From positions 62,001-126,000 of the forward strand of contig QCQA01000003.1 of NCBI GenBank assembly GCA_003212335.1: a DNA stretch of 64,000 nt. Direction: 5' to 3'. The stretch comes from SAR86 cluster bacterium AG-447-A08 (GTDB lineage: Bacteria; Pseudomonadota; Gammaproteobacteria; Magnimaribacterales; Magnimaribacteraceae). Positions 1-64,000 of the stretch are shown here, piece after piece (the stretch's first letter is position 1; each line of letters opens with the position of its first letter). The notes beneath the pieces were generated by a model. It was given only the letters and a program-made list of their open reading frames with translations, did no database searches and had not been told where the DNA came from. The position numbers and the translations under genes are program-made.

Positions 1-175
1 TCTTAATTTTTCTACCGTATATAAAACCTATTATAGATAGGAAGCCTATGCTCCAGAAAGTTGCAAGAACTTGATACATTAGGCTATTTCCAAGAGGAAG
101 CTCACCTAAAGAAAATATAAGTGCTATAAACAAACTTGCAATAAGACCGCTTGTTATAAAAGCTCTAAAAAACAT
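1..175 (-). CDS. Hypothetical membrane protein, 3' part cut by the window edge
   Basis: An open frame starts at an ATG (bases 175-173, minus strand) and runs off the left edge after 58 codons without a stop. The visible protein is hydrophobic: a first membrane segment at about residues 8-22 and a second at about 34-52, separated by a short loop with GELPLGNS, and ending in a basic GRKIK stretch. I do not recognise the family. It lies 38 bp downstream of valS on the same strand, so it could be the last gene of the pepA-holC-valS unit. Because the end is missing, length and function cannot be judged; the call rests on open frame, composition and position only. Confidence 0.45.
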   Translation of the reverse strand, partial: MFFRAFITSGLIASLFIALIFSLGELPLGNSLMYQVLATFWSIGFLSIIGFIYGRKIK

Positions 176-213
176 AATCTAAATAAATTATAACCAAAAA
201 TTATCTCTAAAAC

Positions 214-2961
214 TTAAATCAATTTCTTTATTTCCGTCATTTGACGATTGAGATTCTCTAATTCAATTTCCAAGGTAGAAAATCTATCTTTTTGTGACTC
301 TACTAATTCCTTAGGAGCATTTTCTGTAAAGTTTTTATTCGATAGTTTTGAGCTCAACATTTCCTTTTCTTTAGAAATTTTATTTATTTTTTTATTTAAT
401 CTTTCACTTTCTTCTTTTGCATCAATTAACCCTTCTAAAGGAATCATTACTTTTAATTTACCCAAAGTGAAGATAGAAGAAGGGGGATCCTGTGATTCAT
501 TATTTGTCCAATTGATTGACTTCAGGCTGGATAATTTTTTTACATACGAACTCACTTTATCGAGATTTAGTTCATCTCCAGAATTTCCACCCTTAAAAGT
601 TGCTGCTATCTTAATTGAAGGCTTTATTGAAAGCTCCCCTCTAATATTACGAATACCTGAAACTATAGCTTTCAGCCATTCAATTCTTTTGAAATCATCT
701 TCTATGCAGTTTTTTGCCTCTTGAGGATAGTCACAAAGCATTAAACTTTTGCTTGAAGATTGGTGGTGATTTTTAAATTGATTCCAAATTTCTTCAGTTA
801 TAAATGGCATTATTGGATGAGCTAATCTTAGCGTTTTCTCGAGGACATGAACCATCGACCTAACTACTTCAGATGGATTTATATTTTCTTCAGAAAAGCT
901 AATCTTGTGCATTTCAATAAACCAATCACAAAATTCATACCAAATGAATTCATAGATGGCCTTTGTGGCCAGGTCAAACCTGTATTCATCAAATGACTTA
1001 TTAACCTTTTTTAAAGTTTCGTTGAATTTATAATCTATCCAGGCATCAATCTCTGTTTTACTTCGATTATCTGCAATACCAAAGTTTGCAATGTTTAAGT
1101 CTATGAACCTAGCTGCATTCCATAATTTATTACAAAAATTTCTATATCCCTCAACACGTTTTATATCAAAGTTTATATCCCTTCCTCCAGATGCAAGAGA
1201 ACAAAAGGTTAGTCTCAAGGCATCTGTTCCATAAGATTTTATGCCTTCAGGGAATTCTTTTTTTGTCTGCTTGATAATTTGTTCTTTCATCTTGGGCTGC
1301 ATGAGACCATCGGTTCTTTTCTCTAGTAATGAATCTAAGTCGATACCATCTATGATATCTAAGGGATCTAAAGTATTTCCTTTTGATTTAGACATTTTTT
1401 GACCTTCAGAGTCTTTAATGAGGCCATGAATCAAAATTTTCTTAAAAGGCACTTCATTAATAAAATGGGTTGTCATCATTATCATTCTAGCCACCCAGAA
1501 AAAAATAATATCAAATCCAGTTACCAATACACTTGTTGGATGGTATCGCGAGAGAAGATTTTCATCTTTGGGCCAACCTAGAGTTGAGAAAGTCCATAAT
1601 GCTGAAGAGAACCAAGTATCTAAAACATCATCCTCTTGTTGAAGCTCTCTTGCATCTAATTTATATTTTTTTCGAACTCCTTCTTCTGATTCTCCAACGT
1701 ATATATTGCCTTCTGAGTCAAACCAGGCAGGGATTCTGTGTCCCCACCATAGTTGGCGACTAATACACCAATCTTGTATGTCATCCATCCAATTAAAATA
1801 TGTATTTTCCCAATTCTTGGGTACAAATTGAGTTTCATCATCTTTTACCACTCTTATAGCCTCTTCAGATAAAGTTTTAACATTTACAAACCATTGATTT
1901 GTAACGAGCGGCTGAAGAATAGAATTGCTTCTCTCACTTCTCGGTATTTGCACCCGATAAGGTTCAGTTTTCTTGAGTTGACCAAGATCCTCCAATTCTT
2001 TGAGTATCAGATCTCTTGCTTCATTGACACTCAATCCATGATATTGATCTGGTGTAGTCTCATTTAATGTACCATCGAAATTTAAAATATTTATGATGGG
2101 AAGTTTATGTCTTTTTCCCATTTCGAAATCATTAAAGTCGTGAGCTGGAGTAATTTTTACACAACCTGTCCCAAAATCTGAATCAACATAGTCATCTGAA
2201 ATGATAGGTATTTCTCGATTAACTATGGGTACTATTGCCTTTTTGCCTATCAGTTTTTTAAATTTATGGTCTTCCGGATTTACTGCAATTGCTGTATCTC
2301 CAAGTAATGTCTCAGGTCTTGTAGTCGCAACTGTTATTTTGTTGTTGTTTTCAGTCAAATAATCTATGTACCACAAGAACCCATTCTCTTCTTCAGAGGA
2401 AACTTCCAAATCAGAGAGGGCAGTTCCTAGAACAGTATCCCAATTGACCAGTCTTTCTCCTCTGTAAATTAAACCTTCATCATAGAGTTTTATAAATACT
2501 TGTTTTACGGCCAAGCTTAAATCATCACTCATGGTGAAAGCTTCTCTTGACCAATCAACTGAAGCTCCTAAACGCCTGAGTTGTTGTGTTATTTTATTAC
2601 CGGATTTTTCTTTCCAATCCCATACTTTCTTTTCAAATTGCTCTCTTCCAATTTCTTCTCTAGATGTGCCTTCAATTTCTAGTTGTCGTTCAACAACCAT
2701 TTGAGTGGCTATTCCTGCATGATCAACACCAACTTGCCAAAGAGTATCGTATCCTGACATCCTCTTAAACCTTATAAGAGCATCCATTAATGTATTTTGA
2801 AAACCATGTCCCATATGAAGCGTGCCAGTCACGTTTGGAGGAGGGATCATTATGCAGAAAGGTTCTTTGGATTCATCAGGCTTCGCCTCGAAAAAACCTG
2901 AATCTTCCCATCTTTTATAGATGTCTACTTCAGTAGATTTTGGTTCATAGTTTTTCTTCAT
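214..2961 (-). CDS. valS: Valyl-tRNA synthetase
   Basis: Class I aminoacyl-tRNA synthetase that charges tRNA-Val in the cytoplasm and edits misactivated threonine. The 915-residue product is close to the usual bacterial length of about 950. The HIGH-type signature is seen as PPPNVTGTLHMGH (residues 40-52) and the KMSKS loop as GQKMSKSKGN (about residue 520). A CP1 editing domain lies between, followed by an anticodon-binding helical domain and a C-terminal coiled coil (about residues 850-915) rich in Lys and Glu, typical of ValRS. The ATG overlaps the holC stop (ATGA), so the two are translationally coupled. Gene order pepA-holC-valS matches E. coli. No odd features. Confidence 0.98.
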   Translation of the reverse strand: MKKNYEPKSTEVDIYKRWEDSGFFEAKPDESKEPFCIMIPPPNVTGTLHMGHGFQNTLMDALIRFKRMSGYDTLWQVGVDHAGIATQMVVERQLEIEGTSREEIGREQFEKKVWDWKEKSGNKITQQLRRLGASVDWSREAFTMSDDLSLAVKQVFIKLYDEGLIYRGERLVNWDTVLGTALSDLEVSSEEENGFLWYIDYLTENNNKITVATTRPETLLGDTAIAVNPEDHKFKKLIGKKAIVPIVNREIPIISDDYVDSDFGTGCVKITPAHDFNDFEMGKRHKLPIINILNFDGTLNETTPDQYHGLSVNEARDLILKELEDLGQLKKTEPYRVQIPRSERSNSILQPLVTNQWFVNVKTLSEEAIRVVKDDETQFVPKNWENTYFNWMDDIQDWCISRQLWWGHRIPAWFDSEGNIYVGESEEGVRKKYKLDARELQQEDDVLDTWFSSALWTFSTLGWPKDENLLSRYHPTSVLVTGFDIIFFWVARMIMMTTHFINEVPFKKILIHGLIKDSEGQKMSKSKGNTLDPLDIIDGIDLDSLLEKRTDGLMQPKMKEQIIKQTKKEFPEGIKSYGTDALRLTFCSLASGGRDINFDIKRVEGYRNFCNKLWNAARFIDLNIANFGIADNRSKTEIDAWIDYKFNETLKKVNKSFDEYRFDLATKAIYEFIWYEFCDWFIEMHKISFSEENINPSEVVRSMVHVLEKTLRLAHPIMPFITEEIWNQFKNHHQSSSKSLMLCDYPQEAKNCIEDDFKRIEWLKAIVSGIRNIRGELSIKPSIKIAATFKGGNSGDELNLDKVSSYVKKLSSLKSINWTNNESQDPPSSIFTLGKLKVMIPLEGLIDAKEESERLNKKINKISKEKEMLSSKLSNKNFTENAPKELVESQKDRFSTLEIELENLNRQMTEIKKLI

Positions 2962-3401
2962 ATTGATTCTATGAATTGGGTCTTTAAGCCCATCTTATTG
3001 CATTCCGTCCAAGTGTTTGCTGCTCTCTCACGTAAATTACCTCCATCCATGATGACAAGTTGTACGTAGGATTCATAGCTATCTAGTCCTTTAGGAATAT
3101 CTGGCGAAAGGTTTATTAGTACATTTGATCCTAGAGCAAATTTAGTACCCGGGTAGCCTATCTTTACAAGATCACTTGAAGCATTATTTACTAGATTATG
3201 AGAAATAAGGGAATATTTTGGCGTATCCCACAGAATATCATTTAAAAGATTTGCGTCTTCTATACTTGAGCAAAATATATCTAGAGAATTACTGCTTAAG
3301 GAACCCAATTCCCCAATAATTACTTTATTAACCAAAGATGCAGCAAAGTTTAAGGCTTCTTTCATGTTGTTACCAGAAGCTATAAAAGTAGCTTCAACCA
3401 T
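2958..3401 (-). CDS. holC: DNA polymerase III chi subunit
   Basis: Chi links the clamp-loader complex to single-stranded DNA-binding protein during replication. The frame gives 147 residues from ATG 3401; a TTG two codons earlier (3407) overlaps the pepA stop and is the alternative start. I prefer the ATG because it lies just after the pepA stop. Family signs are weak but consistent: the early F-x-A-S-G segment, the LLNDILWDTP stretch (where the family has LD..LWTF), a conserved LINLSPDIP motif, and the C-terminal R-E-R-A-N-T-W pattern near the end (family AR.RW..Y...G). Position between pepA and valS, as in E. coli, makes the call firm despite low sequence conservation. Confidence 0.87.
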   Translation of the reverse strand: MVEATFIASGNNMKEALNFAASLVNKVIIGELGSLSSNSLDIFCSSIEDANLLNDILWDTPKYSLISHNLVNNASSDLVKIGYPGTKFALGSNVLINLSPDIPKGLDSYESYVQLVIMDGGNLRERAANTWTECNKMGLKTQFIESI

Positions 3402-3403
3402 CT

Positions 3404-4918
3404 TCAAGACTTATCTATAAGGTACTGACTGAGAAGTGGAACAGGTCTTCCGGAGCCCCCTTTGGCAGCTCCCTTTAAGCTAGCCGTACCTGCGACATCT
3501 AGATGAGCCCAAGGATATTTTTCCGCAAATCTAGATAAGAAACAGGCTGCTGTGATGGTGCCTGCACGTCCTCCTATATTTGCTATATCTGCAAAATTAC
3601 TATCTAAATCCTTCTGATAACTATCCCATATTGGTAGTTGCCAAGCTCTATCTGAAGCTTTCTCACCAGCTTCGAGCAATTCTTTTGCCAAGTTTTCATT
3701 ATTACTCATTAACCCAGAGGTTGAATAACCCAATGCCATTATTACTGCACCTGTCAAAGTGGCTATATCAACAACAGACCTTGGATTAAATCTTTCTACA
3801 TATGTAAGCGCATCTGCTAGGACTAGCCTACCTTCTGCATCGGTATTTAATATTTCCACCGTTTTTCCAGACATAGTTCTGACAACATCACCTGGTTTAG
3901 TAGCTTTGCTACCTGGCATATTCTCAGCACTAGCCACTACTCCGATCAAGTTGATTGGTAGATTCAATTCAGCAATTACTTGCATTGTGCCTATAACGCT
4001 CGCTGCACCACACATATCAAATTTCATTTCATCCATTGTCGCTGGCGGTTTTAAGCTAATTCCGCCAGTGTCAAAAGTTATACCTTTACCAACTATTGCA
4101 TATGGTTTGTCACCTTTTTTTCCTCCCTGATAATTCATTGATATCAGCTTAGATTCTTGAGCACTTCCATTTCCCACGGAAAGAAGGCAATCCATACCCA
4201 TCTTTTTCATCTCTTTCTCACCAAAGACCCTGCAACTAAGTTTTTTATATTTATTTGCGGCGGAACGAGAGCTAGTTGCTAGGTAGGAAGGCGTACAAAC
4301 ATTTCCTGGAAGATTTGCTAACTCTTTTGCAACATTCATACCCTGTCCAACAACTTGACCTGTCTTAAGACCTTTTTTCAATTTGGCTAGAGCTTCTTTC
4401 GAGTCAATAAAGATAGATACTTTTTTTAGGTAATTAATACTTTTATTTTTTTTATTTAATTTCGCATCATATGTATAAGATTTGCTTTCTAGAGAAGTTC
4501 CTAATTTCTGCAACAAAGAGGAATCACTGTGGTCTTTTGAGTCATATTTCATGGCAGGCAAGGCCACCAATCCAACCGCAGATTTTTTTGAAGTCAGAAC
4601 AGACGTCACTGAAGAAGAAATTTTATCCATATCTTCATTATTGAGAGCAGTATTAGATTTTCCTACACCGATTAAAAATATCCTATCTGCTTTTGTGCCT
4701 TCATTAGTTGCAATGTAAGCAGTTTGCCCAACTTTTGCCTCAAACTCCCCTCTCTTCATGAGTTCTTTAATACTTCCATTTGTAGCCGAGTCTATTTCTT
4801 TTGCTGAAGAGTTTAAGGTTCTGCCTTCGTTTACTCCTACAACTAAAACATCAGCTTTTGATTTCAAAATATTTTTTGAAAGCTCTTGATTCAAAGTTAG
4901 CGTGAGTCTTTTTTTCAT
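3404..4918 (-). CDS. pepA: Cytosol (leucyl) aminopeptidase, M17 family
   Basis: Two-metal aminopeptidase that removes N-terminal residues from peptides; in E. coli the same protein (PepA/XerA/CarP) also binds DNA in Xer recombination and in carAB control. At 504 residues it equals the E. coli length. The N-terminal domain is less conserved; the catalytic C-terminal domain holds GKGITFDTGGISLKP (metal-binding Lys and Asp) and the family signature NTDAEGRLVLAD near residue 357. A strong Shine-Dalgarno AAAGGAGA precedes the ATG. It is the first gene of pepA-holC-valS and diverges from lptF across 126 bp, as in many gammaproteobacteria. Since carAB lies in this window, a regulatory link is possible but not shown by sequence. 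Confidence 0.97.
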   Translation of the reverse strand: MKKRLTLTLNQELSKNILKSKADVLVVGVNEGRTLNSSAKEIDSATNGSIKELMKRGEFEAKVGQTAYIATNEGTKADRIFLIGVGKSNTALNNEDMDKISSSVTSVLTSKKSAVGLVALPAMKYDSKDHSDSSLLQKLGTSLESKSYTYDAKLNKKNKSINYLKKVSIFIDSKEALAKLKKGLKTGQVVGQGMNVAKELANLPGNVCTPSYLATSSRSAANKYKKLSCRVFGEKEMKKMGMDCLLSVGNGSAQESKLISMNYQGGKKGDKPYAIVGKGITFDTGGISLKPPATMDEMKFDMCGAASVIGTMQVIAELNLPINLIGVVASAENMPGSKATKPGDVVRTMSGKTVEILNTDAEGRLVLADALTYVERFNPRSVVDIATLTGAVIMALGYSTSGLMSNNENLAKELLEAGEKASDRAWQLPIWDSYQKDLDSNFADIANIGGRAGTITAACFLSRFAEKYPWAHLDVAGTASLKGAAKGGSGRPVPLLSQYLIDKS

Positions 4919-5044
4919 TTTGTCTCCTTTAGAAAAAATTGTATTCAGGGTATTTTATCAATAAAAATAAAAGTTAACTTCAATAGAGAATATTATTTCA
5001 ATTAAGAGTAGGATTAACCTTTTAAAGAAGTAAATACCAGTTTT

Positions 5045-6052
5045 ATGATTTTAAATCGTTATTTTTTAAAGACTATTTTCTCATATACTGCGACTATAAG
5101 CTTAATCTTTGTTCTCATTATTGTCTCATCAAGATCAATACAGTATTTAGAGCAAGCTTCTAGAGGAGAAATAAATCCTGAAATTGTATTTTCGGTTGTT
5201 CTTTTACGGTTACCAGAGTTTCTTGAATTAATATTACCCCTAAGCTTCTTTCTTTCCATTGTTCTAACATTAGGTAGATTGAGATCCGATGGTGAATTTG
5301 TCATCATGGAACAAAATGGATTTTCTTTAGTTAAAGTCTATTCGTTACTTTTAATACCTGCTTCCTTAATTTCAATTCTTTTGATCTATTTCTCCCTTAT
5401 TTTAAGCCCTAGCCTTGATCAAAAAGTAAAAGATTTATTGGAAGTTAAAACACTAGAAGACAGTTTTAACGCATTAACACCGGGTGAATTTCATAAATTA
5501 GATGATTCTTATCTTTTATTTGCTCAAGGAAGACAAGAAAATTTTTTAAGTGATATATTTTTAGTTGAAAGAAAATCTAATAGCAAGGATAAGAAAGTTT
5601 TGGTAGCCAAGAAGTTTATGGCACCCTTACCTGAAAGTAGTGACTTGATCTTTCAATCAGGATTTTCTTACTCAGAGGGAGAGAATAACCAACTAATTTC
5701 TGTAGGCTTTAGATCTATGCTTCTTGCTGGTGATAGAGATTTATTCGCTAAGGATAATTCATTCTCTAAGCAAAAGGACTTTTCCGGATCTTTGATTTGG
5801 TCATGCTCAATTAGTTTGATGGTGTTAATTACCATGTTTCTAGCACTACCAATGAGTCAAAATTTACCTAGAAAAGGAAGGTATTCAAAAGTCTTACCAA
5901 GCCTTTTAATTTTTTCGATCTATGCAGGACTATTGTTAACTTTCAGGGGTGAAGAAGTTATTAACTTAACTTATTTAATTTTTTTACATTTATTTTTTTT
6001 GATAGTTGCATTTTATTTAAATTACAGGATGTTTTTGGGAGGTAAGATTTGA
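5045..6052 (+). CDS. lptF: LPS export ABC transporter permease LptF
   Basis: LptF and LptG form the inner-membrane channel of the LptB2FG transporter that lifts LPS from the inner membrane to LptC. The 335-residue protein (E. coli 366) has the family layout: three membrane segments at the N end (about residues 10-30, 50-78, 95-120), a periplasmic beta-rich domain with LTPGEFHKLDDSYLLFAQG, and three C-terminal membrane segments (about 255-330). It begins with the typical NRYFLKTIF start. Its stop overlaps the start of lptG. It diverges from pepA. The ATPase partner lptB and the LptC-type protein are about 52 kb away in this window. Confidence 0.95.
   Translation: MILNRYFLKTIFSYTATISLIFVLIIVSSRSIQYLEQASRGEINPEIVFSVVLLRLPEFLELILPLSFFLSIVLTLGRLRSDGEFVIMEQNGFSLVKVYSLLLIPASLISILLIYFSLILSPSLDQKVKDLLEVKTLEDSFNALTPGEFHKLDDSYLLFAQGRQENFLSDIFLVERKSNSKDKKVLVAKKFMAPLPESSDLIFQSGFSYSEGENNQLISVGFRSMLLAGDRDLFAKDNSFSKQKDFSGSLIWSCSISLMVLITMFLALPMSQNLPRKGRYSKVLPSLLIFSIYAGLLLTFRGEEVINLTYLIFLHLFFLIVAFYLNYRMFLGGKI
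6037..6042 (+). promoter_or_regulatory. Shine-Dalgarno that fixes the TTG start of lptG
   Basis: GGGAGG sits 6 bases before a TTG at 6049 and inside the 3' end of lptF. The TTG overlaps the lptF TGA (TTGA). No ATG or GTG occurs in the first part of the lptG frame, and the encoded start IFIFGDLVERNISKRV aligns with the family N terminus, so the strong ribosome site decides the TTG start and implies translational coupling. Confidence 0.75.
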
Positions 6053-7113
6053 TATTTATATTTGGAGATCTCGTAGAAAGAAACATTTCGAAGAGGGTTT
6101 TGTTTAGTACATTGATCGTTGCTATTGCTATAGCTCTTTTAGATCTTTTATTTACATTTATTTCAGAAATCTCTGACCTAAATAATTCTTATGTCCTCAT
6201 TGATGCCCTAATCTACTCTTTAAATTCCGTACCAGGTTCTATATATGCCTACCTCTCATATATTTGCTTATTAGGTGTGCTAATAGGTCTTGGAAGTTTA
6301 AAGGAAGAGGGAGAGCTCATTGCCTCTAGAGTTTTAGGTAAGTCAAATATAAGGATTATTATTGCTTCTTTGAAGCCGACTTTTTTGATAATAGTCTTAG
6401 GTCTTATCTTTCAGGAATTATACTTACCTTCAATTTCTCAATCTAATGAGGAAACGAGGTTAATTAAGCAAAATAAAATAAGTACAGAAGATGGATATTG
6501 GTTTGTTTCAGAGTCTTCTATAAATTTCTTTGCTTCCTCTCCTAATAAGAAAAAAGTTACCGATGTGTCAATTTATAAACTTGGAGATCAAAATAATATC
6601 AAGCAAATTATTAAGTCTGATAGTGCAAGCAGGCTAAATGACCAATGGATTTTATCAAATGTTCAAGTAAATGATTTTGAGGACAATGCAGTTAATTATT
6701 TAGACTTTATGAATTGGTACGAAGGTCCTAAGGATAGTGATATGCGCAGAATACTGTCTCCGAAGTACTTGTCGTTAAGAGAGATTAATCAGGCTTTGAG
6801 TGATGAAGAGTCTCAATTAAGAAAAAATAAATTACTACTTGAATATTGGAAGAAAATATTTCATCCCATAACGACTGTCTTGTTAACACTCTTGGCAGCT
6901 TCTTTTATTTTTGGAAGTGTAAGGGATAACAGTTTGGGTAAAAGGATTTTAATAGGAATCTTATTTGCTTTTTCTCTCAACACAATCCAGAGTCTATTTC
7001 AAAGCATGGCTTCAGTATCTTTACTTAATCCTTTTAATTCAGTTTTTTTCCCAATGTTGATTGTCCTAATTATTACGATTGTTCTTTGGAATCTTAAAAC
7101 TCAGGAATCCTAA
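6049..7113 (+). CDS. lptG: LPS export ABC transporter permease LptG
   Basis: Second permease of LptB2FG, partner of LptF. The 354-residue product is close to E. coli LptG (360). Layout is three N-terminal membrane segments (about residues 18-40, 60-82, 100-122), a periplasmic beta-jellyroll domain, and three C-terminal membrane segments (about 275-350). The cytoplasmic coupling segment LKEEGELIASRVLGKS (about residues 82-98) is the typical site that contacts LptB. Translation starts at TTG within the lptF stop, supported by a GGGAGG ribosome site. The last 20 bases overlap the convergent RDD gene. Start codon is unusual; nothing else is odd. Confidence 0.95.
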   Translation: MIFIFGDLVERNISKRVLFSTLIVAIAIALLDLLFTFISEISDLNNSYVLIDALIYSLNSVPGSIYAYLSYICLLGVLIGLGSLKEEGELIASRVLGKSNIRIIIASLKPTFLIIVLGLIFQELYLPSISQSNEETRLIKQNKISTEDGYWFVSESSINFFASSPNKKKVTDVSIYKLGDQNNIKQIIKSDSASRLNDQWILSNVQVNDFEDNAVNYLDFMNWYEGPKDSDMRRILSPKYLSLREINQALSDEESQLRKNKLLLEYWKKIFHPITTVLLTLLAASFIFGSVRDNSLGKRILIGILFAFSLNTIQSLFQSMASVSLLNPFNSVFFPMLIVLIITIVLWNLKTQES

Positions 7114-7510
7114 TAATTCTGGTTTTAGTAGCTATGTCAGCTAAAGATTTTTTTTCTTTGTTGATCAAAATATAAAGATATCCCAATCCAAAAAATAAAA
7201 AAGAAAATGTTGAGAATGCGCACCTTAAGAGACAAATTCTTATAGAGAGTCCTTCTTCTGATATTAACTTAATTTTCCAAGCCTGCATCCCTAGAGTTTG
7301 CCCATCGTTTACAAGCCAAAAGTAAGAGAAAAATACAGGGCCAGACAAAACTGTTATAAGAAGCTGTGCGAGGTCGGCTATACTGCCTTTTTCAGGTGCT
7401 CCGCCATTCAATAATACTAATAAAAGAGTTAACGAAAGAATAATTCCTAAAACAGCAAAGCAGTCATATAAGAGAGAAAATATTCTTCTAAAAAAGCCTG
7501 AATTTTCCAT
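7094..7510 (-). CDS. RDD family membrane protein
   Basis: A 138-residue protein with the RDD domain: an early Arg-rich/Asp pair in RRIFSLLYD (residues 8-16) opening the first membrane segment, a second segment near residues 50-68, the signature NDGQTLGMQAWKIKLI (about 68-83) with the conserved T-L-G-M-x-x-x-K-I pattern, and a last segment near 95-115. RDD proteins are small membrane proteins whose role is mostly unknown; some have been linked to ion transport. It sits convergent to lptG with a 20-bp overlap and diverges from the peptide transporter. RDD genes are found near lptFG/pepA in related bacteria. Function here is not known. Confidence 0.85.
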   Translation of the reverse strand: MENSGFFRRIFSLLYDCFAVLGIILSLTLLLVLLNGGAPEKGSIADLAQLLITVLSGPVFFSYFWLVNDGQTLGMQAWKIKLISEEGLSIRICLLRCAFSTFSFLFFGLGYLYILINKEKKSLADIATKTRIIRIPEF

Positions 7511-7567
7511 AATTATTTGGATAAGATATTTTTTTTGATTATTCTATACGAATAGTAAGGAACTTTT

Positions 7568-9076
7568 ATGAATGAAATAACACAGTCTAATGACACCTAC
7601 TTTTTGGGACATCCAAAAGGACTCATTACATTATTTTTAACAGAGATGTGGGAAAGAATGTCTTTCTATGGAATGAGAGGTTTGTTGGTACTCTTCATGA
7701 CAAGAGAGGTTGTTGAAGGAGGGCTTAATTTAGATCCTGTTACTGCAATGGCAATTTATGGAGTTTACGGAGCTTCTGTCTATTTCTTATGTGTTCCTGG
7801 GGGCTGGGTGGCGGATAAGATTTTTGGGGCACAAAAAACAGTTCTTTATGGAGCTGTAATTATCACTTTAGGTCACTATGTTCTTGCTATCCCTTATGAA
7901 AAAACTTTTTTCTTAGGTTTAGTTCTTGTGTCAATTGGAACAGGTTTATTAAAGCCAAATATATCCACTATAGTTGGGCAATTATATAAACCAGGTGATC
8001 TTAGAATAGATTCAGGATATACGATTTTCTATATGTCTATAAATATTGGCAGCATGCTTGGTTATCTGGTTTGTGGATACTTGGGAGAAAAGGTTGGATG
8101 GCATTGGGGATTTGGAGCTGCTGGAGTAGGGATGACATTTGGTGTCATTCAATACATTTTGACAAAGAGTTCTCTGGGTGAAGCTGGCTTAGATCCTACT
8201 ATTGAAGTAGGTGAAGATAGTTCAAGATATTTTTCAATTTTTTCTATAGGTTCAATTCTTTTTTCTCTAATAATCATTTCAGGTTTCGTGGGCTTATGGA
8301 CTATTGATCCTCAATTACTAAATCAATTGATAGTTTATCTAATTTTGGCAGTAGCTATTTTTTATTTCGTTTATTTGTATTTTTTTGCTGATTTAAACAG
8401 CGCTGAAAGAGGCAATATCTCTATGTTGTTATTACTATTTATAGGTTCAGTTCTTTTTTGGGCAGGTTTTGATCAGGGGGGGTCTTCTTTAAACCTCTTT
8501 GCAAAGGACTATACTGATCTTTTCATATTTGGATGGGAAATGCCCGCAACATTTTTGCAAGTTGCTAATCCACTAATGGTGGTTATCTTTGCACCATTCT
8601 TTGCTGCTTTTTGGATAAATTTAGGAAAACGAAATCTGGACTTAGAAACACCTCAGAAGTTTGCATTGGGATGCTTTTTAATGGCTATAGGTTTTTTTGT
8701 TATGATTTTTGGAGTAGAAGTTGCTTTAGAGAATGAAAAAGCAGGGGTTAAGTGGTTGTTGTTAACCTATCTTTTTCATACATTAGGAGAACTTTGTTTA
8801 AGTCCTGTTGGACTATCTGCAACTGCAAAATATTCTCCCAAACGATATAAAGGTCAAATGATGGGGATTTGGTTCTTATCTTCTTCATTAGCTGCAGGAT
8901 TGGCAGGTTTGTTAGCCAGCAAGTCTTTTGAATCAGGAATTTCTAGTATGCCAGTTTTATTTAATCAAATTATTCTAGCTTTAGTTGCGGTAGGAATAGT
9001 TTTGATCATTGCAAATAAATTTGTTAAGGCTAGTACTAATCTAGAAGATTCCCCAGAGGAAACAGCAGTTAACTAG
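7568..9076 (+). CDS. Proton-dependent oligopeptide transporter (POT/PTR2 family)
   Basis: Inner-membrane major-facilitator protein that imports di- and tripeptides with protons. At 502 residues it matches DtpA-type length (500). The ExxER motif region is seen as TEMWERMSFYGMRGLLVLF (about residues 25-43); the PTR2 signature appears as FYMSINIGSMLGY (about 155-167); the late motif SPVGLSATAKYSPKRYKG (about 416-433) is also typical. Around 12-14 membrane segments are visible. Its ribosome site is AAGGAA. Its 3' end overlaps dapE by 8 bp in convergent fashion. Substrate range cannot be told from sequence, so I leave the gene symbol empty. Marine heterotrophs often carry such peptide importers. 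Confidence 0.92.
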   Translation: MNEITQSNDTYFLGHPKGLITLFLTEMWERMSFYGMRGLLVLFMTREVVEGGLNLDPVTAMAIYGVYGASVYFLCVPGGWVADKIFGAQKTVLYGAVIITLGHYVLAIPYEKTFFLGLVLVSIGTGLLKPNISTIVGQLYKPGDLRIDSGYTIFYMSINIGSMLGYLVCGYLGEKVGWHWGFGAAGVGMTFGVIQYILTKSSLGEAGLDPTIEVGEDSSRYFSIFSIGSILFSLIIISGFVGLWTIDPQLLNQLIVYLILAVAIFYFVYLYFFADLNSAERGNISMLLLLFIGSVLFWAGFDQGGSSLNLFAKDYTDLFIFGWEMPATFLQVANPLMVVIFAPFFAAFWINLGKRNLDLETPQKFALGCFLMAIGFFVMIFGVEVALENEKAGVKWLLLTYLFHTLGELCLSPVGLSATAKYSPKRYKGQMMGIWFLSSSLAAGLAGLLASKSFESGISSMPVLFNQIILALVAVGIVLIIANKFVKASTNLEDSPEETAVN

Positions 9077-10217
9077 ACTCTGAATTAGTCTCTGAAGTAA
9101 GTTTAGTCAATATTATTTTGTATATTGCACTTAGCCCCTCTAAATCTTCTATCCTTACACTTTCATTGACTTTATGGATTGACGCATTTCCTGGGCCAAA
9201 CTCTACAACCTGAGATCCTGTAGGGGCTATAAATCTGCCATCAGAGGTACCTCCATCAGTTGTACATGTTGGTTCTATACCGGTCACTTCATTAATAGAA
9301 TCTTTTACAGCGTCAATTAAATCTTGTTCTGTTGTTAGAAATGGCTTTCCTCCTATCACCCAGTCTATTTCATAATCTATTGGATGCTTTTTGAGAATTG
9401 ATTGGACATCATCTTTTATTTGTTCAACAGACGTCGAAGGGGAATGACGCACATTTAAATCCAGAACGAGATTGCCAGGAATAACATTTGTTACTCCTGT
9501 ACCAGAATTTATATTTGAAATTTGTAAAACACTATCCTGAAATTCTCCAGTTTGATCTTTCCATTTAAGTTTTGAAAGCTCAGCTAACGGCTCTGAAAAA
9601 CCATGAATAGGATTATTTGCCTTATCAGGATAGGCAACATGTCCCTGAGTTCCAATAACATTGATCTTTGCTGAGACAGAACCTCTTCTTCCGATTTTGA
9701 TAACATCTCCAAGACGACTATCGGAAGTTGGTTCCCCAACTAGACACCAAGTAATTTTTTCCCCTTTTTCTTCTAAATAATCAACCACTTTACTTACTCC
9801 ATCAATTGCTGGGCCTTCTTCATCGCTGGTAAGCAAAACTCCAATTCTTCCTATTAGTGAGGGACTGTCCTTCAAGAAATCTTCTATAGAGGTAACGAAA
9901 GCTGCCACACTGCTTTTCATGTCTGCTGCTCCTCTTCCAACCATCAAGGGACCTTTTTCTGTCGCAGTGAAAGGGTCACTATCCCATTCATCAATTGGAC
10001 CAGTTGGCACAACATCAGTATGACCAAGAAAAACAAAGAGAGGTCCTGAATCACCATAGGTGGCCCATAAATTATCTACCTCTCCAAATTTAAGATGTTC
10101 AATGTGGAAGCCAATCCTTTCTAGTCTTGAAGCAATCAGTTCCTGACATCCTGCATCATCTGGTGTAATGGATTTCTTTGAAATCAGTAATTTTGCTAGC
10201 TCGAAAGTATTATTCAT
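9069..10217 (-). CDS. dapE: Succinyl-diaminopimelate desuccinylase
   Basis: Zinc enzyme of lysine/peptidoglycan precursor synthesis; cleaves N-succinyl-L,L-diaminopimelate to L,L-DAP. The 382 residues match the M20 family (E. coli 375). Metal ligands are visible: FLGHTDVVPTG, GRGAADMKSS, DEEGPA, GEPTS and the late SIHKVNE. A dimerisation domain with GRRGSVSAKINVIGTQGHVAYP lies in the middle. It is the last gene of map-glnD-dapC-dapD-dapE on the minus strand, 9 bp after dapD, so the three dap steps after tetrahydrodipicolinate sit together. Convergent overlap of 8 bp with the peptide transporter. No missing residue noted. Confidence 0.97.
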   Translation of the reverse strand: MNNTFELAKLLISKKSITPDDAGCQELIASRLERIGFHIEHLKFGEVDNLWATYGDSGPLFVFLGHTDVVPTGPIDEWDSDPFTATEKGPLMVGRGAADMKSSVAAFVTSIEDFLKDSPSLIGRIGVLLTSDEEGPAIDGVSKVVDYLEEKGEKITWCLVGEPTSDSRLGDVIKIGRRGSVSAKINVIGTQGHVAYPDKANNPIHGFSEPLAELSKLKWKDQTGEFQDSVLQISNINSGTGVTNVIPGNLVLDLNVRHSPSTSVEQIKDDVQSILKKHPIDYEIDWVIGGKPFLTTEQDLIDAVKDSINEVTGIEPTCTTDGGTSDGRFIAPTGSQVVEFGPGNASIHKVNESVRIEDLEGLSAIYKIILTKLTSETNSESS

Positions 10218-10226
10218 TTATATTTG

Positions 10227-11216
10227 CTAGTCATTTTTGTGGAGGCTCTCATTTAGAACAACACTTTTTTTATTCGGTTTACATTGAATTGTTCCTTGCA
10301 GGGAATTTCTTATAAACAAGAGATCATCTTTTCCAGACAAACTAGAAGCTTTCACAGTCTCTACAGATTCTCCATTGGAATCAATTATTTCAACTTTAGA
10401 ACCTGCTGTTAAATAAAGTCCTGCTTCAACAATACACCTATCTCCAAGGGGAATTCCTAATCCTGAGTTCGCGCCTAATAAACAATCTTCTCCAACAGAT
10501 ATCTTTACCTCATTACCTCCAGATAAAGTACCCATAGTGGAACATCCTCCTCCTAAGTCGGAATTTTTCCCTATCACGACTCCAGCAGATATTCTTCCCT
10601 CTATCATTGCTGCACCCAGAGTACCGGCATTAAAATTCACAAAACCTTCGTGCATTATTGTTGTCCCTTCAGAAAGGTGTGCACCTAGTCTAACCCTACT
10701 TGAATCAGCAATCCTGACCCCACTAGGTATTATGTAATCTGTCATACAGGGAAATTTATCTACTGATTTAACCGCTACTTCACCATGCTCTGACCTGAAT
10801 TTATCAATTTCTTTGGGGTCAACGGGACCATGATTGGTCCATGCAACATTGGGGAGAGCGTTAAAAATCCCATCAAGATTTAACGAATTTGGCTCAGAAA
10901 CTGTTAAGGATAAAAGATAGAGTTTTAGATACGCATCACAAATATTGGACACAGCACCGTCATCCTCAATCTTATGAATAACGAGCTTTTGCCTTTCTCC
11001 AAGGGGAAGTGTTGGTTTTAAAATTTCTTTCAATTCCTCAGAATTTTGAGTTTCATTAAGTAAACCATCAATAGCATCATAACCAGGATGTTCGATATCT
11101 GAAGTATTCAAAAATTCTTCATTTTTGTTCAATATTAAGTGATAACGAACATCAAGACTATTACCAGAAGAGTTTTGTGTAGATACGCCTAAACCAATTA
11201 AAGGAAATATATTCAT
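10227..11216 (-). CDS. dapD: Tetrahydrodipicolinate N-succinyltransferase
   Basis: Transfers succinyl from succinyl-CoA to tetrahydrodipicolinate. The 329-residue length matches the longer Pseudomonas-type DapD (about 344) rather than the 274-residue E. coli form. The N-terminal part is family-specific; the C-terminal half shows left-handed parallel beta-helix hexapeptide repeats, for example RVRLGAHLSEGTTIMHEGF, GRISAGVVIGKNSDLGGG and GEDCLLGANSGLGI. It lies between dapC and dapE. A good TATAAT on the minus strand ends 7 bases before the ATG, so the gene may also have its own near-leaderless transcript (inference). Confidence 0.95.
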   Translation of the reverse strand: MNIFPLIGLGVSTQNSSGNSLDVRYHLILNKNEEFLNTSDIEHPGYDAIDGLLNETQNSEELKEILKPTLPLGERQKLVIHKIEDDGAVSNICDAYLKLYLLSLTVSEPNSLNLDGIFNALPNVAWTNHGPVDPKEIDKFRSEHGEVAVKSVDKFPCMTDYIIPSGVRIADSSRVRLGAHLSEGTTIMHEGFVNFNAGTLGAAMIEGRISAGVVIGKNSDLGGGCSTMGTLSGGNEVKISVGEDCLLGANSGLGIPLGDRCIVEAGLYLTAGSKVEIIDSNGESVETVKASSLSGKDDLLFIRNSLQGTIQCKPNKKSVVLNESLHKND

Positions 11217-11222
11217 GTGCTT

Positions 11223-11228
11223 ATTATA
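11223..11228 (-). promoter_or_regulatory. Candidate -10 box for dapD
   Basis: On the minus strand this reads TATAAT, placed so that the usual +1 would fall on the A of the dapD ATG (11216). No good -35 is seen 16-18 bp upstream, and no clear Shine-Dalgarno lies before the ATG. A leaderless internal promoter is possible, but AT-rich gaps give such boxes by chance. Confidence 0.3.
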
Positions 11229-11264
11229 AGTTCTGATTATCTTGAGAGATAGATAAAAGGCAGC

Positions 11265-12449
11265 TTAAAACCTTTTTAGGGTCTTATTAACAGCATTAAA
11301 AGCCTTAGTAATAGTATCAATGTCATGTACGACTGCTAATCTTAAATAGCCTTTTCCAGGATTAGAGCCATTATTTTCTGTAGCTAAGTATGAACCTGGA
11401 AGGCTCAATACAGATTCTTCCTGATAAAGGGTTTTAGCGAATATTTCATCATCACATGGAAGTTTAAGCCAAAAATAGAAACCCCCTTGGGGCCTCTCTA
11501 AGTCTTCAATAGAATCTAGACAGGAAATTGCTGCTTTATATTTTTTATCATATTCCAGTCTATTTGCTTGAACATGGTCTTTATCAGACCAGGCCCAGGT
11601 GCTAGCCTTTTGCGTGGGAAAAGATAGAGTGACCCCGTGATATGTTCTATAAAGTGACAGTTTCTCAATAACTTCTTTGCCAGCGCAAATAAAACCTGAT
11701 CTTAAGCCGGCAAGGTTAGATCGCTTTGACAGACTATGAAAAACTACACTCTTTGAATTGGGTTCAGAAAGATCATCACACTCTAAAAGTCCTGCAGGGG
11801 GATGTGCGTTAGTTTCATAAATATCTATGTAGCATTCATCTGAGCAAAGTAAAAAATTATATTTTTCTGCTTTCCTTAAAAGTTCTCTATATTCTTTTTT
11901 ATCGAGGCAGTAGCCAGTTGGATTTGAAGGTGAACACAGTATGAGTAGTTGGCAATCTTTCCAAACACTTTCTGGAATACTCTCAAAGTCAGGTTTAAAC
12001 CCGTTTGATTCCTCAGAGTTTACATAGTAGGGTTCAGCACCTGCCATTATTGCTGCACCTTCATATATTTTGTAAAACGGATTAGGTAAGATTACTTTAG
12101 GCTTTTCTTTAGAAGTATCAATGACACACTGAATAAATGAGAAAATACCTTCTCTTGTTCCAGAGAGGGGTAATACATTAAGATCAGGATTGATATAGTT
12201 CACTGAAAATCTATCAGATAGCCAGCCGCAATAAGCCTCTCTTAAGGAAAAATCTCCTACTGATGTTGGATACTTAGAAAAGGTATCGGAATTATTGAAA
12301 ATGACCTCAAGAGCCTCTTCAGGAGCTTTGCCTTTAGGCTCTCCTATATGTAGGCCCATAATCTCTTCAGGTTCTTTTTTTATCTCCTTTAATAAATTAG
12401 ATAAATATTGGAATGGATACTCTGTTAAGTAATTTAGCTGATTATTCAT
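11265..12449 (-). CDS. dapC: Succinyldiaminopimelate transaminase (class I/II aminotransferase)
   Basis: PLP enzyme making N-succinyl-L,L-DAP from the keto form, using glutamate. The 394-residue protein has fold-type I features: a SGTREGIFSF segment near residue 94, the substrate-binding CSPSNPTGY (about 170), the SDECYIDIYE segment, and the PLP lysine in HSLSKRSNLAGLRSGF (about residue 244). Among many look-alike aminotransferases, the position directly after glnD and before dapD matches the Pseudomonas dapC locus and supports this function over other amino-acid specificities. Its ATG overlaps the glnD stop by 4 bp, implying coupling. Confidence 0.9.
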   Translation of the reverse strand: MNNQLNYLTEYPFQYLSNLLKEIKKEPEEIMGLHIGEPKGKAPEEALEVIFNNSDTFSKYPTSVGDFSLREAYCGWLSDRFSVNYINPDLNVLPLSGTREGIFSFIQCVIDTSKEKPKVILPNPFYKIYEGAAIMAGAEPYYVNSEESNGFKPDFESIPESVWKDCQLLILCSPSNPTGYCLDKKEYRELLRKAEKYNFLLCSDECYIDIYETNAHPPAGLLECDDLSEPNSKSVVFHSLSKRSNLAGLRSGFICAGKEVIEKLSLYRTYHGVTLSFPTQKASTWAWSDKDHVQANRLEYDKKYKAAISCLDSIEDLERPQGGFYFWLKLPCDDEIFAKTLYQEESVLSLPGSYLATENNGSNPGKGYLRLAVVHDIDTITKAFNAVNKTLKRF

Positions 12450-15034
12450 GTCAGCTCTCCGCTTAATGAATTTTTTAGATCGCTTAAGAGGTTATTTAAT
12501 TCATTTTGCTTGATGAAAGGTGTATCTTCTTTTGAAGTAATACTAAATCTGTCTTCTGCTTTCTCTCCGTAGGTTGCAATTCTAGCTTTTTTGATTACAG
12601 CACCATGCTTTAAGAAAACTTGGCATATTGAAGCTAACAAACCTGGCCTATCAGCAGTGCTAATCTCCAAATCGGTCCATCTATTCGCCATGTCATGATG
12701 GAAGTTAATTTCTGTGGGTATCTGAAAATGTTTTAAGTGTCTGGGTGATCTTCTTTTTACAATCTTTGGTTTAAGTAATTTTTGATTGAGTGCTTCATTT
12801 AATTTGTCTATGAGTGTTCTAGCTTTTTCTGACTCTAAAGCAACCTTTTCTTCTTTGTTACTAATTGTTATTAAATCCGTACAAAATCCATCTCTCATTC
12901 CATAAAGTTTAGCATCTACGAAATTTATATTTTCAGAATCTAATATACCGATTATGGTTGCAAATAGATTCGCTCTATCTTTTGTATGTATAAATATTGA
13001 TGACAATGACTCTTGTTCCTTTTCTATTATTTTGACAACCGTTCTATTTTCATGGAATAGGATAATCTCTGCATGTTGACTTAGATCTAAATGGTCCGAT
13101 CCTTCAAAGTAGTCTGGATAAAATCTATCCCATAGATCCTCAACTTTTGACTTTTTAAATTTCTTTAGTGACTTCAGTGCCTTTTTCTTTTGCTCATGAA
13201 TAGATTCATTCAGAAGAACAGAATCTCTAAAGTATAGTTTTGTTTTATCGTAAAGCTCTCTTAATAGAGATGCATTCCATGAATTCCATAAACTTGGATT
13301 TGTTGCACTAACATCTGCAACTGTTAAACAATAAAGATAATCAAGTGTCTCTATATTACCTACCTTTTCTGCAAATTCCTTAACTACTGAGTTGTTAGAA
13401 AGATCTTTTTTTTGCGAAGTAACAGACATTAAAAGGTGATTCTCAACTAACCATTCAATGAGAAGGGTGTCCTCTTCTGGAAATAAATGCCTTTTACAAA
13501 AGCTGTTCACAATTGATTTACCTAGATTGGAATGATCTGTACCTCTTCCTTTTCCTATATCATGATATAAACCTGAAATATAAAGGATCTCAAGCTTGGG
13601 TAATTTATTGATCAATTTCGAAGCAAGGGGAAATCTTTCTTCTGATTTTCCAAGAGACATCCACCTCATATTCCTAAGAACCTCTAATGTATGGGCATCT
13701 ACTGTATAAATATGAAATAAATCATATTGCATTTGTCCAGTTATTCTTCCGAACTCAGGCAAGTATCTTCCCAAAATGCCTAAATCCTTCATTTTTTCTA
13801 ATTGTGTTACTAACAATCTTTTTGACTTGAGAAGTTTAAGAAAAAGTCGGATGTTTTTTTTGTTAGATCTAAACTTTGAATCTATTAGATCCCTATCTCT
13901 TTTTAGAGCTCTGAGCGTTTGCGACCCAATACCTTTTACGGTGGGATTTTCACTTAATTTAATAAAAAGCTCCAAAAGTAGACTAGGATTTTTTTTAAAA
14001 CCGTCCATTTCGTAGAGATGAATAAGATTATTTTTAATGAAGAAATTAGAATCAAGATTTTTCTTTCTAGAAAACTTCGTTAAGTCATAAGTCTCTTTAA
14101 TATTCTGGATGAAGGTTGAGTTTATTTCTGAGACACTCAATGAAGATCGATAGTATCTATGCATCAACTTTTCTGCCGCTTGGTTAGATGTCTTAGATGA
14201 TGGAAATAATTTCATAGCAACTGGTATTTGATGCTCAAAGAGCAGTCTATCTTCCTCTCTATTTGCTTCTATATGAGTTAAATATCTTATTACCCAGAGC
14301 CAATATTTAGCTTTGTTGAGTTCTTTTCTCTCTTCAAAGGTAAGCGCACCAGTAAGTTTTTCCTTTTCTGAAACACTTCTAAGAGAATTTTTGATTAGCC
14401 AGTCAATGGTATGAATGTCTCTCAGTCCACCAGGAGAAGATTTAATGTCAGGCTCTAAATTGTAAGAAGTGTTGTTGAATGTTTCATGGCGCTCGATTTG
14501 CTCTTTAATTTTTTCTTGAATAAATGATTTATTTCTCCATAGATTTTTTGTATCTATGATGTCTAAGTACATTTTATGCAAATCTTCTGAGCCAGTAAGC
14601 TTTCTAAATTCAAGCATATTAGTCATTGTAAAAATATCCTCTCGAGCCTGCTTCTTTGCTTGTTCTAAGGTCCTCACACTATGTCCGATATCTAATCCTA
14701 AGTCCCATAAAAGGCTTATAAATTTTTCAATTTTTTTCTGCTCACCGGTAGAAAGATTTGACTGAGAAAGAAGCAATAAATCAATGTCTGAGAAGGGATG
14801 AAGCTCTCCACGGCCGTATCCTCCAACAGAGAATATACCGAAATCTTTGATAGAGCAAAGATCGCTCATATCATGTGCTTTTCTAATTAATTTATCGATA
14901 TTTTCAGACCTTTGATTTAAGAAATATTCTATTCCTCTAATTTTCCTGCCTCTGTCTTTATAGAGCCATTGGTCAAATTGTTTAGATAAAATATCGCTAT
15001 CAGTCTTCTTTTGGTTTAATAACTCTTCTAACAT
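12446..15034 (-). CDS. glnD: Bifunctional [protein-PII] uridylyltransferase/uridylyl-removing enzyme
   Basis: Nitrogen sensor that adds or removes UMP on PII according to glutamine level. The 862 residues (E. coli 890) show all domains: nucleotidyltransferase motif GGYGRGELHPFSDIDLLLL (residues 71-89), an HD domain with HDIGKGRGTDHS (about 490), and two C-terminal ACT domains (about 690-770 and 800-862) for glutamine sensing. It sits between map and dapC exactly as in Pseudomonas; 6 bp separate it from map. Retention of full-length GlnD, with rpoN also in the window, suggests that at least part of the classic nitrogen circuit is kept. Confidence 0.97.
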   Translation of the reverse strand: MLEELLNQKKTDSDILSKQFDQWLYKDRGRKIRGIEYFLNQRSENIDKLIRKAHDMSDLCSIKDFGIFSVGGYGRGELHPFSDIDLLLLSQSNLSTGEQKKIEKFISLLWDLGLDIGHSVRTLEQAKKQAREDIFTMTNMLEFRKLTGSEDLHKMYLDIIDTKNLWRNKSFIQEKIKEQIERHETFNNTSYNLEPDIKSSPGGLRDIHTIDWLIKNSLRSVSEKEKLTGALTFEERKELNKAKYWLWVIRYLTHIEANREEDRLLFEHQIPVAMKLFPSSKTSNQAAEKLMHRYYRSSLSVSEINSTFIQNIKETYDLTKFSRKKNLDSNFFIKNNLIHLYEMDGFKKNPSLLLELFIKLSENPTVKGIGSQTLRALKRDRDLIDSKFRSNKKNIRLFLKLLKSKRLLVTQLEKMKDLGILGRYLPEFGRITGQMQYDLFHIYTVDAHTLEVLRNMRWMSLGKSEERFPLASKLINKLPKLEILYISGLYHDIGKGRGTDHSNLGKSIVNSFCKRHLFPEEDTLLIEWLVENHLLMSVTSQKKDLSNNSVVKEFAEKVGNIETLDYLYCLTVADVSATNPSLWNSWNASLLRELYDKTKLYFRDSVLLNESIHEQKKKALKSLKKFKKSKVEDLWDRFYPDYFEGSDHLDLSQHAEIILFHENRTVVKIIEKEQESLSSIFIHTKDRANLFATIIGILDSENINFVDAKLYGMRDGFCTDLITISNKEEKVALESEKARTLIDKLNEALNQKLLKPKIVKRRSPRHLKHFQIPTEINFHHDMANRWTDLEISTADRPGLLASICQVFLKHGAVIKKARIATYGEKAEDRFSITSKEDTPFIKQNELNNLLSDLKNSLSGELT

Positions 15035-15040
15035 CTAGCC

Positions 15041-15802
15041 CTAATAACTTTCTTCTGTTCTTAAGGTTAGGATTTCTGCTCCATCGTTCTTTACATAAAT
15101 GGTGTGTTCCCACTGCGCAGAGTTCCTCCCATCTGCTGTTTCAACTGTCCAACCATCAGAGAGAAGTTTGGTTGATTTCGATCCTAAGTTAATCATCGGC
15201 TCTATTGTGAAACACATACCCTCAATTATTTCTTGGCCTGTATTGGCAACTCCATAATGTAGAATTTGTGGCTCATCGTGATAGATTTTTCCAATTCCAT
15301 GACCGCAATATTCTTCAACCACAGAGTAGTGATTTTTCTCGGCATGTGTTTGTATTGCATGCCCTATATCCCCTAACTTAGCACCTGGCTTCACAGCCTC
15401 TATGCCCTTGTAAAGGCATTCTTGAGTTATTTGAACAAGTCTTTGATTATGAGCCTGAACTTTTCCTACAAGAAACATCTTCGAGGTATCGCCGTGCCAT
15501 CCATCTTTTATAACAGTGACATCTATGTTCATTATGTCTCCACTTTTCAAGATTCTGTTCTCATCCGGAATTCCATGACAAATAACTTGATTGATACTGG
15601 TACAGAGAGTTTTTTCGAAACCTCTATATCCTACATTTGCAGGTATAGCATTTTGAACATCGACAATATAGTCATGGCATATTTTATCTAGCTCTCCAGT
15701 TGAAATACCCGGTTTGACAAAATCTCCGATCATTTCTAGAACTTCAGAAGCCAGTTTTCCAGCCTCTCTCATACCATTAAGCTCGTTAATATTTTTTAAC
15801 AC
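15041..15802 (-). CDS. map: Methionine aminopeptidase type I
   Basis: Removes initiator methionine from new proteins. The 253 residues (E. coli 264) keep the five metal ligands: the two Asp in NIDVTVIKDGWHGDTSKMF, His in EYCGHGIGK, Glu in CFTIEPMIN and Glu in QWEHTIYV. It heads the minus-strand run map-glnD-dapC-dapD-dapE. In most relatives the divergent neighbour is rpsB-tsf; here it is the pyrF unit, 162 bp away. On the minus strand a TATAAT (15856-15851) lies about 49 bp before the ATG and overlaps the -10 of the pyrF promoter on the other strand; its -35 is poor. Confidence 0.97.
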   Translation of the reverse strand: MLKNINELNGMREAGKLASEVLEMIGDFVKPGISTGELDKICHDYIVDVQNAIPANVGYRGFEKTLCTSINQVICHGIPDENRILKSGDIMNIDVTVIKDGWHGDTSKMFLVGKVQAHNQRLVQITQECLYKGIEAVKPGAKLGDIGHAIQTHAEKNHYSVVEEYCGHGIGKIYHDEPQILHYGVANTGQEIIEGMCFTIEPMINLGSKSTKLLSDGWTVETADGRNSAQWEHTIYVKNDGAEILTLRTEESY

Positions 15803-15829
15803 TTTTTATCCAATTTTCTAAGGTTTTGA

Positions 15830-15858
15830 TGGACACAATATCTATCATTTATTATAGT
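15830..15858 (+). promoter_or_regulatory. Promoter of the pyrF-carA-carB unit
   Basis: TGGACA (15830-15835), a 17-bp spacer and TATAGT (15853-15858) differ from the sigma-70 consensus by one base each. The expected start is near 15865-15867, in a TTTTAA stretch. A perfect 10-bp palindrome GCCTATAGGC (15870-15879) lies just downstream and could be an operator. The -10 region also reads TATAAT on the minus strand toward map. Confidence 0.65.
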
Positions 15859-15867
15859 GTGGTTTTA

Positions 15868-15975
15868 ATGCCTATAGGCCTTAAAAAACAAAAATGCGAA
15901 CTTCAGATTCATTTCTGGTTCGCTTTTTTTTCGACTAAATTCAACTCCATTTTATCTCAAGCTCATGGAAAATAA
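15868..15975 (+). CDS. Candidate leader peptide of the pyr unit
   Basis: A 35-codon frame begins about 3 bases after the predicted transcription start, reads through the terminator hairpin and its T-run (which encodes F-A-F-F-S), and ends 11 bases inside pyrF, in another frame. This recalls the pyrBI leader of enteric bacteria, in which a ribosome translating the leader stops the terminator from forming. No Shine-Dalgarno is possible in such a short leader. A second candidate, 14 codons at 15894-15938 ending R-F-F-F-D, starts at the base of the hairpin. Either, or neither, may be translated; there is no homology evidence. Confidence 0.3.
   Translation: MPIGLKKQKCELQIHFWFAFFSTKFNSILSQAHGK
15896..15931 (+). 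terminator. Intrinsic terminator/attenuator in the pyrF leader
   Basis: GCGAAC (15896-15901) pairs with GTTCGC (15918-15923), with an inner CAG/CTG extension (15904-15906 with 15915-15917) and an ATTCATTT loop, followed by eight T (15924-15931). It lies between the promoter and pyrF and no plus-strand gene ends upstream, so it can only act on the pyr leader (attenuation) or end a short RNA. A-runs on its left make it terminator-like on the minus strand too. Confidence 0.7.
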
Positions 15976-16648
15976 GATAATTATTCCACTTGATTTAGAT
16001 GGTAAAGAAGCTTCGGAGCTTGCCAAAACACTTGACCCAAAAATTTGTAGACTGAAAGTAGGAAATCAATTATTTACCTCATCAGGACCTAAAATTGTTA
16101 AAGAATTTCAACAACAGGGCTTTGATATTTTCCTCGATTTAAAGTTTCACGATATTCCTAACACAGTACATGAAGCGGTTAAATCTGCCGCAGACCTAGG
16201 AGTCTGGATGGTTAATGTGCATGCAGCAGGAGGGAGGAAGATGCTAGAGGCTTCTAGAAAAGCTTTAGAGGATTACTCCAATCCTCCGCTGTTGATAGGC
16301 GTTACTGTCCTAACAAGTTTTTCTGAAGACTCTCTTTTAGATATAGGTTTAAGCAATCTTAGTGAGCAAGTAATAAGGCTTACACGGTTAGCAAAAAATA
16401 GCGGCTTAGATGGAGTTGTATGTGCTGCTTCTGATACAAAATTTGTAAAAACTGAGTTTGGAAAAGACTTTTTAACGGTTACACCGGGGATAAGGCCATC
16501 TGGGTCTAGATTAGATGATCAGAGTAGAGTTTCGACTCCTCTGGAAGCAATAAGAAATGGATCTGACTATCTTGTTATAGGAAGACCGATAACTGGGTCA
16601 TCTGAACCAAAGAAAGCGCTTGAAGAAATTTATAAAGAAATATCATGA
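15965..16648 (+). CDS. pyrF: Orotidine 5'-phosphate decarboxylase
   Basis: Last step of UMP synthesis: decarboxylates OMP. The 227-residue TIM barrel (E. coli 245) has the catalytic Asp/Lys array in [14 protein letters not shown] (about residues 58-71), an early PLDLDG, and the phosphate-binding GRPITGS near the C end. It begins the plus-strand unit pyrF-carA-carB-greA-rlmE-ftsH, overlapping carA by 4 bp (ATGA). In Pseudomonas the gene before carA is dapB, so pyrF here groups two pyrimidine steps under one promoter. A leader with a terminator hairpin precedes it, suggesting control by pyrimidine supply (inference). Confidence 0.97.
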
Positions 16649-17760
16649 ATAAGGACAAAGCAATATTAGCTTTAGCAGACGGAACGATTTTCGAGGGCAA
16701 GAGCATAGGTGCTAAAGGAGAGGTAAACGGTGAAATTGTGTTCAATACCTCGATGACCGGATACCAAGAAATACTTACAGATCCATCATATGCAAAACAG
16801 ATAGTTACTTTAACTTATCCTCACATAGGCAATACCGGCACTAATTTAGAAGATGAAGAATCAAATGAAATTTGGTGCTCAGGCCTTGTTGTTCGATCTG
16901 TCTCTCAAATAGAAAGTAATTGGAGAAATAAAGAAACTTTATCTCAATATTTAATTAGAAATAATGTACAAGGAATTTCCGATATAGATACAAGAAAACT
17001 AACCAGGATAATTAGAAACAAAGGTGCTCAATCTGCTTCGATCTTTGCTGGAGAGAATATAAGCCACAAAGCAGCTGTTGATCTAGCTAAACAGTTTGAT
17101 GGACTAGCAGGTATGGATTTAGCGAAAGAGGTTAGTGTGTCATCTTCTTACGAGTGGATAGAAGGTACATGGCGCGGGAACAAGCTTGAATCTAATTTCC
17201 AAGTAGTTGTCTTAGATTTTGGAATAAAAAAGAATATTTTGAGAATCCTAGCTGACAGAGGCTATAAAATAAAAGTTTTACCTGCTAAAGCTTCCTATGA
17301 TGAAGTAATGGAGAGCAAGCCTGACGGAGTTTTTCTTTCTAATGGCCCTGGAGATCCAGAACCTTGTACCTATGCTATTGAGACTATCACCAAGCTTGCC
17401 GAGAAAGATATGCCATTATTTGGCATATGTTTAGGCCACCAGCTATTGGCTTTATCTTTAGGAGGCAAGACTTCTAAGATGAAATTTGGTCATCATGGTG
17501 CAAATCACCCTGTTCAAGATCTCAAAACAAAGGTAGTAGCAGTTAGTTCACAAAATCATGGGTTTACAGTTGAGGAAGATTCCTTGCCAGAAACTATCCA
17601 AGTTACGCACAAATCTCTTTTTGATGGAACGGTACAAGGTATAGAACATACATCTAAACCTTTTTTTAGCTTTCAGGGCCATCCAGAAGCAAGTCCTGGA
17701 CCTCATGACTTGAAATATCTCTTTGATAGATTCGAAGACAACATGAAAAAAAATGCCTAG
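16645..17760 (+). CDS. carA: Carbamoyl-phosphate synthase small subunit
   Basis: Glutaminase subunit that supplies ammonia to CarB for carbamoyl phosphate, used for pyrimidines and arginine. At 371 residues it is near the usual 382. The N-terminal CPSase small domain is followed by a class I glutamine amidotransferase domain with the nucleophile Cys in [12 protein letters not shown] and the His/Glu pair in GHPEASPGP near the end. The gene overlaps pyrF by 4 bp and carB by 8 bp. No truncation seen. Confidence 0.98.
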
Positions 17761-20700
17761 AAGAAAAGACATAAATTCAATTTTAATAATCGGAGCAGGT
17801 CCTATAGTAATTGGTCAAGCTTGTGAATTTGACTATTCAGGAGCACAAGCCTGCAAGGCTTTAAAAGAGGATGGTTACAGAGTTATTTTAATAAATTCTA
17901 ATCCTGCAACTATCATGACTGATCCTAGCATGTCGGATGCAACATATATCGAGCCTATCCATTGGGAAACAATAGAAAAAATTATTGAAAAAGAAAAACC
18001 TGATGCCTTATTGCCTACCATGGGAGGTCAGACCGCTTTGAACGCTGCGCTTGATCTGGATAGCCGTGGAATCTTGAAGAAACACAACGTAGAGATGATT
18101 GGAGCTACTAAGGAAGCTATTGATAAGGCTGAGGATAGAGAATTATTTGCTGCATCGATGGAAAAAATAGGATTAAAGGTTCCAGAATCTGGTTTAGCTC
18201 ATAATCCTGAAGAAGCTCACGAACTTCTAGAAAGGATAGGTTTTCCATGCGTCTTAAGACCTAACTTTACCATGGGTGGATCTGGAGGTGGCATTGCTTA
18301 TAACGTAGAAGAATTTGATCAAATATGCAAAAGGGGACTTGAGCTTTCACCAACTTCAGAGATTTTCATAGATAAATTCCTTGGTGGTTGGAAAGAGTAT
18401 GAGATGGAAGTGGTACGAGATAGGAATGATAATTGCATTATTGTCTGTAGTATTGAAAATCTTGATCCAATGGGGGTGCATACGGGAGACTCTATAACAG
18501 TAGCTCCTTCACAAACTCTAACCGATAAGGAATATCAAATTATGAGGAATGCCTCGATTGATATTCTTAGAGAAATTGGAGTAGAAACTGGAGGTTCCAA
18601 TGTCCAGTTCACCATAAATCCAGAAGACGGAGAAATGCTCATAATCGAAATGAATCCAAGAGTATCAAGATCATCAGCTTTAGCTTCGAAAGCAACCGGT
18701 TTTCCAATAGCTAAAGTAGCTGCAAAACTAGCAGTAGGTTACACATTAGATGAGCTGAGTAATGATATTACAGGGGGAGTTATACCTGCCTCATTTGAAC
18801 CTTCCATTGATTATGTTGTAACCAAGATCCCAAGATTCAATTTTGAGAAATTTATTCAAACAGATCCAGTACTATCTACTCAAATGAAATCTGTAGGCGA
18901 AGTTATGGCAATTGGAAGAACTTTCCAAGAATCTCTACAAAAGGCAATAAGAGGTCTTGAGACAGGTAGGGACGGTCTTAACCCTATTTTCAATGAAGAA
19001 GATGAGTTTGAAACTTTAAAGCAAAGGATAAGCATCCCTAGTCCAGACAGATTATGGTTTGTAGCTGACGGTTTTAGAAAAGGCTTATCCCTAGAAGAAG
19101 TCTTCGAGTTTTCTAAGATTGATCCATGGTTCCTGGTACAAATTAAAGATATTGTTAATGAAGAAATGAACCTTGAGAAATCCACATTAAATGCATTAGA
19201 TTTTGATGATTTGCTAAATCTAAAAAGAAAAGGATTTTCTGATTCAAGGATAGGGACACTACTCAAAATCTCCGAAAAGGAAGTTAGGAATTATAGAAAA
19301 GCATTAGATATCAAACCTGTCTTCAAGAGAGTAGATACTTGCGCAGCTGAATTTGAATCTTCAACAGCTTATATGTACTCAACATATGAAGAGGAATGCG
19401 AAGCAAACGTATCTAGTAATAAAAAAATTATGGTTTTAGGGGGAGGTCCTAATCGGATTGGACAGGGTATAGAGTTTGATTACTGTTGTGTTCATGCTTC
19501 TTTGGGATTGAGAGAAGAAGGATACGAAACTATTATGGTTAACTGCAATCCTGAAACAGTATCTACAGATTTTGATACATCTGACAGGTTATATTTTGAG
19601 CCAATTACTGTTGAAGATGTCCTGTCAATTACTGACATCGAGAAACCTGAAGGAGTTATTGTTCAATATGGTGGCCAAACCCCTCTAAAAATTGCTGAGG
19701 AGCTTGAAAAAAATGGTGTTCCTATCTTAGGCACATCTCCTGATTCTATTGATCTTGCTGAAGATAGGGGCAGGTTCCAAGAATTCGTTAATAAACATGA
19801 GTTAAAACAGCCTCCGAATGGAATTGCCTCTAGTGTCGAAGAAGCTATGCAGGTTTCAGAGAATGTAGGTTTTCCTCTTGTTGTAAGGCCATCTTATGTT
19901 CTTGGTGGACGCGCAATGGAGGTAGTTTACAAGAAATCTGATCTTGAGAATTATCTTGTGGAGGCTGTTCAAGCCAGTGCAAAAAGCCCAGTCCTTCTTG
20001 ATGGATTTTTAAATCAAGCAACTGAGATGGACATTGAAGCAGTTTGCGATGGCGAGGAAGTTGTCATTGGAGGAATCCTTCAACATATCGAACAAGCTGG
20101 AATACATTCTGGTGATTCTGCCTGTTCTTTACCACCCTACAGTCTTTCCAAAGAATTAATTGAAGAAATAACTGACATGGTGAAAAAAATAGCCATTGAG
20201 ATTGGTGCTGTTGGTCTAATCAATGTGCAATTAGCTCACTATAACAATGAACTCTATCTATTGGAGGTAAATCCTAGAGCTTCAAGAACAATTCCTTTTG
20301 TTTCTAAATGTATCGGAACTTCTTTAGCCAAAGTTGGTGCATTATGCATGGCAGGTATTAGCTTAAAAGATCAAAACTTCACTAAGGAAATTGTGCCTGA
20401 ATATTTCTCAGTTAAGGAAGCAGTATTTCCATTTAATAAGTTCCTTGGAGTGGATCCTATACTCGGTCCTGAAATGAAATCAACTGGAGAAGTTATGGGA
20501 GTAGGTTCTAGCTTTTCCGAGGCCTATGCTAAAGCTCAATTAGGTGCTGGAGAGTTAATACCTCATTCTGGTTCAGTATTTTTAAGTGTGCGTGACTCCG
20601 ATAGACCTTTTATTGCTGATTTAGCTAAAGAGTTTCTGGAATTAGGATTTAAGATTGTTGCCACTAAGGGCACAGCAAGACATATTGATGACGCAGGTAT

Positions 20701-20965
20701 ACCTGTCGAAATCATTAAAAAAGTGGCTGAGGGTCGACCGCATGTGGTTGATGCTATGAAAAACAGAGAAGTAAATCTTATAGTCAATACTACCGAAGGA
20801 AGACAATCTATTCTAGATTCTGCTTCAATCAGAAGAACTGCATTGGAAGAGAAGATCTATTGCACAACAACTCTTGAAGGTGGGAGGGCAGTCTGCGCAG
20901 TTTTAAGAAATAAAGAACTGTGGTCTGTAGAAAGACTTCAAGATCTTCATGCTAAAATCCCCTGA
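17753..20965 (+). CDS. carB: Carbamoyl-phosphate synthase large subunit
   Basis: Makes carbamoyl phosphate from bicarbonate, two ATP and ammonia delivered by CarA. The 1070 residues equal the family length (1073) and hold the two duplicated ATP-grasp halves: the first with [10 protein letters not shown] and [14 protein letters not shown], the second with [11 protein letters not shown] and [14 protein letters not shown]. The C-terminal MGS-like allosteric domain (about residues 935-1070), where UMP and ornithine act in enterics, is present and contains ATKGTARH. The gene starts inside the end of carA and is followed 2 bp later by greA. Confidence 0.98.
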
Positions 20966-20967
20966 AC

Positions 20968-21438
20968 ATGAATCCAATTACAAAAGAAGGAGAAGTTCTT
21001 TTAAGAGAAGAGCTCAAAAAGCTAAAGTCTGAAGATAGACCCAGAATAATCGATGCTATTGCCACTGCAAGAGAATTTGGAGATTTAAAAGAAAACGCTG
21101 AATATCATGCAGCAAAAGAAGAACAAAGTTTAGCTGAAGCGAGAATTCGTGATATTGAGTCTAAATTATCTAATGCTCAGGTAATTGATGTGACCAATAT
21201 TGAATCCAGCGATAAAGTAATTTTTGGTACCACAGTAACTGTACATAATTCTGAGCTAGAAAAATCAATCAAGTATAAGATTGTTGGAGAAGATGAAGCA
21301 GATGCCAGCAAAGGAAAAATTTCTTTTGCATCACCTCTTGCCAAGCAACTCATTGGAAAATTTGAAGGAGACATACTCAAGGTTGAGACCCCGGGAGGGT
21401 CAACAGAGTACGAAATAGAGAAAGTAGAGTATATTTAA
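20968..21438 (+). CDS. greA: Transcription elongation factor GreA
   Basis: Rescues backtracked RNA polymerase by stimulating transcript cleavage. The 156 residues match the family (158). An N-terminal coiled coil (about residues 1-75) carries the acidic tip in [21 protein letters not shown], and the C-terminal FKBP-like domain includes [14 protein letters not shown]. The order carB-greA-rlmE is the Pseudomonas-type order; yhbY, which usually follows greA there, is missing. Only 2 bp separate it from carB, so it is likely in the same transcript. Confidence 0.97.
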
Positions 21439-21446
21439 TCTCTAAT

Positions 21447-22043
21447 ATGTCTCTAAAATCTAATTACCGAGATGGCGATTCCTTTAGCAGAAAGTCTAAG
21501 GAAGAAGGCTATCGTTCCAGAGCCTCTTATAAACTTAAGCAAATTTTAGAGAAGGAATTAAAACTTTCAAAAGACCAGTCAGTTTTTGATCTAGGTTCAT
21601 TTCCTGGTGGATGGTCGCAAGTTATAAGCAATAAACTCGGTAAAGGTGGAAAATTAGCAGCTATAGACATACAACCTATGGAACCAATAAGGGATTGTTT
21701 CTTTCTTCAAAAACCTATTGAAGACCTCTGTAATGAAGACCTTGAAGAAATCAAAGAATTTTTACCTTTTGACCTTGTTTTATCTGATATGGCCCCCAAT
21801 ATAAGTGGTATTAAGGATAGAGATAATGCATTGATGATAGGACTAGTTGATAGAGTCTTATTTGTAATTGACAATTTCTTGAAGGTAAAAGGTTCAACTG
21901 TAATAAAGGTATTCCACGGAGACAGTATGGACTATACTAATCATGCCCTCAAAAAAAGGTTTAATAAAGTAAAGATCTCAAAACCTAAAGCGTCGAGACC
22001 AAATTCAAAAGAGATTTACTTAATTGGAAAGGATTTAAAATAA
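21447..22043 (+). CDS. rlmE: 23S rRNA 2'-O-ribose U2552 methyltransferase
   Basis: SAM-dependent enzyme (formerly FtsJ/RrmJ) that methylates U2552 of 23S rRNA, a late step of large-subunit assembly. The 198 residues (E. coli 209) show a SAM site [11 protein letters not shown] (usual form DLGAAPGGWSQ), catalytic Lys in [10 protein letters not shown], Asp in [10 protein letters not shown], Lys in VIKVFHG and Glu in NSKEIYLIG. It lies 8 bp after greA and is followed immediately by ftsH, the usual rlmE-ftsH pair. Confidence 0.96.
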
Positions 22044-22044
22044 T

Positions 22045-23946
22045 ATGAGCGAACTTCTAAAAAACTTATTAATGTGGCTATTCATAGCTATCACGGTATT
22101 TTCTGTATTTAACAACTTTAATACAGAGCAATCTGTTCAAGAATTATCTTATTCCGAATTCATTTCTCAAGTTGAAAGCGATCAAGTTTTGAGTGTTGAA
22201 TTTTCTTCAGATAACTATACGCTTAAAGGTAAAACTGTTAACGGTGAATCTTTCGAAACAGTTAGACCACCTTTTTTACAAGATGATCTTAGTGAGATCT
22301 TAACTGACCATAGGGTTGCAGTAACAGGCGAAAGACCGGAAGAACAATCTATTCTTAAACAGCTGCTAATAGCTAGTTTTCCCATATTAATTATCTTAGC
22401 TGTTTTCATATTTTTTATGCGTCAGATGCAAGGAGGTCTGGGAGGAAAATCAGGCCCTATGAGCTTCGGAAAGAGTAAGGCCAAAATGCTTGAAGGGGGT
22501 AAAGTCAAAACTTCCTTTGCTGACGTGGCTGGTGTTGAAGAAGCTAAAGAAGAGGTCCAAGAGGTTGTAGATTTCCTTAAAGATCCTACTAAATTCCAAA
22601 AACTCGGAGGAAAAATTCCAACCGGCATACTCATGACAGGATCTCCTGGAACAGGGAAAACGCTACTTGCAAAAGCAATCGCTGGTGAGGCTGGGGTTCC
22701 TTTCTTTAGTATCTCTGGATCAGATTTTGTAGAGATGTTCGTGGGAGTGGGAGCTTCAAGAGTACGAGATATGTTTGATCAAGCCAAAAGGCAAGCACCT
22801 TGCATAGTATTTATTGATGAAATCGATGCAGTCGGAAGACATAGAGGTGCAGGAATGGGCGGTGGTCATGACGAAAGAGAACAAACTCTTAATCAACTTT
22901 TAGTTGAAATGGATGGTTTTGAAGATAATCAAGCCATCATTATAATTGCAGCTACAAACAGACCAGATGTTCTAGATCCAGCACTTCTAAGACCTGGAAG
23001 ATTCGATCGTCAAGTAGTTGTTCCCTTGCCTGATATAAGAGGTAGAGAACAGATCTTAAAAGTTCATATGAAAAAAGTTCCTATAGCTCAAGATGTTGAT
23101 GCATCCTTAATTGCTAGAGGAACACCAGGATTTTCTGGAGCTGATCTGGCCAATTTAGTAAATGAAGCTGCTTTGGTCGCCGCACGAACAGCAAAAAAAC
23201 TAGTTGGGATGGAACAACTAGAATTTGCAAAAGATAAAGTCATGATGGGAAGTGAGAGACGTTCAATGGTTATGTCTGAAGAAGAGAAGCTTAAAACCGC
23301 TTATCATGAATCTGGTCATGCTATTGTCGGTAGATCTCTTGAGGAACATGATCCTGTCTATAAAGTGACTATTATTCCACGAGGAAGAGCTCTTGGTGTG
23401 ACCATGTTCTTACCTGAAGAAGATAAATACAGTTACAGTCACCAAAGTATTCTAGACAGAATCTGCGGCCTTTATGGAGGAAGAATTGCCGAAGAACTCA
23501 TATACGGAGAAAAGGGAGTCACTACAGGTGCTTCAAATGATATCGAGAGAGCCACTGAGTTAGCTCACAATATGGTAACTAAGTGGGGCCTCTCTGAGAA
23601 ATTAGGACCAATTAAGTATGGTGACGAAACGGATGAACCTTTTCTTGGTAGATCGGCTGGTGCTTCTAAACAAGGCATTTCAGATGATACTGCTCATGAA
23701 ATTGACAACGAAGTTAAGGAAATACTCTCTGGTTGCTATCAAATTGCTAAAGATATACTCTCTAAAAATTTAGATGCACTTCATAATATGTCAAAAGCTT
23801 TGATGGATTATGAAACTTTAGATGTAGATCAAATTGACGATATTATGGCAGGTGGTAAGCCAAGGGCCCCTAAGTCTACTGAAGATTCTAAGCCACTTAA
23901 TCCTGAAGATGGTAGTGCAGTAGGTGATGCTGCAGAGCAAAACTAA
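22045..23946 (+). CDS. ftsH: ATP-dependent zinc metalloprotease FtsH
   Basis: Membrane-bound AAA protease that degrades LpxC, sigma-32 and misfolded membrane proteins. The 633 residues (E. coli 644) show a first membrane helix at about 6-23, a periplasmic domain, a second helix at about 110-130, Walker A as GSPGTGKT (about 194-201), Walker [12 protein letters not shown], and the zinc motif HESGH (about 421-425). The C-terminal tail is acidic and proline-rich. folP, which usually sits between ftsH and glmM, is absent here. A 42-bp gap with a hairpin follows. Confidence 0.98.
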
Positions 23947-23959
23947 TTTTTTGTTGAAA

Positions 23960-23988
23960 CCGCATCAATAGACTAGAATGCGGCTTTT
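23960..23988 (+). terminator. Weak hairpin with short T-run right before glmM (possible promoter overlap)
   Basis: CCGCAT (23960-23965) pairs with ATGCGG (23978-23983), 12-base loop, then CTTTT directly abutting the glmM ATG. It may be a weak ftsH terminator. The same bases hold TTGTTG (23951-23956), a 17-bp spacer and TAGAAT (23974-23979), a possible glmM promoter whose start would lie about 3 bases before the ATG. The two readings are not exclusive. Confidence 0.35.
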
Positions 23989-25353
23989 ATGAGTAAAATT
24001 TCGCCCATTAGAAAGAGCGAACTTTCTGGTCTTTCTACCTTAAGTAGTGATAGAAAGTTTGGGACAGATGGTATTAGAGGTCCAGTTACCTCAACTATGA
24101 ACCCTTTGTTTGTAACTAAACTTGGTTGGGCTGCCGGTTCCGTATTAAAAGAGGAAGGGATTTCTAAAGTCCTTATAGGAAAAGATACTCGAATATCAGG
24201 ATATATGTTCGAATCAGCTCTTCAGGCTGGATTCATATCAGCAGGCATGGATGTAACTTTATTAGGCCCTTTGCCTACTCCTGGAGTTTCTTATTTAGCA
24301 AATTCAAACAATCAAGTAGGTTTAGTTATAAGTGCTTCACATAATCTTTTTGAAGATAATGGAATCAAGTTTTTTAACAAAGATGGACAGAAGTTTTCAA
24401 GCGAGTTAGAGAAAAGAATAGAGTCTAAACTTACCCATGAAATGGTTGCGGTTGAATCTATAAATCTTGGGAAAGCTTCTAGAATGAGTGATGCTCAAGG
24501 ACGCTATATTGAGTTCTGTAAATCGTCTTTCACAGATCTTGATTTAAATGGATTGTCTATCCTTTTAGATTGCGCCAATGGGGCTACTTATTCCGTGGCA
24601 CCAAAGGTTTTTTCTGAATTAGGAGCTAATGTTGACACAATTGGAGCCTCACCTGATGGAATCAATATTAATCAAAATTGCGGCTCAACAAGCCCCGATA
24701 CTTTAAAAGAAGCTATTGTTAAAGGGTCACATGATATAGGAATAGCCTTTGATGGAGATGGGGATAGGATTCTGATAGTGAATTCTGATGGTGAAGTATT
24801 AGATGGAGACGATATTCTATATATACTTTCTAAAGAAATATCTGATAATTCCGGCGTTGTGGGAACCTTGATGACTAATAAAGCCTTAGAGCTTCATTTT
24901 CAAAATGAGGGTATAGAGTTTACAAGAGCTGATGTTGGAGATAAGTATGTTTTGCAAAGATTAATTGAAAGGTCATGGTTTTTAGGCGGAGAGCCTTCAG
25001 GTCATATAATATGCCTAGATTCTGCACCTACTGGAGATGCTATAGTTGCTGCCCTTAAACTATTGAATGCAATTAAAGACAATGGATTTTCCGTAGAAAA
25101 ATCCTTAGAAGGTTTCCAAAAGTTTCCTCAGACATTAATTAATTTAAAGGTTAATAACCCTAATAAAATAATAATTAGTGATAAATTTTGGGAAAAAGTC
25201 ACCGAAATTGAACTTAAGCTAGGCGAAGATGGTAGGGTCCTTATACGCCCATCTGGCACTGAACCACTTATTCGGTTAATGGTTGAGTCAAAAGACTCTG
25301 CAATTTCAGAAAATCTATGTAATTCTCTAGCTGATTTGGCACAAAAAATATGA
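23989..25353 (+). CDS. glmM: Phosphoglucosamine mutase
   Basis: Converts glucosamine-6-P to glucosamine-1-P for UDP-GlcNAc (peptidoglycan and LPS). The 454 residues include about 15 extra N-terminal residues before the family start RKFGTDGIRGPV. The active-site loop reads SASHNLFEDNGIKFF, with catalytic Ser at about 117; the family nearly always has SHNP, so Pro to Leu at about residue 120 is unusual. The metal loop AFDGDGDRILIV and sugar loop GGEPSGHII are intact. No Shine-Dalgarno is visible; a hairpin abuts the ATG. It overlaps tpiA by 4 bp. Confidence 0.96.
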   Translation: MSKISPIRKSELSGLSTLSSDRKFGTDGIRGPVTSTMNPLFVTKLGWAAGSVLKEEGISKVLIGKDTRISGYMFESALQAGFISAGMDVTLLGPLPTPGVSYLANSNNQVGLVISASHNLFEDNGIKFFNKDGQKFSSELEKRIESKLTHEMVAVESINLGKASRMSDAQGRYIEFCKSSFTDLDLNGLSILLDCANGATYSVAPKVFSELGANVDTIGASPDGININQNCGSTSPDTLKEAIVKGSHDIGIAFDGDGDRILIVNSDGEVLDGDDILYILSKEISDNSGVVGTLMTNKALELHFQNEGIEFTRADVGDKYVLQRLIERSWFLGGEPSGHIICLDSAPTGDAIVAALKLLNAIKDNGFSVEKSLEGFQKFPQTLINLKVNNPNKIIISDKFWEKVTEIELKLGEDGRVLIRPSGTEPLIRLMVESKDSAISENLCNSLADLAQKI

Positions 25354-26078
25354 TAGTAGCCAATTGGAAAATGAACGGCTCTAAGGAAGAAGTAGATTCT
25401 TGGTTAAGGTTTGTTTCTGCAAACATTTTAATAAATAAAACAATTCCATGCGTTTTTTGTCCTCCTTCTTGTTACCTTGATTATTCAAGTTCGTTGATAA
25501 AAAAAATTTCAAGCCCAGTCAAACTTGGTGCTCAAAATATAAATCACTCAAATAATTCTGCATTAACTGGAGGAATAAATTCCCATATGCTTAAAGACTT
25601 CCTAACAGATTATGTCTTAATTGGACATTCTGAACAGAGGGAATACTTGAATGAAGATAATGAATCTTTGCAATACAAGATTAAGGATGCTCTAATAAAA
25701 AATATCTCACCAATTTTTTGTATTGGAGAGCCCAAAAATATCAAGGACCAAGGTAATACGCAAGACTACCTTCGAAGTCAGCTTGAAATTTTGAATACCA
25801 TGGATTCTGATCAAATCACAATAGCTTATGAGCCTATTTGGGCTATAGGGACAGGAGAGAATGCAGATAAAATCTATATTGAAGAAGTGCATAGTTTTAT
25901 AAAGGAATTTTGCTGTCAGGAACTTAATTTTAAAGAGAAGGTTTCAGTTGTGTATGGAGGTAGTGTAAAATTAAGCAATTGTGAAGAAATACTCTCTTCT
26001 AGCAAAGTTGATGGTCTTTTGATCGGAGGTGCTTCCTTAGATCCAGAGACCTTTGCAAAAATATATAATTTAAGTTAA
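25350..26078 (+). CDS. tpiA: Triosephosphate isomerase
   Basis: Interconverts dihydroxyacetone phosphate and glyceraldehyde-3-phosphate. The 242 residues (usual 250) keep the N-terminal NWKMNGS with the catalytic Lys, His in LIGHSEQREYL, the catalytic Glu in the signature AYEPIWAIGTG, and the phosphate loop YGGSV plus GLLIGGASL. The order glmM-tpiA-secG is that of many gammaproteobacteria. The start overlaps glmM by 4 bp and the stop overlaps secG by one base. Confidence 0.97.
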   Translation: MIVANWKMNGSKEEVDSWLRFVSANILINKTIPCVFCPPSCYLDYSSSLIKKISSPVKLGAQNINHSNNSALTGGINSHMLKDFLTDYVLIGHSEQREYLNEDNESLQYKIKDALIKNISPIFCIGEPKNIKDQGNTQDYLRSQLEILNTMDSDQITIAYEPIWAIGTGENADKIYIEEVHSFIKEFCCQELNFKEKVSVVYGGSVKLSNCEEILSSSKVDGLLIGGASLDPETFAKIYNLS

Positions 26079-26377
26079 TGGAAAATCTACTAATATTCTT
26101 TTACATACTAATTTCTGTTTCTCTTGTATTAATAATACTTTTGCAACAAGGAAAAGGGTCAGATATTGGAAGTGCATTTGGTGCCGGTTCAAGTAATACT
26201 ATGTTTGGCACAAGTAGCAACTCGAATCCTTTAACAAAGGTAACCGCTGTCTTGGCTGCAGTTTTTTTAATATTAAGTTTGTCTATAACTTACATATCAC
26301 GTAGTAGCTTGAATCAAGAATCTCCTGTTGATCAATTTGAAATAGAAGAGTCAGGTATTCTTCCAGAAGATAGCTAG
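26078..26377 (+). CDS. secG: Protein translocase subunit SecG
   Basis: Small inner-membrane part of the SecYEG channel. The 99 residues show two membrane helices (about 2-22 and 52-73), the conserved LLQQGKGSDIGSAFGAG segment between them, and a soluble acidic tail. The stop of tpiA overlaps the ATG (TAATG). It is followed 8 bp later by tRNA-Leu(GAG), the same neighbour as in E. coli (leuU). Confidence 0.95.
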   Translation: MENLLIFFYILISVSLVLIILLQQGKGSDIGSAFGAGSSNTMFGTSSNSNPLTKVTAVLAAVFLILSLSITYISRSSLNQESPVDQFEIEESGILPEDS

Positions 26378-26385
26378 AAAATCTT

Positions 26386-26471
26386 GCCGAAGTGGTGGAA
26401 CTGGTAGACACGCTACCTTGAGGGGGTAGTGAGCATTGCTCGTGGAGGTTCGAATCCTCTCTTCGGCACCA
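26386..26471 (+). tRNA. tRNA-Leu(GAG)
   Basis: An 86-base tRNA with encoded CCA. The acceptor GCCGAAG pairs with CTTCGGC, discriminator A. The anticodon loop TTGAGGG between CTACC and GGTAG gives anticodon GAG. A long variable arm (GAGCATTGCTC) and T loop GGTTCGAATCC are typical of Leu. It lies between secG and the initiator tRNA. Confidence 0.97.
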
Positions 26472-26522
26472 ATATCTTTCTTGATTCTTTTGTTGCATCT
26501 ATCTATACTGCGACCCCTTTGT

Positions 26523-26599
<77 letters not shown>

Positions 26600-26603
26600 A
26601 AGT

Positions 26604-26625
26604 AAGCCCTATATGGGCTTTTTTT
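26604..26625 (+). terminator. Intrinsic terminator after the initiator tRNA
   Basis: AAGCCC (26604-26609) pairs with GGGCTT (26615-26620), 5-base loop TATAT, followed by a run of T to 26625. It ends the secG/tRNA transcript 11 bp before rimP; partial read-through would feed the nusA operon. Confidence 0.8.
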
Positions 26626-26636
26626 GTAGGTAAAAA

Positions 26637-27077
26637 ATGAATACTGAATATATAAAAGAAGTACTGGAAGATGATATTGAAAGACTCGGATGTAAGGTTT
26701 GGGGTCTTGAGATGTTTGGCAGACGATCTAACCAAACTTTACGTATATATATCGATAAAAATGAAGGTATATCTGTAGAGGATTGTGAGAGGGTAAGTAA
26801 GCACGTAAGTAAAGTGCTGGATGCAGAAAATGATTTCTCAGAGAACTATATGTTGGAAATCTCTTCTCCAGGCTTAGATAGAAAATTTTTTTATAAAGAA
26901 CAATATAAAGAATATTTAAATGAATCCTTGAAAGTAACTTTTTTCGATACACAAAATAAGAGAACTGTTACAGGTCGTTTAGTAGGAGCTTATGATAATT
27001 CCATAAAACTAGAACTGAATGATGAGACAAAGGAAATTGCTTTTTCTTCAATTATTCAGGCAAATCTTATAATCTAA
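26637..27077 (+). CDS. rimP: Ribosome maturation factor RimP
   Basis: Helps assemble the 30S subunit. The 146 residues (E. coli 150) show the N-terminal domain with EVLEDDIERLGCKVWGLEM and LRIYIDKNEGISVEDCERVSK, the conserved YMLEISSPGLDR (about 79-90), and a C-terminal SH3-like domain. A GTAGG ribosome site lies 6 bases before the ATG, inside the tail of the upstream terminator. First gene of the rimP-nusA-infB-rbfA-truB-rpsO-pnp block. Confidence 0.95.
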   Translation: MNTEYIKEVLEDDIERLGCKVWGLEMFGRRSNQTLRIYIDKNEGISVEDCERVSKHVSKVLDAENDFSENYMLEISSPGLDRKFFYKEQYKEYLNESLKVTFFDTQNKRTVTGRLVGAYDNSIKLELNDETKEIAFSSIIQANLII

Positions 27078-27088
27078 GAGGCGATATT

Positions 27089-28549
27089 ATGCAAAAAGAG
27101 ATTTTATTAGTAGCAGAAGCCGTTTCGGGCGAGAAAGGCTTGCCTCAAGAGGCAATTTTTCAGGCTATTGAACAGGCTTTGGCAACTGCTACAAAGAAAA
27201 GATATGCAGAAAACTCAAATATAGAAGTCATAATTGATCCTAAAACAGGAGATTATGAAACTTTTCGAATTTGGGAGGTTGTATCTGAAGAGGAATTAGA
27301 AGATGAGGGGACTCAAGTTCTTCAAAGTACTGAGACAGATGAACTAGGCTCTTTTGTAAGAGAGAAGGTTGAAAATATTGAATTTGGCAGGATAGCAGCA
27401 CAAGCTGCTAAACAAGTTATAGTTCAAAAAGTAAGAGAAGCAGAAAGAGCTCAAGTTGTAGAAAAGTATCGATCTGTATTGGGTGAGCTCGTAAATGGAA
27501 CTGTCAAGAAAGTTACCAGAGAATTTTTGATTATAGATTTGGGTGAGGGTGCCGAGGCTATATTGTCTAGAAATGAGCTTATTCCTGGAGAGGTATTTAG
27601 AATTGGAGACAGACTAAGAGCTGTTCTTCAAGAAGAAGAAAGAGAAAATAGAGGCCCGCAACTTGCCTTGAGCAGAAAATGTCCTGAAATGGTGGGAGAA
27701 TTATTTAAATTGGAAGTACCAGAAATATCTGAACAAGTAATTGAAATTAAAGCCATTGCTCGTGACCCAGGATCTAGAACAAAAATTGCTGTAAAGACTA
27801 ATGATAATAGAATTGACCCAGTAGGAGCTTGTGTTGGAATGAGAGGGTCAAGAGTTCAAGCTGTATCGAATGAATTGGGCAACGAGCGACTTGATATTGT
27901 TATTTGGGACGATGATCCTGCACAATTGCTTATTAATTCAATGGGTCCAGTGGAAATAACTTCCATTGTTCTTGACGAAGCTAAAGGATCTATGGATGTT
28001 GCAGTAACTCAAGACACACTTGCCCAGGCGATAGGGAAAAGCGGACAGAATGTTCGTCTTAGTAGTCAAATTACTGGATGGAAATTAAATGTGTTGGATC
28101 AAGAAACTGCTGATGAACAAACTCAGGAAAAATCTGCCAGCATTTCAAGTATATTAGTTGAAAAGTTAGATGTGGATGAAGATTTAGCTAATACACTTAT
28201 TTCTAATGGCTTTGATAGCTTAGAATCAATTTCATCATCTTCAACAGAAGATCTTTCTGTTATCGATGGGTTTGATGAAGATATAAGCAATCTTCTTATA
28301 AATAGAGCCAAGGAAGTGCTCCTGACTATGGCTATGGAAGTTTCAACTGATGATGGTGAGTCTGGAGACTTAATGTCTGTAGAAGGCATGGAAATGACTC
28401 TTGCCCTTGAGTTAACGCAGAAAGGTATAAATGATAGGGAAGACTTGGCCGAACAATCAATCGAAGAGTTGATTAGTTTAATTGATATTTCTGAGGAAGA
28501 TGCAGGTGATTTAATAATGAGGGCCAGAGCACATTGGTTTGAGGATTAA
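27089..28549 (+). CDS. nusA: Transcription termination/antitermination protein NusA
   Basis: RNA-polymerase-binding factor for pausing, termination and rRNA antitermination. The 486 residues (E. coli 495) show the N-terminal polymerase-binding domain, an S1 domain (about 135-200, GELVNGTVKKVTREFLIIDLG), two KH domains (about 230-345, with DPVGACVGMRGSRVQAV and AIGKSGQNVRLSSQ), and both C-terminal acidic repeats (about 352-412 and 428-484) as in gammaproteobacteria. Located between rimP and infB. Nothing odd. Confidence 0.97.
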   Translation: MQKEILLVAEAVSGEKGLPQEAIFQAIEQALATATKKRYAENSNIEVIIDPKTGDYETFRIWEVVSEEELEDEGTQVLQSTETDELGSFVREKVENIEFGRIAAQAAKQVIVQKVREAERAQVVEKYRSVLGELVNGTVKKVTREFLIIDLGEGAEAILSRNELIPGEVFRIGDRLRAVLQEEERENRGPQLALSRKCPEMVGELFKLEVPEISEQVIEIKAIARDPGSRTKIAVKTNDNRIDPVGACVGMRGSRVQAVSNELGNERLDIVIWDDDPAQLLINSMGPVEITSIVLDEAKGSMDVAVTQDTLAQAIGKSGQNVRLSSQITGWKLNVLDQETADEQTQEKSASISSILVEKLDVDEDLANTLISNGFDSLESISSSSTEDLSVIDGFDEDISNLLINRAKEVLLTMAMEVSTDDGESGDLMSVEGMEMTLALELTQKGINDREDLAEQSIEELISLIDISEEDAGDLIMRARAHWFED

Positions 28550-28554
28550 AATAT

Positions 28555-30909
28555 ATGCCGTCAGTAACAGTAGAAAGTTTAGCAAAGATTATTGGCTCCG
28601 ATGGGGAGGCTCTTCTTTCCCAGATGAAAGAAGCTGGTCTCTCTCATAAAGATGTTAAAGATGAAGTTACAGATCAAGACAAAAAAACTCTATTAGAGTT
28701 TTTAAAAGAACAACAAACTAAGTCATCTAAAACAATTTCTCTCAACAAGACTTCTGTTAAAACTGAACAAGAGAATACTGGCACAGTATCTATTACTAGA
28801 AAGACTGTTTCTAGAGAAAATATTGAAACTAAGTCAGTTGACGCTAAAAGAACTTCTTCAACAATAAATTTTGATGAGATAGAAAAGAAAAGACAGGCAG
28901 GTGAGGCCAATAAAAAAGCTGAAGAAGAACAGAGAAAGAAAGAAATTGAACAGAAGACCCTTGTTACAAGAAGAAAAGCAAAGACAAATGATGCACCCAT
29001 TTCGAGACCAGCTCCCAAGAAAGTGGTTTCAACGACAAAAAGAAATGTAAAACCTGCAAGAGCAGAACTTTCTAAAAAAGAACAAAGAGAATTAGAAGGG
29101 GAAAGTTTTCTATCTAATGTTGAGAAACAAGAATTTGAAAAACCTGTTGAGCAAGTTTCTAAAACCATTGAAATTCCTGACTCAATTACAGTCAGTGAAT
29201 TAGCTTTAAGTCTTTCAGTCAAAGGTGCAGAAGTTGTTAAGCAATTGATGTCAATGGGCGTAATGGCAACTTTAAATCAGCCATTAGATCAAGATACAGC
29301 TATCTTAGTCACGGAAGAGCTTGGTCATAAAGGTGAGCCTGCTGTGAAAGTTGAGGTTGAAGATCAGCTCATGGAATTGGTGACATACGAGGGAGAAGAA
29401 GAACCCAGAAACCCTGTTGTATCTGTCCTAGGTCATGTTGATCATGGAAAAACTACTCTACTAGATTTCATTAGGAAGGCTAATGTTGCCGCAGGAGAGG
29501 ATGGGGGAATTACTCAAAAGATTGGTGCTTATCAAGCTAATACAGAGCAGGGAACTATCGCATTTATAGACACTCCCGGTCATGCTGCTTTTTCTGAAGT
29601 AAGAGCACGAGGAGCAAATTCAACTGATATTGTAATTCTGGTAGTAGCAGCAGATGACGGTTTGCAACCACAAACCGAGGAAGCTATCAGTCATGCTAAA
29701 GCTGCTGGTGTGCCTATAGTCGTAGCTGTAAATAAAATGGATAGAGAGGAAGCAGATATTGAGAAAGTTAAGACCGAACTTTCAAATAAAGAACTCATAC
29801 CTGAAGATTGGGGTGGACAGACACAATTTTTACCTATTTCTGCACTAAAAGGAGACGGGATAAAAGAATTGCTTGAAGCTGTATCTTTAGAAGCAGAGGT
29901 TCTTGAACTTAAAGCCCATCATAAAGGCCCTGCTTTCGGTGTAGTATTAGACTCTACAACAGAGGTTGGAAAGGGTGCAGTGGCTACTATTCTTGTGCAA
30001 AAAGGAACACTGAAAAAAGGAGATATGATTCTTGTAGGTGAACAGACTAAAAGAGTAAGAAGTTTAGTAGACGAAAACGGCAAAACATTATCTGAAGCTG
30101 GCCCTTCTGTCCCTGCATCAATAACAGGACTTGATGTTCCACCTAAAGCAGGAGAGGAGTTTGTTGTTGTAACAAGCGAAAAAATGGCTAAAGAGATCTC
30201 AAACGAAAGGGCAGAAAAAGCAAGAGAAGAAAGATTAGCTAGAAATCAAATATCAAATTTAGAAATGTTATTTGAATCCGAATTAGGTAACCATACGATT
30301 TTAAATATTGTTTTAAAGGCAGATACACATGGCTCATTAGAGGCAATAATAGGCTCTATTAAGAATATAGAAAATGAAGAAGTGAAGATCAACATAGTCC
30401 ATGAATCAGTGGGGTCCATTAATGCAAACGATGTTAATTTAGCAATGACAACAAATGCCTTTGTCATGGGTTTCAATGTTAGAGCTGATAATGCTGCAAA
30501 ATCTCTTTCTGAAAAAGAGTCAATTGAAATACTTTATTACAGCATCATCTATGATTTAATCGATGGAATCAAAACCTCAGTAGAAGGACATCTGGCCCCT
30601 GAAGTAAAAGAAGAGATTTTGGGTACTGCTGAAGTAAAAGATCTTTTCAAATCTCCTAAATTTGGACTCATTGCAGGGTCTATAGTTATAGAGGGGACAA
30701 TAAAAAGAAATAAACCAATTAGAGTGCTCAGAGATAATATTGTCATATTTGAAGGTGAACTCGATTCTTTGAAAAGATTTAAGGATGATGCTAACGAAGT
30801 TCCTATGGGTACTGAATGCGGTATTGGTGTAGCAAACTATCGAGATGTGAAAGTTGGGGACAAGATAGAGGTTTACGACAGGATTGAAGTTAAAAGAACT
30901 TTAAATTAG
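28555..30909 (+). CDS. infB: Translation initiation factor IF-2
   Basis: GTPase that brings initiator tRNA to the 30S subunit. At 784 residues it is shorter than E. coli (890), mainly in the charged, Lys/Glu-rich linker (about residues 55-200). The N-terminal IF2N domain (1-50) and a second IF2N-type domain (about 210-262) are present. GTPase motifs are GHVDHGKTTLLD (about 293-304), DTPGHAAF and NKMDRE. C-terminal domains bind fMet-tRNA. The initiator tRNA gene lies 2 kb upstream. The ATG lies 5 bp after nusA. Confidence 0.98.
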   Translation: MPSVTVESLAKIIGSDGEALLSQMKEAGLSHKDVKDEVTDQDKKTLLEFLKEQQTKSSKTISLNKTSVKTEQENTGTVSITRKTVSRENIETKSVDAKRTSSTINFDEIEKKRQAGEANKKAEEEQRKKEIEQKTLVTRRKAKTNDAPISRPAPKKVVSTTKRNVKPARAELSKKEQRELEGESFLSNVEKQEFEKPVEQVSKTIEIPDSITVSELALSLSVKGAEVVKQLMSMGVMATLNQPLDQDTAILVTEELGHKGEPAVKVEVEDQLMELVTYEGEEEPRNPVVSVLGHVDHGKTTLLDFIRKANVAAGEDGGITQKIGAYQANTEQGTIAFIDTPGHAAFSEVRARGANSTDIVILVVAADDGLQPQTEEAISHAKAAGVPIVVAVNKMDREEADIEKVKTELSNKELIPEDWGGQTQFLPISALKGDGIKELLEAVSLEAEVLELKAHHKGPAFGVVLDSTTEVGKGAVATILVQKGTLKKGDMILVGEQTKRVRSLVDENGKTLSEAGPSVPASITGLDVPPKAGEEFVVVTSEKMAKEISNERAEKAREERLARNQISNLEMLFESELGNHTILNIVLKADTHGSLEAIIGSIKNIENEEVKINIVHESVGSINANDVNLAMTTNAFVMGFNVRADNAAKSLSEKESIEILYYSIIYDLIDGIKTSVEGHLAPEVKEEILGTAEVKDLFKSPKFGLIAGSIVIEGTIKRNKPIRVLRDNIVIFEGELDSLKRFKDDANEVPMGTECGIGVANYRDVKVGDKIEVYDRIEVKRTLN

Positions 30910-31221
30910 ATGCCCTCTCAAGATTTTAAGCGCTCCGATAGGATTGCTGATTTAATCAAAGTTGAAATTTCTAAAGTCTTATCAACTGAAGTAAAAGATC
31001 CTCGTATTCAAGGTATAACAGTCCTTGGAGTGCAATTAACTCCGGATATGAAAAAGGCTGATATTTCAATATCACAGAGCAATAGCTTTAATTCACTCGA
31101 TCCTTTAGAAATTAAAAAAGGGCTTGAGAATGCGAAGGGTTTTATACGTAAGAAACTTAGTCAGAATCTCAATCTAAGAAGAACGCCAGAAATCTTCTTT
31201 AAAATAGAGGACTTAATTTAG
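30910..31221 (+). CDS. rbfA: 30S ribosome-binding factor RbfA
   Basis: Cold-shock assembly factor that binds pre-30S subunits near helix 1 of 16S rRNA. The 103 residues are shorter than E. coli RbfA (133), lacking the disordered C-terminal tail, but the KH-like core is kept: RSDRIADLIKVEISKVL, VKDPRIQGITVLGVQLTPD and KLSQNLNLRRTPEIFF. The ATG follows the infB stop directly (TAGATG). Order infB-rbfA-truB is conserved. Confidence 0.95.
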   Translation: MPSQDFKRSDRIADLIKVEISKVLSTEVKDPRIQGITVLGVQLTPDMKKADISISQSNSFNSLDPLEIKKGLENAKGFIRKKLSQNLNLRRTPEIFFKIEDLI

Positions 31222-31225
31222 TTTT

Positions 31226-32095
31226 ATGGATGGTTTCTTAATTCTAGATAAACCCGAAGGCATTACTTCTGCTCAATGCGTTTACAAATTAAGATCTATA
31301 TTAGGAATTAAAAGAATCGGACACTGTGGAACACTCGATCCTTTAGCTACAGGCCTTTTGCCAATCTGTGTCGGCGAAGCAACTAAGTTTAGCAACTATG
31401 CTACAAACCTAGATAAAGTTTACGAAGTAGGGATAAAATTTGGGGTAGAAACTGATACTGGAGATGTAACTGGAGAAATAATATCTAAAAAGGATCCTTG
31501 TGGAATAGATCAAGGATTAAATAAACAATTAAAAGAGTTTGAGGGCATACATTTTCAAATGCCTCCCATCTACTCAGCTATTAAAAAAAATGGAAAGCCC
31601 CTTTATTATTGGGCTAGAAAAGGGGTTTACGTATATCGAGATCCTAGAAGGATAGAGATAAAAAGTATTAACTTGCTTAATCGTAGTGAATATTCCGCTA
31701 CCATTGAGGTTGCGTGTTCTAAGGGAACTTATATCAGAACCTTAGTCGAGCAGCTAGGAAGAAGTTTGGGTACATTTGCAACAGTTTCGTCTTTAAGAAG
31801 GTTAGAGGTAGGTAGTATGAAATTAACCACTAACTCATGTCTCTTGGAAGATACCAAAAATAATATTGTTAATAATATTTTGCCTTGTGATGCATTACTG
31901 ACAGATATAGATAAAATTGCCTTAAATCCAGAAGATGCAAAAAAAGTTAGAAATGGCTTATCAATAGACTATAATGCGCACCTTAAAAATAAAGGATTAG
32001 TAAGAATATATACTGATAAAAATTTATTTATAGGTTTAGGTCTTGTAGGTAATAACAATATGGTTCAACCAAAAAGACTTTTAGCTACAAATTAA
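31226..32095 (+). CDS. truB: tRNA pseudouridine(55) synthase TruB
   Basis: Makes pseudouridine 55 in the T loop of all tRNAs. The 289 residues (E. coli 314) include the catalytic Asp in GHCGTLDPLATGLLPICVG (about residues 33-51), the FQMPPIYSAIKKNGKPLYYWAR segment (split over about 112-133) and the RTLVEQLG stretch. The C-terminal PUA-like part is short. It is 4 bp after rbfA and 21 bp before rpsO. Confidence 0.96.
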   Translation: MDGFLILDKPEGITSAQCVYKLRSILGIKRIGHCGTLDPLATGLLPICVGEATKFSNYATNLDKVYEVGIKFGVETDTGDVTGEIISKKDPCGIDQGLNKQLKEFEGIHFQMPPIYSAIKKNGKPLYYWARKGVYVYRDPRRIEIKSINLLNRSEYSATIEVACSKGTYIRTLVEQLGRSLGTFATVSSLRRLEVGSMKLTTNSCLLEDTKNNIVNNILPCDALLTDIDKIALNPEDAKKVRNGLSIDYNAHLKNKGLVRIYTDKNLFIGLGLVGNNNMVQPKRLLATN

Positions 32096-32116
32096 TTTTA
32101 AAAAGAGGAAAATAAA

Positions 32117-32386
32117 TTGGCACTAAGTAATACGGAAAAGAAAGAAATAGTTTCAAAGTTCGCTAGAACAGATAAAGACACTGGGTCTCCTGAAGTTCAG
32201 GTAGCTCTTTTGTCAGCAAATATAGATGCACTTCAATCTCACTTTAAGGCTAACGCTAAGGATCATCATTCGAGAACAGGTTTAATTCGTATGGTTAATC
32301 AACGCAGGAAACTACTAGATTACATTAAATCATCAAAACCAGAGACATATACAAAATTAATCTCTGATCTTGGTTTAAGAAGATAA
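32117..32386 (+). CDS. rpsO: 30S ribosomal protein S15
   Basis: Primary-binding protein of the small-subunit platform. The 89 residues equal the E. coli length and contain [33 protein letters not shown] and a GLRR end. The start is TTG: an in-frame TAA lies at 32099-32101, no ATG or GTG lies between, and GAGGA (32105-32109) is well spaced before it. A TTG start for such a highly expressed gene is unusual. It precedes pnp as in E. coli. Confidence 0.97.
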
Positions 32387-32453
32387 ACCGAGTCTCATTT
32401 CATCTAATCGTTTAATTACTGAGCAATAGGGCTTTGTAAAATAGGAAATAAAA

Positions 32454-34538
32454 ATGGAAAGTTATAAAAAATCATTCAAATTGGGTGAAAAAGAAATCAC
32501 ATTAGAATCAGGAAAAGTTGCAAGACAGGCAACTGGAGCAGTGATAGCAACTTGCGAGGATACCCAGGTCTTAGCCACGGTTGTTGTCGGAAAAGCTCCG
32601 GGAGAACACCAAGATTTTTTCCCGCTAACTGTAAATTATCAAGAAAAGACTTATGCCACGGGAAAGATTCCTGGAGGCTTTTTTAAGAGGGAAGGAAGGC
32701 CTACCGAAAAGGAGACGCTTACCTCAAGATTAATTGATAGGCCATTAAGACCTCTTTTTAATGATGATTTCCTGTATGAAGTTCAAGTTATCTGTACGGT
32801 TATTTCTTCTGATAAAGATGTTGATCCAGATATCCTATCTTTTTTAGCAGCATCTGCTGCAGTAGCTATATCAGGATTACCTTTCAATGGTCCGTTAGGC
32901 GCTATAAGAGTTGGATTTATTGATGGCAATTACTGCATAAACCCCACTAGAAGTGAACTAGAAAATTCTCATTTAGACATGGTCATAGCCGGTAGCGATG
33001 CAGCTGTGATAATGGTCGAATCTGAGGCTAAGGAATTATCTGAAGATCAAATGTTAGGAGGAATTTTATTTGCTCATCAAGAAATGCAAGTGGCAATTGA
33101 AGCGATCAAAGAAATGGCATCAGACATTGGAAAACCTGACTTTGAATATCAACCTAAAGTACTAAGCTCTGAGGTAATTGATCTAGTAGAAAAAAATTGT
33201 GCTTCAGCCATCTCAGAGGCTTACGAGATTCAAGTTAAGCAAGAGAGAGTTCAAAGCTTATCTTCTATTAAAGAATCTTTACTTGAAGAGTATGCTACAG
33301 ATGAAGAAGGCGCACCTTCAAGTGCAGATCTTCTCGATGCTGTAAAAAAAGTTGAAAAGAAGATTGTGAGAACTAAGTTAATCAATGGCGAGCCTAGAAT
33401 TGATGGTCGAGATCTAGACACAGTAAGGCCACTATTTATTGAAACTGGCGTTCTAAAAAATACACATGGCTCGGCTCTATTCACCAGAGGCGAGACACAA
33501 GCAATAGTGACATCTACATTAGGCTCTCCAAGACAAGCTCAGCTTATAGATGCTTTAGAAGGTGAGTTCAAAGATCAATTCATGCTTCATTATAATTTTC
33601 CACCTTACTCGGTAGGCGAGGCAGGATTCATGTCCGGTCCTAAAAGAAGAGAGATTGGCCATGGAAAGCTTGCAAGAAGAGCGCTTGAGGCAGTTTTACC
33701 TTCTCCGGATGATTTCCCTTATACAATCAGGGTAGTTTCTGAGATTACTGAATCTAACGGTTCAAGCTCTATGGCAAGTGTCTGTGGTTCGAGTCTTGCT
33801 TTGATGGATGCTGGTATACCTCTGAAAGCTGCAGTGGCAGGAATCGCCATGGGCCTTGTTAAGGAAGATGAAGGATTTGCTGTAATAACTGACATATTGG
33901 GTGATGAGGATCACTTAGGAGATATGGACTTTAAGGTAGCTGGAACTTCGGAAGGTATTACAGCTCTACAGATGGATATAAAAATAGATGGTATTACTGA
34001 AGAGATATTTGAAGTTGCCTTAGAGAAAGCCCACTCAGCAAGAAATCATATTTTAGACAGTATGAACGAAGTTATTTCGTCTTCTAGGGAACAATTATCT
34101 GAAAAAGCACCCCAAGCTGTTGTGATACAAATCAATACTAAGAAAATAAGGGATGTAATTGGTAAAGGTGGTGAAACAATAAGAGGTCTTACCGAAGAAA
34201 CTGGTGCAATAATTGAAGTTGAAGACAGCGGAAAAGTAACCATTTATGGTGATACCCCGGAATCTAGAGAAGCCGCACAAAAACGAATCGAGGAAATAAC
34301 TGCTGAGCCGGAAGTTAATAAAATCTATACTGGAACAGTGGCAAATATAAAAGACTTTGGTGCCTTTGTTACCATTATGCCCGGAAGAGATGGTTTAGTT
34401 CATGTCTCTGAAATCTCAGAAGAGCGAGTTGAAAATGTTTCTGACTACTTTGTTGAAGGAGAAGAGGTTAAAGTCAAAGTATTGGAAGTTGATAGACAGG
34501 GAAAAATTAGACTTACCATGAAGGGATTAGAGGATTAA
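32454..34538 (+). CDS. pnp: Polyribonucleotide nucleotidyltransferase (PNPase)
   Basis: Phosphorolytic 3'-5' exoribonuclease of the RNA degradosome. The 694 residues (E. coli 711) show two RNase PH domains (about 1-210 and 300-520, with [23 protein letters not shown]), a helical linker, a KH domain (about 550-610, [15 protein letters not shown]) and a C-terminal S1 domain (about 618-690, [15 protein letters not shown]). AGGAAA precedes the ATG. It ends the translation block; a terminator hairpin lies 70 bp after the stop. Confidence 0.98.
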
Positions 34539-34608
34539 TTTGTATTTATCCTAGTTTTGTGGTAGCTGAGCATTTGTTTAAATAGATTTCATCCTGTTAA
34601 ATTTATTT

Positions 34609-34634
34609 GTCCAGACTTATCTGGGCTTTTGTTT
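34609..34634 (+). terminator. Intrinsic terminator after pnp
   Basis: GTCCAGA (34609-34615) pairs with TCTGGGC (34620-34626), CTTA loop, then TTTTGTTT. It lies 20 bp before the next small gene. A possible promoter TTGTTT (34574-34579), 17 bp, TTAAAT (34597-34602) lies just ahead, in which case the hairpin would be at the 5' end of the small-gene RNA. Confidence 0.65.
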
Positions 34635-34654
34635 AGCAAATAAATGGGTGAAAT

Positions 34655-34873
34655 ATGAATGCTTTAAATACGTTGAGAGACATCATTGGATCTTTAACTG
34701 GAATAATAGTTTCTTTAGTTGCATTGGGAGTTGCAGCTGGAGTTGTTTTCGGTTCAGGAGTTCCTTTTGTAGGTGGAGTTCTAGACAATCTACTTAACTT
34801 AGTAAACACTTTAGGTGGAGAAGGTTTAGTAGGTCTTATAGTTCTAGCGGTTCTACTTGATCTGTATAGATAA
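34655..34873 (+). CDS. Small hydrophobic membrane protein, first of a paralogous pair
   Basis: A 72-residue protein I do not recognise. Two hydrophobic segments (about 14-33 and 57-69) flank a loop with the pattern VPFxGGxLxN and TLGxEGL. The next gene encodes a 77-residue protein with 16 identities in the 32-residue core (from FG at 32-33 here), so the two are tandem duplicates. A GGGTGAAAT precedes the ATG, nearly the same as GGGGGAAAT before the second gene. It is bounded by a terminator on each side, so it is likely a single-gene transcript. The paralogy and terminators argue that it is real. Function unknown; no catalytic residues are visible. Confidence 0.8.
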   Translation: MNALNTLRDIIGSLTGIIVSLVALGVAAGVVFGSGVPFVGGVLDNLLNLVNTLGGEGLVGLIVLAVLLDLYR

Positions 34874-34894
34874 GTCTCTTCTTAGCTATCATTG

Positions 34895-34929
34895 GAAAGG
34901 GGGCCTTTAAGGTACCCCTTTCTTTTTTT
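34895..34929 (+). terminator. Strong terminator between the two small membrane genes
   Basis: GAAAGGGG (34895-34902) pairs with CCCCTTTC (34915-34922), with an inner CCTT/AAGG pairing, then seven T. It ends the first small gene and lies 23 bp before the second. Confidence 0.85.
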
Positions 34930-34952
34930 AAGGGTCAGTAAAAGGGGGAAAT

Positions 34953-35186
34953 ATGTTAGACACAATAAACAAGCTATCAAGAATTCTATGGGATATAACA
35001 AAATTCTTGGCTCTAGTTGTGGCTGTAGCCATATTGATTTCAATGTTGTTTGGTAATAATGTTCCTTTCTTTGGAGGGATACTTGAGAATACCAGAATAA
35101 TAATGGAAACTCTCGGATCAGAAGGTTTAGGGCTAATCATTGCAATTATAATTATATTGAGTGTTTGGAACTCTAGATCAAGTTAA
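34953..35186 (+). CDS. Small hydrophobic membrane protein, second of a paralogous pair
   Basis: A 77-residue protein, paralogue of the gene just upstream. An amphipathic N end (1-16) leads to a hydrophobic segment (about 17-34), the shared loop NVPFFGGILEN plus TLGSEGL (about 36-59), and a second hydrophobic segment (about 60-71) ending WNSRSS. The ribosome site GGGGG is strong. A strong terminator follows within 13 bp. I do not recognise the family. Conservation of the loop (Gly-Gly, Asn, Leu-Gly, Glu-Gly-Leu) while the membrane segments drift suggests that the loop carries the function or an oligomer contact (inference). Confidence 0.8.
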   Translation: MLDTINKLSRILWDITKFLALVVAVAILISMLFGNNVPFFGGILENTRIIMETLGSEGLGLIIAIIIILSVWNSRSS

Positions 35187-35198
35187 AACGGACTTTTG

Positions 35199-35230
35199 AA
35201 AAGGCACTCTTCTAGGGTGCCTTTTTTTTT
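35199..35230 (+). terminator. Strong terminator after the second small membrane gene
   Basis: AAAAGGCAC (35199-35207) pairs with GTGCCTTTT (35217-35225), followed by T to 35230. The hydrolase ATG lies at 35234, so this hairpin and its T-run occupy the space where a ribosome site would be. Confidence 0.85.
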
Positions 35231-35233
35231 AAA

Positions 35234-36028
35234 ATGAAAAAAATTGTTGAAATAAAAGATGACTTAATCATCGGTAAGAATGGAGATCAAGATCTTACAG
35301 CAGATCTTTTTATACCATCAGAAGGAACTGAAAATGGCGCTGCTATTGTTTTTGTTCATGGAGGAGGTTGGAGAGAAGGAGATAAGTCTCAATTGCGAGG
35401 TTATGGAATACTTCTAGCTCGTGAAGGTTTTGTATGTCTTTGCACCGCTTATAGACTCTCCCAAGAAGCTCTATGGCCCGCTCAAATACAAGATGTTAAG
35501 TGCGCAATAAGATATATAAGGACAAATGCTGAAAACCTTAAAATTGATCCAAATAGAATAGGAGTTTCAGGTAATTCAGCTGGAGGTCACTTATCTTTAA
35601 TGACAGGTCTTAGCTCCTCTGACCCAAACTTTGAAGGAGAGGCGGGGTGCAACGAAGTAAGCTCTAAGGTTAAAGCAATTTGTGCAATTTATCCTCCTGC
35701 ACAAATCAGAAAGTATGATAATAGTGATCCGATAATTGATGCTTATAAAGCATTAATGGGGAAAGATGCTGAACAAGTAGACTATGATAAGGCTAGTCCT
35801 CTACTGCAAATTCAAAAGGATTTTCCACCAACAATGTTAATTCACGGATCCACTGATTCGGTTGTGGACTTGTCAGATTCAACCGATATATACAAAAAAT
35901 TGGTCGATCTAGGGGTTCCCTCTGAGCTTCATATTTACTCAGAAGAAGAACATGCTTTTGATTCACAAAGTGGATATGGAAGATCTGTAGCAGAGCTTCA
36001 AAACCTATTCTTTAAAAAGTATCTATAA
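35234..36028 (+). CDS. Alpha/beta hydrolase (esterase/lipase, HGGGW type)
   Basis: A 264-residue soluble enzyme of the esterase/lipase (Aes/BD-FAE-like) group. The oxyanion-hole motif is VFVHGGGWREGDKS (about 38-51), the nucleophile Ser lies in GVSGNSAGGHLSL (about 111-123), the acid is probably Asp in GSTDSVVDLSDS, and the His is in EEEHAFDS near the end. No signal peptide is seen. Substrate unknown; relatives act on short acyl esters. The ATG lies 4 bp after the T-run of a strong terminator with no Shine-Dalgarno, so its expression route is unclear. It converges with tRNA(CAU). Confidence 0.85.
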   Translation: MKKIVEIKDDLIIGKNGDQDLTADLFIPSEGTENGAAIVFVHGGGWREGDKSQLRGYGILLAREGFVCLCTAYRLSQEALWPAQIQDVKCAIRYIRTNAENLKIDPNRIGVSGNSAGGHLSLMTGLSSSDPNFEGEAGCNEVSSKVKAICAIYPPAQIRKYDNSDPIIDAYKALMGKDAEQVDYDKASPLLQIQKDFPPTMLIHGSTDSVVDLSDSTDIYKKLVDLGVPSELHIYSEEEHAFDSQSGYGRSVAELQNLFFKKYL

Positions 36029-36033
36029 AGGAT

Positions 36034-36110
36034 TGGTGGTTGTGGGTGGGCTTGAACCACCGACCTCGGCATTATGAATGCCGCGCTCTAACCAGCTGAG
36101 CTACACAACC
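36034..36110 (-). tRNA. tRNA(CAU), probably elongator tRNA-Met
   Basis: A 77-base minus-strand tRNA with encoded CCA. Acceptor GGTTGTG pairs with CACAACC, discriminator A; anticodon loop TTCATAA between CGGCA and TGCCG gives CAT. The D loop AGCTGGTTA has the elongator-Met length. The CAU anticodon could also be a lysidine-modified tRNA-Ile2; acceptor bases do not settle this, so Met is the preferred, not certain, call. Confidence 0.85.
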
Positions 36111-36155
36111 GTGATGCGAATTTTAGTGATCAGATAAGATAAAGTCGAGAAACTA

Positions 36156-37244
36156 TTACACATTAAATCTAAAATGCATAATATCTCCATCTTTTACAAT
36201 ATAGTCGCTCCCCTCAGAACGAAGTTTTCCAGCTTCTTTTGCTCCTAATTCACCTGAATGTTCTATAAAATCCTTATAAGAGGTTGTTTCAGCCCTGATA
36301 AATCCTTTTTGAAAATCAGTATGAATCACTCCTGCTGCTTCAGGTGCAGTTGAGCCATCCTTAGTTGTCCAAGCTCTTACTTCCTTTTCTCCTGCTGTAA
36401 AATAAGTTATCAATGAGAGCATTTTATAGCTTTCTCTTATGAGTTTATTGAGTCCAGGCTCTTCTAGCCCCATATCTTTTAAGAACTCTATACCTTCTTC
36501 GTAATCTAGTTCCGCAATCTCTGCTTCAAGTTGATTGCACATAGGAAGCACAACCGAATTTCTTTCTTTCGCATAGTCTATTAACTTGTTAAGGAGTTCA
36601 TTGTCTGCGCTAAGGTCTTCAACGTTTCCAATGTAAATACACGGCTTAACAGTAATTAGACCTAATTCCCTGAAAGCCTCTTTATCTTTGAGGTATGGAT
36701 CTGCATTTCTGCCTAATTTTCCACTACTTAATTCAGCAGATAATTCTTCAAATTTAGATTTTTGGGAAATAATCTCTTTATCACCAGATCTAGAAGCTTT
36801 TTCAAGTCTTAAAATTGCATTGTTAAGTGTCTCTATATCAGCCAATAAAAGCTCAGTTTCAACCGTTTCCAAATCTATAACTGGATCAACAGAATCATGT
36901 ACATGAGTGATGTCAGGATTCTCGAAACACCTTATTACGTGAATAATTGCCTGAGTTTCTCTTATATGGGATAAAAATTTATTTCCTAAGCCTTCACCTT
37001 CGGAAGCACCTTTTACAAGGCCGGCGATATCTACGAATTCTGTTGTAGTGGGTATTATTTTTTCAGGCTGAACAATATCTGCAATCTTATTTAGTCTTTG
37101 ATCAGGTACTACCACAACCCCTTTGTTAGGCTCAATCGTGCAAAAAGGGAAGTTTTGAGCTTCAATACCAGCAGCAGTAAGGGCATTAAAAAGAGTTGAT
37201 TTTCCAACATTAGGTAGCCCTACAATTCCGCACTTAAGACTCAT
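36156..37244 (-). CDS. ychF: Ribosome-associated ATPase YchF (OLA1 family)
   Basis: Obg-like P-loop ATPase linked to ribosomes and stress responses. The 362 residues match E. coli (363). G1 is GIVGLPNVGKSTLFN (residues 6-20), G3 DIAGLVKGASEGEGLGN; the usual NKxD specificity motif is replaced as in the family. A coiled coil lies in the middle (about 130-180) and a TGS domain at the C end. Its start overlaps the pth stop by 11 bp. The order pth-ychF is widespread. Confidence 0.97.
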   Translation of the reverse strand: MSLKCGIVGLPNVGKSTLFNALTAAGIEAQNFPFCTIEPNKGVVVVPDQRLNKIADIVQPEKIIPTTTEFVDIAGLVKGASEGEGLGNKFLSHIRETQAIIHVIRCFENPDITHVHDSVDPVIDLETVETELLLADIETLNNAILRLEKASRSGDKEIISQKSKFEELSAELSSGKLGRNADPYLKDKEAFRELGLITVKPCIYIGNVEDLSADNELLNKLIDYAKERNSVVLPMCNQLEAEIAELDYEEGIEFLKDMGLEEPGLNKLIRESYKMLSLITYFTAGEKEVRAWTTKDGSTAPEAAGVIHTDFQKGFIRAETTSYKDFIEHSGELGAKEAGKLRSEGSDYIVKDGDIMHFRFNV

Positions 37245-37833
37245 TTCTTTCCTCCTCTTCTGAAGAATGATATTTCATGACAGTCTTTTGCCATCCATCT
37301 AGAATAATTCTTTCTCCTAGATCAAGGTAATGATGAAGTTTTAACATCAATTCTTCTCGGTCTTTCCTAGGAGCTTTCTTTAAAACATAAGAGATCATAT
37401 CTATATTATTTTTTGGTTTTCCAATACCAATTCTTAATCTTTTGAAAGAGTTGTCTCCTTGCAGATGATCGATAATATTCCGCAATCCATTATGACCTCC
37501 ATGACCTCCAGATTCTTTAAGTCGAATTTCAGATTTTGGAAGATCTAATTCATCATGCGCTATGAGTATTTGATCTGTTTCTAGATTAAAAAATTTTTTT
37601 GATTTCGCAACACTTAAGCCGCTCTCATTCATATAAGTTGAAGGTATAACAAATATCAGTTTATATTTTTCAGTGGTTAATTCAGCGAAAGAACCATTTA
37701 TTTGCTTTTCTTTTTTTAACGCAAGAGATTTTTTGTCACAAAGCAGCTTTACGTAATCAGCCCCGGCATTATGTCTTGTCAGATCATATTCTTCGCCAGG
37801 GTTGCCTAACCCAGCGATCATAAGTAGTTTCAT
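37234..37833 (-). CDS. pth: Peptidyl-tRNA hydrolase
   Basis: Frees tRNA from peptidyl-tRNA dropped by ribosomes. The 199 residues (E. coli 194) hold the family segments GLGNPGEEYDLTRHNAGADYV with the catalytic His, STYMNESGLSV and AHDELDLP, and the GGHGGHNGLRNI motif. It lies 18 bp after rplY and overlaps ychF, giving the conserved prs-rplY-pth-ychF run. Confidence 0.97.
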   Translation of the reverse strand: MKLLMIAGLGNPGEEYDLTRHNAGADYVKLLCDKKSLALKKEKQINGSFAELTTEKYKLIFVIPSTYMNESGLSVAKSKKFFNLETDQILIAHDELDLPKSEIRLKESGGHGGHNGLRNIIDHLQGDNSFKRLRIGIGKPKNNIDMISYVLKKAPRKDREELMLKLHHYLDLGERIILDGWQKTVMKYHSSEEEERNES

Positions 37834-37851
37834 AAGTACTTAAAAGAAGAT

Positions 37852-38550
37852 TTAGTCGCTTGCTTCTTCTTTGTCTTCAGTTGACTCTTCAGAATCTCCT
37901 TCTGCTGCTTGAGCCTCTCCTTCTTCTCCATCTCCTTCTTCTTCAACCACTTCAGGCTCAATATCAAGCACTTTAGCTTCAGTTATAGATACAACAGCTT
38001 GGTCCCGATCTTCACCTAATGCTAAAGAAGGGATCTCGACCCCTTCAGGAAGATTTAAAGCAGAAAGAAATACAGAGTCTCCCACATCTAATTCGGCTAC
38101 ATCCACCTCAAGGTATTCAGGAAGATTAGAAGCCAGACAGGTTATGTCTATATTGTTAATTAAACGGGATATTGCACCACCATGCATTTTTACTCCCATA
38201 CAAATATCTTCATTCAAGAACCTTACAGGTACAGAAATGCTAATTTTTGTATCAGGATTAACCCTTTGAAGATCTGCATGAAGAACTCTTTGTGTAGCAG
38301 GATGTCTTTGTAGCTCCTTAAGAATTACATTTTGCTCTTCACCACTAATGTTGATGTTTAATATCTGAGTAGCAAATCCAGGTATCTCCGCAGCTTTAGC
38401 GATATCTTTCTCCAAAATAGAGATTCTAATTGGATCCTTGTCTCCGCCATAGATCACTGCAGGCACTGAACCCGCTCGCCTTAGTTGTCTACTAGAAGAT
38501 TTTCCTTCTAAATCCCTATTGGTTGCATTTAAATTTACTTGTTCTGACAT
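37852..38550 (-). CDS. rplY: 50S ribosomal protein L25, long (CTC) form
   Basis: 5S rRNA-binding protein. The 232 residues are the long form: an L25 domain (about 1-92), a TL5-type beta domain (about 95-185), and an acidic, low-complexity Glu/Ala-rich tail (about 190-232). E. coli has only the 94-residue first domain; the long form is common in Pseudomonas and other bacteria. It lies 12 bp after prs. Call rests on domain order, ribosomal motif SRQLRRAGSVPAVIYGG, and neighbours. Confidence 0.95.
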   Translation of the reverse strand: MSEQVNLNATNRDLEGKSSSRQLRRAGSVPAVIYGGDKDPIRISILEKDIAKAAEIPGFATQILNINISGEEQNVILKELQRHPATQRVLHADLQRVNPDTKISISVPVRFLNEDICMGVKMHGGAISRLINNIDITCLASNLPEYLEVDVAELDVGDSVFLSALNLPEGVEIPSLALGEDRDQAVVSITEAKVLDIEPEVVEEEGDGEEGEAQAAEGDSEESTEDKEEASD

Positions 38551-38562
38551 ATTTTTTTCTAT

Positions 38563-39522
38563 CTATAAGAACATTGCGCTTATAGATTCCTCGTTATTTA
38601 CTCGCCTTATAGCTTCAGCCAAAGTAGGCGCCATGGTTACTATTCTGATCTTTTTGCAACTTTGCGCCTCTTCTGAGAGCGGTATAGTATCTGTTACAAC
38701 CAATTGATCAAGCTTTGATTGAGAAATTTTTTCAATGGCTTGTCCTGATAAGACAGGATGAACTATGTAAGCGTATACTTTTGAAGCCCCTTGTTCTTTT
38801 AAGGCATCAGCTGCATTACATAAAGTTCCTGCTGTGTCAGCTATATCATCCACTATGATACAGTCTTTTCCTGCAACTTCCCCAATGACATTCATGACTT
38901 CTGATTTGTTTGCCTCATCTCTTCTTTTATCAATTATGGCAAGATCAGATAACCCTAGTACCTTAGCTAAAGCTCTTGATCTGACCACTCCTCCCACATC
39001 CGGGGATACTACTAGATTATTTTTAGAGTTATTACGGAGAATATCGTCTCTCATAACTTTGGTTCCGTAGACATTATCCACCGGAATATCAAAGAATCCT
39101 TGAATTTGTTCGGAGTGTAATTCAACTGTCAAAACTCGATCTATTCCTGATCTTTCCAATATATCGGCCATAACTTTTGCACTAATTGGCACTCTTTCAG
39201 ATCTAACACGTCGATCTTGTCTCGCATAGCCATAGTAAGGGATAACAGCTGTTATTCTTCCAGCAGAAGATCTACGCAGAGCATCAACCATAATAATAAG
39301 CTCAAGAAGGTTATCGCCGGCAGGAGCGCAAGTTGGCTGTATGAGGAATACATCCTTACCTCTAACATTTTCTTCGATACTGATGCTTATTTCACCATCA
39401 CTAAAAGTTGTAACTTTTGCCTGACCAAGCTTAACACCTAGTTGTTTAGAAATTTCTTCAGACAAGGCAGGGTTACCATTTCCTGAAAAAAGGACTAAAC
39501 CAGATCGAGAAGAATTTATCAT
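38563..39522 (-). CDS. prs: Ribose-phosphate pyrophosphokinase
   Basis: Makes PRPP for purines, pyrimidines, histidine and tryptophan. From ATG 39522 the product is 319 residues, near the E. coli 315. Motifs include the ATP-binding [16 protein letters not shown], the flexible loop [16 protein letters not shown], and the PRPP-binding [15 protein letters not shown]. An upstream GTG (39531) would add three residues, but that GTG is part of the AGGTGA ribosome site, so the ATG is preferred. PRPP links this gene to pyrF and hisG in the window. Confidence 0.97.
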
Positions 39523-39537
39523 TTTAATCACCTAAAT

Positions 39538-39612
39538 TGGCTGGGGTGGCTGGATTCGAACCAGCGCATGGCGGCATCAAAAGCCGCTGCCTTACCGCTT
39601 GGCCACACCCCA
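39538..39612 (-). tRNA. tRNA-Gln(UUG)
   Basis: A 75-base minus-strand tRNA with encoded CCA. Acceptor TGGGGTG pairs with CACCCCA, discriminator G; the anticodon loop TTTTGAT between GCGGC and GCCGC gives TTG. U1-A72 and the weak first pair fit GlnRS recognition. It lies between ispE and prs, the position seen in related bacteria. Confidence 0.96.
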
Positions 39613-39631
39613 ATCATATAATCTGCGTATT

Positions 39632-40444
39632 TTATTCTATTATTTGCATTAAAGGGGAACGTTCTAAACTTTTTGTCAAAACTAATTCAGGAAATTTCTT
39701 TTGAGCAGACTTTGCAGCTTCTAAGTTGTCATATTCCATAAAAATCGTTGAGCCAGTGCCAGATAATCTTGGTTGACCAACTGCTTCAAGATCTTTAAAA
39801 GCCTCTTCCATTTCAGAATAATTTTCTCTTATCCAATGTTCAAAACTATTGAAATATTGATCTATCTCAAAAATTTTCTTGTTTGGAGATCCTTTAAAAA
39901 CCAAATTACTTTTTTCAAATGCTAACTTTGTACTAATTTTTAATTCAGGGAACTTAAGTAAAAAAAATCTATTTTTATAAGGATATTCCTCTAAGATTTC
40001 TCCTCTTCCTTGAGCCCACGCTGTTTTTCCATAAACAAAGAAAGGTACATCAGATCCAAGTTTAAGAGCAATATCAAGTAATTCTTTGTTTGGAATCTTA
40101 AGATTCCATAACTTATTTAAGCCAACTATAGTAGCAGCTGCATCAGAACTTCCCCCACCCAATCCCTTCTGATCAGGAATTGATTTTATTAATTCAATAC
40201 TCACACCTTCTTTTACGGAATATAAGTCTTTTACTAACTCGGCTGCTTTTAGGACTATATTGTCTTTGATAGGAGTTTGTTCTTTCAAAGAGATATTACC
40301 CTCACTCCTCTTAAAAATTAAGATGTCATAGAGATCTATCAAAGTAAATATTGAAGAGATATCATGGAAATCATCATCTCTTTTTCTCAATACTTCAAGA
40401 TGAAGATTAATCTTTGCAGGAGCTTTTATCTTCAATTCTTCCAT
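39632..40444 (-). CDS. ispE: 4-diphosphocytidyl-2-C-methyl-D-erythritol kinase
   Basis: GHMP kinase of the non-mevalonate (MEP) isoprenoid route. The 270 residues (E. coli 283) show PAKINLHLEVL at the N end, the ATP-binding DQKGLGGGSSDAAAT (about 90-104) and the GTGSTIF motif near the C end. It overlaps lolB by 13 bp. This makes the organism a MEP-pathway user, as expected for gammaproteobacteria. Confidence 0.95.
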   Translation of the reverse strand: MEELKIKAPAKINLHLEVLRKRDDDFHDISSIFTLIDLYDILIFKRSEGNISLKEQTPIKDNIVLKAAELVKDLYSVKEGVSIELIKSIPDQKGLGGGSSDAAATIVGLNKLWNLKIPNKELLDIALKLGSDVPFFVYGKTAWAQGRGEILEEYPYKNRFFLLKFPELKISTKLAFEKSNLVFKGSPNKKIFEIDQYFNSFEHWIRENYSEMEEAFKDLEAVGQPRLSGTGSTIFMEYDNLEAAKSAQKKFPELVLTKSLERSPLMQIIE

Positions 40445-40947
40445 AGGGTATTTATCAATAAGGTAAGCTCAAAATCTTCTCTCGAAATGGAAATTTTAGA
40501 GGGATTTAATGAAAGTTCCTTAAAATCCATGTAGACAGTAATATTTTCTTTTTCAAATTCATTGGACTTAAGCCCAATGAATAATTCAAGCAAGCTCATT
40601 AATTTTATTTCTGGAAGACTTAAATCGGTCACTTCGTCATCAATGAACTCTTTAATGTTTATATTCTCTCTTATATCAAATATGAAATTTCTCTCTGGCA
40701 GAAGGTAATTTTTTCCCAAGGTCAAAGAAATTGTTTTTATTTTTTTATCTATAACAAAATAACCTGTTTCCTTGCTATCCATATCTGAAACTTTAAACTT
40801 ACCCTCTATACGAAAGTTTTCTTGAATAGAAATGAGTTCGTCAGATTTTGTATTAAAGCCTTGAGAGGTAGAAGAACAAGCAATTGATAGAGCTAATACA
40901 AAAAATACAACAAAATCTTTCAAAAGAAATCTTTTAAGGTAAATCAT
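40432..40947 (-). CDS. lolB: Probable outer-membrane lipoprotein receptor LolB
   Basis: LolB accepts lipoproteins from LolA and inserts them into the outer membrane. The 171-residue product begins with a signal peptide (about 8-22) ending in ALSIAC; the lipobox is imperfect (Ser-Ile-Ala-Cys, usual Leu-Ala-Gly-Cys). The body is beta-rich with FRIEGKFKV near residue 45, where LolB has its W/F-R-x-x-G-R-x-x-V pattern. Sequence alone is weak (E. coli 207 residues); position before ispE-prs, divergent from prfA, is the classic lolB locus and carries the call. hemA, usually next, is missing: only 30 bp separate it from prfA. Confidence 0.75.
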   Translation of the reverse strand: MIYLKRFLLKDFVVFFVLALSIACSSTSQGFNTKSDELISIQENFRIEGKFKVSDMDSKETGYFVIDKKIKTISLTLGKNYLLPERNFIFDIRENINIKEFIDDEVTDLSLPEIKLMSLLELFIGLKSNEFEKENITVYMDFKELSLNPSKISISREDFELTLLINTLWKN

Positions 40948-40977
40948 GGTTTACATTATTAGCATTGGTTTAAAAAA

Positions 40978-42066
40978 ATGATAGACAGTATTTTAACTAA
41001 ATTAGGCGATGTTTCTTCTAGATATGAAGAGATAGAGTCTCTACTTAGTCAGCCAGATGTAACTTCTAACCAAGAAGAATACATAAAGCTTTCCAAAGAA
41101 TATGCTGATTTATCCCCTGTAGTAAATGCATTCGTGGCTTTCAAGAAAGCTGAAGAAGATCTTGAGGAAGCCAAACTCTTAATGAAAGATTCTGATCCTG
41201 AGATAAAAGAAATGGCAGAACTAGAATTTGAAACATCTAAACAAAGAATAGATGATCTTGAAATTGAATTAAAAAGATTATTACTCCCTAAAGATCCTGA
41301 TGACTCTAAAGATGTTTTCTTAGAGATAAGAGCGGGTACAGGTGGTGATGAGGCAGCTTTGTTTTCTGGCGATCTTTTTAGGATGTATTCAAGGCTTTCT
41401 GAAAGGAATAATTGGAAGATGGAGATAGTCAGTGTTAGAGAAGGTGATCATGGAGGATTTAAAGAATTAGTAACCAGAATTGAAGGATCGGACGTTTATA
41501 AACAACTCAAGTTTGAAGCAGGAGTTCATAGAGTTCAAAGAGTACCAACTACTGAATCTCAAGGAAGAGTTCATACTTCAGCATGCTCTGTTGCAGTTTT
41601 AGCCCAACAAGATAGCCTCACTGAAGTGAATATAGATAAAAATGATTTGAGAGTTGATACATTCAGAGCTTCTGGCGCAGGAGGACAACACGTTAATAAA
41701 ACAGACTCTGCAGTAAGATTAACTCATATACCTACCGGAATTGTTGTTGAATGTCAGGATGGACGCTCTCAACATAAAAATAAAGAAAAAGCTTTATCAT
41801 TACTTCAGTCTAAATTACAAAATGCTGAAAAAGAAAAAGCAGAATCGGAGCAAGCTGAAAGTCGTCGAGTTATGGTTGGATCTGGAGATAGATCAGAAAA
41901 AATAAGAACATATAACTTTCCTCAAAATAGGGTAACAGATCATCGTATAGAGTTTTCTGTGCACAACTTACCTGCCTTTTTAGATGGAGACATGGAGGTT
42001 ATGATTTCTGCACTATTAGAAGAAAACCAAGCAAGAGCACTTGCTAATTTGGAATCTTCAGGCTAA
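40978..42066 (+). CDS. prfA: Peptide chain release factor 1
   Basis: Reads UAA and UAG stop codons. The 362 residues match E. coli (360). The stop-codon-reading tripeptide of RF1 (P-x-T) appears as PTT in RVPTTESQGRVHTSA, and the peptidyl-hydrolysis GGQ in RASGAGGQHVNKTDSAV (about 230-246). The start lies 30 bp from divergent lolB, with hemA absent. Its last base overlaps the prmC ATG, whose product methylates this GGQ glutamine. Confidence 0.98.
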   Translation: MIDSILTKLGDVSSRYEEIESLLSQPDVTSNQEEYIKLSKEYADLSPVVNAFVAFKKAEEDLEEAKLLMKDSDPEIKEMAELEFETSKQRIDDLEIELKRLLLPKDPDDSKDVFLEIRAGTGGDEAALFSGDLFRMYSRLSERNNWKMEIVSVREGDHGGFKELVTRIEGSDVYKQLKFEAGVHRVQRVPTTESQGRVHTSACSVAVLAQQDSLTEVNIDKNDLRVDTFRASGAGGQHVNKTDSAVRLTHIPTGIVVECQDGRSQHKNKEKALSLLQSKLQNAEKEKAESEQAESRRVMVGSGDRSEKIRTYNFPQNRVTDHRIEFSVHNLPAFLDGDMEVMISALLEENQARALANLESSG

Positions 42067-42899
42067 TGAATGATTGCCGTGCGTCACAACTAGTCAACTC
42101 ATTCATTCAAAGTTGTAGTATATGCTCAAGATTAGATATTGAGCTCCTAGTTATGCATGTCTTGGAGATAGATAAAAACATTCTATACAGAGATGACCCT
42201 TTTTTAACAAGCCAAGAACTAGAAAAAATAGAAAAATTAATTGAGAGAAGAGAAACTGGCGAGCCTTTAGCTTATCTTACTCATAATATAGGGTTCTGGA
42301 ATCTCGATCTTTATGTAAATAGAACAGTTTTAGTGCCTAGACCGGAAACAGAAGTCTTGGTTCAAAACGTTCTAGACAGTTTTAATTCGGAAAGAATAGC
42401 TGTTTTAGATTTAGGAACAGGTTCAGGAGCTATAGGAATTTCTCTTGCTAAAGATAGACCAGACTGGTTAGTTACATGTTCGGATATAAGTCTTGATGCA
42501 TTAAAAGTAGCTTCAATTAATATGAGTAGAAATTCAACTAATGTTCAGTTTGTAAATACAGACTGGTTAAATTCTTTTAAACCCAAACATTTCGATGTCA
42601 TTGTTACAAATCCTCCCTATATAAATTCTTCTGATCCTAGGATCTTTTCGGATGGATTAAAGTATGAACCTATAGAGGCACTAGTATCGGACTCTGAGGG
42701 ATTAGGTGACATCAAAAAAATAATTCAACAAGGCTCCAAAATGCTTAAGGACAAGGGATGCTTATTTTTAGAACATGGTTATGATCAATCTGATAAGGTT
42801 GTAGATATTTTTAAGAGTTATGGTTTTTCTGGTATCAAAAGTCTTAAAGATTTGAATGGTCATAATAGAGTATGCGTTGGGCAATTGAATAAATGTTGA
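42066..42899 (+). CDS. prmC: Release factor glutamine methyltransferase
   Basis: SAM-dependent enzyme that methylates the GGQ glutamine of RF1 and RF2. The 277 residues equal the E. coli length. The SAM motif is VLDLGTGSGAIGISLA (about 114-129) and the catalytic NPPY motif is TNPPYINSSDPRI. An N-terminal helical domain includes ETGEPLAYLT. It overlaps prfA by one base and the next gene by 7 bp, implying tight coupling in one transcript. Confidence 0.97.
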   Translation: MNDCRASQLVNSFIQSCSICSRLDIELLVMHVLEIDKNILYRDDPFLTSQELEKIEKLIERRETGEPLAYLTHNIGFWNLDLYVNRTVLVPRPETEVLVQNVLDSFNSERIAVLDLGTGSGAIGISLAKDRPDWLVTCSDISLDALKVASINMSRNSTNVQFVNTDWLNSFKPKHFDVIVTNPPYINSSDPRIFSDGLKYEPIEALVSDSEGLGDIKKIIQQGSKMLKDKGCLFLEHGYDQSDKVVDIFKSYGFSGIKSLKDLNGHNRVCVGQLNKC

Positions 42900-44005
42900 A
42901 AGGATATATTGAAGGTTATTACGGACGCTTATTTTCTCAAGAAAATAGGACAAGGGTCATAGACCATATGGGTAAATTAAATATGGACTTTTATTTATAT
43001 GGTCCTAAAGAGGACCCTTATCACAGGGTGAGGTGGAAAGAAAAATATCCTTTAGAAACTAAAAAAACTTTAAGAGCTTTAGTTGATCAATGTAAAAAAA
43101 ATAAAATCTCTCCAATTTTTTCTTTATCTCCAGGATTAAAACTTTCTGGATCTTCATCATCCCAAAAAAAACATATTTTATCTAAATATTTACAAGCACG
43201 AGAGATGGGCTTTGAGGAGTTTGCTATTTTTTTTGATGATATTGGACATAAGAGAGATAAATACTTAGCTGAATCCCATCTTGAAACAATTGGACAATTA
43301 AAATCCTTAGATTTTATACAAGATAGCTCGATTACAGTCTGTCCTACTGTTTATTGTAAAAGCTTTGCAAAGGGCGAAATTAAAAACAATGAATATCTTA
43401 ATGCTTTGTCTAGAGGTATTGATCCTTTAACTACAATAATGTGGACTGGAGATGAAGTAGTTAGTCAGTCTATTCCTAAGAGGGCATTAAAAGATTTAAA
43501 AGATTTGTTCTCTAACCCTATTATTATTTGGGACAATTATTACGCGAATGATTATTGTCCTTCTAGATTTTATATTGGACCCCATTCGGGCAGGAAATCT
43601 TTAATAAATGAGGTTAAAGGTATGGGCATCAATCCAACCGGATTACCTTTTACTGATATGATTTGCCTTTCTCGTTCAGCCAGCGATAAAACAAATCAGC
43701 AAATTTTTGAAGAATTCAATATACCTAAAGAGTTTAATAAAGTCTTGCCTTACTTTACTAGCCCTTTTAAGAATCTTCCTTCTTTAGACATAAAAGGTAT
43801 AAATAAAATATTGAATACTCACGAAGCTCTATGCATACAATGGAAAAGCGAATTACAGCTCGAGTGGGCACCTTTTTTATGGAAATTTTATTTAGATCTA
43901 CAATTACTGAAAAAAATAAAAAACAATGAGACTCAATTTAATCTTGAAGAGTGGTTAAAGCGAAGATATTCTGATCCACTCACAAAAACAATACTTAGAA
44001 ATTAG
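42893..44005 (+). CDS. GH84 beta-N-acetylglucosaminidase, O-GlcNAcase-like
   Basis: A 370-residue enzyme with clear GH84 features: start GYIEGYYGRLFS (residues 4-15), YLYGPKEDPYHRVRW (34-48), a catalytic Asp pair in FFDDIGHKRD (115-116), WTGDEVVSQSI, and the sugar-binding IIWDNYYANDY (about 210-220) followed by YIGPHSGR. These resemble human O-GlcNAcase (WDNxxAND, LGPYKGR), a group that removes O-GlcNAc from proteins; bacterial relatives can also act on other beta-GlcNAc. No signal peptide or membrane anchor is seen, so it should be cytoplasmic. It overlaps prmC and precedes the acyl-CoA ligase by 8 bp. No GlcNAc transferase is in the window. Confidence 0.85.
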   Translation: MLKGYIEGYYGRLFSQENRTRVIDHMGKLNMDFYLYGPKEDPYHRVRWKEKYPLETKKTLRALVDQCKKNKISPIFSLSPGLKLSGSSSSQKKHILSKYLQAREMGFEEFAIFFDDIGHKRDKYLAESHLETIGQLKSLDFIQDSSITVCPTVYCKSFAKGEIKNNEYLNALSRGIDPLTTIMWTGDEVVSQSIPKRALKDLKDLFSNPIIIWDNYYANDYCPSRFYIGPHSGRKSLINEVKGMGINPTGLPFTDMICLSRSASDKTNQQIFEEFNIPKEFNKVLPYFTSPFKNLPSLDIKGINKILNTHEALCIQWKSELQLEWAPFLWKFYLDLQLLKKIKNNETQFNLEEWLKRRYSDPLTKTILRN

Positions 44006-44013
44006 GAGAGAAA

Positions 44014-45636
44014 ATGTTAGGAAATATGATGAGCGGCCAGCTTTTAATATCTGGACTTATTGAGCATGCTGAAAAGTATCATAGTGATGCTGAAATAGTA
44101 TCTAGAACAGTAGAGGGGCCTATACACAAATACACATATTCTGATGCAGCAAAAAGATCAAGGCAATTAGCAAATGCTTTAGAAAAACTAGGATTAAAAA
44201 AAGGCGATACTGTTGGAACTCTTGCTTGGAATACCTTTAGGCATTTTGAATTATATTTTGGCGTATCTGGAATAGGTTGTGTTGTAAATACAGTTAATCC
44301 TAGACTGTTCCCAGAGCAACTTACTTACATAATTAATCACGCAGAAAACCAGTACCTTTTTATTGATTTATCATTTGTTGAGCTTGTTGAATCCTTAGAA
44401 TCTGATTTAGAAGGAGTTAAGGGTTATGTGATTCTCACAGATAAAGACAATATGCCAGATACAAAATTAAATAATGCTATGTGTTATGAAGATTTAATTT
44501 CCGGTGAATCTGACGAATTTGATTGGCCTGAGTTTGACGAAAACACTGCCTCAAGCCTCTGTTACACTTCTGGTACGACCGGCAATCCTAAAGGCGTATT
44601 GTACTCTCACAGATCAACTATTTTGCACGCATGGATAGTCAGTTCTGGAAATGTTGCTAAAGTTTCTAGCTCTTCTTGCATTTTGCCAGTAGTGCCAATG
44701 TTTCATGTTAATGCATGGGGTATTCCATATGCTGGGGCTATGTTTGGAGCCAAATTAGTATTCCCTGGACCTGCCTTAGATGGCGCATCTGTCTACGAAC
44801 TGATAGATAATGAAAAACCCGATCTTTTAATGGGTGTTCCTACCGTTTGGCTAGGTCTGCTGCAGCATCTCAATGAAACTAATCAAACTTTAGATTGCGT
44901 TGAAACAGCATTAGTCGGTGGCTCTGCTGCTCCAAGAGCAATGATTCAAGAATTTGAAGAAAAACATGATGTCTTTTTAATGCATGGATGGGGCATGACA
45001 GAAATGAGTCCACTTGGAACAGCAACAAGCAGAACTAAAGAAATGGAAGACATGGATATAGAAAGACGATATGACCTTCAGCAAAAACAAGGTAAAGCCT
45101 TTTTTGGAGTTGATATGACTATAGCTGATGATGATGGAAATGAACTTCCACATGATGGGGTAGCTTTCGGTAGGCTATTAGTAAAGGGCCCCACAATTGT
45201 TGAACGTTATTACAAAGCTGAAGAAAGTGCTATGGATGATAAGGGATGGTTTGATACAGGTGATGTGGCAAAAATACATCCGGAAGGTTATATGGAAATT
45301 GTGGATAGAAGTAAAGATGTTATTAAGTCAGGCGGAGAATGGATAAGCTCAATAGATCTTGAAAATGCAGCAGTAGGTCATCCCGAAGTTGCCGAAGCAT
45401 GCGTGATAGGTGTTCTGCATGCTAAATGGGATGAAAGACCTTTATTGTTGATAGTTAAAGTAGCAGGAAAAGATCCATCGAAAGAGGATATTATTTCTTT
45501 TCTTGAAGATAAGGTTGCAAAATGGTGGTTACCCGATGATATTGTATTCGTAGAAGAGTTGCCACATACTGCTACTGGAAAGCTTTTAAAAACTGGTTTA
45601 AGAGAAGATTTTAAGAACCATTTATTAGATAAGTAG
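44014..45636 (+). CDS. Medium-chain acyl-CoA ligase, AlkK type
   Basis: Adenylate-forming enzyme that makes acyl-CoA from a free fatty acid, ATP and CoA. The 540 residues closely resemble AlkK of Pseudomonas from the start (MLGNMMSGQLLISGLIEHA) on. ATP-binding motif CYTSGTTGNPKGVLYSHRS (about 183-201), the VVPMFHVNAWG stretch, the A8-like DRSKDVIKSGGEWIS, and the catalytic Lys near the end in ATGKLLKTGLRE are visible. AGGAGA precedes the ATG. It sits with a MaoC hydratase and two TetR-like genes, suggesting fatty-acid or related acid breakdown. Exact substrate unknown. Confidence 0.92.
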   Translation: MLGNMMSGQLLISGLIEHAEKYHSDAEIVSRTVEGPIHKYTYSDAAKRSRQLANALEKLGLKKGDTVGTLAWNTFRHFELYFGVSGIGCVVNTVNPRLFPEQLTYIINHAENQYLFIDLSFVELVESLESDLEGVKGYVILTDKDNMPDTKLNNAMCYEDLISGESDEFDWPEFDENTASSLCYTSGTTGNPKGVLYSHRSTILHAWIVSSGNVAKVSSSSCILPVVPMFHVNAWGIPYAGAMFGAKLVFPGPALDGASVYELIDNEKPDLLMGVPTVWLGLLQHLNETNQTLDCVETALVGGSAAPRAMIQEFEEKHDVFLMHGWGMTEMSPLGTATSRTKEMEDMDIERRYDLQQKQGKAFFGVDMTIADDDGNELPHDGVAFGRLLVKGPTIVERYYKAEESAMDDKGWFDTGDVAKIHPEGYMEIVDRSKDVIKSGGEWISSIDLENAAVGHPEVAEACVIGVLHAKWDERPLLLIVKVAGKDPSKEDIISFLEDKVAKWWLPDDIVFVEELPHTATGKLLKTGLREDFKNHLLDK

Positions 45637-45644
45637 GAGAAGAT

Positions 45645-46100
45645 ATGATTGGATTAGTACCAGCAGAAAAATTAGTAGATTATGTAGGCCAAGAAATAGG
45701 ATCATCAGATTGGTTTGAAGTAGATCAAGATAGAATTGATATGTTTGCTGATGCAACTTTGGATCATCAGTTCATACATGTAGACACTGAAAAGGCTACT
45801 CCTCTTTTTGGCTCAACTATAGCACACGGATTTTTATCTTTATCTTTGGTACCTCATTTAACCTCTCAAGCAGTATTGGCACCTGAGAATTTAAAAATGG
45901 TTTTCAATTACGGACTAGATAAAGTTAGATTCATTAACCCTGTTAATGTAGGGGCAAAAGTAAGGACACATAGTAAGTGTGTATCTGTAGATGATAAGGG
46001 TGATGGTAGGTATCTTATGAAAACAGAAGTAACAATGGAGATAGAAGGTGTTGATAAGCCCGCATATGTTGCTGAAACTTTGTCAATGTTTGTCACCTAA
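45645..46100 (+). CDS. MaoC-like (hotdog) hydratase
   Basis: A 151-residue single hotdog domain of the MaoC/NodN type. The hydratase motif is ATLDHQFIHVD (about 37-47, usual form ATGDHQWIHVD) with the Asp and His that activate water; STIAHGFLSLSLVPHL follows (about 64-79). Members hydrate enoyl-CoA to (R)-3-hydroxyacyl-CoA or act on related thioesters. It lies 8 bp after the AlkK-type ligase with its own GGAGA ribosome site, so the two likely work on the same acyl-CoA. Exact substrate unknown. Confidence 0.9.
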   Translation: MIGLVPAEKLVDYVGQEIGSSDWFEVDQDRIDMFADATLDHQFIHVDTEKATPLFGSTIAHGFLSLSLVPHLTSQAVLAPENLKMVFNYGLDKVRFINPVNVGAKVRTHSKCVSVDDKGDGRYLMKTEVTMEIEGVDKPAYVAETLSMFVT

Positions 46101-46105
46101 TCTTA

Positions 46106-46690
46106 ATGAATACATCTACCAGTAATCTTAAGGATAAGGTAGTTAAAAGAGCTGTTAATTCTCTTAGGAAGAGCAAAAGAATTGAGCAGCTTAGCTTCGT
46201 TGCAATTGCCAATGAATTGAATGTTAGGGTAGATGAGATTCAAGCATTCTATACCACCACTGAAGACATTTTCTTAGAGGCCCAGAAGAAAGATTGGGAA
46301 TCACTACATCGTTATTGGGATAGACACATAAAAAAATCTAAAACTCCTGGTGATTTTAAAAATGCCTTTGAAATTTTTTTCGAAAGATTTGTTGAAACTC
46401 TAAGTGATGACGCTGATTTGAGATTGGAATTATCATGCTATTTACCTAAATGTATAAAATATAGAGAAAAGAATAGAGAAAGAGTAAAACAAAAGTTTAA
46501 AAACCTTATCAAAAGAGGTTGGCCTGGAAAAGATGAAAAAGTTTTAGAAAGGCAAACAGAACTTGTAACAGTTCTATTCTATGGTTTTGTGGATCACGTT
46601 GTCCATATACCTAAAACAGAAAGAACAAAGATCCTTCGAGATTTTAGAAATATGCTTAATTTACATCTTCAGGATAGGAAGTTTTTTTAA
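46106..46690 (+). CDS. TetR-like regulator, first of a tandem pair
   Basis: A 194-residue protein. Its N-terminal 50 residues look like a TetR DNA-binding domain: a helix with AVNSLRKS, then LSFVAIANELNVRVDEIQAFYTTTEDIFLEA (about 29-59, where TetR has IA...GVS...IY.YF..KE.L). The C-terminal ligand domain is unlike the well-known ones. It is a paralogue of the next gene (same length; shared YLPKCI, GWPGK, RQT.LV, NLHLQDR.FF). The last two bases of its stop are one base from the next ATG. Context suggests control of the acyl-CoA genes upstream; this is inference. Confidence 0.75.
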   Translation: MNTSTSNLKDKVVKRAVNSLRKSKRIEQLSFVAIANELNVRVDEIQAFYTTTEDIFLEAQKKDWESLHRYWDRHIKKSKTPGDFKNAFEIFFERFVETLSDDADLRLELSCYLPKCIKYREKNRERVKQKFKNLIKRGWPGKDEKVLERQTELVTVLFYGFVDHVVHIPKTERTKILRDFRNMLNLHLQDRKFF

Positions 46691-46691
46691 A

Positions 46692-47276
46692 ATGAAAGTT
46701 GATGTTCAGAAGAAGGTAAAGATTATCCAAAAGGCTATGGATTCTATTAGGAAGTCTGATAAAACTCTTCACACTATTGCTTTTCCAAGGCTTGCACAAG
46801 AATTGGATATTCCGTTCGATGAGATAACAGAATTTTTCTTGAGTATTGAAGATATCTTTCTTAATGAGCAAAAAAGAGTTAACAGAAAGATTGAGAACTT
46901 TCTTGACACTGGACTAAAGAATGCAAAGACAGCCAACGATGCAAAAGAACTTCTTGAGACAACTTTCCTAACCTTCATAGAACTTTTACCAGATTATAGT
47001 GATTTAGTATTTTCAGCGTCTTTTTATCTTCCTAAATGTATTGAGGAAAGAAACCGAGCAAAAAAATACTACAAGCAAGTCTTTAGAAAAATAATAAAGA
47101 AGGGTTGGCCGGGTAAAATCGACGCAGTCCTGGATAGACAGACCGATCTAGTTCTTCTTTCTGCATATGGTTTCTATGAATATTGTGCGACAGTGGGCAA
47201 GAGAGAAAGGAAAGCTATCCTCAAAGACTTTAACAATATGATAAACCTTCACTTACAAGACAGACTATTTTTCTAA
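46692..47276 (+). CDS. TetR-like regulator, second of a tandem pair
   Basis: A 194-residue paralogue of the preceding gene. The frame stays open 37 codons further upstream, but that part overlaps the first gene out of frame; ATG 46692, one base after the first gene's stop, gives a product of the same length with an N end that aligns. The TetR-like HTH region is [32 protein letters not shown] (split over about 25-57). The C-terminal domain shares the [13 protein letters not shown] and NLHLQDR blocks. It overlaps the convergent gatB by 12 bp. Two such proteins could form a heterodimer (inference). Confidence 0.75.
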
Positions 47277-48710
47277 TTTTTTCCTTAGAATATCGTTGAC
47301 TTGTTTTGGGTTTGCCTTGCCTTGTGAAGCCTTCATAACTTGACCAACAAAAAAACCAAAGAGCCTATCTTTACCTGATCTGTATTGTTCAAGTTGTTCT
47401 GGGTTATTGTTTATAACCTCATCTATCATACTTTCTATTTCTTTATCATCAGTAACCTGTTCTAGTCCTTCACCTTGTATTATTTCGTCAACTTCTTTGT
47501 CAGAAGACCATAATTTCTCAAATATTTCTTTTGCTATTTTTCCTGAGATAGTTCCGTCTTCTATTCTCAATATTAATTGCCCAAGTTGATTAGAATTAAT
47601 TTTAGACTCATTAATACTTAAATTTTCATTATTTAACTCAGCTGATAATTCCCCCATAATCCAGTTAGCACTTAATTTAGGAGAGTTTGATACTTTTACA
47701 ACTGCCTCGAAGAAATTAGCTAAATCTTTATCAGCAGCTAAAAGGTCTGCATCATATTCACTAAGATTAAACTCAGAAACAAATCTTATTTTCTTTTGAG
47801 TTGGCATCTCTGGCATAGTCGCCATTACTTCTTCGATGAATTCCTTTTCTAAGTTTATTGGCAATAAATCAGGTTCTGGAAAATATCTATAATCATTAGC
47901 AAACTCTTTTGATCGCATTGGTCGAGTTGTATTAGCTTGCGAGTCATATAGTCTTGTCTCTTGAGTTATCTGATTTCCAGACTCTAATTCATTAATTTGT
48001 CTATCGATTTCATATTGGATGGCTTTTTCAACAAAACGAAAAGAGTTTACATTTTTAGTTTCTGTTCGAGTACCTAACTTAGTATCACCTTTTTTACGAA
48101 CTGAAACATTAGCATCACATCTCATAGATCCTTCAGCCATATTTCCATCAGAAATTTCTAAATATCTAATGATGGAATGTATAGATTTAAGATAAGCCAC
48201 AGCCTCTTGGGGAGTATTTATTTCTGGTTCAGAAACTATTTCGAGAAGGGGAGTTCCGGCCCTGTTTAAGTCAATTCCTGACTGGCCATCAAAGTCATCA
48301 TGCAGTGATTTACCTGCATCTTCTTCAAGATGAGCTCGTGTCACTCCAATTCTTTTAACTCCATTCTCAGTATCTATATCTAAATATCCACTTTCCACTA
48401 TTGGTTTATCCATTTGACTAATTTGATACCCTTTGGGTGAGTCAGGATAGAAGTAGTTTTTTCTCGCAAAGCTAGTTGGGCTATTGATATCAGCATTTAG
48501 TGCCTTACCGAGTTTGATTGCCATCCTAAGAACTTCTTCGTTTAGTACAGGAAGTACTCCCGGCATAGCTAAATCAATATTACACGCTTGAGTATTGGGT
48601 AACGCACCGAAGTTAGTACTTGCCCCAGAGAAAAGTTTTGATTTCGTCGATAATTGCACATGGATTTCCAGTCCAATAACAGCCTCCCAGTTATCTGCGT
48701 AATTCTTCAT
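47265..48710 (-). CDS. gatB: Asp-tRNA(Asn)/Glu-tRNA(Gln) amidotransferase subunit B
   Basis: Amidates Glu-tRNA(Gln) and/or Asp-tRNA(Asn) within GatCAB. From ATG 48710 it has 481 residues, near the usual 475-480; the frame is open for nine more codons but the ATGA overlap with the gatA stop and the family start [13 protein letters not shown] support this ATG. Conserved segments include [26 protein letters not shown] and [11 protein letters not shown]. The C-terminal GatB/YqeY tail ends in [10 protein letters not shown]. Presence of GatCAB beside tRNA-Gln in a gammaproteobacterium is common outside enterics. Confidence 0.97.
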
Positions 48711-50164
48711 GAGATATCTGGCATTTTTGAATGCCAATCAGTATTTAATTGATAGGAGTGAGCAAATTGAAGCAATTTATCTTCTTCTAAAGAGTTACCA
48801 ACTAACTGTAAACCTAATGGAAGTCCTGCGTTTTCTCCACAAGGAATAGATAATCCTGGCAAACCAGCGAGGTTTGCTGGAATGGTAAAGATATCTTGTA
48901 AGTACATTGCTATGGGATCATTTGTTTTTTCTCCAGCTTTGAATGATGTTCCAGGAGTTGTTGGAGATAAAAGAACATCAATATTTTTAAAAACCTCTTT
49001 AAAGTCATTGGCAACTAATTGACGGCATTTTTGAGCCTTGAGATAGTAAGCATCATAATATCCAGCAGATAATGCGTATGTGCCAATCAAAATTCTTCTT
49101 TTTACTTCATTTCCAAAACCTTCTTCTCGAGTTCTCATATAAAGGTCTTCTATATCTTTAGGATCTTCGCACCTATATCCGTATCGAACACCATCATATC
49201 TCGAAAGGTTTGCAGAACATTCTGCTGGTGCAATTATGTAATAGATGGGAAGGGAAAGATTTATATTCGGAAGCGAGACTTCAACTATTTCTGCTCCCAG
49301 ATCTTTGTAGATCGAAATTGCATCTTCAATTGATTTCTCGACATAAGAAGGCATTTCTTTTTCAAAAAATTCTTTAGGTAATCCTATCTTCATTCCTTTT
49401 ATAGGATTATTTAGATTTGTAGTCAGGTCAGGCCTTTCTAAGTTCAAGCTAGTTGAGTCTTTAGGATCATGGCCACACATCGCTTCTAATATTAAAGCAG
49501 CATCAGCAGCTGATCTTGCCACTACTCCACCTTGATCTAAACTTGAAGCAAAGGCAATCATCCCGTATCTGGAAACTCTTCCATATGTTGGCTTTATTCC
49601 TGTTAGTCCACATAAAGAGGCGGGTTGTCTTATAGAGCCTCCAGTATCAGTTGCAGTAGCCACCGGCGCAAGTTCTGCAGACACACATGATGCCGAGCCC
49701 CCAGAGGAACCCCCTGGAACATACTCAGTATTCCATGGATTTTTAACTGGTCCAAAATAACTGGTCTCATTAGAAGAACCCATAGCAAATTCATCCATAT
49801 TTGTTTTACCCAGCATAACCATGCCTTCATTATCTAACTTTTCAAAAACTGTAGAGGAGTATGGTGCTTCAAAGTTAGAAAGCATTTTAGACCCGCAAGT
49901 TGTTAATACATCTTTTGTACAAAAGATATCTTTATGGGCAATCGGCAAACCATCCAGTGGTAAGTTTGTATTATTCTTGTATCTTTCATCAGATTTTTTT
50001 GCTTTCGCAATAGCCTGATCTTCTGTGACTGTAATGAATGAATTTAAGTCTTCATCGAATTTTGAAATCCTTTCAAGATAATGAGTGGTTAGTTCTGTTG
50101 AAGAAAACTTTCCACTTTTTATTCCTTCTAGTTGTTCACTTAGATAGAGCTTATGGAGATCCAT
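48707..50164 (-). CDS. gatA: Asp-tRNA(Asn)/Glu-tRNA(Gln) amidotransferase subunit A
   Basis: Amidase-signature subunit that releases ammonia from glutamine for GatB. The 485 residues match the family. The Ser-cisSer-Lys triad is visible: Lys in LPIAHKDIF (about 80), Ser in the GGSSGGSAS loop (about 150-160) and [14 protein letters not shown] (about 172-185). It overlaps gatB by 4 bp and follows gatC by 1 bp. No missing residue. Confidence 0.98.
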
Positions 50165-50165
50165 T

Positions 50166-50462
50166 CTATTCTTCTCCCTCTATGACTTTAGGCACAAGGA
50201 AGAGTCCAGATTGAACTGAAGGTGCGTTCTTAAGTAATTCTTCTCTTAGATTTTCTTCTGTAACCTCATCCTGTCGTGTAGGCTGAGATAAATCTAAAGG
50301 ATGTGACATGGCGCTAATTTCAGAAGTTTCAGCTGCATTTAATTCTTCAAATAAACCTAATATATCCTCTAATTCTTTTTTTAATGAAGGAAGAGAATCC
50401 TCTTTTACGTTGATTCGAGCTAGATATGCTATTTCTTTTAATTCTTGATCGCTTAAAGCCAT
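50166..50462 (-). CDS. gatC: Asp-tRNA(Asn)/Glu-tRNA(Gln) amidotransferase subunit C
   Basis: Small scaffold subunit that steadies GatA-GatB. From ATG 50462 the product has 98 residues, the family length, beginning [17 protein letters not shown] as typical GatC. The frame is open for 60 codons upstream, but that part overlaps mreB and has no family match. The C end carries [14 protein letters not shown] and the [13 protein letters not shown] tail. It heads gatCAB, divergent from mreB across 118 bp, an arrangement found in other gammaproteobacteria. Confidence 0.95.
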
Positions 50463-50580
50463 ATATTGAGATTTTCCTATAAAAAAGATGCGTAATGTAG
50501 CACATTGTAGCTTGCTCAAAAACAATGCTGTTGCTAGAGTTACATTAATACAGAACCAAAGCAATTCTTTAGGTATATAA

Positions 50581-51618
50581 ATGTTAAAAAGATTAAGAGG
50601 TTTGTTCTCAAATGATCTGTCCATTGACTTGGGTACAGCCAATACCCTCGTATATGTAAAAGAAAGAGGAATAATTCTAGATGAACCGTCTGTCGTAGCA
50701 ATTAGGAATAATCAAGGCCAGAGAACGGTTGTCGCAGTTGGGGCCGAAGCTAAGAAAATGTTAGGACGTACGCCCGGCAACATTACTGCAATAAGACCTT
50801 TAAAAGACGGTGTAATAGCTGACTTTCAGGTAACAGAAGAAATGCTCAAACATTTCGTTCAAAGAGTCCATGAAGATAGTTTTGTAAGACCAAGTCCAAG
50901 AATCCTGGTTTGTGTTCCCTGTGAATCTACTCAAGTCGAAAGAAGAGCAATCCGAGAATCGGTTCTCAAGGCTGGTGCCAGAGAGGTTCGCCTAATTGAG
51001 GAGCCCATGGCTGCTGCAATTGGAGCAGGTTTGCCGGTAGAAGAAGCAAGTGGATCAATGGTTGTTGATATTGGCGGAGGCACAACAGAAATAGCCATTC
51101 TTGCACTCAATGGAGTTGTATACGCTCATTCCCTGAAAGTGGGAGGTGATAAGCTTGATGAATCAATTATCTCGTACGTAAGAAGAAATCAAGGTGTTTT
51201 GCTAGGAGACGCTACTGCGGAAAAGGTAAAACATGTTATTGGAACTGCCTCACCAGACTCAGATGTCATAGAGATGGAAGTAAGAGGTAGGAATCTTGCA
51301 GAAGGTATACCAATAACCTTTACCATGAATAGTAAACAAGCTTATGACGCAATGTTGGAACCTTTATCAGCAATTATTCAGGCAATAAGAACAGCTCTGG
51401 AAGCATCACCCCCTGAGCTTAGCGCAGATATTAGTGAAAGAGGGATTGTTCTCACCGGAGGAGGTGCAATGCTAAGGGACTTGGATGTATTAATATCAAG
51501 CCAAACAGGTTTACCAGTCATAGTCGCTGAAGACCCGTTGACTTGCGTTGCTAAAGGAGGAGGCAGCGCGTTAGAGATCATGGACAAATACGATATTGAC
51601 CTTCTATCAACTGAATAG
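50581..51618 (+). CDS. mreB: Rod-shape-determining protein MreB
   Basis: Bacterial actin that steers side-wall synthesis. The 345 residues (E. coli 347) include the N-terminal membrane-binding start [13 protein letters not shown], the phosphate loops [13 protein letters not shown] and [15 protein letters not shown], and the adenosine loop [13 protein letters not shown]. It opens mreB-mreC-mreD-yhdP. A weak promoter candidate (TTGCTC at 50512, 17 bp, TAGAGT at 50535) lies in the gap to gatC. Presence implies a rod-shaped cell. Confidence 0.98.
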
Positions 51619-51663
51619 CACTTTAAGATATCTTTCTTAATCCTCTCTGAGTATCATTAAACT

Positions 51664-52521
51664 ATGCTCAAAAGAGAACACAAGGTATCCAATATCAGTA
51701 GCGAAGCAATCTTTGCAATACCTGCTATGAAACCTTCAAGGGTAGTCATTGCTGTTATTTTTTGCCTATTTCTTATGCTTACTGATGTCAGATACGAATC
51801 AGGATCTTATCTTCGATCGGTTAGCTATGACTTGATAAAGCCTCTAACTCTTTTAACAAGAATTCCGAACTATTTATTTGAGGTTTCAACTGTCTTTTTT
51901 ACATCTAGACAATCTCTTGTAGAGAAGGTTGAACTTCTGGAGCGAGAAAACTTTAAACTTGAAGCAATAAATAATTCTCTGGATAAATTATCTATAGACC
52001 TTCGTAAAATTAATTCTTTAAGATCTTCAGCCAATCTAGACCTAGATGAAGAGCTATTTCTGATTTCCAAGAAAAATTTCTTATCCTCCAATGAATATCA
52101 ACCCTTACTGGTACTAGATGTAGATCATGATAATAATTTAACAATAAATAATGCGGTTCTTTCCGAAGAAGGATTAGTTGGAAGAGTAACCAATTTGGGA
52201 TTCTTATCTGCAGAAGTCATGTTAGTTCAAGATGTGAGATCTTCTATACCTATTATCTCCAGTGAATCATCCCTACATGCTTCTCTCAAAGGTATGGGTC
52301 TAGGGAGAAAAGGGGAGTTGAATTTTATAAAAAAGACAGCAAGTTTTCGTGAAGGGGAGAAACTGTTCACTTCTGGTTTAGGGGATGTATTTCCCCAAGG
52401 CCTATTGGTTGGTGAAATAGTATCTATAAGCGATCCTGTAGACAGTGAATTTCTAAAAATAGAAATATCTTTTTTTTCATCTCCTATCAATCAAGACTAT
52501 TTCTTAATTCATGCAAAATAA
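51664..52521 (+). CDS. mreC: Rod-shape-determining protein MreC
   Basis: Bitopic membrane protein linking MreB to periplasmic synthesis proteins. The 285 residues show a cytoplasmic start, a membrane helix (about 26-45), a coiled coil (about 78-118) and the double beta-barrel domain with LTINNAVLSEEGLVGRVTNLG (split over about 158-180) and GLGDVFPQGLLVGEI. It lies 45 bp after mreB and overlaps mreD by 11 bp. Length is shorter than E. coli (367), lacking the Pro-rich C-terminal tail. Confidence 0.95.
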   Translation: MLKREHKVSNISSEAIFAIPAMKPSRVVIAVIFCLFLMLTDVRYESGSYLRSVSYDLIKPLTLLTRIPNYLFEVSTVFFTSRQSLVEKVELLERENFKLEAINNSLDKLSIDLRKINSLRSSANLDLDEELFLISKKNFLSSNEYQPLLVLDVDHDNNLTINNAVLSEEGLVGRVTNLGFLSAEVMLVQDVRSSIPIISSESSLHASLKGMGLGRKGELNFIKKTASFREGEKLFTSGLGDVFPQGLLVGEIVSISDPVDSEFLKIEISFFSSPINQDYFLIHAK

Positions 52522-53017
52522 AAACTTTAAAAACAGGCTATGGATTTATTCATCCTTAGTATTTGCAATAATTCTGGATACTTACCTTTTTCCTGAGGTA
52601 GTTATGCAGTGGAAGCCACTGTTAGTTTTGCTTACTTTAATTTATTGGAATATGGCCTTACCAGATAAAGTAGGTATTTTCGAAGCTTTGCTTTTTGGAC
52701 TGATAATGGACCTGCTAAATGGCTCTGTCTTTGGATTACATGGGTTATTATTTGTTTTGATAACTTACATTTGTCAACGCTTCTTTTACCAATTTAGAGT
52801 TTCTCCAATATGGCAACAATCAGTCATTCTATTTTTTCTTTTCTTTGTTTTTAAAATGGCTTTCGCATTTGATTTTTATGATGTTACTTTGGGTATTTAT
52901 GTCTCAGACAGCTTTTATCTTCTGAACGCCTTTGGTTTCGCTCTGGTATCATCTATTTTCTGGACTCCCTTGTTCTATTTACTAAGAGAATTACGAAGAA
53001 GAAAAATAAAGTTGTAG
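52511..53017 (+). CDS. mreD: Rod-shape-determining protein MreD
   Basis: Inner-membrane partner of MreC. The 168 residues (E. coli 162) show five or so membrane segments and the typical PLLVLLTLIYWNMALPDKVGI start block (about 31-51), FGLIMDLLNGSVFGLHGLL (about 59-77), and a basic C end RELRRRKIKL. It overlaps mreC by 11 bp. maf (yhdE) and rng, which usually follow, are missing; yhdP begins 7 bp after the stop. Confidence 0.93.
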   Translation: MQNKNFKNRLWIYSSLVFAIILDTYLFPEVVMQWKPLLVLLTLIYWNMALPDKVGIFEALLFGLIMDLLNGSVFGLHGLLFVLITYICQRFFYQFRVSPIWQQSVILFFLFFVFKMAFAFDFYDVTLGIYVSDSFYLLNAFGFALVSSIFWTPLFYLLRELRRRKIKL

Positions 53018-53024
53018 GCGTATA

Positions 53025-56000
53025 GTGAAAAAATTTGTCTCTTTAACTCTTTGGATAATTTCAATTTATATTGCTATCGTGCTCTTCCTTTCTTTAGCTC
53101 TTACTCAAAATAGTTTTTATTCTTTTTTAACGAAAACTTTCACAGAAACTAATCCATCTTTTGAACTCGTACAAGTAAATTGGCACCCTTCCAACCCTTC
53201 AGTAGTTCTCCAAGATCTAAAACTAGAAAGCAAAGAACAGAATATAAGTTTAGGCCATGCTTCTATAGAGTTTTCTCTGGTTAATTTAATTAAAGGAAAT
53301 TTCATATCTAGACTGTTTATCTCTGAATTAACCATCAATACTCAAGACAATAAAAATCAATCTATAGACATTCCTGGTTTGTTTAATTTCCTCAAAGATA
53401 TCAATGAGCTGAGTATAAAAGATTTAAAGATTAATTCGTACGGTGATGCACAGAACATAAGCGTTGACTTGAATTCTTTTCTTAGGAACGGAGGTTTAAA
53501 CCTAAATTTAATTGTAAATGATGGTAAAGGCGCTGCTCTAGAAATTGGAGTTTTTCCCAACTCTGAATCAAACAGAGCAATTTTTAATGGTTATATAAAT
53601 GCCAATGGATTCAGCATTGATAAAAATTTATTAAGTACCATTTGTAAAGTCTGTAACTCTAATGCGGAGTTACGAACCTCAGCAACTTTCAGCTTTATCA
53701 ATAATAAGCCTCTTAGCTTCCAAGGAAATTTAGACTTATCTCTTGATAAAGACATCTTAGGTTTTAACTCATTATTTTCCAGCTTTAAACTAAAAGATTC
53801 GAATCAAGTTTCAATTCAAATCAGCTCCTTCTTAGGTAATGGAACTAGACTGAAAGTCCCTGATTTATTTCTTTATTTATCTCCAGATGAAGAAAAAATT
53901 TTAATCCCTGAAATAAACCTATCTCAAGACAAACTTTTTAAGCATATCCTTGCAAGTTTATTCAACAATTTATCAATAGATCTTACAGGTAAATTAAGAA
54001 ACTCGATTATTGAATTTAGAGAGAATCGTCAAACTTTTAGTACCTCATTAATTGATCTAGGAATTGGTTCCAATGCTTTCAGTCTTGATGGTTTAGCGGG
54101 TAGGTTAACCCTTAGTGAAGAGAGAGGAACATTTATCATTCATAGCCCATCAATGAATATATCCTCTGATGTTTATTTAGACAGAGAACTTAACTTCAAT
54201 GACTTTAAATCTATACTAAATTTCAATCTATCTGCAAAGGACTTAGAAATTCTTCCTTCAGAGTTCTCTGTACTTCTAGAAAATCGAAAGTTTGAAGGGC
54301 TCGTTTCATTACCCCCTATCCCTTCTAGTGGTAGAGGTAATCTTAACTTGAGAGCTAGAAGCGATCTTATAGATGATAGATTAGCCTTAACTTTATTCCC
54401 TAATACCCCATATTTATCAACAACAAAATATGCTGTAGAAAATTTAATAAATTGCGGTTCTTTCGAAGATGTTAGCTTGATCTTGAGAGTTCCTGTAGAT
54501 GGCATTTATAAAAATAATTCTGGGTCCTTTGGAATGGAAGCTCTAGGGAAAAATGTTTGTTTGGAATTTAACGGACACCAGATTAAAAAAGTCAATTCCA
54601 GGTTTCAGCTAAATAATTTTGAACTTATTGGAAAATTCACTGATGCAGATCTTTATAAGTCTTCAGTCGCTGTTGACTACAGGATATATAAAAACAATTC
54701 GGGTTCAATGTTGGATATTAAGGGAGAATCAGATGGCCCTTTTATTTCTTTGATCAATTTGTTTAGAGGAAAAAATTTTAGTGAAGATAACATACAGGGA
54801 ACTCACAAAACTAAATTTGAATACGTAACACCTTTAAAGAAAGATATAAAGATTTTAGATAAAGACTCCTCTTTAGAAGTAAGGAGCAAGATAGACAAAG
54901 CCAGTTTGTCTATAGATGATATGGGTTTAAGTCTCAGTAATATATTTTCTTCTTTTAATTACGATAGTACCTCAGGATTTTCTGAAGGGTTTATTTCCTT
55001 AAAATTAAACTCAATACCAGTTGTTTTAGAATTAGATCCGAACCTTTCAGGAAAAGATTACACAATCTTTAGCTCCAATAATTCATTGCCATTTAATAAT
55101 TTCCTGCCTAAACATTTAAAAAATAGAACCACAGGTTCTTCTTTAAGCTCACTTGAGTTAGGTGTTCCTTCTCTCTTGAAGGGTCGTATTGTAAAAGATA
55201 CCTTTGTTCGTTTTTCTTCAGAAATGATAGGTACTGAAATTAATTTACCGGCTCCTTTATACAAAGACATAGACCAAAAAATTGATTTAAAACTAGAATT
55301 TTTTCCTTCTTTCAATTCAGAATATTCAAGATTAAAGTTTAGATATGGTGATCTATTCAGAGGAAAACTAAATCTCAGAGATAAAGGTGTCGAGGGCTTC
55401 GTAATTGCAGGAAAAAAGAAGCAATCAATAAGTATTGAAAGAGAAAGATTATCTTTAATCGGTAATATTTCGAAACTTGATTTGTCTTTGTTGTCTCTAT
55501 TCGATACATCTGGAGAAAGTCAAAAATTAACTATTGATATTAAGCAATTAAAAGTTGATGAGATTCTATTTGCCAATTTTGTTTTTCCTGAGACATTTTT
55601 AAGTTCTCAAACATCAGATAATTATTTAGAACTAGAAATTAAGAATAAGAATCTCTCGGGCAAGGTGTTCTTTCCTAGATTAGAAAATCTAGAGCCGTTA
55701 ATAGATCTCGAGACAGTTAACTTGAGCTTTTCTAGAACAAGCAATAGTTCATTTCTAGACATCTATAACAATCTGAATCAAGCAGTTAGATTCAGAACTA
55801 AATCATTGATTCTTAATTCAGTTGATTATGGCAATTGGTCTTTTAATTTAAAGCCCTCAAATTCATCTTTAATGATTGATGATATCGAGGGTTCGTATGG
55901 CAAGTGGGGATTAACGCTTAATCAAAAGGGTATTTCCAGATTATTAATTAATAAAAAAGCTCTAGGGTGGAGCTCTAATTTAGAGTCAAAGATCTTTTCT

Positions 56001-56645
56001 GGTTCGCCTGAAAAAGGCTTTTTGCAGTTTGGTATACAGCCTAATTTTGAAATGGATACTATATTTGCTGAAGCCAATTTATCTTGGTCTTCGTTACCCT
56101 GGAACTTTCAATACGATAACTTTAATGGCGACATCTACATAGAGATCGAAGGATTACTAATAAAGAATCAGAAAGACTTACAAAGACAGAATAATATTTT
56201 AAGATTGATTAACATTTTCAACATTACAGACTCTTTTGAGAAAGTTACTAACTTAGACTTTAGAAAACTTTATAAATCAGGGTTTAGTGCTGATTCCGTC
56301 AAAGGCTCATTGAACATATCGCCTAACTTAATAAGTTTGGAATCTCCTCTAATATTTAGAAGTGGGTCAAGTGAGTTTAAATGGCAAGGAAAAATTAACC
56401 GAAATAAAGATGGAGATTTAGGCAACCTCAATTTAGAGGTTGTCATGACTTTACCTCTTCGTGAATATCTTCCTGCCTATGCCTTTTTACTAGGAGGTCC
56501 CGTCACTGCAGGAGTGGTTTATATCGCAGGTAAGGCCTTTGAAAAGAATTTAGATCAATTAAGTTCCGGGTCATGGTCAATAAAAGGGACTTTGGAAGAT
56601 CCTAAAACAAATTTTAATGGCTGGTTTGAGGAAACCAGAGATTAA
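53025..56645 (+). CDS. yhdP: AsmA-like protein YhdP
   Basis: Large inner-membrane-anchored protein; E. coli YhdP, with TamB and YdbH, moves phospholipid to the outer membrane. The 1206 residues (E. coli 1266) have one N-terminal membrane helix (about 5-27), then a long beta-rich repeat body expected to form a lipid groove, and the family C-terminal block PLREYLPAYAFLLGGP (about 1140-1155) with a GSWSIKGTLEDPKTNF end. The start is GTG. Fusion of the locus directly to mreD reflects loss of maf and rng. Convergent with rpoN, 1 bp apart. Confidence 0.93.
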   Translation: MKKFVSLTLWIISIYIAIVLFLSLALTQNSFYSFLTKTFTETNPSFELVQVNWHPSNPSVVLQDLKLESKEQNISLGHASIEFSLVNLIKGNFISRLFISELTINTQDNKNQSIDIPGLFNFLKDINELSIKDLKINSYGDAQNISVDLNSFLRNGGLNLNLIVNDGKGAALEIGVFPNSESNRAIFNGYINANGFSIDKNLLSTICKVCNSNAELRTSATFSFINNKPLSFQGNLDLSLDKDILGFNSLFSSFKLKDSNQVSIQISSFLGNGTRLKVPDLFLYLSPDEEKILIPEINLSQDKLFKHILASLFNNLSIDLTGKLRNSIIEFRENRQTFSTSLIDLGIGSNAFSLDGLAGRLTLSEERGTFIIHSPSMNISSDVYLDRELNFNDFKSILNFNLSAKDLEILPSEFSVLLENRKFEGLVSLPPIPSSGRGNLNLRARSDLIDDRLALTLFPNTPYLSTTKYAVENLINCGSFEDVSLILRVPVDGIYKNNSGSFGMEALGKNVCLEFNGHQIKKVNSRFQLNNFELIGKFTDADLYKSSVAVDYRIYKNNSGSMLDIKGESDGPFISLINLFRGKNFSEDNIQGTHKTKFEYVTPLKKDIKILDKDSSLEVRSKIDKASLSIDDMGLSLSNIFSSFNYDSTSGFSEGFISLKLNSIPVVLELDPNLSGKDYTIFSSNNSLPFNNFLPKHLKNRTTGSSLSSLELGVPSLLKGRIVKDTFVRFSSEMIGTEINLPAPLYKDIDQKIDLKLEFFPSFNSEYSRLKFRYGDLFRGKLNLRDKGVEGFVIAGKKKQSISIERERLSLIGNISKLDLSLLSLFDTSGESQKLTIDIKQLKVDEILFANFVFPETFLSSQTSDNYLELEIKNKNLSGKVFFPRLENLEPLIDLETVNLSFSRTSNSSFLDIYNNLNQAVRFRTKSLILNSVDYGNWSFNLKPSNSSLMIDDIEGSYGKWGLTLNQKGISRLLINKKALGWSSNLESKIFSGSPEKGFLQFGIQPNFEMDTIFAEANLSWSSLPWNFQYDNFNGDIYIEIEGLLIKNQKDLQRQNNILRLINIFNITDSFEKVTNLDFRKLYKSGFSADSVKGSLNISPNLISLESPLIFRSGSSEFKWQGKINRNKDGDLGNLNLEVVMTLPLREYLPAYAFLLGGPVTAGVVYIAGKAFEKNLDQLSSGSWSIKGTLEDPKTNFNGWFEETRD

Positions 56646-56646
56646 T

Positions 56647-57933
56647 TCACTTTTCTCCTCTTGCCTTAGAAGAAGGTATATTAAGATCTAGCCTATACTT
56701 TGCTACAGTTCTTCTTGATAAAGATACTTTAAACTTCTCCTTTAATTTAATTCTCAAATATTCATCACTGTAGGGAAGAGATTTATCCTCATTGTTTACT
56801 AACTCTTCAATAAGAAACTTTAAGTCCTCACTTGTAACATCAGAACCTTCATTGCGCTTATTGACCCTTCTTTGCAATAGATCCTTAAGGAGAAGTAATT
56901 GATTTGGTAATTGAAGATATTTATTTCTTACAATCCTTGAAACTGTTGATTGGCTAATATTCAAATTTTCAGAAATTTCTTTATTGGAAATTGCTCTTTT
57001 ACCTGCACTACCATCTAAAAAGTTTTTTTGAGCCTCTATAAGAAATTCTGACACTACTAAGAGCGTTTGTTGTCTTCTCTCTAAGCCCTTAAGGAAAGAT
57101 TTCGAATCATAACTTTTATCCGATAGGGAAGAATCAATTTTATCTTTAATTATTTTAAGCAGCTCTTTAGACATAAAATCATCATTTAAAGATACATGCC
57201 ATGTATCAAGATCTGTATCTTTGATAGCCAGTACATCAGGTCTTACATAGTTTTGAGTTGTCACACCGAATTTTCCAGCTGGATTTAACGAAAGTTTTTT
57301 GAGATTGTTTCTTGTTGTTTCAGAAATTTGTTCAATGTTAATCTTTTCTTTAATTAGGCTTGTCAGGTTCTCCTTTAATTCCTCTCGTTCTTTAGGACTT
57401 ATTCCCAGATTATCTACTTGTATACTTAGAGATTCATTAATATTGCGATAAGCACATCCAGCTGGTTCGAAATTTTGGATAAGGACAAGAATATCTTCAA
57501 TATATTCATCAGTGATAGTGACACCAAAATCTTCAAAAACTATTCTTTTAATATCTTGAAAGTCTAGTGCTGGATCTAATCTACCATTACCTTCAACAGA
57601 ATCTATTAGAAATTGTCCAACTAAAATTTGCATTTCATCTAGAGGAGAAACTTCAAGTTGCTCAAGAAGTTGTTTTTGAAGATCAGATTCTACTTCTTCA
57701 GATAAAGAATTTAGGTAATCTCCTTGATCCAGAATATTTTTATATTTATCGATAAGATATTCATTTCTGAAATGAGATACACTTTTGTCTTCTTCATCAA
57801 AATAATCATTTATTAGCTCATTGAGCTTTGTGCTTATCTCAAAACCACTTAAAGAAAGTAATTTAATCTGATTTCCCAAAGATGCAGTTACATTGAGTGA
57901 CAGCTTCTGTTTTTGTCTTAAACTTTGTTTCAC
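56647..57933 (-). CDS. rpoN: RNA polymerase sigma-54 factor, divergent
   Basis: Sigma-54 directs transcription from -24/-12 promoters with ATP-driven activators. The 428 residues (E. coli 477) include region I (1-45), a core-binding domain with DLQKQLLEQL and FEPAGCAYRNINESL, an HTH with ISENLNISQSTVSRIVRNKYL (about 318-338), and the RpoN box RRTVAKYR (about 407-414). Region I lacks the usual NPLLE end, and the TPRG...KYFFS stretch after the HTH is changed. The start is GTG, overlapping the lptB stop (TAGTG). hpf, ptsN and rapZ, the usual downstream genes, are missing. No -24/-12 promoter was found in the window by eye. Confidence 0.92.
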   Translation of the reverse strand: MKQSLRQKQKLSLNVTASLGNQIKLLSLSGFEISTKLNELINDYFDEEDKSVSHFRNEYLIDKYKNILDQGDYLNSLSEEVESDLQKQLLEQLEVSPLDEMQILVGQFLIDSVEGNGRLDPALDFQDIKRIVFEDFGVTITDEYIEDILVLIQNFEPAGCAYRNINESLSIQVDNLGISPKEREELKENLTSLIKEKINIEQISETTRNNLKKLSLNPAGKFGVTTQNYVRPDVLAIKDTDLDTWHVSLNDDFMSKELLKIIKDKIDSSLSDKSYDSKSFLKGLERRQQTLLVVSEFLIEAQKNFLDGSAGKRAISNKEISENLNISQSTVSRIVRNKYLQLPNQLLLLKDLLQRRVNKRNEGSDVTSEDLKFLIEELVNNEDKSLPYSDEYLRIKLKEKFKVSLSRRTVAKYRLDLNIPSSKARGEK

Positions 57934-58658
57934 TATTCGGATATGAAGTTTTGTCCCAGGTAAACCTCTCTAACAAGATCATCCTTAGCAATTTCTTCGG
58001 GGAGTCCACTAGCAATTATTTTACCTTTATTTACTACTAAGACTTTTGAGCAAATGTTCATAGTATCTCTAACGTTATGATCACTTATCAATACACCAAT
58101 ATTTTTTTTATTTAAACTCCTGATCGTATTTTTAAGATCTGATACTGCAATAGGATCAATACCTGCAAAAGGCTCATCAAGGAGGATAAATTTTGGGTTA
58201 GAAGCCAAAGATCTTGCTATTTCTGTTCTCCTTCTTTCTCCTCCAGATAGTTTTATCCCTAGGGTCTTCGAAAATTCTTTAAGATTGAATTCCTCGAGTA
58301 ATTCTGAGAGTTTCAATATTTTTTCTTCTTGATTTAAATCCTTCCTTTGCTCTAGAGCGGCAAAAATGTTCTGTTCAACACTTAGTCCTCTAAAGATGGA
58401 AGATTCTTGAGGTAAGTAGGACAAACCCATTGACGTTCTTTCGGATATAGATTTATTTTTTAGTTCTGTCCCAGACAAAGAAAGCCTGCCTTCATCACAA
58501 CGAATGAGTCCCGCTATTATATAAAAGAGGGTTGTTTTTCCAGCGCCATTAGGACCTAAAATTCCAACTGTTTCTCCTCTATCAATTTCAAAAGAAATAT
58601 CATCGACGGCCATTTTTTCATCGTACGACTTCTTGATATTTTCTATAGAAAGATTCAT
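57933..58658 (-). CDS. lptB: LPS export ABC transporter ATP-binding protein LptB
   Basis: ATPase that powers LptB2FG. The 241 residues equal the E. coli length. Walker A is GPNGAGKTTLFY (about 37-48), signature LSGGERRRTEIARSL (about 138-152), Walker B ILLDEPFAGIDP (about 159-170) and the switch His in LISDHNVRDT. It follows the LptC/A-like gene with a TGATG overlap and precedes rpoN, as in E. coli. Its permeases lptFG are at 5.0-7.1 kb. Confidence 0.98.
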   Translation of the reverse strand: MNLSIENIKKSYDEKMAVDDISFEIDRGETVGILGPNGAGKTTLFYIIAGLIRCDEGRLSLSGTELKNKSISERTSMGLSYLPQESSIFRGLSVEQNIFAALEQRKDLNQEEKILKLSELLEEFNLKEFSKTLGIKLSGGERRRTEIARSLASNPKFILLDEPFAGIDPIAVSDLKNTIRSLNKKNIGVLISDHNVRDTMNICSKVLVVNKGKIIASGLPEEIAKDDLVREVYLGQNFISE

Positions 58659-59344
58659 CAGCTACTCTCTATTGTTGAATTTATAGATTTCATTATCTTA
58701 TTTTCTTCTAGGTCATAGTGAATCTTTTCAGATTTGATTATAAATCCATCTTGATCGATATAAGCTTCACCTTCCATAATCAGTTCGTTGAGTTCAGAAA
58801 AGATTGTAATCTTGTTAGCATAACCAGTGTGATAGATCTCTTCATCTATGATTTTTATCCTGCCTTTGTTGAATTCGGCTTTTATGCCATCAATATCTTG
58901 CACAACATCTAATCCTAATGAACTTATGTTTACATCTCTCAAAGTTGTAAATACTGAAACTTCGCTTTTCAATTTTTGATTATTCAAATTAAAAGATAGT
59001 TCCTCAGATTCTATGAGAATTTCTTCTCTTAATTTAGTATAAAAAGTTACAGAATTTCTAAAATTAATTAGCCTAGAAGTTCTATTTAAATCTCCTTCAA
59101 GAGCTTCTATATATGAAGAATAAGTGTCAGTTTTTATTTTTAATTTAGGTTTTTTTATGAGGTATTCTGAACCATTATGTGAAGAAGCAGTTTCGCCTGT
59201 TAAAGTAATTCTTTGGTTTGAATCAAAATAATTAAATGAAGGTTCAGTCAAAAAAGAATTAGTTTCTAATTCATCTCTTAATTCAATTGCAAGTAGACAA
59301 TTTAAGAAAACTGAAATTGAAGCTAGAGAGACCAATTTAAACAT
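58658..59344 (-). CDS. LptC-LptA merged periplasmic LPS transport protein
   Basis: A 228-residue protein at the place where E. coli has kdsC-lptC-lptA. The N end (1-22) is a membrane anchor or signal. Residues about 33-165 follow LptC: NYFDSNQRITLTG, then IESEELSFNLNNQKLKSEVSV, which fits the LptC stretch with ITTDNAQINLVTQDV. Residues about 174-225 (GYANKITIFSEL, EGEAYIDQDG, IKSEKIHYDLEENKI) fit the C-terminal half of LptA (EGHASQMHYEL, TGNAYLQQ, IKGDKITYLVKEQKM). So one chain appears to hold an LptC domain plus half an LptA jellyroll. A separate full LptA elsewhere cannot be excluded. The stop overlaps the lptB ATG. Confidence 0.8.
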   Translation of the reverse strand: MFKLVSLASISVFLNCLLAIELRDELETNSFLTEPSFNYFDSNQRITLTGETASSHNGSEYLIKKPKLKIKTDTYSSYIEALEGDLNRTSRLINFRNSVTFYTKLREEILIESEELSFNLNNQKLKSEVSVFTTLRDVNISSLGLDVVQDIDGIKAEFNKGRIKIIDEEIYHTGYANKITIFSELNELIMEGEAYIDQDGFIIKSEKIHYDLEENKIMKSINSTIESS

Positions 59345-59352
59345 TAGAAATA

Positions 59353-60321
59353 CTAGACTAGTCCAGCTTCTACTAAATCATGCATTCTTATTATCCCTAC
59401 AGGTATTTTTTTAGAATCTACCACGGCAATAGAATAGATCTTATTTTTCTGCATTATATCTAATGCCTCAATAGCTAATTTATTTTTCAAAATGGTTTTC
59501 GTTCTTTTGGTCATGTAATTTTCTATTTTTTTATTAAGCGGATCTTTAACTTGATTTAAAGTTCTTCGAAGGTCTCCGTCTGTGAAAATACCTACTAATC
59601 TTTTTTTCTCAACTACCAGAGCCACTCCTAGACCTTTAGAGCTGATTTCAATCAATGTATCTGATAATGTCATGTCTCGAGAAACCACTGGTAAATCCTT
59701 ATTTTTTGCCATCAAGTCTTCGACAGTCGTAATAAGCCTTTTTCCAAGTTTTCCACCAGGATGGGATTTAGCGAAGTCATCGCTTTTAAAATTTTTAGCT
59801 TCAAGCAAAGCAACTGCAATAGCATCTCCCAAGGCTAGAGATGCTGTTGTACTTGTTGTTGGAGCAAGATCCAATGGACAGGCCTCTTCAGAAATGCCTG
59901 TATCTAAGTTTATTAAAGAATTTTTAGCTATGAAGGAATCTCTAGAACCAGTTATTGAAAAAAATTCGCAACCCGATGATCTAAGAAAAGGAATAAGGTC
60001 GATAATTTCTTCGGTTTCTCCAGAATGAGAAAAAATAATAACAGCATCATTTTTATTTATGCCTCCAATATCACCATGAAGTGCCTCTCCGGCATTTATA
60101 AAACTAGAAGCTGAACCAGTGCTAGACAGAGTTGCTGAAACTTTTTTTGCTATATGTCCAGATTTACCTATACCAAGAGTAATTATTTTACCTTTTGTTT
60201 TAAAAAGTTTATCGCAGACAATATTGAAGTCAGCAGATAAAGTCTTTGCTAGTTTTTCTAAGCCTTTAGATTCAATTCTTATTGTCCTTCTTCCTGATTT
60301 AAGGTAGTTATTTTTTTTCAT
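59353..60321 (-). CDS. kdsD: D-arabinose 5-phosphate isomerase
   Basis: Makes arabinose-5-P, the first step to KDO for LPS. The 322 residues (E. coli 328) hold a SIS sugar-isomerase domain (about 35-170, GIGKSGHIAKKVSATLSSTG and NAGEALHGDIGG) and two CBS domains (about 205-262 and 270-322). The usual next gene, kdsC (KDO-8-P phosphatase), is missing; the LptC/A gene follows 8 bp later. Upstream lies the Na/Ca exchanger, the usual yrbG-kdsD order. Confidence 0.96.
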   Translation of the reverse strand: MKKNNYLKSGRRTIRIESKGLEKLAKTLSADFNIVCDKLFKTKGKIITLGIGKSGHIAKKVSATLSSTGSASSFINAGEALHGDIGGINKNDAVIIFSHSGETEEIIDLIPFLRSSGCEFFSITGSRDSFIAKNSLINLDTGISEEACPLDLAPTTSTTASLALGDAIAVALLEAKNFKSDDFAKSHPGGKLGKRLITTVEDLMAKNKDLPVVSRDMTLSDTLIEISSKGLGVALVVEKKRLVGIFTDGDLRRTLNQVKDPLNKKIENYMTKRTKTILKNKLAIEALDIMQKNKIYSIAVVDSKKIPVGIIRMHDLVEAGLV

Positions 60322-60334
60322 ATAGTAAATTTAT

Positions 60335-61285
60335 CTAATAAGCGTAGTAAAGTGAAACAAAGTATGAACTTAAGAAAAGCATACTTAATAATAAGCTGGC
60401 ATTTCTTTCTCTTTTTGTAAGAGAAAAAATATATGAGGCGAAGACAAAAGTAATTACAAACAGTATAAATAGTAAAGGCGACCATTCGAAATAGGACCAT
60501 CCCTTAGACATTTCTTCCCTCATAAACAGACCTGGTATTGCAAGAACACATAATCCATTAAAAATATTTGAACCTATAAGTGTGCCAGATACTGTTTCGT
60601 ATCTTCCTTTCAACGCCAAAGAAACTGAAGCAGCGATTTCAGGCAAGCTTGTACCTATAGCAAGGACTGTATATCCGATGAAGAGCTGTCCTAAATTAAA
60701 TTTTTCAAGAATTTGGTTTGCTCCATATGTAATTAAGTAAGCAGCAAATACAAGACATACTAAAGACATAAAGAGTTTGAAAGAAACACCTTTATATTCA
60801 GAATGATTTTCCAATTCATCTTCTTGGATAACCCCGTTTTTATACCAAAACAAAATGACCAGAAAGAGGGTACCAAGAAGCAGAAGTGACGATATGATAC
60901 TGAATGGATTAACCGCAATAACTGCCCATACAAGTACGCTTGAGGTAACTAAAATTAGCAAATTCTTCTTTATACTCTCATCTTGACCAATCTTAAGTTT
61001 TTTCAAAGAGACTATTAAAAGCATAGAGCCAAAAACAAGAGATAGGTTTGCAACATTAGAGCCAATAACATTTCCAATAACCATTGAACCTTTGTTTTCT
61101 AAGGATACAAAAAAAGTGGTAAGCATTTCAGGAGCTGAAGTTCCAAACGCTATTACAGTGGAGCCTATGAAAAAAGGAGAAAATCCAAATTGTTGTGCAG
61201 TCAGCACAGAATATTTCTCTAATTTTTCAGCACTGACCCATATAAGCCCTATGCCAAGGGAAATTGCCAATATTGCAATGATCAT
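60335..61285 (-). CDS. Calcium/sodium antiporter (CaCA family)
   Basis: A YrbG-type inner-membrane cation antiporter of 316 residues with about ten membrane segments in two inverted halves. The two alpha-repeats are GTSAPEMLTTFFVSL (about 48-62) with VIGNVIGSNVANL, and GTSLPEIAASVSLAL (about 211-225) with GTLIGSNIFNGL; their Glu and Asn/Ser residues bind the ions. It precedes kdsD by 13 bp, as in E. coli yrbG-kdsD. It diverges from mlaC across 81 bp. The ions used in vivo cannot be told. Confidence 0.93.
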   Translation of the reverse strand: MIIAILAISLGIGLIWVSAEKLEKYSVLTAQQFGFSPFFIGSTVIAFGTSAPEMLTTFFVSLENKGSMVIGNVIGSNVANLSLVFGSMLLIVSLKKLKIGQDESIKKNLLILVTSSVLVWAVIAVNPFSIISSLLLLGTLFLVILFWYKNGVIQEDELENHSEYKGVSFKLFMSLVCLVFAAYLITYGANQILEKFNLGQLFIGYTVLAIGTSLPEIAASVSLALKGRYETVSGTLIGSNIFNGLCVLAIPGLFMREEMSKGWSYFEWSPLLFILFVITFVFASYIFSLTKRERNASLLLSMLFLSSYFVSLYYAY

Positions 61286-61323
61286 AATATTTATTTTTAG
61301 ACTTAAGTAAGACTAATACCAGA

Positions 61324-61332
61324 TGGTATAAT
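61324..61332 (+). promoter_or_regulatory. Extended -10 promoter of mlaC
   Basis: TGGTATAAT is a perfect extended -10 element (TGn plus TATAAT); the -35 region is poor, which an extended -10 tolerates. The start would lie near 61339, downstream of the GTG at 61334, so that GTG cannot be the start on this transcript and ATG 61367 is used. Confidence 0.6.
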
Positions 61333-61366
61333 AGTGGCAAAACTAATCAAATCATATTTATCTCTC

Positions 61367-61975
61367 ATGAAATTTGCTTATTTGAAGACTTTTCTTACTT
61401 TTTATTTATTGATTATCTGTTCTAAGGTTTCTCTAGAAAGCTTATCCGCGCATGAATATGCAGAAAGAACACACAACAATATAATTGAGATAATACAAAC
61501 TAAGAATCAACTATTTTTAGATAATCCAGATCTGTTTACCAAAGAAATTAGCGATGCTTTTAGCCCAATTGTTGACTTTAAGAGGATAGCTAAAAATGTG
61601 ATGGGGAAATATGGGAAAAAAGCCACTAGTGTCCAAATGTCAGCTTTTTCTGAAGCATTTGAAAGCAGCTTGCTTGATACTTATGCAAGTACTCTTGTTG
61701 AGTTTAAAGATGAAAAAATTAATGTTTTGCCTCCTACAGAACCCTCTAAGTCAAAAACTAAGGCCAGAGTCAATATAGAGATAGTTACTTCTTCAAATGT
61801 TTATCCAGGCAGATATAGCATGTACTTAGATGAAGACGGAAACTGGAAAATAATAAACATTGAAATCAATGGTATGAACCTAGGTAAGATTTTCAGAAAT
61901 CAATTCTATTCTCTGATGGAAAAAAACAATGAAGATATAGATGTAGTAATAGAAAAATGGGTAGCATCAGTATAA
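61367..61975 (+). CDS. mlaC: Phospholipid-binding protein MlaC
   Basis: Periplasmic shuttle between MlaA and MlaFEDB for phospholipid. From ATG 61367 it has 202 residues: a signal peptide (about 1-28, MKFAYLKTFLTFYLLII) and the MlaC/Ttg2D domain with DFKRIAKNVMGKYGKKAT, FSEAFESSLLDTYASTL and the late NIEINGMNLGKIFRNQF. An upstream GTG (61334) is rejected because it abuts the -10 box. mlaF, mlaE and mlaD, usually just upstream, and mlaB, downstream, are missing. murA starts one base after the stop. Confidence 0.93.
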   Translation: MKFAYLKTFLTFYLLIICSKVSLESLSAHEYAERTHNNIIEIIQTKNQLFLDNPDLFTKEISDAFSPIVDFKRIAKNVMGKYGKKATSVQMSAFSEAFESSLLDTYASTLVEFKDEKINVLPPTEPSKSKTKARVNIEIVTSSNVYPGRYSMYLDEDGNWKIINIEINGMNLGKIFRNQFYSLMEKNNEDIDVVIEKWVASV

Positions 61976-63235
<1,260 letters not shown>

Positions 63236-63243
63236 GACTGATT

Positions 63244-63870
63244 ATGAAAGATACAGATTCATTTATATTGGCACTACCCAAAGGTAGAGTTTACGAGGAC
63301 TTTATCCCGACTCTTCAAAAGACAAAATTTGCTCTAAGAGATGATCCAAAAAAATCAAGAAAAATGCTGCTCGATACAGAGCACCCTGAAGTGAAAGTGC
63401 TGATAATCAGAGGATGGGATGTTCCTACCTATATAACCTCAGGAGCAGCTCATGCTGGAGTGGTTGGAAAAGATATACTGATGGAAAAAGAAGAAGAAGA
63501 GTTTGTTGAATTATCGGATCTATCTTTAGGAAAATGCAGATTATCTTTGGCTGGTCGCGATGATGTTCTTTCTGGTACAAGCAGATTGAGGATTGCCACA
63601 AAATACCCTAAGAGTTCTACTAAATATATGAATTCCTTAGGTATACAAGCTGAAGTAATTTATTTAAACGGTGCCCAAGAGATAGCGCCTATACTTGGAT
63701 TGTCTGATGCAATCATAGATTTGGTTGATACAGGAAAAACTCTCAAGGAAAATGGGCTTGAAGAACTAAAGGTTATTGCAAATATCTCTACCAGGTTAAT
63801 TGCAAACAAAGCTTCCATTAAAACAAGATCAAAATTAATAAATGAAATCTCTGAAGCATTAACGCAATGA
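63244..63870 (+). CDS. hisG: ATP phosphoribosyltransferase, short form
   Basis: First step of histidine synthesis, joining ATP and PRPP. The 208 residues are the short form (HisG-S), lacking the C-terminal regulatory domain of the 299-residue E. coli enzyme; family knowledge says that it needs HisZ. LALPKGRVYED (start), GRDDVLSGTSRLRIATKYP and the PRPP loop DAIIDLVDTGKTLKENGL (about 158-175) are seen. It overlaps hisD by 4 bp. hisZ is not in the window. The same short form occurs next to murA in Pseudomonas. Confidence 0.96.
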   Translation: MKDTDSFILALPKGRVYEDFIPTLQKTKFALRDDPKKSRKMLLDTEHPEVKVLIIRGWDVPTYITSGAAHAGVVGKDILMEKEEEEFVELSDLSLGKCRLSLAGRDDVLSGTSRLRIATKYPKSSTKYMNSLGIQAEVIYLNGAQEIAPILGLSDAIIDLVDTGKTLKENGLEELKVIANISTRLIANKASIKTRSKLINEISEALTQ

Positions 63871-64000
63871 TTAACTTTAGGGAACTCAATTCAGAAAATA
63901 CAGAATTCTCTAAGAATTTTACTTCTTTCTTGTCCAAAAGAACTTTAGTTACCAAAGAAGTAAGAAATACTGTTGGAGATATTATTTCTCAAATAAGAAA
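63867..64000 (+). CDS. hisD: Histidinol dehydrogenase, 5' part cut by the window edge
   Basis: The frame opens with an ATG inside the hisG stop (ATGA) and runs off the right edge after 44 codons. The visible N end (FSKNFTSFLSKRT, then VRNTVGDIISQIRK) fits the helical start of HisD, in which V..IL..VR..GD is typical. HisD oxidises histidinol to histidine. The call rests on this N end and on the hisG-hisD order seen in Pseudomonas; the catalytic part lies outside the window. Confidence 0.8.
   Translation, partial: MINFRELNSENTEFSKNFTSFLSKRTLVTKEVRNTVGDIISQIR

Follow-up and report, generated by a model that had tools for sequence, protein, structure and literature searches.

What do two small, adjacent and apparently related membrane protein genes do in SAR86, a dominant and mostly uncultivated surface-ocean heterotroph with small genomes? 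The pair, here called A and B, lies within a 64,000-nucleotide stretch of a SAR86 genome (hereafter the window), between pnp upstream (32454-34538) and an alpha/beta-hydrolase gene downstream (35234-36028), the latter followed by a convergent tRNA-Met gene. An earlier sequence-only reading had reported two open reading frames of 72 and 77 codons within 34595-35230, and both were found with the place and lengths given there (Table 1). That reading also took them for paralogues with almost the same ribosome site, and this held up throughout: A and B share 34% identity across 56 aa (BLASTP), B is retrieved with A as query at E 4.7e-10 (HMMER, this genome), the motifs V-P-F-x-G-G-x-L-x-N and T-L-G-x-E-G-L are common to both, and the two ribosome sites, gggtgaaatATG and gggggaaatATG, differ little. 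Judged from their sequences, A and B are true paralogues. A search for more copies in this genome with A as query (HMMER) found none beyond A and B, the next match being a 525-aa frame at E 0.4. At the downstream edge of the locus, the annotated ATG of the hydrolase gene (35234) falls 3 nt past the T-run of the terminator after B (window 35203-35240), so that this start is probably mis-called or preceded by an odd leader.

Table 1 Features of the A/B locus, with positions in the window
Feature	Position	Strand	Description	Basis
Putative sigma70-type promoter of A	34574..34602	+	TTGTTT, 17 bp, TTAAAT; tentative	
Leader RNA element of A	34581..34654	+		Covariation; fold z -4.4 in window
ORF A	34655..34873	+	72 aa; predicted helical hairpin membrane protein, putative major subunit	Order-wide homologues; dN/dS 0.06-0.24 vs relatives with differences; AF2 pLDDT 87
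Intercistronic hairpin with T-run, A-B	34895..34929	+	Present in every SAR86 pair examined	Covaries in family
ORF B	34953..35186	+	77 aa; A paralogue; predicted helical hairpin, putative minor subunit	BLASTP to A, E 8e-12; single B clade in tree; AF2 pLDDT 79
Intrinsic-terminator-like hairpin after B	35203..35230	+	In window's family; usually missing elsewhere in SAR86	

The sequence-only reading recognised no family for either protein, and neither did our searches. Pfam-A, NCBIfam (scanned with A and B only) and PHROGs gave no family above cut-off, a sequence search of the PDB returned chance matches only (E 0.5), a PDB fold search with the A model had 0 matches up to E 10, the A model had no structure neighbours in BFVD, and we found no description of the family in the literature. 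As far as the searched libraries reach, the A/B family is firmly new. The nearest Pfam alignments, both of B, were to the LapA domain (PF06305, E 0.57) and DUF4006 (PF13179, E 0.33), each well under its cut-off. AlphaFold2 models of single chains predict two long helices in each protein, at residues 2-32 and 39-71 in A and 2-36 and 40-76 in B, with low pTM values of 0.51 and 0.42 (pLDDT in Table 1). The ATP synthase subunit c proteolipid is likewise a two-helix hairpin of about 75 aa, but A and B have no ATP-synt_C profile match in Pfam scans, and alignments of the A/B family contain no invariant D/E in helix 2. The family signature comprises F-G-x-x-(V)P-F-x-G and L-G-x-x-G-L. Conservation had been ascribed to the loop and not to the helices, a description that proved too narrow: the alignments also show T15, where helix 1 begins, and the helix 2 residues G54/G57 to be invariant or nearly so. 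Across all three clades of the family tree the turn bears a negative mean net charge and the C-terminus a positive one, and the mean N-terminal charge is positive except in A (about -0.35), a pattern that fits a cytoplasmic placement of both ends. A 183-aa member from genome G285 (L040 1150-1703, minus strand) has the hairpin fused to a long C-terminal tail of Lys-Thr repeats that resembles histone-like tails, suggesting that its C-terminal end is cytoplasmic.

Within the SAR86 order, A and B were found together or not at all. Among 75 genomes at least 85% complete, searched with a 54-row profile, 67 had both A and B, eight had neither, and none had a single match; the positive genomes carried two matches each, except for one with four. 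A search with A as the only query matched 52 of 61 relatives. Wherever SAR86 loci were inspected the two genes adjoin, A first, and loss also involves both: all three sampled genomes of genus g9 lack A and B, including one that is a single contig and 97% complete. We treat A and B as one functional unit chiefly because of this all-or-none pattern. Across the family as a whole the neighbouring gene varies between lineages, being pnp in SAR86 families f1 and f2, an FAD oxidase gene in f4, and ubiA/dapD, queA/tgt or various phage modules elsewhere. The ratio of non-synonymous to synonymous divergence (dN/dS) against relatives was mostly 0.06-0.24 for A and 0.04-0.14 for B, values from which we conclude that both are under purifying selection. 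A lack of homologues and of such selection would have spoken against the sequence-only reading; clearly, this pair has homologues across the order and a low dN/dS.

We then considered how A and B are expressed. Directly upstream of A lies a structured leader, in which an outer helix (TGTTAAAT/GTTTAGCA) encloses an inner helix GTCCAGA/TCTGGGC (34609-34615 with 34620-34626), followed by a U-rich stretch and then the ribosome site. The inner helix is 100% paired in 14 sequences, with 4 of 7 pairs altered on both strands, and 98.8% paired in 24 sequences that had been fitted to the covariance model, with 6 of 7 pairs so altered; over the whole element, both sides changed in 7 of 15 pairs. The covariance model yields one strong match per genome of the window's family, including genomes outside the training set, always directly upstream of A; the leader is absent from other SAR86 families, and B has no leader of this type. 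The hairpin upstream of A (34609-34626 plus TTTTGTTT) had been read as a terminator; it belongs to this conserved, A-specific leader RNA, and we rejected a role as mere pnp terminator since it is A-specific, covaries and has an invariant U-rich 3' flank. The promoter-like hexamers and their 17-bp spacing are conserved in 14 family members, with only 7 of 12 positions matching the consensus, and the call is tentative because TTAAAT is also the outer stem strand of the leader RNA; it may serve as -10 box, as stem strand or in both roles. Two smaller features were noted in this region: ATTTGT-like motifs repeated about 20 nt apart in the window (34537-34580), partly conserved in the family, which may be regulator sites, and, in the other SAR86 families (L071, L089, L102 and further f2 loci), ribosome sites of A that are unusually rich in G (AGGGGGG).

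The hairpin between A and B extends further across the order than the leader. In the window's family it has a T-run and covaries; in families f2-f4 its folding energy has a mean z of -5.1, with 17 of 17 sampled below -2, and elsewhere in SAR86 the U-run is often poor or missing, which makes the stem-loop, and not termination, its constant property. Outside the window's family, B usually runs into a convergent tRNA. The notion that each gene is closed off by a strong terminator therefore describes the window, where a hairpin and T-run follow both A and B, but not SAR86 at large, as the U-runs after the A-B hairpin and the terminators after B are typical of the window's family only. Similarly, separate single-gene transcripts fit A and are doubtful for B: from the end of the T-run to the ATG of B there are only 23 nt, with no room for a promoter of its own, so B needs read-through or a promoter inside A or the hairpin.

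Synonymous divergence (dS) sets A apart as well. Between the window and L082, dS was 0.16 for A, 0.29 for B, 0.57 for rpsO (S15), 1.17 for the hydrolase gene and 1.61 for pnp. For pairs with unsaturated pnp, the A/pnp and B/pnp ratios were respectively 0.35 and 0.39 in g1 (G005-G017), 0.37 and 2.1 (G033-G034) and 0.33 and 1.15 (G033-G029) in g4, and 0.26 and 0.79 in g5 (G022-G030). In f2, dS values for pnp, A and B were 1.20, 0.39 and 1.69 (L071-L077) and 1.90, 0.38 and 1.22 (L093-L101), and A was low in most f2 pairs, with exceptions among the closest ones (e.g., L076-L083). Overall, synonymous divergence of A is about a third of that of pnp across the order, and that of B is mostly not reduced. 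We take this, as indirect evidence, to mean that A is highly expressed and that selection acts on its mRNA or codons; the low dS could in part also reflect mRNA constraint rather than expression level, or exchange between lineages, since A was replaced in five genomes in which B and pnp were not. These five g1 genomes (L231-L235: G012, G017, G015, G009, G005) have A alleles identical to one another, and G005 shares with the window 50% identity in A, 82% in B and 93% in pnp; as they also keep the family leader, the coding part of A has been replaced within a fixed pnp-B slot. Recent transfer as the only cause of the low dS in A is disfavoured, because the leader linkers have diverged between the same species and the effect recurs in many pairs. 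The high or special expression that had been proposed for these genes is thus supported for A, as far as its own leader RNA and its dS of about a third of that of pnp across SAR86 can indicate; tandem copies in another gammaproteobacterial order, each with a promoter-like site and terminator, point the same way.

That other order, represented by G382, has the family gene in 46 of 80 genomes. Its genus g482 mostly carries two copies and once three, about 430 bp apart, and the copies that were read have a TTGACA-15-TATAAA-like sequence upstream and a GC-rich hairpin with T-run downstream; genus g125 of the same order (1.0-1.6 Mb genomes) lacks the gene. In G825 (L225 1741-2794) there are three tandem copies, of which the first and third are almost identical and the second is different, a pattern suggestive of recent duplication or conversion. 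Homologues were scattered among 369 Gammaproteobacteria searched with a profile; tandem pairs occur in G398 and, it appears, in G277/G161, and further carriers include an Oceanospirillaceae metagenome-assembled genome (MAG) and Opitutales/Opitutaceae MAGs in which the neighbouring genes appear chromosomal. In two samples of 398 Pseudomonadota genomes no credible match lay outside Gammaproteobacteria, indicating that the family is rare overall.

The family is also viral. A scan of IMG/VR confirmed 175 stretches, 80 of which were kept, so that homologues occur on at least 80 contigs of uncultured viruses, many of them T4-like and the longest reaching 179 kb; identity to the G382 protein is as high as 70%. 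Among the genes nearby are a T4-like terminase gene on L121, UvsX-like and DNA polymerase genes on L192, a 5'-3' exonuclease gene on L164 and, in the L135 group, RegA-like, dUTPase, Hsp20 and M15 peptidase genes; Hsp20 lies 1-3 genes downstream of the family gene in 52 of 80 loci, and an M15 peptidase gene 4-7 genes away in 28 of 80. On L126 (2329-2886), a viral HD_4-domain protein, possibly a ppGpp hydrolase, adjoins the family gene. Chromosomal and viral homologues are mixed in one tree, in which A and B sequences each form a clade (support 98/86 for B) and a third clade unites viruses with the G382 order and Opitutales; the virus label changes at least three times over well-supported branches, the finer branching being unreliable because of the few alignment columns. 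A contig binned as a 'Saprospiraceae' MAG (L060) groups with viruses in the tree and carries ThyX-like, small lipoprotein-like and other phage-like genes; we treated it as viral and likely mis-binned. Among cultured phages, tblastn of INPHARED with three family members found nothing even at E 10, in a search whose low-complexity filter may mask the queries, and profile searches of the whole records of the kyanoviruses HTVC008M, Melnitz, P-TIM40 and S-RIM8 were negative. A 67-aa protein after RegA in HTVC008M was considered as a family member and rejected, as it looks soluble and unrelated. SAR86-type A or B was not found in viruses by single-protein scans, which reach close relatives only.

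Taken together, these patterns suggest that A and B are the major and minor subunits of one oligomeric inner-membrane complex, that the hairpin between them sets their ratio, and that viruses use a relative of them during infection, an account to which we give slightly less than an even chance. Both proteins would be inner-membrane hairpins with cytoplasmic ends and the conserved F-G-x-x-(V)P-F-x-G-x-L-x-N turn outside, assembling into a hetero-oligomer with A in excess. A, made from a self-contained unit with its structured 5' leader, would be the abundant subunit, and B, reached by transcription or mRNA passing the A-B hairpin, the scarcer one, so that this hairpin would set the A:B ratio. 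The single-gene version of phages may then keep the same function going during infection, or alter it. The complex itself may act as a passive pore or ring or as a membrane-shaping scaffold; an oligomeric scaffold that forms a pore or ring seems likeliest. The puf operon of purple bacteria, in which intercistronic stem-loops govern how much light-harvesting protein is made relative to reaction-centre protein, follows the logic proposed here, i.e., small membrane subunits whose amounts depend on a hairpin between genes; it has no sequence relation to A/B, for which the action of the hairpin is our conjecture. For the viral side, hli and psbA are host-derived, highly expressed membrane protein genes on marine T4-like cyanophages, and the A/B family is also common to abundant marine bacteria and marine T4-like viruses, but it is unrelated to them in sequence and hosts, and the four kyanovirus records above lack it. 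Several observations speak against this account: single-copy members in viruses, some Gammaproteobacteria and Opitutales work without a partner, genus g9 lives without the pair, and the pTM of both models is low.

Other roles would account for part of these data. A and B could assist a larger membrane enzyme such as a transporter, oxidase or protease, as small accessory subunits or regulators in the manner of CydX or AcrZ, with the phage copy retuning that enzyme. We regard this as unlikely, if still a substantial contender: their size, hairpin fold, conserved turn and glycines could serve for docking on a partner, and the presence of the family in viruses agrees with it, but no neighbouring gene is consistent among lineages, and the high-level, multicopy design is more like that of a structural component. 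A role in membrane permeability, with viral members as holin-like pores and host members providing superinfection exclusion or phage resistance, appears improbable. Hosts and several phage types do share the family, the A allele has been replaced between SAR86 lineages and the pair lost from some, and in L120-L123 the family gene is flanked by an unassigned membrane protein gene and the terminase. Yet most phage copies lie near replication genes or Hsp20 and apparently not in a lysis cassette, order-wide conservation in SAR86 is atypical of defence genes, and the best PHROG holin match (phrog_565, E 0.12, in 1 of 22 members) carries no weight.

We consider it very improbable that the locus matters mainly as RNA, with the leader acting as a small RNA or attenuator and an RNA function behind the low dS of A. 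Leader and hairpins do covary; the leader, however, is confined to one SAR86 family while the proteins are conserved order-wide at low dN/dS. An Rfam match to the small RNA MicA (window 34561-34630) scored 26.5 bits, far under the gathering score of 41, and was rejected as probably due to chance.

Returning to the two-subunit membrane complex, the data would make it, tentatively and with a probability just below one half, an undescribed complex that is near-universal in SAR86 and abundant under its own leader RNA, with single-gene relatives serving as an auxiliary gene of several lineages of uncultured marine viruses. A near-universal and probably abundant pair without known function represents a gap in SAR86 cell biology, and the repeated viral uptake of a related gene suggests that its function limits infection or survival. 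The strong family signature and the A leader allow direct searches for the pair in metatranscriptomes and metaproteomes, data in which membrane proteins of 72 aa are mostly missed. Two g4 genomes (L240 and L241, from G021 and G026) also encode, at other places, more distant membrane proteins that match part of the family profile.
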